Below are positions 1 to 64,000 of a stretch of DNA of 64,000 bases, one piece after another. How positions within the stretch are numbered: position 1 is the stretch's first letter; the number at the start of each line of letters is the position of its first letter. Position numbers and translations under genes: made by a program. A model generated the notes under the pieces. The model saw only the letters and a program-made list of their open reading frames with translations. It had not been told where the DNA came from and ran no database searches. Origin of the DNA: Xestospongia bergquistia (Eukaryota; Porifera; Demospongiae; Haplosclerida; Petrosiidae); the NCBI GenBank assembly GCA_963965975.1, contig OZ014422.1, positions 248,001-312,000 on the forward strand, written 5' to 3'.

Positions 1-1347
1 GTCAATAAACAAGATGGATATGAACTGACAACAAATATCTCAAAAAGTTGTGTTAATTGTAAAATGAGTTCCATTAAAAGTGCTCGTGATGCACCTGGAT
101 TAAAAATTAATGAAGAGTGTGGGAAGTGGGCGGGCTTACCAGGTGTTTTAGCTTCCAATGTTATAGCATTGATAAGCAGTGAGAACAATCTGTTAATATA
201 GATATTGGAGGTCAAAGGTCATCCTTCTTACCTCTGTTTTATAATATGATCTGGTACAATAAGAGAATGTATTTTAGCAAACATGTCAAGGGAAGCAAAG
301 ATACATCCCCATGTCAACCACACCCCCTGGTTCTCTTTACTTGATAAGTGCCACAAAATATAACCAATGGTTTCCGTGACAACAGCAAAAGTTCGACAAA
401 TGTCATCATCTTCATAGCAGACATTCAACCAATTTAACATTGATAACCCCTCAATTTGACAACTGGATGGATTGTCTTGATTAACAGGTACACAAATTTC
501 ATCTGTGTTTGTTGTGAAATGATTTTCAGTTGATTTCACGTCTCCTTTTGTGTCGGGGGTACAGAGAAGCCATAGAAACAAACTTTCCCAGCCAGGATGG
601 CTTGCAATATCATCAATATGATAAGAGTTGAGATGAAGTAAAGAGATGACTTGATGACATATTGTATGCCGAACAATCAATGGTGCTCTACGCAACAAAT
701 GTAATACAGACAGATAGAGTGGTATATTACTGATGTAATCTGAAGGGAAAAGGGTCATCATGTGTGGGTGTGGTCATTTTAGACTAACCTGTTAGATCAG
801 AATTAGATTTAGCAGTACATAATTCAAGAAGAGCTAACACAACATTTGAAGGAATATCAAATTGTGCCATCTGACAAACTGCAGCTGTAAAATATAACAT
901 GACAAACTGTCTGTCCATAACATGTATTCTAGTTGTCTATTGATTTATTTATTTAGTTGTTCATCCATTCATTTTTATCTAGCTATCCATTCATCCATCC
1001 ATTCATCCATTTATCAAACTACTTACCAGCTAAAGTCCCAGACTCTACACTGGTATATATAGGACCATTAACAATATGTCGACACATCTTCGTTAATGTG
1101 GTAATAATCTATAATACAAAAAACAAGTAACTAATATTGACTAGTATTAGCTGCTTAATAACTACCATTAACTATTAATAACTATTAATAACAGACCTTG
1201 ATGGCCAATAGTCGTATGTTACTGTTTTCAGCTTGTACTAACACAAGAAGAGGGAGACCATCTGACCATAGTAATTGAGCTAAACTATCTTGACTAGGAG
1301 CATTTGTTAAAAGATTAAAGAGAAGTCGTAGTAATTCTTCAAGCTAC

Positions 1348-1411
<64 letters not shown>

Positions 1412-1746
1412 TTCAGATAGCAAAACTAATTATAACTGACCAATGAATTGTCTTGACATGATGTCATAAAATTTAAAATACTTCCAACATCTTCTTTAGT
1501 AACTAGGTTCATTAAATACAATTTAATAATACTAATGAGAGCACTACGAATTATTTGAGTATCATCTTCACTCAGAGGGACAATGACATCATCAGATAGT
1601 CCAAGATGGGTATTACCCATACAACTATAATATACTCTCATAACATCCAAGATAAACTGAACACCGAAAAATGTTTTATGATAATCAGGTTTGTCAGAAA
1701 TGAGTGTTGAAATATATTGTAAATGTTCTAAATAAAAGAAATATAT

Positions 1747-1813
<67 letters not shown>

Positions 1814-4557
1814 TTCATTATTAAGTCTTATTTTCCTACCTTTGCGTACATTAACATTAGGTCGACTCCAAATCTTGAAATTCAACAAAATATGGCGTTC
1901 AATTTCATACAATTTTTCAGTATTATTGTTATCTCTAAATAGCTCTGTAATACGTTGTATTGCAGACAAAAATTGCTGAGTCAGCAGACCAGGAGATACC
2001 TTGGCAGAAGTATAAGTCACTATTTTTTAAAATTTTAATACTTTTTGTAAAAGTGCTCCAACGACAGCAGGTCCTTCTCGTAAGAAGAACACTTCTTGGT
2101 TAGTGAGGCAGCCATCTAACATGGCTATCAGAAGATGGAGAAATGCAGCAGCTCCTTCTTTCTCTACAAAACAAATAAAATGCCTAGAGTGACACTCCTT
2201 AACTTACTATTAAATAATGAGCTCAAATTACTGTCCCACACATCATTAGTAACTTTAGATTGATTTTGTCCAATAAATTGTTTCAAAGGATTGTCTACTT
2301 GTTCTAGGATTGGAAAAAGGAGCTCCACCCCTCCCAAAGAACTCAACACATCCTAATAAAGAAATGGTATCTATGACAACCAGTACATTGTACACATACC
2401 TTGACATCCCAAGTGACATATGGTTGTCCTAAGAACAAACCGTTAAGTTTACAATCATTAATAAATTGAGGAGATAAATTGATACAGTGACCATCACGAC
2501 ATGCCTATAATTAAGGGGTGGAGTCAATAAATTAATTATATATTTATATTCATTACCTTAGGATGATAATAGACCAAGACTTTATTAGCTAATTCTGAAG
2601 TCTTGTCACAATGAGGTTGAAACAATGATTGTTGATTAGGTCCTAGAAGAGATTTAATTATAAGGTGTGGTCATACAAATAGACTCCACCCACCATAATT
2701 AAAAAGGACCTGTATGGTAGTAGCAGATAAAGTTTCAGAGAATATACATATTGAGCTCAAGAGACCACTCAGATGACTTCCATTTCCCCACCTTTCTTCT
2801 ACTTCATAAGAAGGTATTGTACTGACTCCAGTTTGAGTCATGGAACGATTAAGAGAATCCTGATCAGTGTCTGTATCAATAAATGTGTGATCACACCCAT
2901 TAACCACACCCATTTAATTAACCTGAGTCTGGGTCTTGTTCGTTTTGCAATCCATCTGATGTACTAACAACTGACACAGTTCGTCTCTGCATACTATAAT
3001 AATTTGACCCAATATAACAATAATTGTACTGTTTCTATAGAAACGAATTGACATCATAATGACATCATACAAAAACTCACATCAGCAAGACCAGGAGCTT
3101 TCATTTCAGCTGATCCTGCTCGATTCCCATCAATATAAACAATAACTTCTTCTCTACTCCATAGTTTCTTTGATAGTTGATGTACAATACATATACTATG
3201 CTATATTAACAAAGGAAGAGGTCACATGACCTGTGATATATTGATGTACAATACATATACTATGCTATATTAACAAAAGAAGAGGTCACATGACCTATGA
3301 TATATTGATGTACAATACATATACTATGCTATATTAACAAAGGAAGAGGTCACATGACCTGTGATATATTGATGTACAATACATATACTATGCTATATTA
3401 ACAAAGGAAGAGGTCACATGACCTATGATATATTGATGTACAATACATATACTATGCTATATTAACAAAGGAAGAGGTCACATGACCTGTGATATATTGA
3501 TGTACATACATATACTATGCTATATTAACAAAGGAAGAGGTCACATGACCTGTGATATATTGATGTACAATACATATACTATGCTATATTAACAAAGGAA
3601 GAGGTCACATGACCTGTGATATATTGATGTCTTACCCATTCACTTGAACGGAACATTGCTTGGTAGACAATATATGCATGAAATTCTTTCTTGGTTGTCG
3701 TGGCAACCACAAAGTTCATGTTTTCTGTAAAGAAAGCTTCAAAACCCATACCATTACGAGTATAGAAACTAGAAAGTCAGAAATTATATCAAAGTCTACT
3801 TGAAATGTTTACTTACCTGTAGAGCATACGACGACATCTTGGTCTTTCTCCTAGTTCAGGATTAGCTGGGCGACCAAGTGATGATGGAGCATTAAGACAA
3901 ACCCAGGCATGAAAAGTAAATCCACCACTATTAGGCCAACTTTGGAGATCAGGAATGGAAATATAAGATCCAGGCTGACGCAGATCAAAATAATACAATG
4001 GTGTAACTCCCTCTTTACAATGTGCCATTGTACATAAGGCTTGTTGAAGACGATAATAATATGATGGAAGATGTTTATCTTCAGTAGTTCTTAAAGCTCC
4101 GATAATTTGTTTTAATTCAGCTGCAACAATACTGTGAGAACCTAACACCTCAACCAACTGGATTAATTGATCTATATAACGACAGGGTATTCCCCTTTCT
4201 TTCATAGGTTTCTTACCTTCAACACGAGAGCCTACATAAGTCTGCGAACATTGTGATGATGCTAGTACTTCAACAACCACTCTTAATAAACCTACTGAAC
4301 AACAATGTTGTCGATTATGTATAGCTGAGGTGCAAAGGTCAAATAATTGAGCCACTAGCCAGTTACAAAGTTGAGTAGAAAGACTTGGTAACCATCGAAT
4401 TAACATAGCTATAATAGATGTATTATGGATTGTAATGGTATCTTCTTGAGGAGATAAATAATTGTCTTCAATAGCCTAGAGAACAAGAAACAGATAAATG
4501 ACTGGTTAGATAGACAAACAGACAGACAGACCGACAAACAGACAGACAGATCGACAA

Positions 4558-4592
<35 letters not shown>

Positions 4593-4665
4593 AACAGATA
4601 GACAAACAGACAGACAAACAGACAGACAGACAAACAGACCGACAAACAGACAGACAGACAAACAA

Positions 4666-4700
<35 letters not shown>

Positions 4701-7048
4701 AACAAACAGATAGACAGAAAATTGTAATTCTTACAATGTTAAGAGCTTCTACAAGTATTTCTTTAGTGGGTGTGGCTACAGCAGTGAGAAGTTTTCTTAG
4801 TCGATCATAACCTACTCGTTGTTCAAAGGCATCTTGTGATGAAGGACTCCGATATGTAAGATAGCCATATGCTTTTAATACACTACAGGATAGTCTAACT
4901 CCCAAGTCTTGTGACTAAATAATATAAACCAATCAAACCAGTATAGTGAACTAGTATTACAAGTTTTAAACCTTTTTGGCACTTTCTTTTAAAGTATTCA
5001 AAACTTCTGCAACTTTTTCCATGACAGCAATATTCACTAATATTATCTATGATATTAATTAATAAAAACATATAATAATATTTATAATAGACCACACCTT
5101 TAATTCCTCAGTATCAGTTGGTGGATTACATAACAAAGAAAAGCCATCTAAAAAATTAAATACCACTGTAAACTCCTCCCATTTCTCCACCCATTTACCT
5201 AATATACTAATTACTAGTTCTGGATGTGGTGGAATAAGATTATCATCTTTAAATCTGTAAACAAAATAATATTAAGGAGGTGCATCAGTGGGTGTGGCTT
5301 ACCGAGGTGAAAACACATTGAAAAGGATAGAAACTAACACTCGAACATCCATATTAGTAAGAAGCTATAGGAAAACCTTGATAATGGCCACAATTAATAA
5401 AAACTGCTTACCTCCTCTGGTACCCAACAGTGTATTACATGAATCATTCGTATAGCTACCCTTAATGTCAATACTTGAAGTGGAGAACAATTCTCCCTTG
5501 GCTCCAAGAGAGAACACAATAGAGTATCTGATATAACCATAGCTGCTAGCTGTGAATTAGACTACAAGCACAATATAATACAATATAATAATACAATATA
5601 ATATAATATAATACAATATAATACAATATAATACAATATAATACAATATAATAATACAATATAATACAATATAATACAATATAATATAATACAATATAAT
5701 AATAATACAATGTTATTATATGTACTTGAGATCCTGATAGAATTGAACCAAGAAAATGTAGAACCTCTAACAACAAAGTATGGAACTCTGTCTCAAAACG
5801 ACTCCCCAAAACTGTAGCTAAATCATTACATGATTCTAAAGAGAGACACAAATAAATTGACATTTTATAAAAGGACATCTTTACCATTCAATATTTTTAG
5901 TATATCTTGAGTCACTGCAACTGGGTCTCCGAGGGTACTGTCCATTAATGGCTGGTTCCTAATGTGGAAATAAGGATTATGAGCATGTGAGCACACATAG
6001 AGGGAGACACATACATTGAAATAGTTGCTAGCCAATTGTGTCGAGGATCAACAAGGACATGAAGAACAGCCATACAATTTCCCATAGTTTCTAATAACAA
6101 CCTAATAAAAATAATAATAATAATAATAATGAGTTACTACATAAACTAATCACTTTAATGACTTGTATTAATACTTAGTATACCTTATTAATGATATAAC
6201 AATGATATATCCAGACTTACTATAACATTATAACATTACATGTACTATACATGTACTTACGTAATATTCTCTTCAGAGATCACAGTGTATTTCTATAAAC
6301 AATTAGTAAATTACATAATTTGAATGAGCAATCATTAACTTACTAGTACAGCTGTCAGACAAGAATGACAAATATCACTTGTTATACCAAATACACGCGA
6401 GTGTGATAAAATGGGAACATTTTCATGACAACTATACAAATATAGAAATAAAAACATAAACATTAATTCCATACCATGCTAGCTTGCATAATGCAGATGT
6501 TATTACTGACAACTGACGAAGGACTCTACCCCTTTGATCACCTCCTTGTCCTCTTCTTCCTCCAAATACCTGTTGATTCGCCTGTTGGTTTAGTTGTGTA
6601 TTTAAATGTATGGCTAAATCTTCTAGTGCCGATAAAACTCCATTAGGTTTTTGCTGAAGTAACCATTCTAGCCCTGTTTCTTCAAATCTATTAGTGGGTG
6701 TGGTCTAATGTATGTTCATAGTTATTAATGTTATACTTACGCTAAACTTGGAAGTAGGTGTGGCTCCAATCGAAATCGAATATTTTGTGATGTAGATGGC
6801 GAGGATTCTAACCACACTTCCACGTATTTGTATAGATTATCAAATGCCAGCTATATCAAGGTAATAATGACAATGCAAAGTAATACTACAAACTGACCAC
6901 ATCCTCTCCTCTTTGTTTGCAGGCTCTGTATGTCTGCCATATCATGTTAGGATCAGCCAATGCTCCTTTGGAGTGTCTAATAAGGCAAAAATAACAAGAA
7001 ATATATATTAGATAATTTATACCTTCTTCTGCTTTGTTTGTCACTCAT
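1..7048 (-). CDS. NBEAL: NBEAL1/2-type BEACH-family protein, N-terminal part (runs off the left edge)
   Basis: Neurobeachin-like scaffold of vesicle trafficking. About 30 small exons encode the amino-terminal armadillo-like region and the concanavalin A-like lectin domain. The start is the ATG at 7048-7046 (MSDKQSRR), followed by a GTATAA donor. Diagnostic matches to NBEAL1/2: 'FFGVQFILDVMRVYYS' near 1620-1680, and the lectin-domain entry 'YYFDLRQPG...GFTFHAWVCL' near 3890-4000. The lectin domain continues through exons at about 3640-3780 and 3100-3210. The exon at 228-500 joins in frame to one at about 141-197 and then to one still open at base 1, so the PH-BEACH-WD40 part must lie outside the window. 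Introns hold several microsatellites and one minisatellite that duplicates a splice acceptor. Family assignment is secure; choice between NBEAL1 and NBEAL2 is not possible (probably pre-dates their split). Confidence 0.85.
1350..1408. repeat. (GA)n microsatellite
   Basis: Uninterrupted GA dinucleotide run of about 58 bases inside an NBEAL intron. Confidence 0.97.
1748..1812. repeat. (TG)n microsatellite
   Basis: Uninterrupted TG run of about 64 bases in an NBEAL intron; long open frames on both strands here are translations of the repeat, not genes. Confidence 0.97.
3178..3633. repeat. Seven-copy ~64 bp minisatellite carrying a splice acceptor
   Basis: Seven head-to-tail copies of a ~64 bp unit (core 'tcacatgacct' recurs seven times between about 3222 and 3610). 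One copy has a single-base deletion near 3503. On the minus (coding) strand each unit contains 'TTGTTAATATAG' followed by the first ~25 bases of the NBEAL exon that starts just left of the array (HSICIVHQ...). The array therefore multiplies the intron's 3' splice site and the exon start. Confidence 0.95.
4510..4718. repeat. Imperfect (CAGA)n tetranucleotide array
   Basis: About 200 bases of CAGA/CAAA repeats in an NBEAL intron. The Cys/Leu/Ser/Val-repeat open frames on the minus strand are repeat translations. Confidence 0.95.
5571..5712. repeat. Imperfect ATAAT/ACAATATAAT array
   Basis: About 140 bases of 'acaatataat' and 'ataat' units in an NBEAL intron; the Tyr/Ile/Leu-rich minus-strand frame over it is a shadow. 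Confidence 0.93.
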
Positions 7049-7251
7049 CACGACTTTGTCTATATGATGACTGGAGAGACACACCTACCCTCTAAGTAGA
7101 TATATATTATACGGACGTAAACGGAAACATTCTGAAATTTGTACAAGAATGCAATACGAGTTAACTTTCCGTATAACTTCTTACATTTAAAATTTTGAAT
7201 TTCCTAATTTAAAAATTTGTAAATCTATCGTCACGTGGACAAAGGGAGAAG
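7049..7251. promoter_or_regulatory. Bidirectional promoter gap, NBEAL / GNPTAB
   Basis: The start codons of NBEAL (minus, 7048) and GNPTAB (plus, 7252) are about 200 bases apart, head to head, so both 5' UTRs and promoters must lie here. It contains 'aaacggaaacattctgaaa' near 7113, closely similar to a block just upstream of the dynein gene (about 40574). No TATA box stands out. Promoter function is inferred from position. Confidence 0.6.
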
Positions 7252-10200
7252 ATGGAAGGGCCAGCTACCAAGCTCTTTCAGAGAAAGCTGTATTCTTGGT
7301 TATCTTCAAGACGTGGTTTGCCACTTTGTATAATAGGTTTACTGGTACTAGCTATCTCTGCTTTTCAATTTGGAGAAGTGAGCATCATTAATTAGCCACA
7401 CCCATTTACTACAATCATTACAGATACTATTGGAATGGAGTAAGGAGAGATATTCTGCACAATTCAGTATATATCATGACAACATAGGAGGACGATCATT
7501 TGAAAAATAGTGAGGTCTTATTTGAATTATAAAACATTAACTTATTATGTTATTAGTTTAACACCTGATCTACCTATTGATATTGTATACACATGGGTTA
7601 ATGGGTCAGACCCACGTCTTTTGGCACAAATTAAAGAGCTACGTCATAAAATGACTCTTGAGGAACAAAGGTGCACATAATTAATTAATTAATTAATAAT
7701 TATAAGGATATATCAATTAATAGGAAAAAAGAGGCTAAAAATACAGTTAATGACAGTTCTATGAAGTAAGTTATGAAAATAATTGTTAATAGGATTATAA
7801 ATAATATTGTACTTAGTGATTTACCAGCTGTTGAATCATGTCCTTTTAAAAATTGTGTCCCTTGGAAATGTCTTGTTATAGACGCGTCTAATCTCTCCTC
7901 TTCTCTCTCTGTCACTTTATTTCATCAACTTTTTCCTAATCTCACACACATAAAAGAATTACTTTATTTTAATTTAACTGGTCATAATCTTCATCCTGGA
8001 TATGGTGTCCGAATGGAAACTGAAAATCAAGGTAACAATAATAGAATTAGTAAAGAAAGTTTTTACATGTTCTCTTAGTTTCTACATATCTTAGATCTCC
8101 TTCACTAATTACATCAACACAGGGACTTAATGTCTCATTAACAAGGGGCTTCTTAGTTAGTGTCCCCAAGTGTATATGAACCTTTGACCTATATTTATTT
8201 TAATTAGACCTCTGATGGTAGTCTTGTGGGGAGTGTCCCACTTTCTCAATTTATAATGATTACATCTCCTCGTCTATTACCTGGAGATACAGAGGTCCAT
8301 CGGTTGCTAATGGAGACACTCAAAGATCTGACGTCAGGTCATATATCGGAGGTACTAGAGGGGGTGGAGTTAGAATAATAATAATATTTATTATTACAGT
8401 TAGAATTAGTTAATCGTGGAGTGGGTGTGGCTCAAGTACGAGATGGTAATTGGGATAGAGTATGGTCTAAAAATACAACATTTCGTAATCGCTCGTTAAC
8501 CTTTCATAAAACATATGCTATATGGATGCCATTTAAATTAGGCAAAGATGTTAGTGAGTAAGATGTATTGTTATTTTTAGCAGTTCTATTTTTAGAACAA
8601 TCGTGACAAAAAAGGTAGTGATGTCATATCTCAGAATAGATTTCAAGATAATGAGGTATTCATTACAATTATATAACATTATTATTGTTTAATTACAGGA
8701 GTTACGTTATTCATTACGATCAGTTGAGCGTTATGCTCCTTGGGTACGTCATATTTACATAGTTACCAATGGCCAAATACCTCACTGGATCAATCTAGAT
8801 AACCCACGTATCTCCATAGTAACCCATCATGTATGTATAACCTTTTAATATAGTAGTAATTATTAGTTTTTTTTAAGGATATTTTTTTGAACAAGTCCCA
8901 TCTGCCATCATTCAGTTCACCATCTATTGAGTCACACTTACATAGAATACCAGGGCTAAGCAAGTAAGTTTGGTCATTTAAATGGAACCTCCTTGTATAA
9001 GGGGTCCAGTCCTCTGTAAACAAGGCCTTTAATTTGGTCTATTGAATTTATTTCCTCTAATAACACAGGTGGTTCCTCTATCTAAATGATGATGTCATGT
9101 TTGGTCAGGAGGTGTGGCCACATGATTTTTTTACTCCTGATGGAGGGCAAAAAGTATGTCACCAATTAAACTATATTATATAATAATGGGTGTGGTTTAT
9201 CATTACAGATATATTTAAGTTGGGCAGTGCCTAATTGTGCCGAGGGTTGTCCCTCCAACTGGATCAATGATAAATATTGTGATAAAGCATGCAATGTATC
9301 AGCATGTGATTGGGATGGAGATGATTGTATCAATGCTACAAGACCTGGGCCAGTTGGAGGGGGTGGTGGACGATTTTGGTCTCATACTCAATCTTACAGT
9401 CTAGATTATTGCAGTACTGGTATGTGTATGTGGTATTGGAATGAATCTTAGTGATATGGTATTGGAATGAGTCTCTATCCATTATTTTCCAGGTTGTCTT
9501 AATACTTGGGTTGGTGATCGTTATTGCGACAGTGCGTGCAATGTTGCTAGTTGTGGTTACGATGGCGGAGATTGTGGCACTGATAATTTTCATGAAATAT
9601 ATAGTATTACCATAACAACCAGTACTCCTCCAAATTCCTCATTTACCATCCCACTTGGTAAGACTGCCTCCTCATAAGCGCTATTAAATCATTACTTGTA
9701 TCCTCTTAGAGACGGTAGCCATGTTTTTCAATCTTTCTATTATTTTTCACAACAAGACAATCTCTTCAGCTGTTCGTTCTTCCTCACCTATTATCAGAAC
9801 AGCCATTGTTTCACAAAGACACAAAACTCTTTCTATCACATTCTCCAAAAATACAACACTTCACTCCGCCCACTTTATAATTAAAGGAAAATCAGGAGAA
9901 CAGGTAGGGAGGGCTACACTATATTAAATATGACCACACCCATTTTGTCACAATTCAGGTCCAATTTTCAGTCATAGCAGACACTGTCACAAGAAACACA
10001 TCTCTTGCTCATTTAGCTAAAGATGCAATTGATGGGTGGAGTTTCCCAGCTTACAATGACTCTTCTCAACAAAAGGTCAGACCCTTTATTAGTAAATTTA
10101 ATAAGAGGTCTAACACTATATAACAGTTTCTAGATACAATAGCACTGAAAGTACAAGATGTCGATAAAACTATTTCATACTGGGTCACTGAAAAGTAAAT

Positions 10201-12043
10201 ATTATAAAATATTATATGTCATTTCTCTCTCTCTCTCTTTAGACCAACATTGTCTTCATCTGTAACTCCTGTTATTTCATTTGTCAATTACACTTTATCT
10301 AACATATCCATTCTACCGTTGCCAATAGCAACAAAATTAAAACAATACATACAAGAATTTAAAGATGGTGAACTAACTCAAAAAGGATTCCTTAAAAAGC
10401 AAGCTCTACTGTTAGAACCCTATGCTCGTTTACCAGGTGTAAGGAGAACAAAGGTCATATTTGGTGGCACTAAAAATAGCAGTGTTACTAAAAATAGTAA
10501 CACAGACCATGATTCTCCTTATGTAGAAATCTCCCACAAAGGAACTCGTCATCTCATGACAACAGACAACTTCCCCTCTAGCAGGTTGCCATGGGAACGG
10601 TATAACATCTTTCCAAACATGCCATCAGATATCTACCAGATAACCAATAGAATTGGGCGTAAGTTAATGGACACCTTCGCTGACTCTCTTCGTCATGTGA
10701 ACATGCTTTATACGCGAGCCTATGGTCACAAGAGTCGTAAAGTCCCTGCCCACATGCCTCATATGATTAATAAAGAAATAATGGAAGAATTACAACAAAA
10801 GTATGTGGGTGTGGTCACATAGTTAAATATCTCTGCCCATTTGTTTCAGATATAAAGATGAGTTTGACAAGACATCATCTCACAAGTTACGAAGTGTTGA
10901 TGATATGCAATTTGCTTTCTCATATTTTTATTACATAATTGAAGAAAAGGAAACATTAAGTCTTCATGATATATTTAAAAAACTAGACACTGACAAGTCA
11001 GGGTAAGTTGATAATATAACAGTATAGAGATATGAACTCTTTCTGTAGTATTTTGTCAGTTAGAGAGTTGCGAACATTGTTAGTAAAAACTGTTGATCTA
11101 CCTTTAACAGCTGGTAAAATTGATGATTTTGAGAAAATGTTAAGACATTGTAGTAATTTGTATAATACATCAATGCCTTCTGTGGATCCTATTGAGTTTG
11201 AAACTCATTACGATCCAGATCTGGTACGTGACATAGGTCTGAGTCTTAAATGTATTAGTTTGAGTCCATGATTTACTCTTTTATTTTATAGCCTCTAGTT
11301 ACTGAAGACTTCATTGCAAACTGTTCAGAGTTGATGAAAAAAATTAATAAAGCTTACAGTTCTAAAAATAAGTACAGGTTAATTAATATAGTTATAATAA
11401 TTTGGTGTTTATTGATTGGAGTACATTAATATAAATGGTTATAACTTATTTCCTATCCAGTTATCAGGAAACTAGTGAAGATCAAATTCAATTCAAAATG
11501 TTAGTTGATAATAGCTCTAAGGTAAATTAACTAAACAGATTTAACTAGTTTGATTATTTCCAAAGGTCTTGACTAAACTAGATGAAGTACGTAAAGATCA
11601 ACGCAAGTTTATCTGTCTCAATGACAACATGGATCATAATAAAGAAGATACAAAACTGTCACAGTTATTGTTACAAGATTTTTATGAGTCCCTCTTTCCT
11701 CTGCCTTCTCAATTTGAACTGCCATCAAATCTTCGTAACAGGTTCTTATTTGTTGAAGATCTTAATGAATGGTAATGAGATAGCCCCTATTATTATGTGG
11801 AGATATTATGTTAATTAGGCTCCATACAAGATGGAAGATGCAGCTGATACTTCAATGTATATTTTGTGCTCTTGTTGTAATGTGTTTAGTGTCTCTTTTT
11901 TATGGAAAAGTGGGTGTGGTTTCTTTTTTTAATCACTAATGTGTTACATTCGAGTGTAGATTATTCAATGGAAAAGACGATTTCTAAGATTCATTGTTTC
12001 TTGTTTCTATGGTGACAGAAACAGACGGACGTCATCTGTATGA
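7252..12043 (+). CDS. GNPTAB: GlcNAc-1-phosphotransferase subunits alpha/beta
   Basis: Golgi enzyme that adds GlcNAc-1-phosphate to mannose on lysosomal hydrolases, the first step of the mannose-6-phosphate tag. Start MEGPATKLF at 7252 follows an A-rich leader and leads into an N-terminal membrane anchor ([14 protein letters not shown]). Stealth motif 1 '[12 protein letters not shown]' is at about 7580-7612; motif 2 '[20 protein letters not shown]' at about 8700-8760; then '[13 protein letters not shown]' near 9075. Two Notch/LNR repeats (9230-9330, 9495-9580) show the C...C..AC....C.WDG.DC spacing. '[12 protein letters not shown]' at about 10898 begins the beta-subunit conserved block, followed by an EF-hand-like loop (DTDKSG) near 10985. 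The last exons give a second membrane helix (about 11835-11910) and a basic tail [13 protein letters not shown] ending TGA 12041-12043. Two-anchor topology and order match the vertebrate protein; gene complete. Confidence 0.93.
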
Positions 12044-12351
12044 TTATTTATTTTATTATAAAGTTTATTTACACCATAATTTTATAGCGCCGAATAAATT
12101 AATTTAACTCTTTGTCAACAGGATATCATGACAATAAAAGGTATAATATATGTGATATAAGTCAAATTATAAACTAACAACTATTATATACAAATCATAC
12201 ACAAATGCCCATTCCTGTGTAGTATGAGAGTGAGGATTAGCACACGAGAATGAGACTCAAGAGAAAGAAATATAGACAATAATTATAACATCCAGAGTTC
12301 ATGTATGATATAAAACATGTATGTATGTTAGGAGAAGAATATAGTTAGTCA

Positions 12352-15300
12352 TCATAAAAATAAACCAGGATAATATGAAATAAGTAGGTCTGTAATTTTC
12401 TTTTGTTCTGGTAATTTCATCATGGCTGATAACTGGTCTGCATTAGCAGCTGGTCTCATAAGTGATGGAGCAAACACAACTGCTAAATTTTTACTATCCA
12501 TACGATTCGACTTTTTATGTTCTTGAACTCTACAGAGAGGAGGAGGGGCATCCCAGATTGTCATGACAACATTACAAAGCTAGACTTACCGGTACAGATG
12601 TTTCATAAGAAACTTTAGTGTGTTATAATGTGAGGGAGGTAATCGTTGAAGGATAACTCGAATAGTCTCTAAGGTTTCCTCATCTGTGGCACATCCTTAA
12701 GAAAACATGTTATTAAAACTAGTTATTAAAACTGGTAACACTTACTTGCAGCAATTAAAACTAGGTCATAATTATCAAAAGTTATTAATGGAATTGGTAA
12801 CTCTCGAAAGTACAATTTTAAAGCTCCAGCAATTGCATGAGGGTCATCATATGAGGCCAGATCAGCGTGCATCTCTATAGTAACAAAGACAAGGTGTTAT
12901 AAAATGTCAAGTTGAGAGATGTCATATTATTTGTAAACAGAGACATTTGTACTTCCTGCTGCTGACACATACAAGATAAGGATACAGCTGCTGATACATG
13001 TGTTAGGAACACATAAAAATTTGGAGACTGTACCAATAAAATTATACACAAGTCTAAAATAACTCCCTCTCTCTTTCTCTCTCTCTCTCTTCCTCTCTCA
13101 CCTCGATCAAACTGAGTCTTTATTTCTAATATTTCCACACTTTTACCCGGTATTCTGTACAGACCATCAATATTCAGACCTAATATATTATAATGTTACT
13201 ATATTTGCAGGTGGTATATATATATTATAATATAGTTAGGATTTATATGTAGTACATACCTCTCTTTTCCAACTCTTCAATACAATCTCTAACAACAATA
13301 GGTATTTTTGTACTATGCATTTTGACTAGAGTAGTCAGATCAACACCATATGCTAAAAATAAATAATTATATTAACTTAAAATCATTGATGACATCATTG
13401 ACATGATCAAAGTAAATTAGTCTATATTTGGTATAACATCTTATCTAAATATAATTGTCCTAGTATACTAACAATATACTAAAATATACTAACATAATAT
13501 ACTGATGTACACTATTATGACACCCAACTATATTAACACTTTTAATGTTGGCACAACAAAACATATTGTTTTTATTATTACATAATGTCTCTATAGACAA
13601 AAGAGCTGTGACAACTAGTATCAAAAGAACACCCACACAATCTAATTACCTCTCTTCACCAGCTGTTTTGTTGGAGTACAATCAGGTGGAGCACAATCTT
13701 TGCACTGTTTATGAGCCACATATCCACAATCTAATGCAGGGTAACCATGGTGATTATTGATGAATAAACAATAAATTAAATACAACTAACCTTTGCACTT
13801 GTAGCCTTGAGATCTCAAACCCCAAATAAAATTACGACAGAAATCACACCAGGGTACATTATAAAAGGTATGAATCTACAAAACAACATGAAAGAACAAT
13901 GCCGACAGCTGCTGGTGCCAATTATAAATATAATAAATGTTTCTATTTGGGTAATTAACTGTTAAATTATTGTCACTTAATACAATAATTATATCCAATT
14001 GTCCATCTTTACACAACAGTCTGTCCATCTATAATTTCTAATCCATTACACAGCATAACACAGCACAGCACAGCACAAAATCACTCCATATAATAATATT
14101 ATATTACATAATATTCTAATATATATATATTATATATTATATTATATAATACTACAACATATATACACTATATTACATAATACCATATGAAATCAGAAAA
14201 GTTATAGACCAATGTCAGTTAAATACAGTCATCACACATACCATATATAGATATGGTATATATAACACAGATAATATAAATTAAACTACTATATATAATA
14301 CAATATTGTTCATATGACATATATATGCAATATAAAATAAACTGTATACCTTGAAATTGTGAGGTTTTTCATAGTGATAATTATAAAGTGAACTATCCTG
14401 TCTAGAAGATGCTTCTTTGTCCTAGAAAGAGAGAGTGTATGTGTTATTAATAGCACCTTGACCTCTCCAGGAAATAAATATATTTAAATGTCAACATATC
14501 ACTAAGATAATGTATATTTAGATATCAACAAAGAAGCTAAGTATGTCATGTCTCTCTCAGTTACTATTAATTACTTACATTTCCAGCTATTGATGTGTTA
14601 ATGTAATTTTGATGTAAAGGTTCTTCAGAAATTGTCGACAATCCTACATTATCTGAATTACTTCTTAAGCCTGTAGGATTCCTAAAGAAGTGAAACAAAG
14701 AAATAAAATAATGACAGTTATTTTTAGAGAAACCAAATAGCTACAAAATGTGGCTAGAAGTGGCTGTTACTGGGCTGGCAAACTAAGTGAAGGCTAGACT
14801 TTGTTGCTTTCAACATGGTAGCTGAGGGACTTCCATTTCTTTAGAGATCACTTTGACTACCCAATGAGTATATGACCTTTCTATTCATCATTCCTAATAC
14901 AGTTCAGTACCTTGGTGGTAAGGGAGGAGGATGATCCTCTCTCTTTTCTTCTGTAATGGACTGACGTTTTGTCTCTTGTGCATTTCTCAAATATTCTTCA
15001 ACATTATTATCTTCCATATATAATGTAATCAGTCCGTCTGCTACAAGATCTTCAATATTGTCAAATGTGGGCTCTCCTTAAATAAGAGAAAAAAGTATTC
15101 TATTTTTTCTCCTAAAACACACTTACCAACAAAATGTTCACCATCTTCATAATGCAGTCGATAATGACGTACATTACCACCAAACCTGCACACAAAACCA
15201 GTCAAACAGGTATTGCATCTTTTAAACGACTCACATAAAAGAGAGACTATAGGTTCCAGATTGACTAAGTCCTTTGCGTACAAGATAACTTCCTTCTACT

Positions 15301-15833
15301 TTACCTAAAAGTCGAGCAGTTTCTTCTCTAGTAATTGCACCATGATACCTAGAATAGTAGTAAAATGCAGAATACTTTAGATATAGTGAGAAATATGTGG
15401 AGTATTTTAATAAAATTATTGAGTTAGGAGCAAAAAACAGTAACATACTCATCACTGTAGAATGGTGGACGGTCGGGCACCTAAATAAAATAAATACTTA
15501 ATAAGAAGATCTATTATTTGCTTACATATCTGAGACAAACTATCTTCTTTGGTCTAGGCGCTTGTTGTTGTAATTGATACACTGGGTAAAACAAAACACA
15601 TGTACGCATAACGTTTTATTATTGCTAGTTATAAGCTTACAATATGGATCCCAATACTCGGCGATCTCATCTCCTTCGCTGTGATACGAGGCTTCGCTGT
15701 CGCTATCCTCGATGTCTTCATAGTCAGAATCATCTTTATAGTAGCCACTATGAGTAGGAGGAAAACGAACCTGCTTTTCTTTTGTTGCACTTGTGCTTGT
15801 AGGATGGACTCGAGCCATCGCCATAGCTGACAT
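12352..15833 (-). CDS. CHN: Chimaerin-type Rac GTPase-activating protein (SH2-C1-RhoGAP)
   Basis: Diacylglycerol-responsive RacGAP. In coding order: a Ser/Asp/Glu-rich leader of about 45 residues from the ATG at 15833 (MSAMAMARV); the chimaerin signature '[18 protein letters not shown]' (about 15520-15580); an SH2 domain with '[21 protein letters not shown]' split over 15290-15350 and the phosphotyrosine-binding 'YLVRKG'; '[12 protein letters not shown]' near 15150; a C1 zinc finger with '[19 protein letters not shown]' (about 13798-13850); and a RhoGAP domain whose last exon has '[13 protein letters not shown]' (about 12450-12490). Stop is 12354-12352. The leader is longer and more acidic than in vertebrate chimaerins. 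An in-frame ATG exists upstream (15911), but the Ser-Ala start looks more natural. Intron near 14100-14300 is very AT-rich. Confidence 0.9.
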
Positions 15834-15981
15834 GATCAAACTAGTAATGTTGCAATAAACTGCGAACTTCTTCACAATGAATAACAATACAATTTGCACG
15901 AATAACAACATTTATTAAAATTCATTGACAATAAATAATAAGGTTAATGAGTGAGTTTACGGAGATATACAGAGGAGAACA
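15834..15981. promoter_or_regulatory. Bidirectional promoter gap, CHN / PIGA
   Basis: Only about 148 bases separate the divergent start codons of the chimaerin (15833) and PIGA (15982) genes. No recognisable core element was seen; promoter role follows from position. Confidence 0.5.
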
Positions 15982-16322
15982 ATGAAGCACTGTATTTGGT
16001 AACAAGTTCATTATTAACAATACACTATATTTTATTCATTTCTCTAGTATGGTCTCCGATTTCTTCTATCCCAAGACAGGAGGAGTTGAGAACCATATAT
16101 ATCAACTTTCTCAGCAGCTTATTCTACGTGGACATAAGGTGTTGTGTGTCATGTAATTACAAATATTATCGACTCACCCAGGTGGTAGTCATTACTCATC
16201 ACTATGGTAACCGAGTGACCATTCGATACTTATCAAATTACTTAAAGGTATACATTAACAATTTTTTAATTGTTTGTAATTAATATGTCACAATCATTGC
16301 AATAGTACTCATTATAACATTC

Positions 16323-16413
<91 letters not shown>

Positions 16414-19016
16414 TATTTCAGGTGTATTATTTACCATTTCCCTGTGTCTACTTGGAAGGAACCTTTCCTCTTCTTATATGTACTTTGCCGTTAATTCGAG
16501 ATATCTTTATACGAGAGGGGGTCACCCTCGTTCATGCACATGGGGTAAGCTAAAAGAGGTGTGGCTCTACAAGGCGAGAGTAAATGTTTATGTTTATTGT
16601 TTACTGTTTTATAAATTTATGAATTTAATCATGTTAAATTTGGCAACACAGATCATATATCAACATTGACTTCCTCCCACAGGCTTACAGTGGTCTGGGT
16701 GCTGATAGTGTGTTAAGTGGTAGTATCATGGATCTCCCTACTGTCTTCACTGACCACTCCCTCTTTGGTTTTGCAGATGTCAGTTCTATTCTGACTAACA
16801 AACTCTTTGAGTTTTTTTCTTCTGATATTGATCACACGATCTGTGTATCATATACCAGGTACATCACAGATAGACCAAATACACAGTCATGATAACGTAC
16901 TCCACTTGTGTAAATAAAGAAACTTACTATATACTATAGAGTTGGCGTTATATCACTATGTAAAGAGTCCCTTCTTCATTAACAGTTATGATAATCCTAC
17001 TGACCATGTACTAACTAATTAGTAATCTGTCTATCATCATTAACACCTCTATTTAAATCATTAACAATTTAATAGTTACTATTATCTCCATTGTCATTTC
17101 TCAGTAAAGAAAATACTATACTTAGAGGAAAACTAGCTCCCAGTCTAGTCTCTGTCATACCTAATGCAGTTGATGGTCATAATTTTATTCCTGATCCTAG
17201 TAAAAGAAATCCTCATAGGAGTAAGTCAGATGTTTATCTATTGTTTATCTTATCTTGATCTTAGTTACCATAGTGATTGTTAGTAGATTAGTTTATCGTA
17301 AAGGAACAGACCTTTTAGCCGCTATTATACCTAAAATTTGTCAAAGACACACTGATGTTGATTTTTTAATTGGTGAGTCTTACAAAATGCATTTTATTTT
17401 TAACTCTCTTTCTCTTGCACGTGATCAGGTGGTGATGGACCAAAACGTGTTTTACTTGAGGAAGTTAGAGAGAAACACTGCTTACAAGATCGTGTCACAC
17501 TCTCAGATGGAATGATTCCTCATTCCAATGTCCGCAATGTATGAGCATATTCAAACCACACCCCTTTATATGTTATTCCTATAGTTTTTAGTACAAGGTG
17601 ATATATTTCTTAATACTTCCATTACTGAGGCATTTTGTATAGCGATAGTGGAAGCAGCATGTTGTGGGTAAGTAGTTATGTTAACAACATAACATAGAAT
17701 GTTGTAGTCTTCAAGTAGTCAGTACAAATGTGGGCGGAGTACCAGAAGTACTACCATCAGATTTAATTCATTTAGCAGAACCTAATGTCTCCGGTATTGT
17801 CATTACTTGAAGGTGGAGGGAGGGGTGTGGTCTCTCTTCATTCTATAGCATTAACAGAGTGTCTAGAGATGGCTATTAAGGCACATAGAGAAGGTAAAGT
17901 TATGTGTCCTCAAGAGAAGCACGAGAGAGTGAGGACATTGTATACATGGGCTAACGTAGCAGAGAGAACAGAGAAAGTATGTGACACTAGTATATTGTTA
18001 GGATATTATTAGGATATTAAGGTGAAGTCTACAATGTGTCAACTCCCAAAATGTCAAGCTGTGCCTATTCTATGTTAATTGTTAGTCAGCCATGTTACAA
18101 GATGAAAGATATTATATTATTATACAGAAATTATAATGATATGATTGTGATATGCTATTTGTTAAATGAATATATATTATACAAGAGATAAAGGAGTTTA
18201 TGTAGACAGAGTTTAATAATAAGTTATTACATTCTTTATAATAACTAAGAATGGGAACCAATTTGTTCCTTTTGAGTAATTGCTATATAATATATATATA
18301 TATATATATATTTCATGTTTCATTAAAAGGTTTTTAGAGTTTAGTAAGCAGTAACTACAATTAATATGAATTAGTAACATTACTAGATTCTAATCTAACC
18401 AGATTGTAGAACATTGGAGTACACTGATATATTGTACTCAGTTAAATGAGGAACCAAGTTTGGTAAGCCAAAACTCTTAGTTCACAAAAAAACACACTTG
18501 GTGATATTTTGACACATTAGGAGTTGACATTTTGGGAATTGAAGACATGCTGGTACTAATTTTATTAATGGTGTATTATTGGTGTATTATTGGCGTATTA
18601 TTAGTATACTATTAGTATATTATTGGTGTTATTAGTATACTATTAGTATATTATTGGTGTGTTATTAGTATACTATTAGTATATTATTAGTATATTGTTA
18701 CTTTACTAGATTTATGACAGAGTTACTCAAAGACCTCACAGATCAATAGCAGATAGACTGAAAAGGTAAAATATTTTAATTAAAATACTTGAAATTGTCT
18801 TGTTTCCTCAGATATTACTCTCGCAGTCCACCTGTTGTGGGTGTGGTTTATGTCATTGCTATAGTAGTAATTTGCTTTGCACATATCATAATGGAATGGT
18901 GGAGACCAGCTCATGTGAGTAGTTATTAACTAGTTATTAAATATTAATTTATTTTATGTTTATAGCTTATTGACAGAGTAGTATTTAAAAACATTAAAAA
19001 TAAACATGATAAATAA
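15982..19016 (+). CDS. PIGA: Phosphatidylinositol N-acetylglucosaminyltransferase subunit A
   Basis: Catalytic subunit of the first step of GPI-anchor synthesis on the ER. The 17-base first coding exon (15982-15998, MKHCI) splices at 16048 into '[20 protein letters not shown]', matching the vertebrate start. Then [14 protein letters not shown], '[16 protein letters not shown]' (about 16740-16785), 'ICVSYTSKENT', '[15 protein letters not shown]', '[17 protein letters not shown]' (17260-17320), the GT4 signature region '[20 protein letters not shown]' (17608-17665) and '[14 protein letters not shown]'. '[14 protein letters not shown]' is at 17937-17977. After a ~730-base intron come 'IYDRV' (18711) and a C-terminal membrane helix ([19 protein letters not shown], 18840-18896); the gene ends TAA 19014-19016. 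Complete, near the usual length of about 480 residues. Its stop is only ~40 bases from the stop of the convergent ankyrin gene. Confidence 0.95.
16326..16401. repeat. (AT)n microsatellite in PIGA intron
   Basis: About 75 bases of AT dinucleotide repeat between PIGA exons. Confidence 0.95.
18033..18545. repeat. Possible MITE-like element in the large PIGA intron
   Basis: The left end 'gtcaactcccaaaatgtcaa' (about 18038-18057) is the near-perfect inverse of 'ttgacattttgggaattga' (about 18522-18540). The same core, inverted in the same way, occurs in a NUP85 intron (21600-21735). This intron is some ten times longer than its neighbours, as an insertion would explain. Low-complexity 'attagtatactattagtatattattgg' repeats fill 18580-18710. 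No target-site duplication was established. Confidence 0.45.
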
Positions 19017-19057
19017 AATTATAAATATTTTTGAATAATTATTATGATAAAATATTT

Positions 19058-20040
19058 TCAATTGTCACTTTTAAAAAAGTTTCTTCCAATCCCAAAAAAA
19101 TCAAGATAGCGTTTTTCCTCTGTCTTTGCCTCTCTCTCTTCCTTGGACAATTTTTCCATGCTATAGTTTGGTTTCCGTGGTAATGGTTCCTCATATTGTA
19201 TTGTTTTAAATGCCTCCCAGAAGTAAAGAGATGCTAAAATATCAGCTAAATCATTTGGAGTAAGTTGTTTAGATTTGATTGATTTCTCTTCAATAAATTC
19301 TTCACTTGCATTCTCTTTAATAAATTCTTTCACTTCTTCCTCCTTCACACTCCCACTTAGCACCTCCTCCTCTGTCCAGGGACGTGGGATATAGATAGAT
19401 GCCTCCCACCCACAAAATGGGTTACCATAATTGACAAACAATTTCATTGATGATGGGAGTGGCAACTCATTAATTCTATTATAACTTCTAGGTCCCATTG
19501 CCTCACGAATTGCCAGTCGACAAAAACTTCTCAAGTCTCCACTTTGTACTTCTAAATATCTCAGTAATGGAGTATGTCCCTTCATTAGTGCTAAATCTAT
19601 TGGTAATTGACCCTGTTTGTTTCTCACATAAACATTAGCACCTCTCTTAACACAAAGTTGTAACAATGTCAGATTACCATTCATAGCACATTGATGAATA
19701 ATGCTCCACCCTTGTTTGTCAGTGATATTAGGATTAGCTCCATATTGTAGTAGTAGATTAGCAAATGTTATATAATGATCTAGTTTGCCTGCAGAAGAAA
19801 ACAGAATATGAAAAATTCAAGTGTGTTCCTAGAATATTTACTTAATATACTTTCATCAAAAGGTTGGTACGATTTTACACCAGCACAATGGTCTAAAAGA
19901 GTTCGACCACTATTATCTCTACGATTTAAATCAGCTTTTCTTGTCTCCAGTAATCTCTTGAATTCAGTCGTATTGACATCATGACTACACATTACATTTA
20001 ACAGATCGTACCACGTTTGAACAGGAGTCGAATCAGCCAT
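19058..20040 (-). CDS. Ankyrin-repeat SOCS-box (ASB-like) protein with a long C-terminal extension
   Basis: Two exons (20040-19842 and 19788-19058; donor after 'TTAA', acceptor CTGCAG) give 309 residues. Ankyrin repeats: 'NRRDNSGRTLLDHCAG', 'LLLQYGANPNITDKQGWSII', 'LCVKRGANVYVRNKQGQLPI'. They are followed by 'LRSFCRLAIREAMG...INELPLPSSMKLFVNY', which fits a SOCS box (Elongin B/C-binding, substrate receptor of a Cullin-RING ubiquitin ligase). In ASB proteins the SOCS box normally ends the chain; here about 120 more residues follow, acidic/lysine-rich and ending KRYLDFFGIGRNFFKSDN, and unrecognised. The start at MADST is preceded by no better ATG. Head to head with RPL18; tail to tail with PIGA. 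Confidence 0.8.
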
Positions 20041-20234
20041 TTTCTTTCTTTGTGGTATCAAGACAGTCTTGTTTCTTTATGTAAGGTACAATCTTGCCAT
20101 GTCACCGTTAATCAGCATGAACACGTATTCTTGTTGCTAATAATAGCTACCAGCCACACCTCCAACTTATTTCGCATCATTGACTATTGAGCATGCTCAG
20201 TCTTTTTAACTCCTAGCAGACGAGAAGGTGCAGC
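20041..20234. promoter_or_regulatory. Bidirectional promoter gap, ASB-like / RPL18, with a 12-base palindrome
   Basis: About 194 bases between divergent start codons. Contains the perfect palindrome TGAGCATGCTCA (20188-20199), then a pyrimidine tract 'ctttttaactcc' (about 20202-20213). The tract lies where the transcription start of a ribosomal-protein (TOP-type) gene would be expected. Assignment as promoter is positional. Confidence 0.55.
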
Positions 20235-21112
20235 ATGGTAAGTAAATTACATTCAACATCTCTTATAATCCTCATGATAGCCAATATCTTCCACTCACTA
20301 TAATTTCATACAAAGAGATCATTACACATATTGTCGTTATGTTGTGTAGGGAGTAGATATAGACCATAGACATCAGAGAAAAGTGTGTAGGAGGGGACCT
20401 AAGTCTAAAGATGTCTACCTCAGACTGATGGTTAAGGTAACACTACATTAATATTAATAATAATAGTACTGATTTGTTATTTCTGTAACACACTTTCCTA
20501 GACTTGTTTGTAAATGAATATTTACTGTACAATATTTAGTTGTATAGGTTCCTGTACAGACGTACCAAGTCTCCATTTAATAGAGTTGTATTAAAGAGGT
20601 TGTATATGAGCAAGACTAATCGACCCCCTCTCTCTTTATCACGTCTGGTAAGTTCTCTCGTTGATCAAAACTTGTATACATGTGTTGACGTTAGGTAAAA
20701 CAAATGAACAGACCAGATCGTACTGATAAAACAGCTGTAGTAGTTGGTACAATAACTAATGATCACAGACAATGGAAGGTGCCCAAAATGAATGTATGTG
20801 CTTTGAGGATTACAGAACGTGCTCGAGCACGTATTGTAAAATCTGGTGGTAAAGTAATGACATTTGATCAGCTAGCTTTAAAAGCACCCAAAGGCCAAAA
20901 TACTATCTTATTACAAGGTCTGTTCATGTAATATATGTTAAATATACATGTCATCTCTTATGTTAGGCCCTAGGAAGGCTCGCGAAGCTGTGAAACACTT
21001 TGGTTTAGCACCAGGTGTACCTCACAGTCATACCAAACCTTATGTCAGATCCAAAGGACGGAAGTTTGAACGATCTCGTGGCAGACGCAGAAATAAAGGC
21101 TATAAAGCCTAG
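20235..21112 (+). CDS. RPL18: 60S ribosomal protein L18 (eL18)
   Basis: Five exons: 20235-20237 (the ATG alone, then GTAAGT), 20350-20436, 20540-20647, 20695-20917, 20967-21112. They encode 188 residues plus stop, the usual animal length. Landmarks: [17 protein letters not shown], '[11 protein letters not shown]', '[20 protein letters not shown]', '[16 protein letters not shown]', '[20 protein letters not shown]' and the terminal NKGYKA. Structural protein of the large cytosolic subunit. Splitting immediately after the ATG is common in animal ribosomal-protein genes and places the first intron next to the core promoter. No snoRNA with clear C/D or H/ACA boxes was seen in its introns. Confidence 0.98.
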
Positions 21113-21213
21113 TAGGTGTGGTTTAATAATTGACAAAATTTATGCAATGACTTATAAACATTATTTGAAGCCACTGATAAGTCATTTATACAAAATGATG
21201 ATGAAATAGTAAA

Positions 21214-24200
21214 TTATATTAAGAGTGCACGTTGAAGGTTCCTAGTCAATGCCAGCTGTAAGAGAGAAATCTTTCCAGCTGCCACATCCTAAACAAATCA
21301 AAGGGGAGGTCCATATTATAGACATTTGTTATTTAGTGGCTTACATCTGAAATGTCCATTGATTCTTGTGTGTTATTCTCTTTATGTGAGAACTCTTCAA
21401 CTTGATGAAGTACATCTAACAATGTTAATGTCTGACTGCTATCAAAAATCAACTATATGAGAGAGAGAGGTCGACTTCATTGTCACAATGAGATCATTAC
21501 TTACAATATCTTCTAATTCCAGTAATGGCAGAGTATCAATTAAAAATGTCAACCAATATCTATTAGAAGGAAATTTGGTCAGGTCACAGAATGTCATACC
21601 AACTCTCAAAATGTCAACTTCCCGAAATACCATGTCAACTACCACTATGTTAACTATCAGGAAAGTCAGTTGTATAGTAACAAAGTTCCATTTCGTCATA
21701 ACTAATACAAATAATGAAAGTTGACATTTTGAACAATTTATAAAGTGACATTCTAGGAAGTAACTGGAAATTGACTATTTAATTATCTAATATATACTAA
21801 CTTTTTAGGTACAATACCAGATCCCAATAAATTAACTAATAATTCTCCAGCTGCTTTGAAGTCTCCTCTGCTGTATTTACTCTGAGCTTCACGATATTTA
21901 CCTGACATTATCAATAATGAATGGACATAACTAATATGCATACCTAGAAATGTGAGACTGTTGCTAAGCAACATAGCATCTCCTAGGTGATCAAGTAAAT
22001 CCAGGTCACAAAATTCACCAATGTTTTGATACATTTCAAAATATCTATTGTGTATGGGGGTGGAGCTGGTGGATGGAGTTTAACATATTCTAAGCCCAGC
22101 TCACTTTTCTGATAAGAAAGCTGCAAATGTTGCATCTTTTCCTCTGATACACCATGTCAGAGCCAAACCCATTTGATTTTGCCCATAAGCCTTCCTAGCC
22201 AAGACACGGCTGATACTTTGAGCTATATACAGTCATGTGATCAATCATGTGACAGCTCTAGCTACTTACCTTGTTCCTTAAGACCATATTGCTCGCAGAC
22301 TCGAAGAACTTTCAATGCCTTTTTTTCAGTAGACAATGGTACTCTTTCAATATAGCACGCCATAAAATGTCTAATAAGTCACATGATTAATGATATTCAT
22401 AACTTTAACATACCTTCCTTGAGTAGGACAATGACTAAAGTAATCTATTGCCACCTGCCAAAGACTATAAATACAATATTAATGAGGTAATGTAAAATTA
22501 ATTACTATACCTTTGATGTGAAAATAAACTAGAAGCATATTCTACCAAAACAAACTCACTCAACTTGCTACCGTATCTGGATAAAAACAGTAGCAACAAT
22601 GATGTAATAATGTTGTTACTATTAATAGTAACTTACTCTAATTGAGATGTAACTAACACACCACGATGATGTAATAGATTTGCTAAATGAGCAACAAACC
22701 ACCAGTTACTAAAACTAGCGCTAAATAAATACACAAGATAGAATATCAACTATATATATTTCAATATACTACAAAATAGAACATTGACTGTATTTAGATA
22801 TACTACAAAATAGAATAGCAATAAATATATTACCTTCCTTGTTTGATAACATCAATGACATTATTTTGTAATGCTGTCAATAAAATACAATCAAATAGAC
22901 TTGGTTTGTCATTGTGATGATTGCAATATAATTCCAAGGAATTCTATAAAGATATTTTAACTAAAGATAATATGCGTCTAACTCACTTCAGCTATATATT
23001 GTAACTCATAGTCTGTATTCAATATAAGTGGAGAACAATATAGAAGACGACCAACTAACATTTCATACCAAACAGTACAACATCTAATAACTCTATTGTA
23101 TCAAAATATAATAAGTAATATTATAATATTCAAGACTTACTCCGGTTCCTTAAAACAGCTTTCATCTCCAGACAATATCTAACAAATGAAGATAACACAC
23201 ACTAACTGTCAATTATAAATAGCAGTACTTACTCCACAGAGAATATGGAGTTGAGGACAATCAACAAAATCACCTCTATCTTTCCTCCGTCGACATTCCT
23301 GTCTCCAATCATGCCACGCCCCTCTCTGTTCAGTTCGTGATCGGCCCACAACAGATCTTATCATTGGGACCTTGCGTAACAGTTCATCCATACTGGCACC
23401 AGCCTACATAGTATGAAACTGAAGTAGTATGGGTATCAGGATAAATAGTATGGGTACCTGTCTGTTTGACTGACAAAATGGATGTTGTTGTAACATTTTT
23501 CGTACATCTTCTACTCTCCCTTGAAGTGTCAATGAGTATACGGTAGTCCAATAGGCGGGGTCTTTATCTGGACATGAAGAACTCATCACTTCTCGTAATG
23601 TTTCATCAGTATGTTGGTTATGCCACCGAACCTAGTTACAACATTATCATATATAATATAGTCACATGACCCAATGGTACCCACCCACTCTAATAATTGC
23701 TGTATTAAACAACCAGCTGGTAATGTCTCAACAAATAATACTTCACACAAATGCCATACAATCTCTAATAATGTGTACTGCTCACATTGGTCCTTTAATA
23801 ATCCTATATCATCATCATCATTCATCTGTGATCCTACACATATACAATAGTAACATCATTATTTATTGACACCACCTTCATCAACCAGCTTTTGTAATCC
23901 GAGGATACATTCATGTAACACTGAGCGATACAGTCGACTAAATTCAACAATTTCTTTAGGATCCACCTCCCCTTGTCCAAGTCCTTGTAGTTTTGTAAAG
24001 AAAGCTACACAAAGACTGATAAACAAATAAACAGAGGGACAAACCATGACTTTGATTGATCAATCGTCGGACTGGCTCATTCCAGACAATGCTACTCCAC
24101 TCAATCTCATAAATATCATTAGTATCTTCATCTGCTATAGTGATTATTGTAACAATAACAGGAGAATAAAACTCCACCTACCTTCAACATACTCATCGTC

Positions 24201-24387
24201 AGGTGAGCTAGGAGCCTTGAACATTACAATACCATTGTGACGAGGATTAGATCGAAAGAGGAGCCTCCCTCCCTCTCCTCCAACTGGTGGAATCTATAAG
24301 AACAAACAATCACTATTAGTACACGTGTCATCAATTATATACCACTGAACTACGAGTAGACTCTATAGGTTCACTCTCCAAATCCAT
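21214..24387 (-). CDS. NUP85: Nuclear pore complex protein Nup85
   Basis: Alpha-solenoid subunit of the Y-shaped Nup107-160 scaffold of the pore. Starts MDLESEPIESTRSSV at 24387. Landmarks: 'DPAYWTTVYSLTLQGRVEDV' (about 23500-23560), 'WHDWRQECRRRKDRGDF' (about 23260-23310), 'NWWFVAHLANLL' (about 22660-22710), 'LGDAMLLSNSLTFLG' (about 21950-21990), 'KYREAQSKYSRGDFKAAGEL' and 'WLTFLIDTLPLLELEDI' (about 21510-21550). The last exon gives 'KISLLQLALTRNLQRALLI' and stop 21216-21214. Order and spacing fit vertebrate NUP85 throughout; about 17 small exons. The stop converges on RPL18 with ~100 bases between. One intron (about 21560-21790) carries the inverted-repeat element described separately. Confidence 0.93.
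21598..21737. repeat. Short inverted-repeat (MITE-like) element in a NUP85 intron
   Basis: 'ccaactctcaaaatgtcaacttccc' near 21599 is the inverse of 'gaaagttgacattttgaacaattt' near 21716. The ends enclose about 100 bases with further 'atgtcaact / atgttaact' echoes. The core AGTTGACATTTTG is shared with the PIGA-intron element. Confidence 0.45.
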
Positions 24388-24455
24388 GTGTAAATAAGGT
24401 CAAAGGTCAATTAATTATTATTCATAAATTATTAGCTCTTAAAAATAATAGTAAT

Positions 24456-24458
24456 ATA

Positions 24459-24526
<68 letters not shown>
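24456..24526. repeat. (ATT)n microsatellite between NUP85 and the dynein gene
   Basis: About 70 bases of ATT trinucleotide repeats in the 180-base gap between the NUP85 start and the dynein stop. Confidence 0.95.
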
Positions 24527-24565
24527 GACGTAAAAATTACTATATGTATAATAATAATGATAAAG

Positions 24566-27500
24566 TTAATCATCAAGTTGACAAAGAATTGCAACTCCTC
24601 TGTTAATCCAATGGCTTTCAGGTTTGTTTGAAGGAAGTTGCATTGTAAGTACATAGTTAGTAGAGTGACCAGTAGTTGATAAAGTGCCTCGACGAGCACT
24701 AGTCTTGTAAACAGGGGCAGCATATGTTGGTTTGGATTGGAACTTGCTGCTCTCACCTGGTTTCAACCAGATATTAGGTAAAGAATCATAAAGTATTTTA
24801 GGATGTGACTCTCCAATGACTCCAGCCTCTCTGTCCCATCTAGCACCCTCCAAAAATAATCCCTATTAATTTAATAAACAATAATAGAATAGTATATATA
24901 TATCATACTTTGACATAAGCACCATCAACAGGTTTTTTTGTCATTGTATCTTCTTCTTTAAGTACTTCAAACTCAAACCCAAGATGATCAATAGGTATGG
25001 TATATTTACGAGCATAATTTTGAGATACACCTAATGAATAAAACATAAGATTAAGAGATAATAAAGTTACTATAATTATATAAAGAGATAATAAAGTTAC
25101 TATAATTATAATTATATACCTGTTAAGAAAGATTGAGTAAAATAGAAACCTGATATCCAAAAGACATTTGGTGCTTTATTTTCGATCCAATCTTGAAAGA
25201 ACTTAAGTCTATAATATAGCAAGTATTAGATACACATGTCATATAGCATTGTAATGTACCGGGCTAATAGATCATTGACATAACCACCTAGTGGTTTAAG
25301 AGATGGATATGATTTAGCTGCCCAAACTGCAGGTACTTTGCCAGTAATCATACTATCAAAGACATCCTCTAATTCAGAGGACATCACAACTAAACCCTAT
25401 AATAATGAAGAACATTATTGTCTATTATAGTCTGAAGGAACAGCATACTTTGAGAGCTTTTCTGATATTTTGTAGAGTAGATCTAACTACTGAAGTCAAT
25501 CTGTTATAACGTATTAGTTCTTGTCTTAATACAGTATTCATTGATTCTTTATATTCAACTGGAAACAAATGCATAACCTAACATCATTGAATAACAAGTA
25601 TATTAAATATAGTAATAGATCATTTAAGGAGTTACTACCTTCTCCATGTTAAAATCTGGTGGTAACTTTGAGAGGATATCAGTAGCTAGTTCATCAATTA
25701 CTTGTTGTGAGGACTTACCACTTCCTCCAGACATACGTGGTAAAGTCAATAAAATACTATCAAATAACTATAAAAACAGACAATTATATTTGTTATGACT
25801 CCTCAATGTTTAGCACACTACATACCTGTTGTGTTTCTTGATTATCCTTTGTGATGTCAGCATTTTCGTGAAGACCAAACACTTCAGGATGAGGAATGAT
25901 GGGAAGTGTTCGTATATAGTCAACATAAGACTGAAACTCTCCATGTGTGGGTGCATAATACATTCCAGAAGGTGAAAACCTTATAAAATATAATGTAAGT
26001 AATAATAACATTGTCTTTACAGCTGTCATTACTTGTGGTTGTCACTGTCTACAATATCTTGGCAGTAGAAGATGGAAAGGAGAGATAGCAAAAGACGACG
26101 ATCTTTATCATCAGTGACACGCCCACCATAATTACATTGACCAGTGAGATAAATCAAGGCATCGAGAGGTAGATCATCATATTCATTAAGGAACATCTAA
26201 TATAGTCACTGTCATCGATTAAGAAATTATAATATTGTGATACCTGCATTTGTCTCATTGATATTCTGAGATCTGATTCATTAAATTCATATGGAATATT
26301 CCAGCCTAGAGCACCAAATTTCCTTCTCTCTTGTACTAAAGCGTGAAAGAAACACAATCCGAACAACAATTTCCTCCATGCTTTTGGCTAGAGAGAAGAG
26401 TGAGAAAAGACTTTGACAATAACACATAATGTATAAGGTATATTAAATGTATTATTATTTACTTTATTGCAATCTTCAAAGAAACTTTTGTCAGAGATTG
26501 GATCATTAAGATAAGAACGTAACAGGTTAGCTCTCATTCCTTTGGGTGGTTCATTAGTCATCTTAACACCTTATAAGGAGATGTCCATTACATAGTGTAT
26601 TTATAACATATTATTAACAGTATGTACCATTCTGTAATATGGAGACAGGGAAGTCTTCTGTGGGATAGCTGGTCAACCAGAGACGAAATTCTTTATGTGT
26701 GTTCTCAGGTATAATGACCTAAAATGAAGACAATTGTTATTATAGTAATTTATATAATATATTCGTACATACTTCTTCACATATTTTTTCAAGTTTTGGC
26801 ATCCACGATGTTGCCAGATGGCAGTTTTGAAGTACAACCCAAGTCCCTTCTTTGATAGCTTTGTCAATCATATTAGCAGCAATAGGTCCCTATATAATAC
26901 ACCAGTAATAGTCTAAACAGGTACACTTCAATATACCTGGCCTTGACCCAATGATATACACTGACATCTTGTTCCACCAAATCCTTTATCCTCTGCAAAT
27001 TTGAGGAGACCAGCCATTGGATCTGCTCCAGGAGATAAAACAAATATAAGAGGAGCACAGTTATATGAGTCAGCAAAACTGCCTGCTAAATCAAATGTTG
27101 GAGGTTCTATATATTGCCGGCCAATTTTATCAACAATAAAGTTCTGTACAGCAGGTATGATTTTATCTGGTCTAATACAACGAAGGACAACCATCCTACA
27201 AAAGAAGAAAGATAGCTGTATATACATGTGTGTGGAGTATAAATGCATACCGATCCAATCCTTGTAACTTCATCTCCCAGGGATCAGGAAATTTGGACTC
27301 GTGAGGTGAAGTAGAGTCATATACAGTTTTCCATTCCGCTCCAAAGTCTAAAGAACATTTATTATGATTGTTACTAACATTAATAAGACAACTAACTTTT
27401 CATTAATCCTTTAAAATGAGGCAAATCAGAAACACGTACAATCTCACCCCATGATTTATCACTCAGCCATTGAGGGAATGGATTAGGATGAGGGTTCTCT

Positions 27501-30500
27501 AATGCTACACCTCCAGTCAATAGAAACCTCCATGTATCCTCATCAACTTCTCCTTTTCCTTTCAATATTCCAATACAAAGAATGAAAGAGAAAAGAAGTT
27601 TGTCTTTCTCAAACAATGACCGACAGACATTGTTATAAATACTGAGTGTAAAGTGGTCATTGAGATTTTGTATTCTTTCTTGAAGATCAGAGGACTTAGT
27701 ACTGTTAGCTATAGACTGGATATATAAGTTGATGAACCACGTCAAAGAGTATTGGTACATGGGTTCAATGTTTGCTAGATCAGAGATACAGAAAAACAAG
27801 ATGGAGGAATGAACAGATACTGGATGGTAACCATTTCTTGTCTCATCTATTTCATTTTCTGTTGCAGTGGCAATTTCCTAATATGGAAGTATTGTAAAGT
27901 GCTTTAAACTGACTTAAACTGTTTACTTGTTTAGCTGTGATTTCTTCTGAAAGAGTTTTGGATGAAGAGAGAATTTTAATGGCTGTCTCATCTTCCAAAA
28001 TATTCCCCTACAGACAACATTATTAATTCATCAAATATCATATGATATAAACAATACCTCAGCTGATAGAACTTCTAATATCTTGTCTTCAATTTGTTTC
28101 AACTAGTTAAATAAATATCACTAAACTATTACAATATTTGATTCTACTGACTTGTTTTTTGTTCTCTGCACTCTCCAAAATCAACTGATTCTTCTTCTCT
28201 TCAAGTTCAGGCTTTTCTTTAGCAGCTACTATCCCCAACAGCTGATCTTCCAATCCAGTAGGAGTTATCATAAAGTTCACCAAACATACCTGAGTTATAA
28301 TTATCATATATACATATCATAATATATCCTATGTCTACCTTTACTGAGACCTCAGGTAAATAATGAGGATTTCTGAGACGAGTTGTGATATAGAATCTAA
28401 AGTCCTGACTGAATTCAATAACATTCTCTCCCAATCTCATATATTCCACACCACCTTGTTTGAAAGTTTGTTTAAGTAGTAGTGGTTCAAGTAATGGATC
28501 CAATTCCTCTCCTACATTCTCTAATAAGACAGGTGTACCAAATTGAATACAATTTTCTAATGTACGAGCGTATGTGGGATCTGAGAGTTTAATGACTGCA
28601 AGTTTGTTGGGTCTCTCTAAATTTTTGATCCATTTATTAGCTTGTCCTTGTGGGTCGATGAGGAGAGGCCAACGACGTGAGTTTGTGACAATGATACCAT
28701 TATCAACAGAGAAGGAATCCACTGGTAAACCTGCTATCTGCCAGGAACGGATCTTGACAGGTTGGCCGAGGGTAGCATTGAGAGAGAACTGTTTTGAACA
28801 AGGGATGCCTTTCTCTTGACATAATTTAAGCCATCCCTGGACACATTCTTGTCTAAAGTCAACAGTAAAAGCACCCAAATATGCTACTACTCCTGAAGAC
28901 AGCAATACATCCCCAGTGATATTATTGTAGCGAACACCAAGCTCCCTGGCTGCCTCACTCCAACGATCTTTCTCCCCTCCTAAACCTCCGATAAGCTTCT
29001 CAGCACGATCCAGTTTCTTGGAACATATATCAATATTTTCTTCTAATTGAGCTTTCTTTTTAGTCATAGCATCAAATTCCTCATTTAAAGATTGAAGTTT
29101 ATCAAGAATCTAACATTAAGATAGATATATAATATTTTATCTATCACACTTACAGTTTTTAGTTCAGCTCTCTTTGTGTTCAATTTCTCCATTTGCACTG
29201 ATAGTTCTCCTTGGGCTATTGCTAATGCTGCTTTCTTAGGAGCTACTACTTTAGCCACTCGATCGTAAACCTCCATAGCTCTTACCCATTTACAGAGACC
29301 TTCACAAGCTGTTGAGGCTGTCTTAACTACATCAGGATTGAAGTCTGCATTAGGCATATATCTAAAGACAAGACAAGTGAAGGATGAAACAATACAGAGT
29401 TCAACTCTTTACTTTTCTCGTATCTTTTTCATAATAGCAGGTTGAATATTGTCTTTATCATAGTTCTTTAAGTAGTCCAGAAATTTCATGTCACCAAGTA
29501 ATTTCTGTGAGGGTCCCCAAAAGTCTTCCACCATTTTTCCAGATCCACTCGGATCAGGTTTTCTCTCTGGTTTAATAGACCTCATAATACATACAGCTTC
29601 CATAACTAATTTTATAACAGGAGGTGGATTCTTCATAGCCTTTACTAAAGTAATATCAGAAGGTTTCAAAGTGTTCAGAGCCAAAATAGCTGCCTCCAGT
29701 GCTGGAATAGCCTCAGCTAGATCACTTTCACAATCATCTTTAATAGCTTGAGACTTAGCTGCAGCCTCATTAGCGACAGCTTCATCAGCTGCAACAACCT
29801 AGTGTGTGAATCATGTTGTATCATCATATTGTTGTATTTGGACTGACTTCTTTCTTAGCCTCTGCCTCCACTGTGTCTTTCTCAATTTTTACCATCAATT
29901 TAGCTGTCTCTTCACTTGTCTTTATTAACTCTGGTTGAAGCTCTTGTAGTTCTTGTTGCATTACTGATACCTAATACAATATTCAGTACATACTTCTCTA
30001 TGTTACAATAATGTGCATTTTATACCTGAGAGGCTGCAAATTCAAGTCTTTCTAAACCAGTTGTATATCTTTGTTTGAGTGTCATTATTTCGTTTCTTTT
30101 CAAGTTTAACAAACTTTTCAATGTAAGTATTAACTCCAAATATGAGGTGGGTGTGACATAGTTGTGACGACGTAACACAGCAAAGTATTGGTCAGAGAGA
30201 CTTCGAACACTCTATAATGAAAAGAGAGTAATATTATAATTATTTTTAGACTACATTATTATAAACCTGATGGAAATGTTGACACATTGATACACATTGT
30301 AATCTCATGCTGTCTTCCATGTCTAAGTCTTCCAGAAACTTGTTAGCTACCATCTCTAATGCATCTTGAGGCCAAGCCTAATGAGATTAGTACATTTCAT
30401 TTAGGACTTATTAATGTAGGGGTCTTGTCTCTTACTTGAAACCAGTCAATTGTGCAGCAGTTGATGAGAGAGGGGAACATACGAAGACGATTACGGAATG

Positions 30501-33500
30501 CATCTCCAATAGGACTCATTGCTAATACAACATGAAGGTTCTCTTTTACTCTCTCAATAAAGAAATTATACATGGAGAGAGGTGTTGCTTCTATTTTCTT
30601 TCCCTATAAAAATATATTAACTACTATTTTTAGTTTGTATGCAAATATTACTTGTGTTCGTGCAATGACTTGCATTTTCTCGATAATGTCAGCTTTCTCA
30701 TCAGGAGGAAAAAGATTGGGTACATCCCCCGTATTAAGGATCATATTAATGTCTTCAACAAATGATTCACTTTTAATTTGGTTATCACTGAACAGGAATA
30801 CAACTTGTTTACCCTCAGTACCTGCTTTAATCATCATCTATAACGAATAGGGGCAACGGATAAATTACTCATTAATTTATCAATTAAAACCTTTTTAATA
30901 TCATCTCTCCATTCTACTGTTGTATAATTTTTAGTGATTTCAATTTGAAACAGATCATAATCGGCCATAAAAGTGGCTAACTTTGCAGCACTCTGACGTC
31001 CACTACCACCAATACCTACAAGATATGTACATGTAATATTGTTCTAATACATGTACTAGTGAGCTTACCAATACACAATACATGTCCATTGTCTTGTTTA
31101 AGAACTCGACTAATTCTTGAGACATGTTCAATAGCAAATTTAAACATGACCAGTTTCATAGGAGTCTTGGTCATTTGATTGTACTCATCCAAATAACTAC
31201 AACATCAATAAACACACATTGATTACTATAGTAAGGACTGACTTTTCAATAGTACTAGTGAGCTCCTGAAAATCATTGACTTCATCGTACACACGAGGAT
31301 CAACTCCAGGTATCATATAATCACCAAAGAAGAGTCCACGTATATTGTCATCACAAAGTGTACCAGCAGGAGGTGCTAAATGTTTGAGGACTTTGTCTAA
31401 ACCGACTTTGAATTGTTGTTGAGTGGTATCTCGAACAATATCAAAGAAATGTTCCCTGTATTCAATATTGTAATTTATAATATACTGGTATCTTCATGTA
31501 GATACCTGTCTTTATCATCAACTAATCTATCGTAGAACACACGATACACTTCATGGACCCAGAGACGTATCAGCTTATCACCTTCGTTCATGTGTGTCTT
31601 TGGAACAAGGAGAACACCTCGTACAACACGAGAAAAATCTCTCAAGTTAAAGACATAGTGCGATTTGGATGGTGTTGGTAAGAAATTAGTAACAGCAGAT
31701 TTATAGACCTCCATTGTCGCTTGGACTATTATCTAGTGGAGAGAAGATGTACTACTGATCACAAAGAAATTAAATTAAGTGCATTTTTCTATAGTTATTT
31801 CCTACCTTGCCTAGTCTATTAAATATAGCATCATAACCTCTACTAAAGTGCCAGTCAACCATTGATGTAAAAATACGTGTCATTGTTGTATCATCAAATG
31901 ATTCAATGGAGATAACGTTAAAGTGACGAGAGAATCGTCCAGTAATAATGTTCCTTCCACCTCCTGGAGGACCCATAGCAGCAACAAGTAGCTAAAGAGG
32001 GTACTAAGTGACAATATAATGTTATAATATCTACATACCACATCAGTTAATTCTAATTTTGAAGTGTCTTTCTTATCGTACCAGTGATAATGATCTCTCC
32101 ACTGACGTAGTAATTCAATAGGAGGTTGAGCACCATACTTTTCTTTAGCTGGCATATTTAGATCGTCTACAAATACAACTGCTTTTTTGCCCATAGGAGG
32201 ACCATAAACACCTTTACGACGTCTACAATATAATAATGACAACAATAGTTATATAATGTTCTACATTACCTGTCCAATTTAGACATAATAATATCTTGTG
32301 TTTGATTGGCTGATGTACGAGCAGAGAAATTAACTGTATTAGGAACATATCTATAAACAAAATATAGAGCATTTATTATAATATATAGAATATATATAAT
32401 GACTTACTGATCTTTAGGAAGCTGAACTAAATAACTGTTTGTAATAGCTGACTTTCCTGTACCAGTGGGCCCCACAAATAAGATAGGTATCTCATCTTGT
32501 AGGTATGTGTCCAGAAAGAATCTTTGACGAGCTGTATCAACTGTAGATATGATCAGTTCACTAACCTAAGTTATAGTAATATTATTATAATGCACAATAT
32601 ATGAAGTACTTTAGCATCAGGTGATATGGAGCTGTTCTTATCAATGGAATCTTCCCAACCTGTCCAGATACCTCCTAACTTCTGGAAATAGTAATCAAAT
32701 ACTGTCCCTCTCTCTGGAAAGAGGTTAGCCTAATTATTGAAATTAAAAGTTATGTAATAGAAAATTAAAGACTGACTTTGCCAAGTTTAAAACTTTTAGG
32801 TCTGGGAAACTGTGTGTCCGTTCCTGATATCAATGTACGAAAGAAGACATCAAATTTTTTACGAGAGTCTCCATTCATAGTTCCTCCAAGTGTCCAAACA
32901 AGAGAGAAAAGAAAAAGACATTGTAGCCAAAGAGATATCTGCATCTGTGACATATCAGGTTGACCATCTCTACCAGATCTGTGAAGAGAAGTGTGTTAAA
33001 TACACCACATATTATAATGTCTGTCTGACTGACTATAGATAGCTAATATGAATATAGATAAATAGATAGTATGGATGATGGATATTTTGATGCATAAAGG
33101 ATAAACAGTGGTTGTATATAGCTAGTGAATGGATGAATGAATTAAATTATATTTCTCAGTACCTCTTTATTTCTTCCATTAGACAAGAGTACAGTCTCAT
33201 ATGAGAACATGTCAAGTGAATACCAGATGTCATTATAAACAACTGACAATTATGACGAATAAAATCTGTACAGAATATATCACTAATAAATATAATATGA
33301 TATTAAAATAATTGTTATTGTAACTTTAAATATTTGTTAGTGTTAGAGTTGACATCTTCTTACATTGTCAGTTATAAATGTGTTTCTTAAAATAAAACTA
33401 ACTAAGTTATACTCTTACCAAGACAAGGATCGATAAGCCATTCAAATAGATCTCTGATCATTGTTCTATTTTCTTCAGAAATAGAGTCTGGTAGTGTGTT

Positions 33501-36500
33501 CATATATGACTCAAAATGAGGTCTCCATCCTAACTGATGAGGCTCCATATATATCATACCACAACGAGATACTGTCGCAGGCGAGGCCACTTCAAGATCT
33601 TCAGGTTCAAAGATTAAATTCTGTTTATTACTCATCTGTATAATCTCTCCACTCATCAAACAAAGCTAAAATGTAACAGCTGATATAATGCACTAGTAAT
33701 TGTATATATACCTTTTTATTGTCATCTAACACAGTGTTCATATTTTCAATCCATATAGCATCTACAGGTCCGTCAAATATAATCCACTTACGATTCTCAT
33801 CAGTTGCTGAAGCCTGTTCTCGAAATGCATTAGCCAGAACACCATCAGACCATTCATGGGACACAGGATCAAATGAACCATATAATTGTGACATTGGCAT
33901 ACTCTTTGGATTAATAATTCGAAAATCAACTCTATATTCTTCCATTAGTCCACTGGTCTGTAAGTCAGCAAGAGCAGCTGCTAATACTTTGTATGCACTA
34001 GTCTTGCCTCCCAGAGGATCACCTACTATCATAAAACCATGTCTGACTAACATCATTTCATAGATCTGTATGATCTTCATGATAAACCAAGGTACTGGTT
34101 GAAGACCCATACGTGCAATATTGTCTTTTATTGCATCATTGATATTATCATAGTCTGGTTCAGGGAGAACAACTCCAGGAAACAGATCACTAGTTATACC
34201 CTCAAACAGTGGAAGATCGTGAGCTAAAAATTTGGGCAAATTAACATCATTGATAGCTCTCAAAAGAAGAATGCTTTCATCTTCATCTGGATATTTTAAC
34301 TTTAAATTTCCAGCAGCAGTAAGTACTGATTTAACAGCTCTCATACCTAATTAATAACATATCAATTATATTTATTAACTATTGTTATATATAAACTTAC
34401 CATAATCATAGTGATGCTGTGATGAAAGCTGTTCAGAACACAATCTATATGTGGCTACAATTTTTGCAGCAAGACTACGAGCATCTACAAATCCCATTGA
34501 ATACAACATAATCTCACCAATCAAAGCATAATCAGGTACCATCATAGCTACAGTACGAAACAGCACCTTTAACAAAGAAATACATATATGATATTAATAC
34601 TAGAGAGCAGGTTGTTATTTACTTTAAGATTGTCTGGTAACTCTTGACGTCCAGCATAACCTGGGTTCATTGTGATGAAGATGGTACATGAGGGATCAAG
34701 TGATATCTCTGTCCCTTCAAAAATAAATCTCTCAAGTTTTTGTACTACAGCTTGTTGAATACAGAGGATTTGTTGGGCTATTACAGACAAGACTTCCAAT
34801 TCAATACGATTGAATTCATCGAAACAAGCCCATGCTCCAGCTTGTGCTAGCCCTTTAAAGAATTTACCCATAGCTTTGTAATCAAGACCATCTGAGCAAT
34901 TAAATACGACACATTGTTTAGCGACAGCTTTAGCTAAATCTTTACAAGTCTCTGTTTTACCAGTACCTAAAATATCATGTGATATTATTAATGTCTATTA
35001 CAACACTCTCACTGACCAGCAGGTCCTTCTGGTGATCCTCCTAAATTCAATTTAATGGCTCCCATTAGAGTACGATAACATCGATCAGTCAACGGAGTAA
35101 TAACCAATCTCCCAGTGTTACCGAGATATTCATAACCATAAGTTACATCAGTAGTGATCATTTTCACTAACACTTTGCCCTCTTCAAAATAGTACCTCAA
35201 TTGACTGATCCATTGGAAGTCATTGACAGATGTGACATTGTCTTCATACAATTTAGCCACTACATCTCGTGCTGAACAATATACAAATATAACTTAGTGT
35301 ATACATAAATGTCAATACTTACCATGTACATCAATGACAGTGAGAGCTCCTAATGTAATACGCGCCATTTTGGGTAACTTTCCTCTCACCATCTCTACAA
35401 TCTTATTAATTTGACCAGTACACTTATCAAGGTAATCCTAAACCATATTAGCTAATGATGATGTAACTATTAGTTGATATACAGTACCTTTAATGTGCCA
35501 TCTCTGATAGCATTATTGACATCCTCTGTCCAATATATTGAGCTAGCAGCAATAACAACTTGTCCAGGCCATTCTAGTACCCATTTTTCACGTGGTGTTG
35601 TAAGATATGCCTCCACTGATTGTGCCATAACGTCACATAAACTTTTTATCATCACTTGTTGAACACGTAGCAACCATTTCTCAACCATACCCTATATAAT
35701 TATTGTTAAAATATCATATTATTATAATTATATAACTATAGAGAGAAAAATTTACTCTTGCTTCAGCTGGGATAACAGTTTCTGAGAAAGGGACTGTTTC
35801 TTTCTCACTGCTGATCATTGCTGTCACTTCCTGTGTCTCAGTGAACTGAAGTTTTGCAATACCTTCAAAACATTTCTTCAAATGTGGTTGGACTCGTGTT
35901 GGATCTTTAGTTTCTGACAAGATCTCTAGCAACTCATCATTAGAGAGAAAGAAGAATCGTGGAAAGTAAAGACGTTTCTTTTCAAGGTAGTCATTAAGTC
36001 CCTTTTGAATCTCTTCTAACAATTGATTTGATTCTTGTAATTTACTGAGCATATTATTCTGAGCTGTCACTACTAAGGCATGACTATCTTTGACCTAGTG
36101 ACACTAAAAATAATGTTGTATATCACAATTGTACTCACTGATTCTGTCATGATATCTCTCCAATATCTGTCTACAATAGAAAATTTGCGACCTTCTTCAG
36201 GCATCTGAGCCATAATATCTTCTGAAGAGAAGATGGGTTCCAAATACAACCAAGTTGCTTGACACTGTAGAGATAGAACTTGAGTTAGTCTGTACGGTCT
36301 CTCTCTCTCTCTCTCTCTACCTTAAGCCAAGCATCTAATATATCCTGTATGAGTAACAGTGTTTCTTCCCATTGTTTGATTTCTGCTTCAAAAGGTTTTA
36401 TAAATGGAGAACCTCTCATTGTCTGTGTCTTGACAACATGATCATCCAGTAACATCTGGATATCATCCACTGATGATAAAATGGACACACCCTATGTAAC

Positions 36501-39500
36501 AATGGATCAACCTCTAAAGCAGACAATACTCAATATCTTACAGTATCACGATAAGCTATAAAATTAAAGCACATGTCTTTCCATTCTGTCTTCATTTTAT
36601 CCATTGCTTTCTCCAGTGAATACTCTTTGCTAGCAGATGCACCAATCTCCTCTAACCTATAGTTAGTTATATATGAGAATATAATCTGTCAAGTAATATC
36701 TTACTTGTCAAGATGTTTATCAAGTCCATAGTCTATCATTACACTCAATGGTGTAGTAGGTTCAGGCTTCAAATCAAATCCTACAATATCAGACATCTAA
36801 AGAAAGAGACAATATTAATGAGGTAGCATACACCATCATCCATTCATTACACCAATGTATTGATACTATAGATATTGTTTGATTCCTTACTCTCTCCCAG
36901 TGACGATCTCTTATACCAGGATTACAGAAGACCTGGAGTAATGGCAGATGTTGTTTGAACTTGTCTAATTTAGATTTGGTCACTTCAGCAGCACGTTTAG
37001 GATTTGGTGTGTCAGAGAATGTTTTTGCTAACTTGTGCATTGTACGCCACATGTTACCAACTTCTTCTTCCACATCCTCTGCATTTAAGTCTACAAAAGG
37101 ACCTAGAAAGAGATAATAAGAGTATATATTTGTTATTCTTTTCTTGGTACTAACCATTCATCCACTTGTCGTGACTAATATGGAATTCTAGTACAGTATT
37201 CCACAGTCTCTCAAATGGTTCTTTCATGCTTGTTATGGACTGGATTTGAGGAAATGGTGTTGTATTCCATTCCAATAATTCTTCTTCATTATTAATAGCC
37301 TAGATGTCAATTAATATAGTCACTAATACTTACTATATTACCATAGCCTTCTCTTTAGAGCTCTCTAATTTCTTACTAAGTTCTGCTAGTTGTTCTACAA
37401 CTGTTCTAATGTCCTCTACATTGCGAGGTATCTGGAGTAAAATATAATATGACAAACTGATCATAACTGTTTCTACTGACTTCTTTTTCTTTATAAGTAT
37501 CCACTTCGTTCTGATATTCCATGAGTAATTCTTCAAATTTCTGGACTTTTTCCTTGACTTCATTTTCTGCTTTCTCTCTCTTTGATACTAATCTCTTCTG
37601 ACTCACTTCAAAGATGGGATCCATTCGACCAGGCCAGTTAAAGGTCTGACTGTTCAACTTCAAGTCATCCTCTAAAAAATATCACAAGTAATTTCAATTT
37701 CTCATCTACTGCTATGAATACCTGGGAATGTGACATAGTCAAAGAGAAACATGACACGTTGTGCAGTTTGTAGAACTTCTTGTTTTAATTTATAAGCAGT
37801 CTCATCTCTAGACTGAATATAACAATACAAACTGTTCATAGAATGCAATCATATTTTATTTACTGTGACTAAAAACTGAGAGAGTTGAACCATCTCTTCA
37901 ATTGAGTTTGAATCTTCATACACTTTAGATGATATCTCATCATAGCGTCGACATAAACTATAAAGAGTGAGTCCCTCAATTCAATTCATTAATTAATATG
38001 TCCTTACTCTCTGTTCATTTCTCTGTTTTGCTCCAATAAGCGTTTTATTAGTTTACTCACTAACTCCTCAGCATGAGAGGCAAGCAAGTCATTTACTTCA
38101 CCAACATTTAAGATGAGCAAGTTTAAATAAACTGTACGACGTAAAACTTTAAGAAACCTTATTGTCTCTTTTAGTTTATTAATATGCTATAAAAATTTGC
38201 TAAATTGTATTATTAGTAAGTAGTTTCTATACCTCGCCATATTCTCTAAGATATTGGTCTTGATCTTTTTTGGGAAATGTTTTTTTGAGAAATGTTTCTA
38301 GTTCACGGTTAGCTGTTCCATCAAGTAAATTATTGTAGTCCATGTACATTTTTTTGTATCTTTATAATATACAGTAACTAAGTTATAATGGTAGATAACT
38401 TTGCTCACTTCTTTACACCAACAAAGTTAGCTTTAAGATATTGATGTGCCACTCGTCTTGCTAATATTACTGATTCATCTAAGACTGGCATGGAGGGTAT
38501 GACCATTTCTAGTCCTTGAAGATCTGGAAATAGTACATGCTCCACCTGACATTGTAACAGAACAATTAAATGGCATTAAAATATTTTCTTATTACCCTCG
38601 GCAATTTGTGAGCACTCTCTACAATAACAGTTACTAGTCGATTCACTATTCCTTCAAGTTGTTCCAAAGGAGGATCAAAGATAAAATCAGATCCTTTGAC
38701 AAGAATATTCAGACACAAGACCTGTAATAAAACAACTAGGAACATGCTATGTATAATGAATGGCTTACTGGTTGAGAAGTGAAGAGAGTGTCAGTGAATT
38801 CACTATATTGATTTCCATTCTATTAATACAATAATATAATGTAATGTAATGTGGTTAATGTCCATCATTGTTACTTTGTATAGTTCTAGAAAGCTCAGAA
38901 ACTCATCAAGTGAGTTCTGTACACATTCTCTTAGTTGTCTAGCCATTAGACTACAAGCTGTGTTAAAAAAGTGCTCGGCTAGGATGGCTCTCTCCTCTGG
39001 TTGTGAGGGAATGAGATGAGCCCAACTCTCTTTGTAAGTCCGGAATACAGTTCCACAATCAAGTATCCATCTATAAAAGAGGATGCTAAAATAAGCAGTC
39101 ATTTAATTTAATAGAACATACTCATTCTCCAGTGTTTCTCTACAATTTGAACATTGTTTTGTTACTAGATTTTCAAACTCTTTTGGTTTCATTGGTAAAT
39201 TTGCTCCCAACAATGTCTCACATTTGACAAATCTCAAATGAGAATATCTAGTACAATATACCAACATAGTTTGTGGACATGGCATCTGTATTATACATAC
39301 TTGTTATGCCATAATTTCTGCAACTCTAACATGACGGTATTAGCAATGAATAATTGAACTTGTTGAGCATCTAAAATTTGACAAAAGTTCTCATGCCAAG
39401 GAACAGGAGCACGCACAATTCTAAAGCATACTAAACTGAAGAGATAGCTGACATTTAACAAACTGACCTTTTAGGAGATGTAAGAGGTGTAGCATCAATT

Positions 39501-40491
39501 TTTAATCTTTTCTTTTCATCAGGATCAATTAATATATAGTCCACGACAGCCTTTCTGAGACTGAACTGATAATCATTGAGTACTTCATCTTCTAATGTAT
39601 CACAGAGACTAGCAAACTCTGGTTTTCTAGCTAGTTTGGGTGAAACACGACTATAGATTTTTTTCATTTGTATTGATGGCATGGGTTCAATATCCTGATC
39701 TCCAATGCCTCTATTAATATAATATTTGTAGCGCTAAATAATCAGTTAATAGGAGATCAGAAAATAAAATAAAAATCTTTGTACCTGGACATCTTTCTCC
39801 TTTGGTTGACCATTGATCTCTTTAGCCCATTGCTCCAGTATTGTCATTTGATTAAACTGTTCACCAGGACTCATTGGTCGAGAGGGAGAGGGACTGATAT
39901 GTCCGCTTTTTGTCCTTGGTCTCTGATGAACATGATAACCAGAGGGTACAGGCAGTGGAATTTTAGAAGGAGAAGGAGATTTTGCATATGGATGCTGTGG
40001 ACCAGCTGAAGAGAGAACAGATTGCAGTAATCAATTGTTCATTCTCTTCCATTCTATTAAATGAATTTAACTTGTGCAAATATACTTACATAATGATTTG
40101 GTTCTCCTTCTTAAAGATCTTAGTTTAAGATTGGAAGCTGTTGGGGTGTAGTTATTTGCAATAGATTCTGATGGAGATCTTGCATACTTCTCTTCTTTAA
40201 AAGGGGCAGCTTTTGTCCATGACACTCCTTTCAGTATAGGAGGGTTTTCCAGATTATCAAGAACAAGCTGTAGGAGAGAATAAAGTGACCTAACGTTTGA
40301 GAATGGAAAGAGATCTACCTTATACAATGGAGAAGGTTGCTCATGAGAAGTAGGTACAACAGGTATGGAAGGAAGAATAGATCGAGCTCTAGCAGCTGGA
40401 TTAACTCTCTCTTCTACCCGGCTCTACATAGAGTTGCAACAATTAACAACCATCAATGGTCGTGGCTGAAACTTACTTTAGAGCTAGCCAT
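24566..40491 (-). CDS. DNAH7: Axonemal dynein heavy chain, single-headed inner-arm type (DNAH7-like)
   Basis: Motor ATPase of cilia and flagella, in about 70 short exons. Start MASSK at 40491; a Ser/Pro-rich leader (40,430-39,800) precedes '[20 protein letters not shown]', which with '[16 protein letters not shown]' resembles DNAH7. Tail and linker run to about 35.3 kb. AAA1 P-loop 'GPAGTGKTET' lies at about 35,010-34,960 with '[20 protein letters not shown]'. AAA2 is '[10 protein letters not shown]' (about 34,010), AAA3 '[10 protein letters not shown]' (about 32,460), AAA4 '[10 protein letters not shown]' with the usual Arg (about 31,000). The coiled-coil stalk lies at about 30,100-28,950. 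AAA5-AAA6 follow, then the C-terminal domain ending '[15 protein letters not shown]...[10 protein letters not shown]' with stop 24568-24566. The C-terminus favours DNAH7 over DNAH3 or DNAH12, but the three are close relatives. Complete, near the family length of about 4,000 residues. Confidence 0.9.
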
Positions 40492-40565
40492 GTTATGTCT
40501 TTTTTCTTGTACTTATCTGCTGTTAGACTGTTACCATGGTACTTTGGGTGGAGCTCAGAAAAAAC

Positions 40566-40885
40566 GGAAATGAACGGAAACGTTCTGAAACTTGTATAGA
40601 AGTTCAATGGGAGAAACAAACGCAATTCCGTAAATTCGAAGTTAAAGGTAAACATATCAGACATTTTTTTCAGCTTTTTGTGATACTTGAAGATATGAAG
40701 ATAATATATGTGAAGATCCTTGTTGTAATAGTTAATCATGCTTTTAAATAATTTTTAAAATAAGTGCTTTGTAGAAATTTAATTTGATTCTTTAATATCT
40801 GCAATACTTTGGAGACATCATTTAGTATTAGTAAAGAACCTAGAAGACTGAAACTTTTGAAGATTAAAGATGAAGTCAATTTCTA
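40566..40885. repeat. Inverted repeat, left arm
   Basis: From about 40,640 to 40,880 this matches the reverse complement of about 43,460-43,680. Examples are 'gttaatcatgcttttaaa', 'tgctttgtagaaa', 'gcaatactttggagacat' and 'gaagattaaaga', all found inverted on the other side with small differences. The outer 40 bases (from about 40,566) also resemble a block at about 7,107-7,150. Confidence 0.8.
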
Positions 40886-42014
40886 CAATTTTACCGATGT
40901 GTTTCTTTCTACACTAATATTTGACACTTTTATAAAACTATAAATCATGCTTACTTGATCACTACTATTAATATATACATGTTGTACAAACCACACAAGA
41001 AAATGGATCCATAAAAATACTAACTATTGATTGTTTTCATTCCTGAACTTTCCAGCAGGTTACTACATTACCCATAGAATCCCAAATCCCAATAATAGCA
41101 TCTAAAAGTGAGATAGCCATTTGCCAGAGAAAGTTATTCAAACTTGTCTTTAAGATTTCTTGTTAAATAAAAGTCCCCTCTGAATGGCACTCTTAAGACA
41201 GTCAGCACTATTTATCTGACTTGACACAGATCTTAATCCACAAAAAGACAAGTGCAACGAAGGTACATCTACAAGTTCTATATATGTTTTTGTGAGTAGG
41301 TAGAAGTATAAAACTGTTACCAATGGCAACCTCACTGGGGGTAGAACCTTAACTTATTTTGACTTGTTACGGCAACCCAATTACTTAAATACATGTACAT
41401 GTACAAATAAACATGTACATGTTTATATCTGTTGCCTCTTATTGTAGTAAATGATATTGTAATATCATAGTGTTAACAGATGAAATCTATAATTTTTTCT
41501 TACTATCTTTTTCAAACTTGACCAGCAAAAATGAACAGCAAATACATGTAAATGTATTTATTTCATAAATAAAAAGTAACACAAAAAACAACGTTATTAA
41601 TTTCACATTAAAGTATAGTGTTTCTTTACAGGCTACCTAGACACTTAAAAATATAAATAATCTAAATATTAATTGCTCCTAAAAAATAAAATAAAAAGTA
41701 TATTAGTGGTCAGGTATTATGACTTCAATCATAATGATACTGATGTATCTTGAATATGTCTTTAATTTTTTATTAGATTCTCAATATCAGGATTTCAATA
41801 CATTTAATAAACCAGTCAAACCAATTAAATTTATTATCTGATATTTTCTTTGTTCGTTTTATAATTGTAATACCAATTGTATATTTTGTACATACCGTAC
41901 AACTTATCAAATTTGTGGGATGTTCTCTATGACAGACTGAGGACCAGTTCTACTGACATTCCTTCCCAGTCAGTAGTAATAGATGTAAGATTATGAAAAT
42001 AAAAAAATTAAAAA

Positions 42015-42445
42015 AAAACCCTTGTGTGTTGCCCAAACGATTCCTACTCGCTCACCCACTCAGGCTTCCACTTAGGCTCCAGGATTCCCTGCTATTGCTA
42101 GCTGGGACCGCCACCTGGCTTGGTAACCCTCGTCTTCGCGAGGTAATCCTGGCTGGAGCGTCGCCCTAACTTAAAACCAGCCGTACGGGATTCCAGCTCT
42201 TAGGGAATGTCGCATTCAGGAACCGGGAACCACAAATACACCAGCCTCATCTCGTTTAAAGGGAGACTACCAGCCCTATCCTAGTCGGCCTTTCGGATAC
42301 TCCGTAGAGTATGCTGGTAACCATCTCAGAGGTCTGATGCATTGCAGAACGCTGGCCCACAACACACTGGCACTCATGACTGTTTTGGTTTGCTTTTATA
42401 TGTACTTACGATTTTGTCTTCAGTCTCTTGTGGGGCGCACTGTGT
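42015..42445. repeat. GC-rich island, suspected dispersed repeat or retroelement fragment
   Basis: About 430 bases with clearly higher GC than the ~33% surroundings, with sharp edges: an A-rich run (about 41,995-42,019) on the left and AT-rich DNA on the right. It includes a 'cctcgtcttcgcgagg' hairpin (about 42,128). One plus-strand frame stays open for about 100 codons (about 42,172-42,477) without an ATG. No reverse transcriptase motif and no convincing pol III boxes were seen. Identity unknown. Confidence 0.45.
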
Positions 42446-43079
42446 ACCGTTATGAATATCATTAATGGCACCTATGAATATGATTACTAGCATCGACGAA
42501 CAAATCTAAAGCTATACTTTTAATGACCAAGAATAAACTAGTCCTACTTAAGCAAACTAAAACAACACTACTAATTATAATTGTTATCATATTTTAATTT
42601 TATAGGGGCTTAAAAAGTAAAAATCATTACCTAAAACACTCTTCTTCATTATCTTTTGTTCCTTCTATCTAAATATATAACAGCTCCTTCAGTTCCTTGA
42701 GTGCTCCAGATAAATATTTTAGGATAACTTTCTCCAGCTAATGGCTGTTAACTTACTTTGTTGTAGCTATGATTAGCTAATTATATAGAATCGACCTTAG
42801 ACTGTTTATATAACAGTTAATACAAAAAATGGACATTCATAATTTTGTGTATCAATTTTTATAAGAAGTGGTACCACAACTTTAACCTTTTAAAAAAAGT
42901 GCAATGTAAAAATATAGCCAGATGAATAATAAGTTATAAGGTTAATATGAACACAAAGCTAAAAATACCAGTTAAACAGGTTTTGGATGTAATAAATCTA
43001 TACTATCAGTCACAACGAGGGACAGGGGTCAACTCCCTTCTGGAGGGGGAGATGAGAAGAGAGGTGGGGTTTCATTTTA

Positions 43080-43420
43080 TCTCTCTTCAGTAGGTGTAAG
43101 ATCTTCAAGTACTTCTAATATTAATTTCTCAATTGTACACCAATCTTGTGAAGGGACAATGTCCTGATTCTTGGGTGTTTGTTACACAAGTGTATTTTGT
43201 AACTTTTCTTGATCATCCTCCACTTGGTACTGTACTTTCTCTTTTTCTTTTTGTATTTCTTCCTTTTCTATATCTTTGTCTTCTTAAGAAGCCACTTTTG
43301 TTAGTAGTTTACTTAATGCATTATAGCTCTCATGATCATCTTGTAAACTATTAGACAACACTTCTACTGGATACTCTTCAGGTTCAATATGTAATACCTT
43401 AAATATGTTATTAATATAAG
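43080..43420 (-). pseudogene. Decayed coding remnant
   Basis: The minus strand reads like protein in pieces broken by stops: 'VLHIEPEEYPVEVLSNSLQD' (about 43,340-43,400), then 'KDIEKEEIQKEKEKVQYQV' (about 43,220-43,280), then 'PSQDWCTIEKLILEVLEDL' and TPTEER-stop (about 43,095-43,160). The acidic/lysine composition and the clean last stop suggest exons of an unrecognised gene, either lost or spliced in a way I cannot resolve. It lies just inside the right arm of the inverted repeat. Confidence 0.3.
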
Positions 43421-43454
43421 TACATGTGTTAGTGACTTACTTGAGGCTATTTCT

Positions 43455-43680
43455 TTTAACAGGCTTTTCTTTAATTTTCAAAGGTTTCAGCCCTCAGGTT
43501 CTTCAACATTGTTACTTTATGTCTCCAAAGTATTGTAGATATTAAGGAATCAAATAACTTTCTACAAAGCATTTGGTTTAAAAATCATTTTAAAAGCATG
43601 ATTAATTATTACAACAAGTATCTTCACATGATTGTGTCAAAAAAAGCTGAAAAAAATTTCTGATATTTTTACCTTAACGT
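43455..43680. repeat. Inverted repeat, right arm
   Basis: Reverse complement of the block at about 40,640-40,880 (about 80-85% by eye). The arms are separated by about 2.6 kb that includes the GC-rich island. Confidence 0.8.
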
Positions 43681-43746
43681 GATCATATATAAAGTTTATT
43701 ACAAATGAGATTAAATACTAGTGAGCTACACTAGATCTGTCATAAA

Positions 43747-45301
43747 CTATGTGTAATTAGTATTATAAATAAGCCCATTTTCATCCACCTTCAGGTCACT
43801 AGTTTCCACTGGTATTGATGGCCTTGCACCATATAATGGATTTTTTTTAGTCGGTATATCATCATGTACACGAGGATCTGGAGACTTCTGACTCTCACGG
43901 ACATAGTCATATTGAAGTGCGTCAATACTAGCATAAGGATTTTCATTGGTTCGAGGGAGATCAGAAACTTCAACAAGTGACCTATTAACAACAAATAACT
44001 ATTAAATGAATAAAGATAAAAGTTTTAGGACTCACTTGATAGCTTTGTCATTCAAATCATTTTCCACAGTATTCTCACGAGGCTCACTGTAATACAACTA
44101 AATGATACAAGACACAATTAATTTATAATTACTTTTTCTTTCTTTGTTTTTGCACTCTCCATCCCCAAACACCAACTATCAAACATACAACTAATAAAAT
44201 CAATATAACAAACACTACTCCACCAGCTGCACTAGAGCCAATTATGATCAGTTGAGTAGTATCTTTCAGAGGACCTGCTGTCACAGATGGTAGTGCAGTA
44301 GCAGTACTTCTAAAATTACTAGACATAGCAGTTATTGTATCCATGATCATTGTTTGTGTCATTGTTGATGATGTCAGCACTATAGTAGTACCCATGATCA
44401 TTGTTTGTGTCAATGTTGATGGTGTTGGAACTATAAAAGGTAATATTGAAACTTTAATTACAAAACTATTTTGCTTTGAAAATGACTGTGGTTTAGTGAA
44501 ATAGCTGAAAAAGGATTAACTTAATAATCTAATATGATTATGATATTTATAAATACAGTATACTTGGAACTATGTCAATATCAACACTACCAAAACAAAT
44601 AGCAAAATAATGTCTATTTAATGGACTATGATATCCATATCATATCACATACCAATACATCCATAAACTTGAAACTGGATGCAAGCACGATCTGTATTCC
44701 ATGAACCAGGCAATGCAACAATTCGTATAAGTTCAGTTATTACTGGAGAAGGAAGTTGGGCAACTTGAGGATCCTCATTTGCTTCTCTTGGAAAAACCTA
44801 AATGTTATGAAGCAGCTGTTTCTCTAAATTGCTTTAATGTTTGAACTATATACCTTTGGATTACCAGTATCATTATTTATTACATACTGGAGTTGTCCTC
44901 CATTTAGACCATATTGTATATTGTAGTTGACAATATACTCATCACTCAAAACAATGATACGGTCATGACCAGCTACACTGACATTTATCACCTCAACAAG
45001 GTTACCAAATGTTACTTGGACCCATGGGGAATGACCAGTGCCACTCAATGGCATAGAACACCAACATTCATCAGATCCTAACCTGGCCTGTTCAGGAGTA
45101 TGGTCTTCATCAGCATAGCTAATAGCAGTGAAAGCATCATTAGACAAATTGCTATCTATTAATGGTTGAGATTGACTGCATTCTGCAATAAAAAGCAACC
45201 TCATGACAATCACTAGCATTATCATGGTTTACAGTCTTACCACAGTTAGCTAAGGTAGTAAACAGCAGGAGCACTAAATATAATGTTATATGAAGATACA
45301 T
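43747..45301 (-). CDS. Discoidin-type single-pass membrane receptor C
   Basis: Type I membrane protein. Signal-peptide exon MYLHITLYLVLLLFTTLANC (45301-45242) ends in phase 1. It joins 'ECSQSQPLIDSNLSNDAF...' and a discoidin/F5-8C-like domain over two exons: 'EQARLGSDECWCSM', 'GHSPWVQVTFGNLVEVINVS' and the closing 'RACIQFQVYGC' (about 44,660-44,700). A Thr/Met-rich stalk with repeated 'TQTMIM' follows (44,330-44,430), then a membrane helix (about 44,165-44,260) with KQRKKK stop-transfer. The cytoplasmic tail has NPYASI, YDYV, NPLYG and LIYNTNYT before the stop 43749-43747. Closest relative in the window is receptor D. Ligand and function unknown; the NPxY motifs suggest PTB or SH2 adaptor binding or endocytosis. 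Confidence 0.75.
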
Positions 45302-45699
45302 CATTCAACAGAGAACTGGTTAAACAGACTGGTAAAGTGAATTATAACTACTACCACCACCTCATTTATAAGATTTCACTTAAAATATGTCAGGTATTAT
45401 ATACCATAATTATATAATTACGTAATTATAAGTCTGCAGTAAATGTTAATTGTTAAGTGGTAGTGTTTTTTAGAGTGAACTCCTTTCTCAAAGGTGATAA
45501 TTATTCATTATTTAATTTTTTATAAAAATTTGGTACATCAAAATGAGATCTATATTGTCAGGGTCTTTATCCCTTTGATTTAGTAAATGCAAAATTTAAA
45601 TCTGAAAATAAACATCATTGTGGACACCTTCCAATAACTAATACTGAACAGCTATTTCAGACTGGTACTAATCCTAGCCTCTGCAGTCTCAGACCAGTA

Positions 45700-45952
45700 C
45701 ATATCCTCAGAAGTCTTGATCTTCAAATCCTATTAACCTGGCCTGTTCAGAAGTGTTGTCTTCATCAACATAGCTAGCTAACTATAATAAACTTAATGAA
45801 ATTAATTAATAATGGCTAAGATTGACTGGATTTTACAACTAAAGATACCAGCCCACATAACATCATGATTTACAGTCTTACCACAGTTAACTAAGGTAGC
45901 AAACAGCTGGAACACTAAATATAATGTTACATGAAGGTACTTCAGCTCCATT
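45700..45952 (-). pseudogene. Relic of a C/D-type discoidin receptor
   Basis: Contains a signal-peptide exon very like those of C and D ('YLHVTLYLVFQLFATLVNCG', about 45,890-45,945). About 110 bases downstream is a scrap 'SYVDEDNTSEQARL' (about 45,730-45,770), matching 'SYADEDHTPEQARLGSDE' of receptor C. The rest of the gene is missing and the scraps are broken by stops, so this is a decayed third copy between C and D. Confidence 0.65.
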
Positions 45953-46308
45953 ACACAACAAGAGAACTGATAAAATAATAAAAAGACCACTGCACTTGAT
46001 TTATTAATTTTAATATTTTAATAATTTTATCTCTATTATTTATTTGTATAATTCCTCCAGATGTAGTTGTAGTGTAGCTGTAGCATACTAATATTAATAG
46101 TATTATGTTAATACATTGTTCATTTTCTCATTCTATGATTCTCATTTGTTGCTGAAGCCTGTTGCTTGCTAAAATATATTAGTAATGAGGATATTGCTCA
46201 TGTGACAATGGATCAAAATGACATTATTATTAGCTATAAATATATTATTGTTCTTGCCTTTTTGAATATAATATTATTATTATTAAAAAACAATGCATTA
46301 ATAAATAG

Positions 46309-48051
46309 TTATCGAGCTCCACTAGATACATTGTAAAGAGGATTATTAGTGAACTCATTTTCATTCATCTTCAGATCACCATCCACTATTGCACCATATA
46401 CAGGGTTATCAGTAGTCTGAACATCACTGTGTCCCATAGGCATATAATCTTTAATATGACTTGGATCTGGAACTGAAACTTTTCCACTTAATATATCATT
46501 ATGACATGCATAGTCATAATGGAGTTCATTAGTATTGATGCAATCATAAAGATTATCATGGCTTTGCTTTTTAGGGAGATCTGGCACAGTACATGTATTA
46601 AAAGGTGAACTAAAGGGTATTTTTTACATGAATAGAAACAGAATATTTAGAACTAACTTAATATCTTTGTCTCGTATGAGTTTACAATAATTCCCAATTG
46701 AATCAGTATTCTCATAAGACAAAGAAATGTCATTGAGTCCACTATAATACAACACAACAGGTAATTCAAAGCTATTTTATACTTACCATAATTTTTTTTT
46801 CTGTCTTTGTACTCTCCAGTAACTCCATGCACATATCAATAAACACACTACTACTAAAACTATCATTAAGAACACTGCTCCACCAGCTGCACTAAATATT
46901 ATAATTAGTTGAGTAGAATCTTCTGGATGATGACCTATCGTCACAGATGGTCGGAGACTAGTAGTAGTTGTCATCACAGATGGCGATGAGAAATTGCTGA
47001 CAGTTGATCTATTGCCAGTAGAAGAAGTAATGATATTTTTAAAATTGTTAGAAGATATAGTAGTTAGTACATCATTGCTAGGAATTATAATACTGGTAAT
47101 AGTATCTCCAGATCCTTCAAAAGAGGCATCCATGGTGATCATTTGTTCATCTGTAGTGATGTAGATACTCTTATAAAATGAGGCTGTAGAACTAGTGACA
47201 TAAGATGATGTTTTTGATGGTTTAGGTACTAAAAGGTAAGAATAAATCACATAATTTCATTTGATACATTAAAAGAAGAATTGAAACAAACCAGTGCAGT
47301 ACAATCATTGCATGTTGATAAACTGTGATAAAAATATCACATAATTTGTAACATTGTACTGTAAGAGTTCATATTATCTCATGTTATCAACTATTTAATT
47401 GTGTCTATATAAATTACTACAACATACCAATACATCCATAAACCTCAAACTGGATACAAACCCGATTTGTATTAATCCAAGAACCTGGCAAAACTATAAT
47501 TCGTATAATTTCAGTTATTAGTGGAGAAGGTAGTTGAACAGTTTGAGAATGACTTTTTGCTTCTCTTGGAAAAACCTAAATGGTTTATAATGGCTATTTC
47601 AACTTGTTTTACTGTGTGGACTACCTTTCCACATCCAGTGTCATTATTTATTACATACTGAAGTGGTCCTCCATTTAAACCATATTGTATATTGTAGTTA
47701 ACAAAAGGTGTGTCACAATCTTCTACACTGACATTTACAACCTCAACTAGGTCATCAAATTCCACTTCTACCCATGGAGAATGACCAGTGCCATTCAATG
47801 ACATGGAACACCAACACTCTTCAGATCCCAACCTGGCCTGTTCAGGACTATGCTTTTCACTCTCATAACTAACAGCACTGAAGTCATAACCAGACAAATT
47901 CTTATTTATTAATGCCTGAGATTGATTGCATTCTGTAATAAAAAGAAATATCATGACAATCACTAACATTATCATGATTAACAGTCTTACCACAGTTAAC
48001 TAAGGTAGCAAACAGCAGGAACACTAAATATAATGTTATATGAAGATACAT
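46309..48051 (-). CDS. Discoidin-type single-pass membrane receptor D
   Basis: Same plan as receptor C. Signal peptide MYLHITLYLVFLLFATLVNC (48051-47992) in a phase-1 exon joins 'ECNQSQALINKNLSGYDF'. The discoidin domain has 'EQARLGSEECWCSMSLNG', 'PWVEVEFDDLVEVVNVSV' and closing 'RVCIQFEVYGC' (about 47,425-47,465). A Ser/Thr-rich stalk (47,220-46,920), a membrane helix (about 46,820-46,900) and WRVQRQKKK follow. The tail is longer than C's and carries LSYENTD, NLYDCI, DYMPMG, NPVYGA and NPLYNV; stop at 46,309. YMPM is the classic docking sequence for the p85 SH2 domain of PI3-kinase (family knowledge). Ligand unknown. Confidence 0.77.
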
Positions 48052-48593
48052 CAGCTCCCATTAATATTACGCAACAAGAAGACTGATAAAAGATACTATT
48101 GCTTCTCACTTTATAAACTACTCCATATAATTATGAATAACAATTATCATTCAGTGCTAAGTGTATAAAAAATATTTCTAGTGTATTTTTATATAGGTTT
48201 GTGTTTTGGCTAAGGCCTAGGATTCCAAATTTGTTTACTAATTCCAGAGAGCCTTCCACTTTAGTCCCTGTATCATATCATAGTCTCTACACCAAGTATA
48301 TCATTACCATTATAGGAACAATAATGTCTGTGTAGTTGCCAAATAGAAATCAACTATAAATAAAATAAAGAAAGTAATTCCATAATATGATACTTGTATG
48401 TTGAATATTACATCATCATGTATGGCACACCTCTTCACCCACTCAGTTGTAGAAGACTTTAAGGTTTCTTTGTAGTTCTGGAGTTCAAAGTAATTATAAA
48501 ATGACATCACACAGGATGTGAAGTTGGTATACAGTTTATCTCTAGTCATTAGCTAATTGCAGTACAGGATATCTCTTGCTAGCTTAGAGAGAG
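48052..48593. other. Divergent intergenic region, receptor D / receptor A
   Basis: About 540 bases between two divergent receptor starts; should hold both promoters. A 79-codon minus-strand frame at 48,310-48,549 has a hydrophobic end but no signal peptide and no recognised similarity; I do not call it a gene. Confidence 0.5.
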
Positions 48594-51500
48594 ATGAAGT
48601 GTGTAATGTATCTACTATTATTATATCTCTTAGGATCACTCTTTAGTTGCAGCTATAGCAATCAAGGTGAGTGAAGAGTGTCATCAATGGACAGTTGTTT
48701 TAGAAAATCTCTAATTTGTTCAGTGTGTTATGAAGTTCATCCTCTGGTAGCAGAAGAGAACGGGAAGAGAGTAAATAGTATCAATTCTAGACTATGTGGA
48801 GATAAAATATCATTGATTTACTCTTCTATGACTCACTTTGATCATATCAGTTTGATTTTGAGTGGTAAATTAGAACAATGTCAGAGAACACAATACAATA
48901 TTACTAAGGAACACCTCAAACAAGAAGTAAGATGATGGAGATGTCTATGGAATAAAAAGATTTTAAAATTCTATCTTATTTTCATTTCAGGTAATTATTG
49001 GCCATAGCTCTTGTGAAATTAAAGTTGCTCATATAAGTTCAACACTCCATATAGCAAATAAACATGGAGTATGTATAGAACAGATTAAAGTAAAGGACTG
49101 CCATAATATGAAGCATGGAGGGTCAAACAGTGGTGCAATTTCCAAAAGATGGCTTCCTAAAGAGCATCCATATAATGCTGACAAATTTCATTCATCATGT
49201 TAGTAATGGTACACGCACCCACAGTTGTGTGTCAACATTTGATGATCAAACAAGGAAATATTTATATATTAAATCAAGATTATCCATGACTTCACTGTCA
49301 ATGTATTTATAATACAGTTGCTAGCCAACAAAAAATCTATTTTAAATGACTTATAATGCACTGTTGATATCTAACAATTTAATTAGTTTTAATGACTGCT
49401 TGTTTTCTTTAGTAAATGGATTGTTTGTTGGACTTCTTTCATGTGGTGTGATAGTTGTAATGATAACAAGTTCAATAGGAGTACTTTTAAGGTAATGCCA
49501 AAGTAGTATACTATGCAATGGTCCTTGTTAGTATACATTGTGACGCTACTATTATAGTAATTAGAAATTGTTTAATACAACAAGGAATATCTTATAACTC
49601 CAAGAATTATAATTAATGCTAATTTTCATATTCTACAGTTGTTGTAATAAGCCCAAACATCATGATGTAGAAGAGGGTGCTGGACTAACTAACAATATTT
49701 ACCAAAATCAAGAGTAAGTCATTTTGAAATTGAAAGTCAAGTCATTTAATGACTCAATTTGTTTGTGTATACAGTAGAACATCTATACCGTTATTAATTA
49801 CTGGATCGCATGCGCCTCCTGGTACTCCTGAGGAAATCAATAGAGGTGAACAAACATATGATGTAAAATAAGAAATACAAACAGATGGTATCAGTTTCAA
49901 ATCAATTAAGACTATCCTTATTTAATAATGGCTTCTTCTCCTACAATAGTCTCACTTCCATTTACACCTCCAGACTACATTACCTCATTACAATTGGCTA
50001 ATGGAGACATCCCTCCACCAACTCCTCCAAGAAACAGTGTCCGAGCTAGTAATATTCAAATCAACGAGAACTATGAGCCTGAGGCTAATAATGAATGTGA
50101 CAACAACAATGATGTACAAAGCATTGACTCAACTGGTAAGGAAATGTTAACTGTCAATCAATACAGAAACCTTATGTGTATCAATACTGACCACATAAAA
50201 GCTTAGGGGAATATATGATAGTTTGAACTAGATAATCTATACAAGGAATTATTTGTTATATTTACTAGTGATAGTAATCCCCTCAACATGTTTAGTTCAC
50301 TTTGATATACACTTCTCTAAAGGAAGTGACTTAGACACATTAATGAATTTAAAATAACTTTCTATTCAATGGAAACATAGAAACATACAAGTCTTCTTTC
50401 TTCTCACAGAACTTGATCCTCATTATTACATTCTCGAGGGAGAAATGAACATTTGTAAGGACAAGGAAATTCCTGTTAATGAAGATAGAAAAGGGTCCTC
50501 TTCAGGTCAAGAAACTACTAAATCACCAGAATCAGGGAGACAATCAGGTGAGATTGGATATACCTTGCACAAAATACTTTGCTGTGTTACTTTCTAAGGA
50601 GAAAGAGCATATTTTGTTCTTGATATCACTGAAGATGGACCTTCTCCAACAGGTGAAGCCAATAAAACTCCAGGTGTGTCATTAGTGTACTCTATGTTAC
50701 TCCACTAATATTGTTTTTTTACTTTGTAGTTGGCAACAGAATTTATCATGTACTAGAACCACTTAATTCAGAATCTCAACTTTGTTCATTGTGTAACAAA
50801 CCACTACAAGAGGAGCAAGGTGTGTGTGTTATCTACTTTGATATGGAGATATTAATTTCTCTTATAGACTCAATGTATCTTGTCATTCTTCCTGATCAAC
50901 ATAAAGATCTCCATGATAAATCAGACACTACCGACAATACAGGTAATTGTAACAGGATATTTTATTATCTGTCTAATTATTATTATTAAAATAGAGGATG
51001 ACCCCATATATCATGTACTGGAACAACCATCAGTTATATGTCAATCTTGTCTCTGTGCGCAAGGTAATTGTCATACTATTGTTAGTATTATGAGATAGAT
51101 CATATTTTACAATGTATTATTATAGAATCTGATCCTATTTATCATGAAGTTGGTGGTAACACAACAGGTAAAATAATTTCATTTATTGAGAAAGTAAAAT
51201 GATGTTTATTACAGATCCTGATCCTGTTTATGAGAAAATTAAAAATATGATAAGACAAGATACATCAGTCAGTTTAAAATCTCACATTTATTCTACTGTT
51301 CCTAGTATTGATGTACCAGAGCCAGGTAATATGATATGACTTAATTATTAATATTGTTCATCAAATGCATTATTGGTCTTTAGATGAGCCCCAAACACCT
51401 TCAAGTTCAAGGAAGGTACTTTTACAGGAGATAAGAGTAGCCAGTAGTAGCAGTGATTACGCTAGTGTCCCCAACTCTCCAGTACAAGAAACAACACGTC

Positions 51501-52492
51501 AATTAGGAGATGATGACAAGAGTGATCAGCGTCACCATAGTAACTTATCTCACCTTGTTAGTACACTAAAATCAAAATTAATGTATCAGCTGAAACACAT
51601 GAGGCAACAAGATGTACCAGCAAACTCTAGAGAAACTGCCATTTCTCCAAAACAAGTTGACACCAACTCAAAATCCATTGACATGATACCCATCAATGAC
51701 AATGATAATGAGCCTCCTCAAGCACCTCACCACACCTACATTAACACAGGACCTACAGTAGATCCTGCTATCACTCTCACACAGGTCCAAATGAAACTAG
51801 ATAGCATGAAAAGTCACATGGAAAAGAAAAGGAAACCTTCGTATTCAATGGATAACTTATCTCCTCGAAGTCTTGTTCGGTCCAAGTCTCATAATAATTA
51901 TACACCACTTATAATTGCACAGAGACAAAAGACAGGATCATATCATGTACTCAATGTAGAGGATATCTGGAGACATCAATTGGCTAATCGATATGCACCT
52001 GTTTCAATAGTAATGGCAAGATCCCCCAGTCCAGTCAAGGCCCGAAAGGGTACTAGTATGAAATCACGTAAGAGCTTTATACGTGAAAAACTAGTCACTG
52101 GTTGCCATGACTCCAATACTTCTGATTATGAAGTGCCTCTTGCAATCCTCCCAAAACCTTCACAGGAGGTAATTCCACCTCCACAGGAGGCAATTCCCCC
52201 TCCACATGTCCTTCAAACCAGGAAGAGTCTTCCCCGTCAGGATGCTTTACCTTTCATTGAACAGTATTATGACTCTCTTATCCCTGAAGATGATGAAGGA
52301 AGACTGTATACAGTGAGCAGTGAACCATGTCTTGGATCTTTGTGTAATGATTATGATTACTTGGAGAAACTATCGCGAACTCCCTCGCCAACAAAATCTC
52401 CAATGAGACTGCCATTAGACAGGAAGGTTAGTGTTCCTCCATCCAACAATGATTATTATGATCATACTTGGGATGAAGAGACAGAGTGTTAA
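48594..52492 (+). CDS. Membrane receptor A with a long tyrosine-motif tail made of phase 1-1 exons
   Basis: Signal peptide MKCVMYLLLLYLLGSLFSCS at 48,594. The ectodomain of about 130 residues is Cys-containing and unrecognised (48,723-48,928 and 48,991 to about 49,130; the donor of the second exon is uncertain). A membrane helix is encoded at 49,413-49,491, followed by SCCNKPKHHD. The tail then runs over exons 49,950-50,135, 50,410-50,547, 50,599-50,673, 50,730-50,819, 50,868-50,942, 50,995-51,063, 51,126-51,167, 51,215-51,325 and the large last exon from 51,384. The eight internal ones are each a multiple of three and join in phase 1. Tyr motifs: NYEPEA, DPHYYILE, RAYFVLD, NRIYHVLE, SMYLVILP, DPIYHVLE, DPIYHEVG, DPVYEKI. 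The last exon (about 369 residues) adds SDYASV, HTYINT, SDYEVP and Pro-rich stretches (PPPTPPR is in the first tail exon). AATAAA at about 52,559. Probably a signalling scaffold receptor. Confidence 0.72.
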
Positions 52493-52667
52493 CTGTTCTA
52501 TTGATTGTTGTTATATACAATATTGTCATTGTAATTATATGATATAGGTGTGTGTCATAAATAAATTGTAAAAGATTTTGTTATTTTTATTGTATAAAAT
52601 TATAACAATAATTTTGTTAACCGACATATTCATATAAAAAGATACATATGGTGCTGATTAATTTAAA

Positions 52668-53739
52668 TTATGTTGCCATTTTCATCTCTGAAACTGGTTG
52701 TTCTACATCAATTTCTTCCTGAATCTCACTCTACAAAAAACCAGTTAAAATGCACGAAACAATCCTAAGATGTTATACTTACATGATCTGTTTCAGGACG
52801 ATCACTTGTTGTCTGAAAGAGAGAGAGAGAGAGGGAAAGAAGATCAATAATGTTATATTATTTTTTCATTACCGGTTGAATAATAGAGGGTAACCTAACA
52901 CTTTGTTGTCGACCAATACTCAGTTCACAAGGTAAGGTCTTTGCTCTTTTGGTGTGAGTCTAGAAAATTCATCATCATCATTATTATTATTATTATAAAT
53001 TATTTTGAACAGGTACTTTGACTGGAGGAAGAACAGAGATATTCCGACTCAGAGATTGATGACGCTTGAAGTCACTCTCCTGTATATGAGAAAGATAAAG
53101 AGTTGATACCACATGCTAATATTCATACCCAAATCTGAACTCTGTACTGAGGTCTAGCATCCTGAATTCTTCTTAACATTGCCTAAAATATATATAATAT
53201 TTTTTTTATTATGACTGCAAGAGTTACCTGATTTTCTCGCATAACTTGATCAAATTCTTGTTGCTTTTTAACAAGGTTAAGACTGCAAGTAAAATAAGAG
53301 GTACAATACAATAGTTAATGTCTTTATTTACCTTCTCTTTGGTTTCCAGTCCATATTACGATGATCTACTCTTCCAGTTGTATGCATTATAATATTCATC
53401 CTTTCCAATAACTGATGATTATGTCGTTGTATCAGAGCTAACCTATCCTCTTCCAGCTATTCATAAAATTAATAGTGCATACTGACAACAGCAGTGACTC
53501 ACTTACCTGCATCTTTCTTCTGTTTTGTCTGATATGTACAAAATCTTTAGGTGGTTTATTATCAACGGAAGACTTAATGCTCCTTAACTAAAAACAGTAT
53601 ATATAGAGTTAGGATAGCCTATGCAATGCTAATTGAATTTACTGACTTTGTCATAGTGAGCTTGCAGTTTCTTCTCGTCCCATTTTCTTTCCAATAGTCT
53701 GTTGCAAGAAGGTACGGTTGTCTTGTTGGAATAAGCCAT
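52668..53739 (-). CDS. CFAP97-domain protein (Hemingway/CFAP97D-like)
   Basis: About 215 residues in seven or so short exons, starting MAYSNK at 53,739 and ending EMKMAT-stop at 52,668. The region 'NRLLERKWDEKKLQAHYDKV', 'SVDNKPPKDFVHIRQNRRK', 'GRVDHRN', 'RSLNLVKKQQEF' and 'ENQAMLRRIQDARPQYR' fits the CFAP97 domain of ciliary/sperm-tail proteins. Outside that domain the C-terminal third (PPVKTHTKRAKTLPCELS...) is not conserved with anything I recognise. It is convergent with receptor A (about 175 bases between stops) and divergent from receptor E. Confidence 0.8.
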
Positions 53740-54342
53740 CTTGTTTGCTCCTCTTTAGCAGCTCATTTGTTTATCAAAGGTGTTTATCAGCCTCCGTTGC
53801 TATAGTTACCAATTATTGGGTCTGAGAATATTACAATATTTGACAAGACCCTTTAAACGAGGAAGGTGAGTTTGTATCGTATGCCTTTCATAACTATTAT
53901 TATTATTAAACCTTAAGATATCTTTGTTAAATTATTTTTCATAACTTAATTATAACGTTTGCAATTATTATTTCACATAATTATACTCTCAAATAATTCA
54001 TTAATCTATTAATAGATTTTTAATCAAATTTTTACAAATAAATTTATTATAATTATATATAAATTCTATTGTTTACAAGCGACAATGTCAACAGACCTCA
54101 CTAAGACAGAAAAATTAGGTTGCCATTAAACTGAAATATTGTGACAATAATATTAGGTGTCTACATATGGAATGAGTTATTGTTATAGAGTCATGTAGCT
54201 TTTATTGGTTATAGCTAGTATCACTATGTTATTTAATTATAAATGCCATTGTTTATAATGTCTTAATAGCATAATTTTATTTCTGTATCCCCTCTCTCTA
54301 TCTTTGTTTCTGTCTCTTTACATATTACTCTACTAGATACAG
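53740..54342. other. AT-rich intergenic region
   Basis: About 600 bases between divergent CFAP97-type and receptor E genes. No open frame, repeat or recognisable element stands out beyond a pyrimidine run 'cccctctctctatctttg' (about 54,290) before receptor E. Confidence 0.5.
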
Positions 54343-56275
54343 ATGATGATGCAATTTCTAACACTAGTACAAATATTATCAGTTATCACAACTCTGTCTT
54401 ACACAGATGGTCAGTCGATTACCATACATGTACAAATAATGTAATATACTCAGCATTCATTACAATATACATTAACTTACTCTCCACTGTTTAGATATGC
54501 CAGTAATTTACACTACTATATTTTTCTAAGTAACATTAATGGCATTTTACTATATTATGTATTAGATCATTTGATATTATTTTACTACACTATAGATAGT
54601 GAGTGTAAAGAACCATTGTTAGATGGGACATTGTACAGAGTTATCGATAACTATTTCACAGCTAGTGGCTCTTTAAATGAGTCTCATCAACCGTATGAAG
54701 CTCGACTTAATGGATCAGGATGGTGTGCTGATGAGCAAGGATTTAACATTTTTAATCCATGGTTGCAAATAGAATTTGGTACTGATGTGAAAATTAACAG
54801 AATAACGATAATGGGTGCTGAACTTGATAAGACTTCAAGTTATATATCTCATTTTCAATTGGAGTATTGCAATCACAATACATGTACTAGCTATATAAAA
54901 ACAAAGGTAATGATTTTAATCTAATAATTTTTATCATCACTTAACTACACAGATCTTTGCTATTAGTAATGTTTCTAGTGCTACATTCAACTTGAATATA
55001 ACTGCAAATAAAATAAGAGTTCTACCAATAGAATGGGTGACCACTACACCATGTATTCGTATGGAATTATATGGATGTCTAGAAGATCCCAGTTAGTAAA
55101 ATTAATAATTGATTAATATTATCACGTTCTTAAGGATGTCTTGATAATGAAGATCTATTAACCACAGAACCAAATATTAATATGGTGTCTAGTTTGGGAA
55201 CATTTATTTTTAATTTTGAATCATCTGTTACTCTGACAACTATTGTGATTGACTCTGATATTGTGTTACAAAATGTATCATTTTATACTGACACGTTTTA
55301 TAAGGATTTTAACAACACTGAGGTAAATATTTATCAATTAACATGCACTATTACAATATCAATTAGGTGTTTAATTTTTCACGAGTTTTCACTTTCTGGA
55401 TGCCTGTACTGCATGTCCAAACAACATTAAATATCACCATATTGAATGCTACATATATCAATTCAACATCAATTACATTTTATGGATGTAATTCATCTGA
55501 TGCATATGGTTAGTTCAGTAAAAAAATATGTCAAGTTTAATTTTATATCAGATATGTTGCGGCCAGAGACTAGATCATCTTTGGTGTTACCTTCTCCCAC
55601 GTCCTCTCTCTCTCCCTCAGCTTCCTCTCAGGTGTTACCTTCTCCTATATCCTCTCTCTCTCTCTTGACTTCCTCTCAATCTGCTATTATCTCTCCAGTA
55701 ACAAGTGTGATAGTAAGAACAAACTATTTAGTTGCCATTGCTGGAGTACCAATAGCAGCAATCACCATTATTATAGTCTTTGTGATAATTCTCTGTGGAG
55801 TTAGTTATATCTGTTACATTAAAATACAAAATGAAAGAAAAATACAGTTAGTACTTAATTATATTATAGCAACTATCACTTGTTTATTTGTTGCAGGCAA
55901 CTTGCTTTGCCTCCTGACGATAATAACACTGAAGTGACTTTGAAAACATTGCAAAATAAACTATATGGGCAAAGAGAGTGAGTAAATGGTTGATTGATGT
56001 TGTTATATACATATGTATGACAATGTAGGGATTATGATTTCCATGTTGTTAATCCTGGTACATCAATGATTGATGATAGTTATGATAGTGGTCAGAGAGA
56101 TGCAAGAGCCTATTCAAGTAATATGTTGGAGGAAACGACTATGACATGCAGTGATACTACTGTAGAAAATGATGCTGACAGTCAAAAGAGTAAAAGAGCT
56201 TACTCAGCTCCCTCAAGAGATATTTATAAAGTCAAACCTGAAGATAGACTGACTGCAACATATGTTAGCATATAA
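54343..56275 (+). CDS. Receptor E: two discoidin-like domains, membrane helix, tyrosine tail
   Basis: Signal peptide MMMQFLTLVQILSVITTLSY (54,343-54,411, phase 1) joins 'DSECKEPLLDGTLYRVIDNY'. Discoidin domain 1 has 'EARLNGSGWCAD', 'NPWLQIEFGTDVKINRITIM' and closes 'PCIRMELYGC' (about 55,045-55,080). Domain 2 begins CLDNED (about 55,137) and closes 'SITFYGC' (about 55,485). Then comes a Ser/Pro stalk with repeated 'VLPSP.SSLS' (55,590-55,690), a membrane helix 'VAIAGVPIAAITIIIVFVII' (55,730-55,800) and KIQNERK. The tail has YDFHVV, DDSYDSG, AYSSNM, IYKVKPED and ATYVSI-stop (56,275). Introns are 40-185 bp. This is the only complete type-E gene; its 3' half has been copied twice downstream. Confidence 0.78.
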
Positions 56276-58326
56276 AATATTTTGTGTGCATTGTCATATT
56301 TAATGTGTGGGAGGGCTGGTATAATTAAGTTGGTGGAGTATGGCTAGATGTCTTGTGACCCTGCTAGTAGTGTTAGAGTTGATATTAAAGACTGAGGCTA
56401 CTCATTTAGGTAAGGTTATTCTTTACTGAACTAGCACTGTGTGAATTATTTCTCAGAATGTCAACCTGAGGCAGTACAATTGATAACTCCAAATGATGTT
56501 GTTGCATCTAATGTTTTACATGGATCTGATTTTGAAGATATTTTAACAGTGACAGAACAAAATTCAGCACTACTTTGGGGTGATAATGACATACCTAATG
56601 AAGGTAATCTAACTTTTCAACAGCCATTTCTTTTGCTTGCCATGACATCAATGGGAGACCACATTTTTGATGACTATTTTATTTCAAATTTCTCATTACA
56701 ATATTCTGACTCTTTAAATGGATCATTTCATGCTTACTCTCGGGTTAGTAACATCATTAATATCTCTATAAATTACAGTATCTATTTTTTGTTAAGTTTT
56801 TCATTACTGATACTCTTGATGAGACAGCATTTTACTTGGACAAACCAATATTGGTGAAAACATTACGATTGTTTATCAATGCAGCCACTGATGATTACTA
56901 CTGGCGTCTTAATCTTATTGCCTGTCCCCAAATTAATAGTAATTGTGAACTGGATTTATTTTAAAACATTTTAAATTTCTATAGCAACTCTTGTACCAGA
57001 GCTAACATCAATAAGTTGTGTAATGTCTTCAACTGGAATATCTCTTTCCAGTTCCCAAACTGTGACTATTTCAAGTAGTCCTGCAATAACTCCAATAATT
57101 GATAGCCAAGAGTCCAATGATAGTTGTCAAAATGTTCTGATAGCTACTGGAATAATTGGATTACTTTCATTGTTATTATTAATAGTTACAATAGTCAGTG
57201 TGGTTGTAGTATGTTATCAATGTTTGAACAGGAGGTAAGGAATGTTTGTCTTACAACATATTGGAATTAGGGAGGAAATCAATAACATTGTTTTTGTAGA
57301 GAGATCAAACGATGTTTTTTTTAATTCAATTTAGGGAAGAGAAACGTGGACGTACTGGGACACTCAAGGAAGTCCCTAATATACCTCTGTACTCTACAAC
57401 AAAGTAAATTGTCACAAATATCAATACTTATCTCTCTCTTTATTATGTAGTAACGATGAAGAAGAAGAGACAATGATTGATAATGCTTTGTATGAGTCCA
57501 AGTAAGTCAATAATACTAACTAATAGGGACACATTTGCTGAGATAACTAGCAACAAATTATTGAGATAACCTCAATTTGTTATACATACAGCACATTACC
57601 AAGTAACTTCACAATTTCAAGTATATCTATATAATATGTACACAGCCTGCCAACTTTATTTCCCTAGTACATCTGGTAATTACTTGCTATATATTAAATT
57701 GTATAACATGTAAGTATAATTATATATCGAGCTTATAACATAGACCTTGGGTAGTAAGTTAAAAGTGTAAAATCATAACATGCTTTGGGTCATTAGCTAA
57801 TTAAGTTCCTCTATTATATATAATCATATGGCAATATTGGAATTCCTGAACTACTTGTGTATATTATAGTCAATAATGTTTGTTTGTAACATAATAGATG
57901 TTCCTTTTATTACTAACAGTGTATCATCATCTATCTCACCACAAACATCAGAGCTTAATTCTTCTACATCTTGTCTCCTTGCTCAGACTGATAATATTTA
58001 CTCTGAAGTGAATACATATGAGCCAACACTTCTAGGAGAACAGGGATATGAGAAAATAACAGAACAGAATCCAGTTAAATACACTTCTGGCTATGAACCT
58101 GTTGGTACTGGGAATGAGACTATTGAAGCTGGAAATTTGGAGTACAACATTGTTGACAATCCAGCTTATAATTATTAATATTATACTCACTATAACTTTT
58201 AATTAAAATAATAATACATTTTAATTAATTATGTAACAAATCTGATATTGTTTTAGGAACAACAGGCTCTTCAACATCCTATAATTAATAAAGACATAGT
58301 AATCCATTGTTCATTTCTCTTACCAA
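55592..58326 (+). repeat. Tandem duplication unit 1
   Basis: 2.7 kb: 3' part of receptor E plus the whole of receptor B1. It starts at 'ttctcccacgtcc' inside the E stalk exon and ends about 35 bases after the B1 AATAAA (58,287), at 'cttaccaa'. The following copies begin again at the same E position. Confidence 0.85.
56340..58178 (+). CDS. Discoidin-type membrane receptor B1
   Basis: Signal peptide MARCLVTLLVVLELILKTEA (56,340-56,410) ends in phase 1 and joins 'ECQPEAVQLITPNDVVASNV'. The ectodomain is one discoidin-like domain over two exons: 'FQQPFLLLAMTSMG', 'SNFSLQYSDSLNGSFH', then 'LDKPILVKTLRLFINAATDD' and closing 'RLNLIACPQI'. A short Ser/Thr stalk and a membrane helix 'VLIATGIIGLLSLLLLIVTI' (57,140-57,200) follow. 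Tail exons give EEKRGRTGTL..IPLYSTT, NDEEEETMIDNALYES and a last exon (from 57,918) with NIYSEV, GYEKI, GYEPV, EYNIV, NPAY before the stop at 58,178. Its ectodomain differs from B2/B3 at scattered residues, and it lacks a stalk repeat they carry. Confidence 0.78.
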
Positions 58327-59012
58327 TTCTCCCACGTCCTCTCTCTCTCCCTCAGCTTCCTCTCAAGTGTTACCTTCTCCCATATCCTCTCTCTCTCTCT
58401 CCCTTGACTTCCTCTTAATCTGTTATTGTCTCTCCAGTAACAAGTGTGATAGTAAGAACAAACTATTTAGTTGCCATTGCTGGAGTACCAATAATAGCAA
58501 TCACCATTATTATAGTCTTTGTGATAATTCTCTGTGGAGTTAGTTATATCTGTTACATTAAAAGACAAAATGAAAGAAAAATACAGTTAGTACTTAATTA
58601 TATTATAGCAACTATCACTTGTTTATTTGTTGCAGGCAACTTGCTTTGCCTCCTGACGATAATAACACTGAAGTGACTTTGAAAACATTGCAAAATAAAC
58701 TATATAGGCAAAGAGAGTGAGTAAATGGTTGATTGATGTTGTTATATACATATGTATGACAATGTAGGGATTATGATTTCCATGTTGTTAATCCTGATAC
58801 ATCAATGATTGATGATAGCTATGATAGTGGTCAGAGAGATGCAAGATTCTATTCAAGTAATATGTTGGAGGAAACAACTATGACATGCAGTGATACTACT
58901 GTAGAATTGTTGCTGACAGTCAAAAAAACAAAGAGTTTACTCAGCTCCCTCAAGAGATATTTATAAAGTCAAACCTGAAGATAGACTGACTGCAACATAT
59001 GTTAGCATATAA
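58322..59012 (+). pseudogene. Headless copy of receptor E, frameshifted (E-psi1)
   Basis: Begins in the middle of the E stalk exon with no signal peptide or discoidin domain upstream. It keeps the membrane helix (58,480-58,560), intron and tail. The stalk is out of frame with the helix, and a single-base loss in 'gtagaattgttgctgac' (E has 'gtagaaaatgatgctgac', about 58,905) ruins the last tail exon. Confidence 0.85.
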
Positions 59013-61181
59013 AATATTTTGTGTGCATTGTCATTTTAATGTGTGGGGGTTGGTATAATTAAGTTGGTGGAGTATGGCTAGATGTCTTGTGACCCTGCTA
59101 GTAGTGTTAGAGTTGATATTAAAGACTGAGGCTACTCATTTAGGTAAGGTTATTCTTTACTGAACTAGCACTGTGTGAATTATCTCTCAGAGTGTCAACC
59201 TCAGGCTGTACAACTGATAACTCCAAATGATGTTGTTGCATCTAGTCTTTCACATGGATCTAACTTTGAAGATATTTTAACAGTGACAGAACAAACTTCA
59301 TACTCCGATTATTGGGGTAATTATAATATACCTAATGAAGGTAATCTAACTTTTCAAAAGCCGTTTCTTTTGCTTGCCATGACATCAATGGGATACTACC
59401 TTTCTGATGATCGTTTTATTTCAAATTTCTCCTTACAATATTCTGACTCTTTAAATGGATCATTTCATACTTACCCTCAGGTTAGTAACATCATTAATAT
59501 CTCTATAAATTATAGTATCTATTTTTTGTTAAGTTTTTCATTACTGATACTCTTGATGAGACAGCATTTTACTTAGACAAACCAATATTGGTGAAAACAT
59601 TACGATTGTTTATCAATGCAGCAGTATTCTCCAATTTTTATTACTGGCGTCTTAATCTTATTGCCTGTCCACAAATTAATAGTAAATTGTGAACTGGATT
59701 TTATTTTAAAACATTTTAAATTTCTATAGCAACTCTTGTACCAGAGCTAACATCAATGCGTTGTGTAATGTCTTCAACTGAAATATCTCCCTCCAGTTCT
59801 ACTGTTACTATTACTAACCAATGTCCAGAACTAACATCAATAAGTTGTTTAATGACTTCAACTGAAATATCTCTCTCCAGTTCTACTGTTACTATTACTA
59901 ACCAATGTCCTGTACTTACCAGTACTGATCAAATCATTGTTACAATTACAGAAACTGTGACTATTTCAAGTAGTCCTGCAATAACTCCAATAATTGATAG
60001 CCAAGAGTCAAATGATAGTTGCCAAAATGTTTTGATAGCTACTGGAATAATTGGATTACTTTTATTGTTATTATTAATAGTTACAATAGTCAGTCTGGTT
60101 GTAGTATTTTATCAATGTTTGAACAGGAGGTAAGGAATGTTTGTCTTATAACATATTGGAATTAGGGAGGAAATCAATAACATTGCTTTTGTAGAGATAA
60201 CATGATTTTTTAAAAATTCAATTTAGGGAAGAGAAACGTGGACGTACTGGGACACTCAAGGAAGTCCCTAATATACCTCTGTACTCAACAACATAGTAAA
60301 TTGTCATTAATATCAATACTTATATCTCTCTCTTTATTATGTAGTAATGATGAAGAAGAAGAGACAATGATCAATAATGTTTTGTATGAATCCAAGTAAG
60401 TCAATAATACTAACTAATAGGGACACATTTGCTGAGATAACTAGCAACAAATTATTGAGATAACCTCAATTTGTTATATATACAACACATTACCGAGTAA
60501 CTTCACAATTTCATATATATCTATATAATATATGTACATTGCCTGTCAACTTTATTTCCCTAGTACAAATGGTAACTACTTGCTATATATCATATTGTAA
60601 GTATAATTATATATTATAGCATAGACCTCGAGTAGTAAGTTAAAAGTGTAAAATCATAACATCACTAGCTAATTAAGTTCCTCTACGATATAATCATATG
60701 ACAAATTGGAATTCCTGAACTACTTGTGTATATTATAGTCAATAATGTTTATTTGTAACATAATAGATGTTCCTTTTATTACTAACAGTGTATCATCATC
60801 TATCTCACCACAAACATCAGAGTTTAATTCTTCTACAACTTATCTCCTTGCTCAGACTGATGATATTTACTCTGAAGTGAATACATATGAGCCAACACTT
60901 CTAGGAGAACAGGGATATGAGAAAATAACAGAACAGAATCCAGTTAAATACACTTCTGGCTATGAACCTTTTGGTACTGGGAATGAGACTATTGAAGCTG
61001 GAAATTTGGAGTACAACATTGTTGACAATCCAGCTTATTATACTCACTAACTTTTAATTAAAATAATAATACATTTTAATTAATTATGTAACAAATCTGA
61101 TATTGTTTTAGGAACAACAGGTTCTTCAATATCCTATAATTAATAAAGACATAGTAATTCATTGTTCATTTCTCTTACCAA
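58327..61181 (+). repeat. Tandem duplication unit 2
   Basis: 2.86 kb copy of unit 1: E-psi1 plus receptor B2, ending after the B2 polyadenylation region at 'cttaccaa'. Introns are nearly as conserved as exons, so the duplication is recent or homogenised. Confidence 0.85.
59074..61050 (+). CDS. Discoidin-type membrane receptor B2
   Basis: Same exon plan as B1, with signal peptide MARCLVTLLVVLELILKTEA at 59,074. Ectodomain differences from B1 cluster in short patches ('VASSLSHGSNFED', 'TSYSDYWGNYNIP', 'GYYLSDDRF', 'AAVFSNFYYW'), while the flanking framework is unchanged. The stalk holds two copies of a ~28-residue Thr/Ser/Cys unit (ELTSxxCxMxSTEIS / SSSTVTITNQCP, 59,745-59,915) that B1 lacks. 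The helix lies at about 60,030-60,100. The tail retains NIPLYSTT, NVLYES, DIYSEV, GYEKI, GYEPF, EYNIV and NPAYYTH before the stop at 61,050. Confidence 0.77.
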
Positions 61182-61330
61182 AAGTTGTAATGCTTGAAAT
61201 GGAGAACATAAAAGACCAAATCTTTCTGTAGAATTAATATCAACATCATAATATTGTCTTCTTTCATGTTTTCCAGCCATTCTTTGATCAGCCATATCTT
61301 TGTAATGTTCACTTAACTAACAATAATAAT
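61182..61330 (-). other. Unique ~149 bp insert at the unit 2/3 junction, possibly an exon fragment
   Basis: Present only between units 2 and 3, exactly where unit 1 joins unit 2 directly. On the minus strand it is open throughout and reads like protein: 'HYKDMADQRMAGKHERRQYY' and 'DVDINSTERFGLLCSPFQAL'. It may be a captured piece of another gene; source not recognised. Confidence 0.4.
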
Positions 61331-62016
61331 TCTCACACGTCCTCTCTCTCTCTCCCTCAGCTTCCTCTCAAGTGTTACCTTCTCCTATATCCTCTCTCTC
61401 TCTCCCTTGACTTCCTCTTAATCTGTTATTGTCTCTCCGGTAACAAGTGTGATAGTGAGAACAAACTATTTAGTTGCCATTGCTGGAGTACCAATAACTG
61501 CAATCACCATTATTATAGCCTTTGTAATAATTCTCTGTGGAGTTAGTCATATCTGTTACATTAAAAGACTAAATGAAAGAAAAATACAGTTAGTACTTAA
61601 TTATATTATAAGGACTATCACTTGTTTATTTGTTGCAGGCAACTTGCTTTGCCTCCTGACGATAACAACACTGAAGTGACTTGAAAACATTGCAAAATAA
61701 ACTATATAGGCAAAGAGAGTGAGTAAATGGTTGATTGATGTTGTTATATACATATGTATGACAATGTAGGGATTATGATTTCCATGTTGTTAATCCTGGT
61801 ACATCAATGATTGATGATAGCTATGATAGTGGTCAGAGAGATGCAAGAGTCTATTCAAGTAATATGTTGGAGGAAACAACTATGACATGCAGTGATACTA
61901 CTGTAGAAAATGATGCTGACAGTCAAAAGAGTAAAAGAGTTTACTCAGCTCCCTCAAGAGATATTTATAAAGTCAAACCTGAAGATAGACTGACTGCAAC
62001 ATATGTTAGCATATAA
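61331..62016 (+). pseudogene. Headless copy of receptor E, frameshifted (E-psi2)
   Basis: Same truncation point as E-psi1. The helix is intact (61,470-61,550). The exon after it has lost one T ('gaagtgacttgaaaac' near 61,675 against 'gaagtgactttgaaaac' in E), which creates an immediate stop. The last tail exon (to 62,016) is intact, so the lesion differs from that of E-psi1. Confidence 0.85.
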
Positions 62017-62077
62017 AATATTTTGTGTGCATTGTCATTTTAATGTGTGGGGGTTGGTATAATTAAGTTGGTGGAGT

Positions 62078-64000
62078 ATGGCTAGATGTCTTGTGACCCT
62101 GCTAGTAGTGTTAGAGTTGATATTAAAGACTGAGGCTACTCATTTAGGTAAGGTTATTCTTTACTGAACTAGCACTGTGTGAATTATCTCTCAGAGTGTC
62201 AACCTCAGGCTGTACAACTGATAACTCCAAATGATGTTGTTGCATCTAGTCTTTCACATGGATCTAACTTTGAAGATATTTTAACAGTGACAGAACAAAC
62301 TTCAGCCTCCGATTATTGGCGTGATTATATCATACCTAATGAAGGTAATCTAACATTTCAACAGCCCTTTCTTTTACTTGCCATGACATCAATGGGATAC
62401 TACATTACTGATGACCGTTTTATTTCAAATTTCTCCTTACAATATTCTGACTCTTTAAATGGATCATTTCATACTTACCCTCAGGTTAGTAACATCATTA
62501 ATATCTCTATAAATTATAGTATCTATTTTTTGTTAAGTTTTTCATTACTGATACTCTTGATGAGACAGCATTTTACTTAGACAAACCAATATTGGTGAAA
62601 ACATTACGATTGTTTATCAATGCAGCAGTATTCTCCAATTTTTATTACTGGCGTCTTAATCTTATTGCCTGTCCACAAATTAATAGTAAATTGTGAACTG
62701 GATTTTATTTTAAAACATTTTAAATTTCTATAGCAACTCTTGTACCAGAGCTAACATCAATAAGTTGTGCAATCTCTTCAACTGAAATATCTCCCTCCAG
62801 TTCTACTGTTACTATTACTAACCAATGTCCAGAGCTAACATCAATAAGTTGTTTAATGACTTCAACTGAAATATCTCTCTCCAGTTCTACTGTTACTATT
62901 ACTAACCAATGTCCTGTACTTACCAGTACTGATCAAATCATTGTTACAATTACAGAAACTGCGACTATTTCAAGTAGTCCTGCAATAACTCCAATAATTG
63001 ATAGCCAAGAGTCTAACGATAGTTACCAAAATGTTCTGATAGCTACTGGGATAATTGGATTACTTTCATTGTTATTATTAATAGTTACAATAGTCAGTGT
63101 GGTTGTAGTATTTTATCAATGTTTGAACAGGAGGTAAGGAATGTTTGTCTTACAACATATTGGAATTAGGGAGGAGATCAATAACATTGCTTTTGTAGAG
63201 ATAACATGATTTTTTTAAAATTCAATTTAGGGAAGAGAAACGTGGACGTACTGGGACACTCAAGGAAGTCCCTAATATACCTCTGTACTCAACAACAAAG
63301 TAAATTGTCATTAATATCAATACTTATATCTCTCTCTTTATTATGTAGTAATGATGAAGAAGAAGAGACAATGATCAATAATGTTTTATATGAATCCAAG
63401 TAAGTCAATAATACTAACTAATAGGGACATATTTGCTGAGATAACTAGCAACAAATTATTGAGATAACCTCAATTTGTTATATATACAACACATTACCGA
63501 GTAACTTCACAATTTCATATATATCTATATAATATATGTACATTGCCTGTCAACTTTATTTCCCTAGTACAACTGGTAATTACTTGCTATATATCATATT
63601 GTAAGTATAATTATATATTATAGCATAGACCTCGAGTAGTAAGTTAAAAGTGTAAAATCATAACATGCTTTGGGTCACTAGCTAATTAAGTTCCTCTAAT
63701 CATAATCATATGGCATTATTGGAATTCCTGAACTACTTGTGTATATTATAGTCAATAATGTTTGTTTGTAACATAATAGATGTTCCTTTTATTACTAACA
63801 GTGTATCATCATCTATCTCACCACAAACATCAGAGTTTAATTCTTCTACAACTTATCTCCTTGCTCAGACTGATGATATTTACTCTGAAGTGAATACATA
63901 TGAGCCAACACTTCTAGGAGAACAGGGATATGAGAAAATAACAGAACAGAATCCAGTTAAATACACTTCTGGTTATGAACCTGTTGGTACTGGGAATGAG
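62078..64000 (+). CDS. Discoidin-type membrane receptor B3 (3' end outside the window)
   Basis: Signal peptide at 62,078 identical in plan to B1/B2; ectodomain nearly B2 ('TSASDYWRDYIIP', 'GYYITDDRF'). Double stalk unit at 62,750-62,915, membrane helix at about 63,035-63,110, then the tail exons EEKRGRTG..., NDEEEETMINNVLYES and the start of the last exon with DIYSEV, GYEKI and GYEPV. The reading frame is still open at the window edge, just before where EYNIV/NPAY would be. Confidence 0.76.

Follow-up and report, generated by a model that had tools for sequence, protein, structure and literature searches.

A sponge gene predicted to encode a membrane protein whose tail is built from consecutive phase 1-1 exons carrying tyrosine motifs

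Introduction

Multivalent tyrosine tails are common, but in most of them one or two exons set the number of sites. The receptor kinase RTKB2 of Monosiga brevicollis has a tail with six RM2 repeats of about 80 residues, whose SH2-binding tyrosines follow acidic residues; one RM2 on its own became phosphorylated and bound an SH2 domain of the Src family (excerpts of PMC3584944). The fester co-receptors (FcoR) of Botryllus are single-pass proteins with long tails containing ITIM, hemITAM and core Y-x-x-I/L/V motifs, which are swapped by splicing at some loci (PMC12065747, in excerpt). In vertebrate inhibitory receptors of the CEACAM1 type, tyrosine motifs lie on small cytoplasmic exons that can be omitted by splicing (PMC5856374, in excerpt). 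The ITIM/ITSM tails of PD-1 and BTLA carry a pair of motifs separated by 25 residues, which SHP1 and SHP2 engage through their tandem SH2 domains, and in many such receptors the spacing is similar (excerpts of PMC8631942). Motif spacing is critical to SHP2 activation, according to excerpts of PMC10231330 and PMC7078208.

Here we describe a gene of the sponge Xestospongia bergquistia, found in a stretch of 64,000 nucleotides analysed as a whole (contig OZ014422.1, hereafter the window, to which positions refer). The tail of its predicted product resembles that of RTKB2 in its serial repeats; in it, exon and motif form the same unit, and that unit matches the reach of a tandem-SH2 reader.

Results

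A predicted single-pass protein with a long tail

The gene model was assembled from GT-AG sites kept in a single consistent frame. It comprises 15 exons on the + strand (48594-52492), all joined in frame, and encodes 867 amino acids (Table 1). All 14 introns are GT-AG, and retention of any one of 13 of them would bring in an in-frame stop. The exception is intron 10, which could be retained in frame because it is 48 bases long and contains no in-frame stop. The predicted protein consists, in order, of a hydrophobic leader or signal peptide, an orphan ectodomain of about 140 residues, a transmembrane exon whose hydrophobic stretch begins at residue 163, and a 680-residue tail. The signal peptide and the transmembrane exon are both visible by eye in the model translation, from which the topology was judged; on these two features we infer a type I, single-pass, cell-surface 'receptor'.

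A Pfam search of residues 1-498 and of exon 15 returned no families, and the sole match in a PDB search with residues 1-236 had an E value of 0.77. These searches gave no sign of an Ig or sushi ectodomain of the CEACAM or FcoR type, nor did Pfam detect the cytoplasmic kinase domain of a receptor tyrosine kinase. Two cassettes contain a CxxC (Table 1); to call this a metal-binding or fatty-acylation site would be a guess only.

Table 1. Exons of the gene model, in window positions
Feature	Position	Strand	Content	Basis
Exon 1	48594..48666	+	start codon and signal peptide	gene model; hydrophobic N-terminus by eye
Exon 2	48724..48926	+	ectodomain	gene model; no Pfam family
Exon 3	48991..49198	+	ectodomain	gene model; no Pfam family
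Exon 4	49413..49491	+	transmembrane helix	gene model; hydrophobic stretch by eye
Exon 5	49639..49713	+	cytoplasmic tail begins; Cys-Cys, YxN	gene model
Exon 6	49775..49845	+	tail; 3' end phase 1	gene model
Exon 7	49950..50135	+	phase 1-1, 186 bases; two Tyr, no YxxPhi; proline-rich stretch	
Exon 8	50410..50547	+	phase 1-1 cassette, DPHYYILE (Y304)	
Exon 9	50599..50673	+	phase 1-1 cassette, AYFVLD (Y349); alternative in-frame donor 50653	
Exon 10	50730..50819	+	phase 1-1 cassette, RIYHVLE (Y375), CxxC	
Exon 11	50868..50942	+	phase 1-1 cassette, SMYLVI (Y403); sole strict ITIM among cassettes	
Exon 12	50995..51063	+	phase 1-1 cassette, DPIYHVLE (Y430), CxxC	
Exon 13	51126..51167	+	phase 1-1 cassette, DPIYHEV (Y453)	
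Exon 14	51215..51325	+	phase 1-1 cassette, DPVYEKI (Y467) and HIYSTV (Y487)	
Exon 15	51384..52492	+	C-terminal, 368 residues; more Tyr motifs; stop codon	

Eight consecutive exons of one phase class

A preliminary description of this DNA had given exons 7-14 lengths of 186, 138, 75, 90, 75, 69, 42 and 111 bases, with phase 1 at every junction. The lengths are exact, and the nine introns from 6 to 14 are all phase 1, making each of exons 7-14 a 1-1 exon; the phases of introns 1-5 are 1, 0, 1, 2 and 2. Introns 8-14 are short (47-62 bases). An alternative in-frame donor in exon 9 would shorten it from 75 to 54 bases and still leave it 1-1, and symmetry is therefore independent of donor choice here (donor scores of 4.5 for the alternative vs. 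6.6, on a generic matrix). The suggestion that a cassette could be skipped without a frameshift holds for the model, the cassettes being phase-symmetric and the tyrosine-hydrophobic motif recurring from one to the next.

The tyrosine motif occupies a fixed position

The seven tyrosine-hydrophobic motifs previously claimed are all present, as one YxxPhi opening each of exons 8-14, where it falls within about the first six codons. Its tyrosine is at the identical codon in five of the seven exons, four of which read DPxYxxPhi. Within-exon shuffling matched the presence of YxxPhi in all seven exons in 5 of 200,000 trials, a tyrosine at the same codon in five of seven in 15 of 200,000 and a YxxPhi at the same codon in five of seven in none of 200,000, frequencies uncorrected for the choice of exons 8-14 once the motif was known.

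A blind scan for chains of phase-1 exons opening with YxxPhi found nine links at this locus, comprising all seven cassette starts and two spurious ones outside the gene model, vs. at most four in 60 simulated 64-kb strands, two in the rest of the window, whichever the strand, and two in 29 other loci, 15 of which belong to one repeat family. A stricter version gave five links here vs. at most two. When the rule requiring an early tyrosine was dropped, the scan gave 10 links here, up to seven in simulated strands, six at other loci and six on the other strand, and also a phase-0 chain of eight links at the same locus. The relaxed scan separates poorly, which makes the fixed position of the motif the distinctive feature.

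The tail as a whole has 27 tyrosines and 14 YxxPhi motifs, compared to 5.7 expected (reached in none of 20,000 shuffles). Only two of the 14, Y403 and Y524, match the strict ITIM consensus S/I/V/LxYxxI/V/L (as given in excerpts of PMC8631942). The earlier label 'SH2/ITIM-like' is not supported in the strict ITIM sense, with one of eight cassette YxxPhi motifs fitting.

Likeness between cassettes is confined to the start of the exon

Among the 28 pairs of exons 7-14, each compared with 1,000 shuffles, five are similar at p<=0.002 (8-12, 9-10, 10-12, 12-13 and 13-14) and seven at p<=0.05, while exons 7 and 11 match none of the other cassettes significantly in this test. The similarity is limited to about the first nine codons: cassette pairs are 0.41 identical in their first 27 bases, individual pairs reaching 0.70, against 0.25 for pairs drawn from seven control exons in this gene. 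A repeat search detected a 35-base DNA repeat common to exons 12, 13 and 14 and a 26-base repeat common to exons 8, 13 and 14, both starting just upstream of the acceptor and spanning it, as well as a 22-base repeat (86%) common to exons 10 and 12, inside the motif.

Outside this region the likeness disappears. With the motif removed, none of 21 exon pairs is similar at p<=0.05, and intron sequence from -30 to -16 has an identity of 0.29 for cassettes vs. 0.37 for controls. We thus found no likeness beyond the short motif or in the flanking introns, one of two expectations for duplicated exons; the other, a common phase class with the motif at a common position, is borne out.

The earlier proposal of exon duplicates therefore survives in part. 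Most cassettes are plausibly related, as the pairwise tests indicate; the S..C..C tract of exons 10 and 12, said to unite these two cassettes (the fourth and the sixth), lends this no support, since that pair is among those losing all significant similarity once the motif is taken out. The idea that unequal crossing-over is still tuning the array fares worse, as the intron flanks of the five best exons are 26-41% identical pairwise, the level of unrelated flanks. Because linkers and intron flanks resemble one another no better than shuffled or control sequence does, any duplication would be old, and ongoing unequal crossing-over is unsupported. We conclude that in the linkers between motifs the trace of duplication has been lost or was never present, and that unequal crossing-over would today find little to act on.

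Exon skipping would change the number of sites and largely keep their spacing

The tyrosines of exons 8-14 follow one another at distances of 45, 26, 28, 27, 23 and 14 residues; those of exons 9-13 are thus 23-28 residues apart, close to the 25 given for PD-1 and BTLA, the outlying values being at exons 8-9 (45) and 13-14 (14). Each distance approximates the length of the preceding exon, because the tyrosine opens its exon. For the same reason, skipping a cassette would cut the number of sites and barely alter the distance between those left: computed removal of exon 10, 11, 12 or 13 puts the new neighbours 24, 30, 27 or 23 residues apart, respectively. All 49 spacings in all 26 subsets of exons 9, 10, 11, 12 and 14 lie within 23-30 residues, a set picked after exons 8 and 13 were seen to break the rule. 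Counted over the full 120 subsets of exons 8-14, spacings of 20-32 residues make up 70% of the 321.

Copies elsewhere

A protein search of the sponge's own 146-Mb genome with residues 1-498 gave 12 matches, all of them exons of this gene, and with exon 15 a single match, to itself. No second copy was found at a sensitivity that is low for short exons (exon 13 matched itself only at E 1.07), such that diverged cassettes could escape. The exon-initial DPxYxxPhi pattern has 29 matches genome-wide vs. 21 for the reversed pattern: 15 belong to one repeat family, three to this gene (within about 250 bases) and 11 lie elsewhere. Read by eye, these 11 include no clear cassette; two of them (L018 and L025) may be exons of something. 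There is no excess of the pattern outside this gene.

Exon 15 was also searched in two collections with few or no animal genomes, giving 18 pattern stretches, none confirmed, in genome_contigs and none in viral_contigs. The window contains no Rfam matches and no tRNAs. A pattern for the active site of silicatein matched once, at a site with Cys in place of Ser, and one weak frame of the innexin family was detected; the size of the genome, its AT-richness and its short introns are in keeping with a sponge. A literature search, with subscription journals mostly outside its reach, retrieved nothing that describes a tail of this kind or an SHP expansion in sponges.

Candidate readers in the same genome

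SH2 domains match at 81 places in the genome and tyrosine-phosphatase domains at no fewer than 194 (150 of 405 candidates scored). Pairing the coordinates of the matches listed gives at least nine loci with the SH2-SH2-PTP order of SHP-type phosphatases, linked to the receptor gene by occurrence in the same genome only. Six are in tandem within about 18 kb (G000:C3:1265457-1283528), one of them with a stop inside the phosphatase match. C3 carries a seventh at 916 kb, and there are others on C6 and on C7, that on C6 being in two pieces. In the one SHP-type locus that was read, two SH2 domains accompany a phosphatase domain, and the nearest solved structure is PTPN11 (E 4.8e-121). Humans have two SHP-type genes.

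Other matches are also clustered. Ten SH2 matches occupy about 75 kb at G000:C6:1622265-1697212, and a separate C6 match (L047) combines an SH2 domain with a tyrosine-kinase frame. The phosphatase-domain matches include large clusters on C5, C9, C10 and C2 of G000.

Neighbouring genes

On both flanks, the gene is accompanied by other predicted membrane proteins with tyrosine-rich tails, compared here at the level of open frames. Two related genes on the minus strand, at about 43.7-45.3 and 46.3-48.0 kb (43747-48050), are 68% identical over 125 residues and have several tyrosine motifs per terminal frame; one has an F5/8 type C match just below the Pfam cut-off. On the + strand from 54.4 kb (54445-63137) lie more predicted membrane-protein genes, among them one whose F5/8 type C match exceeds the cut-off. 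Their tail copies at 57870 and 60739 (+), tyrosine-rich in one frame, are 94% identical, and these genes appear from their sequence to be recent duplicates. Farther away, the window contains an SH2-domain exon (15231-15497, minus strand; Pfam 32.5 bits), which presumably resembles chimaerin, and a dynein heavy chain motor domain (28219-29109, minus strand).

Discussion

On the features of the model translation, the gene probably encodes a single-pass membrane protein whose long, likely disordered tail would serve as a multivalent phosphotyrosine platform. A tyrosine kinase would phosphorylate the cassette motifs, and SH2 proteins would then bind them, among them SHP-type phosphatases, whose tandem SH2 domains would need two sites at about the cassette distance. 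The array itself would go back to old in-frame duplication of exons, after which the linkers diverged fast. Omission of a cassette by splicing would leave fewer sites with nearly the same spacing, and the number of sites, though not their spacing, could in this way be changed by exon skipping.

How the array arose and what its motifs do can each be read otherwise. Short linear motifs might have converged in unrelated short exons, each acquiring its tyrosine independently and without duplication. We consider this doubtful, but it would account for the loss of all likeness outside the motif (0 of 21 pairs), the unrelated intron flanks and the isolation of exon 11; moreover, the G at the exon end restricts the first residue of each of the seven cassettes to D, E, G or V. 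It is harder to reconcile with the codon position and phase shared by five of seven exons and with nucleotide identities as high as 0.70 in the first 27 bases. Old exon duplication thus remains the likely origin, itself deduced from the exon starts because the intron flanks are unrelated. As for function, YxxPhi is a generic sorting signal, bound unphosphorylated by the mu subunits of clathrin adaptors, and the tail might instead control uptake of the protein. Seven serial copies, the acidic DP lead-in (DPxY in four of seven) and a spacing of about 25 residues nevertheless exceed what sorting usually needs, and most of the motifs are far from the membrane. For a signal of this kind in a CEACAM tail there is a precedent in excerpts of PMC5856374. 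We judge sorting improbable as the main role of this tail, and retain the phosphotyrosine platform as the preferred reading.

Whether the exon layout has a use is a separate matter. The tail could be constitutively spliced, its phase 1-1 symmetry having no regulatory use, and introns as short as 8-14 could simply always be removed; we put the chances of this at about even. Nothing speaks directly against it, but the neighbouring genes with tyrosine-rich tails hold several tyrosine motifs in one open frame, and the one-motif-per-exon layout is therefore not general in this region. At the other extreme, skipping might act as a dial of valence that preserves spacing, setting the number of SHP-type docking pairs with every remaining pair readable and the expanded SHP-type genes of this genome as the readers. 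This elaboration of the platform is a long shot. If isoforms exist, the tail would offer variable site number at held spacing, a test of valence alone in SH2 signalling, and an early-animal parallel to the spliced inhibitory receptors.

The comparison with described systems places this tail between several of them. Compared with RTKB2 (excerpts of PMC3584944), it has smaller units (14-46 residues), each on an exon of its own, and we could find no kinase domain in the protein. The FcoR proteins have Ig and sushi ectodomains and form a polymorphic paired family (PMC12065747, in excerpt), whereas the ectodomain here is an orphan and one gene was found. Receptors of the CEACAM1 type have few cytoplasmic exons and Ig domains (PMC5856374, in excerpt), in contrast to the seven consecutive one-motif exons of a single phase class described here. 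Finally, where PD-1 and BTLA present two motifs of strict consensus (excerpts of PMC8631942), the cassettes of the sponge tail present eight, one of them strict.
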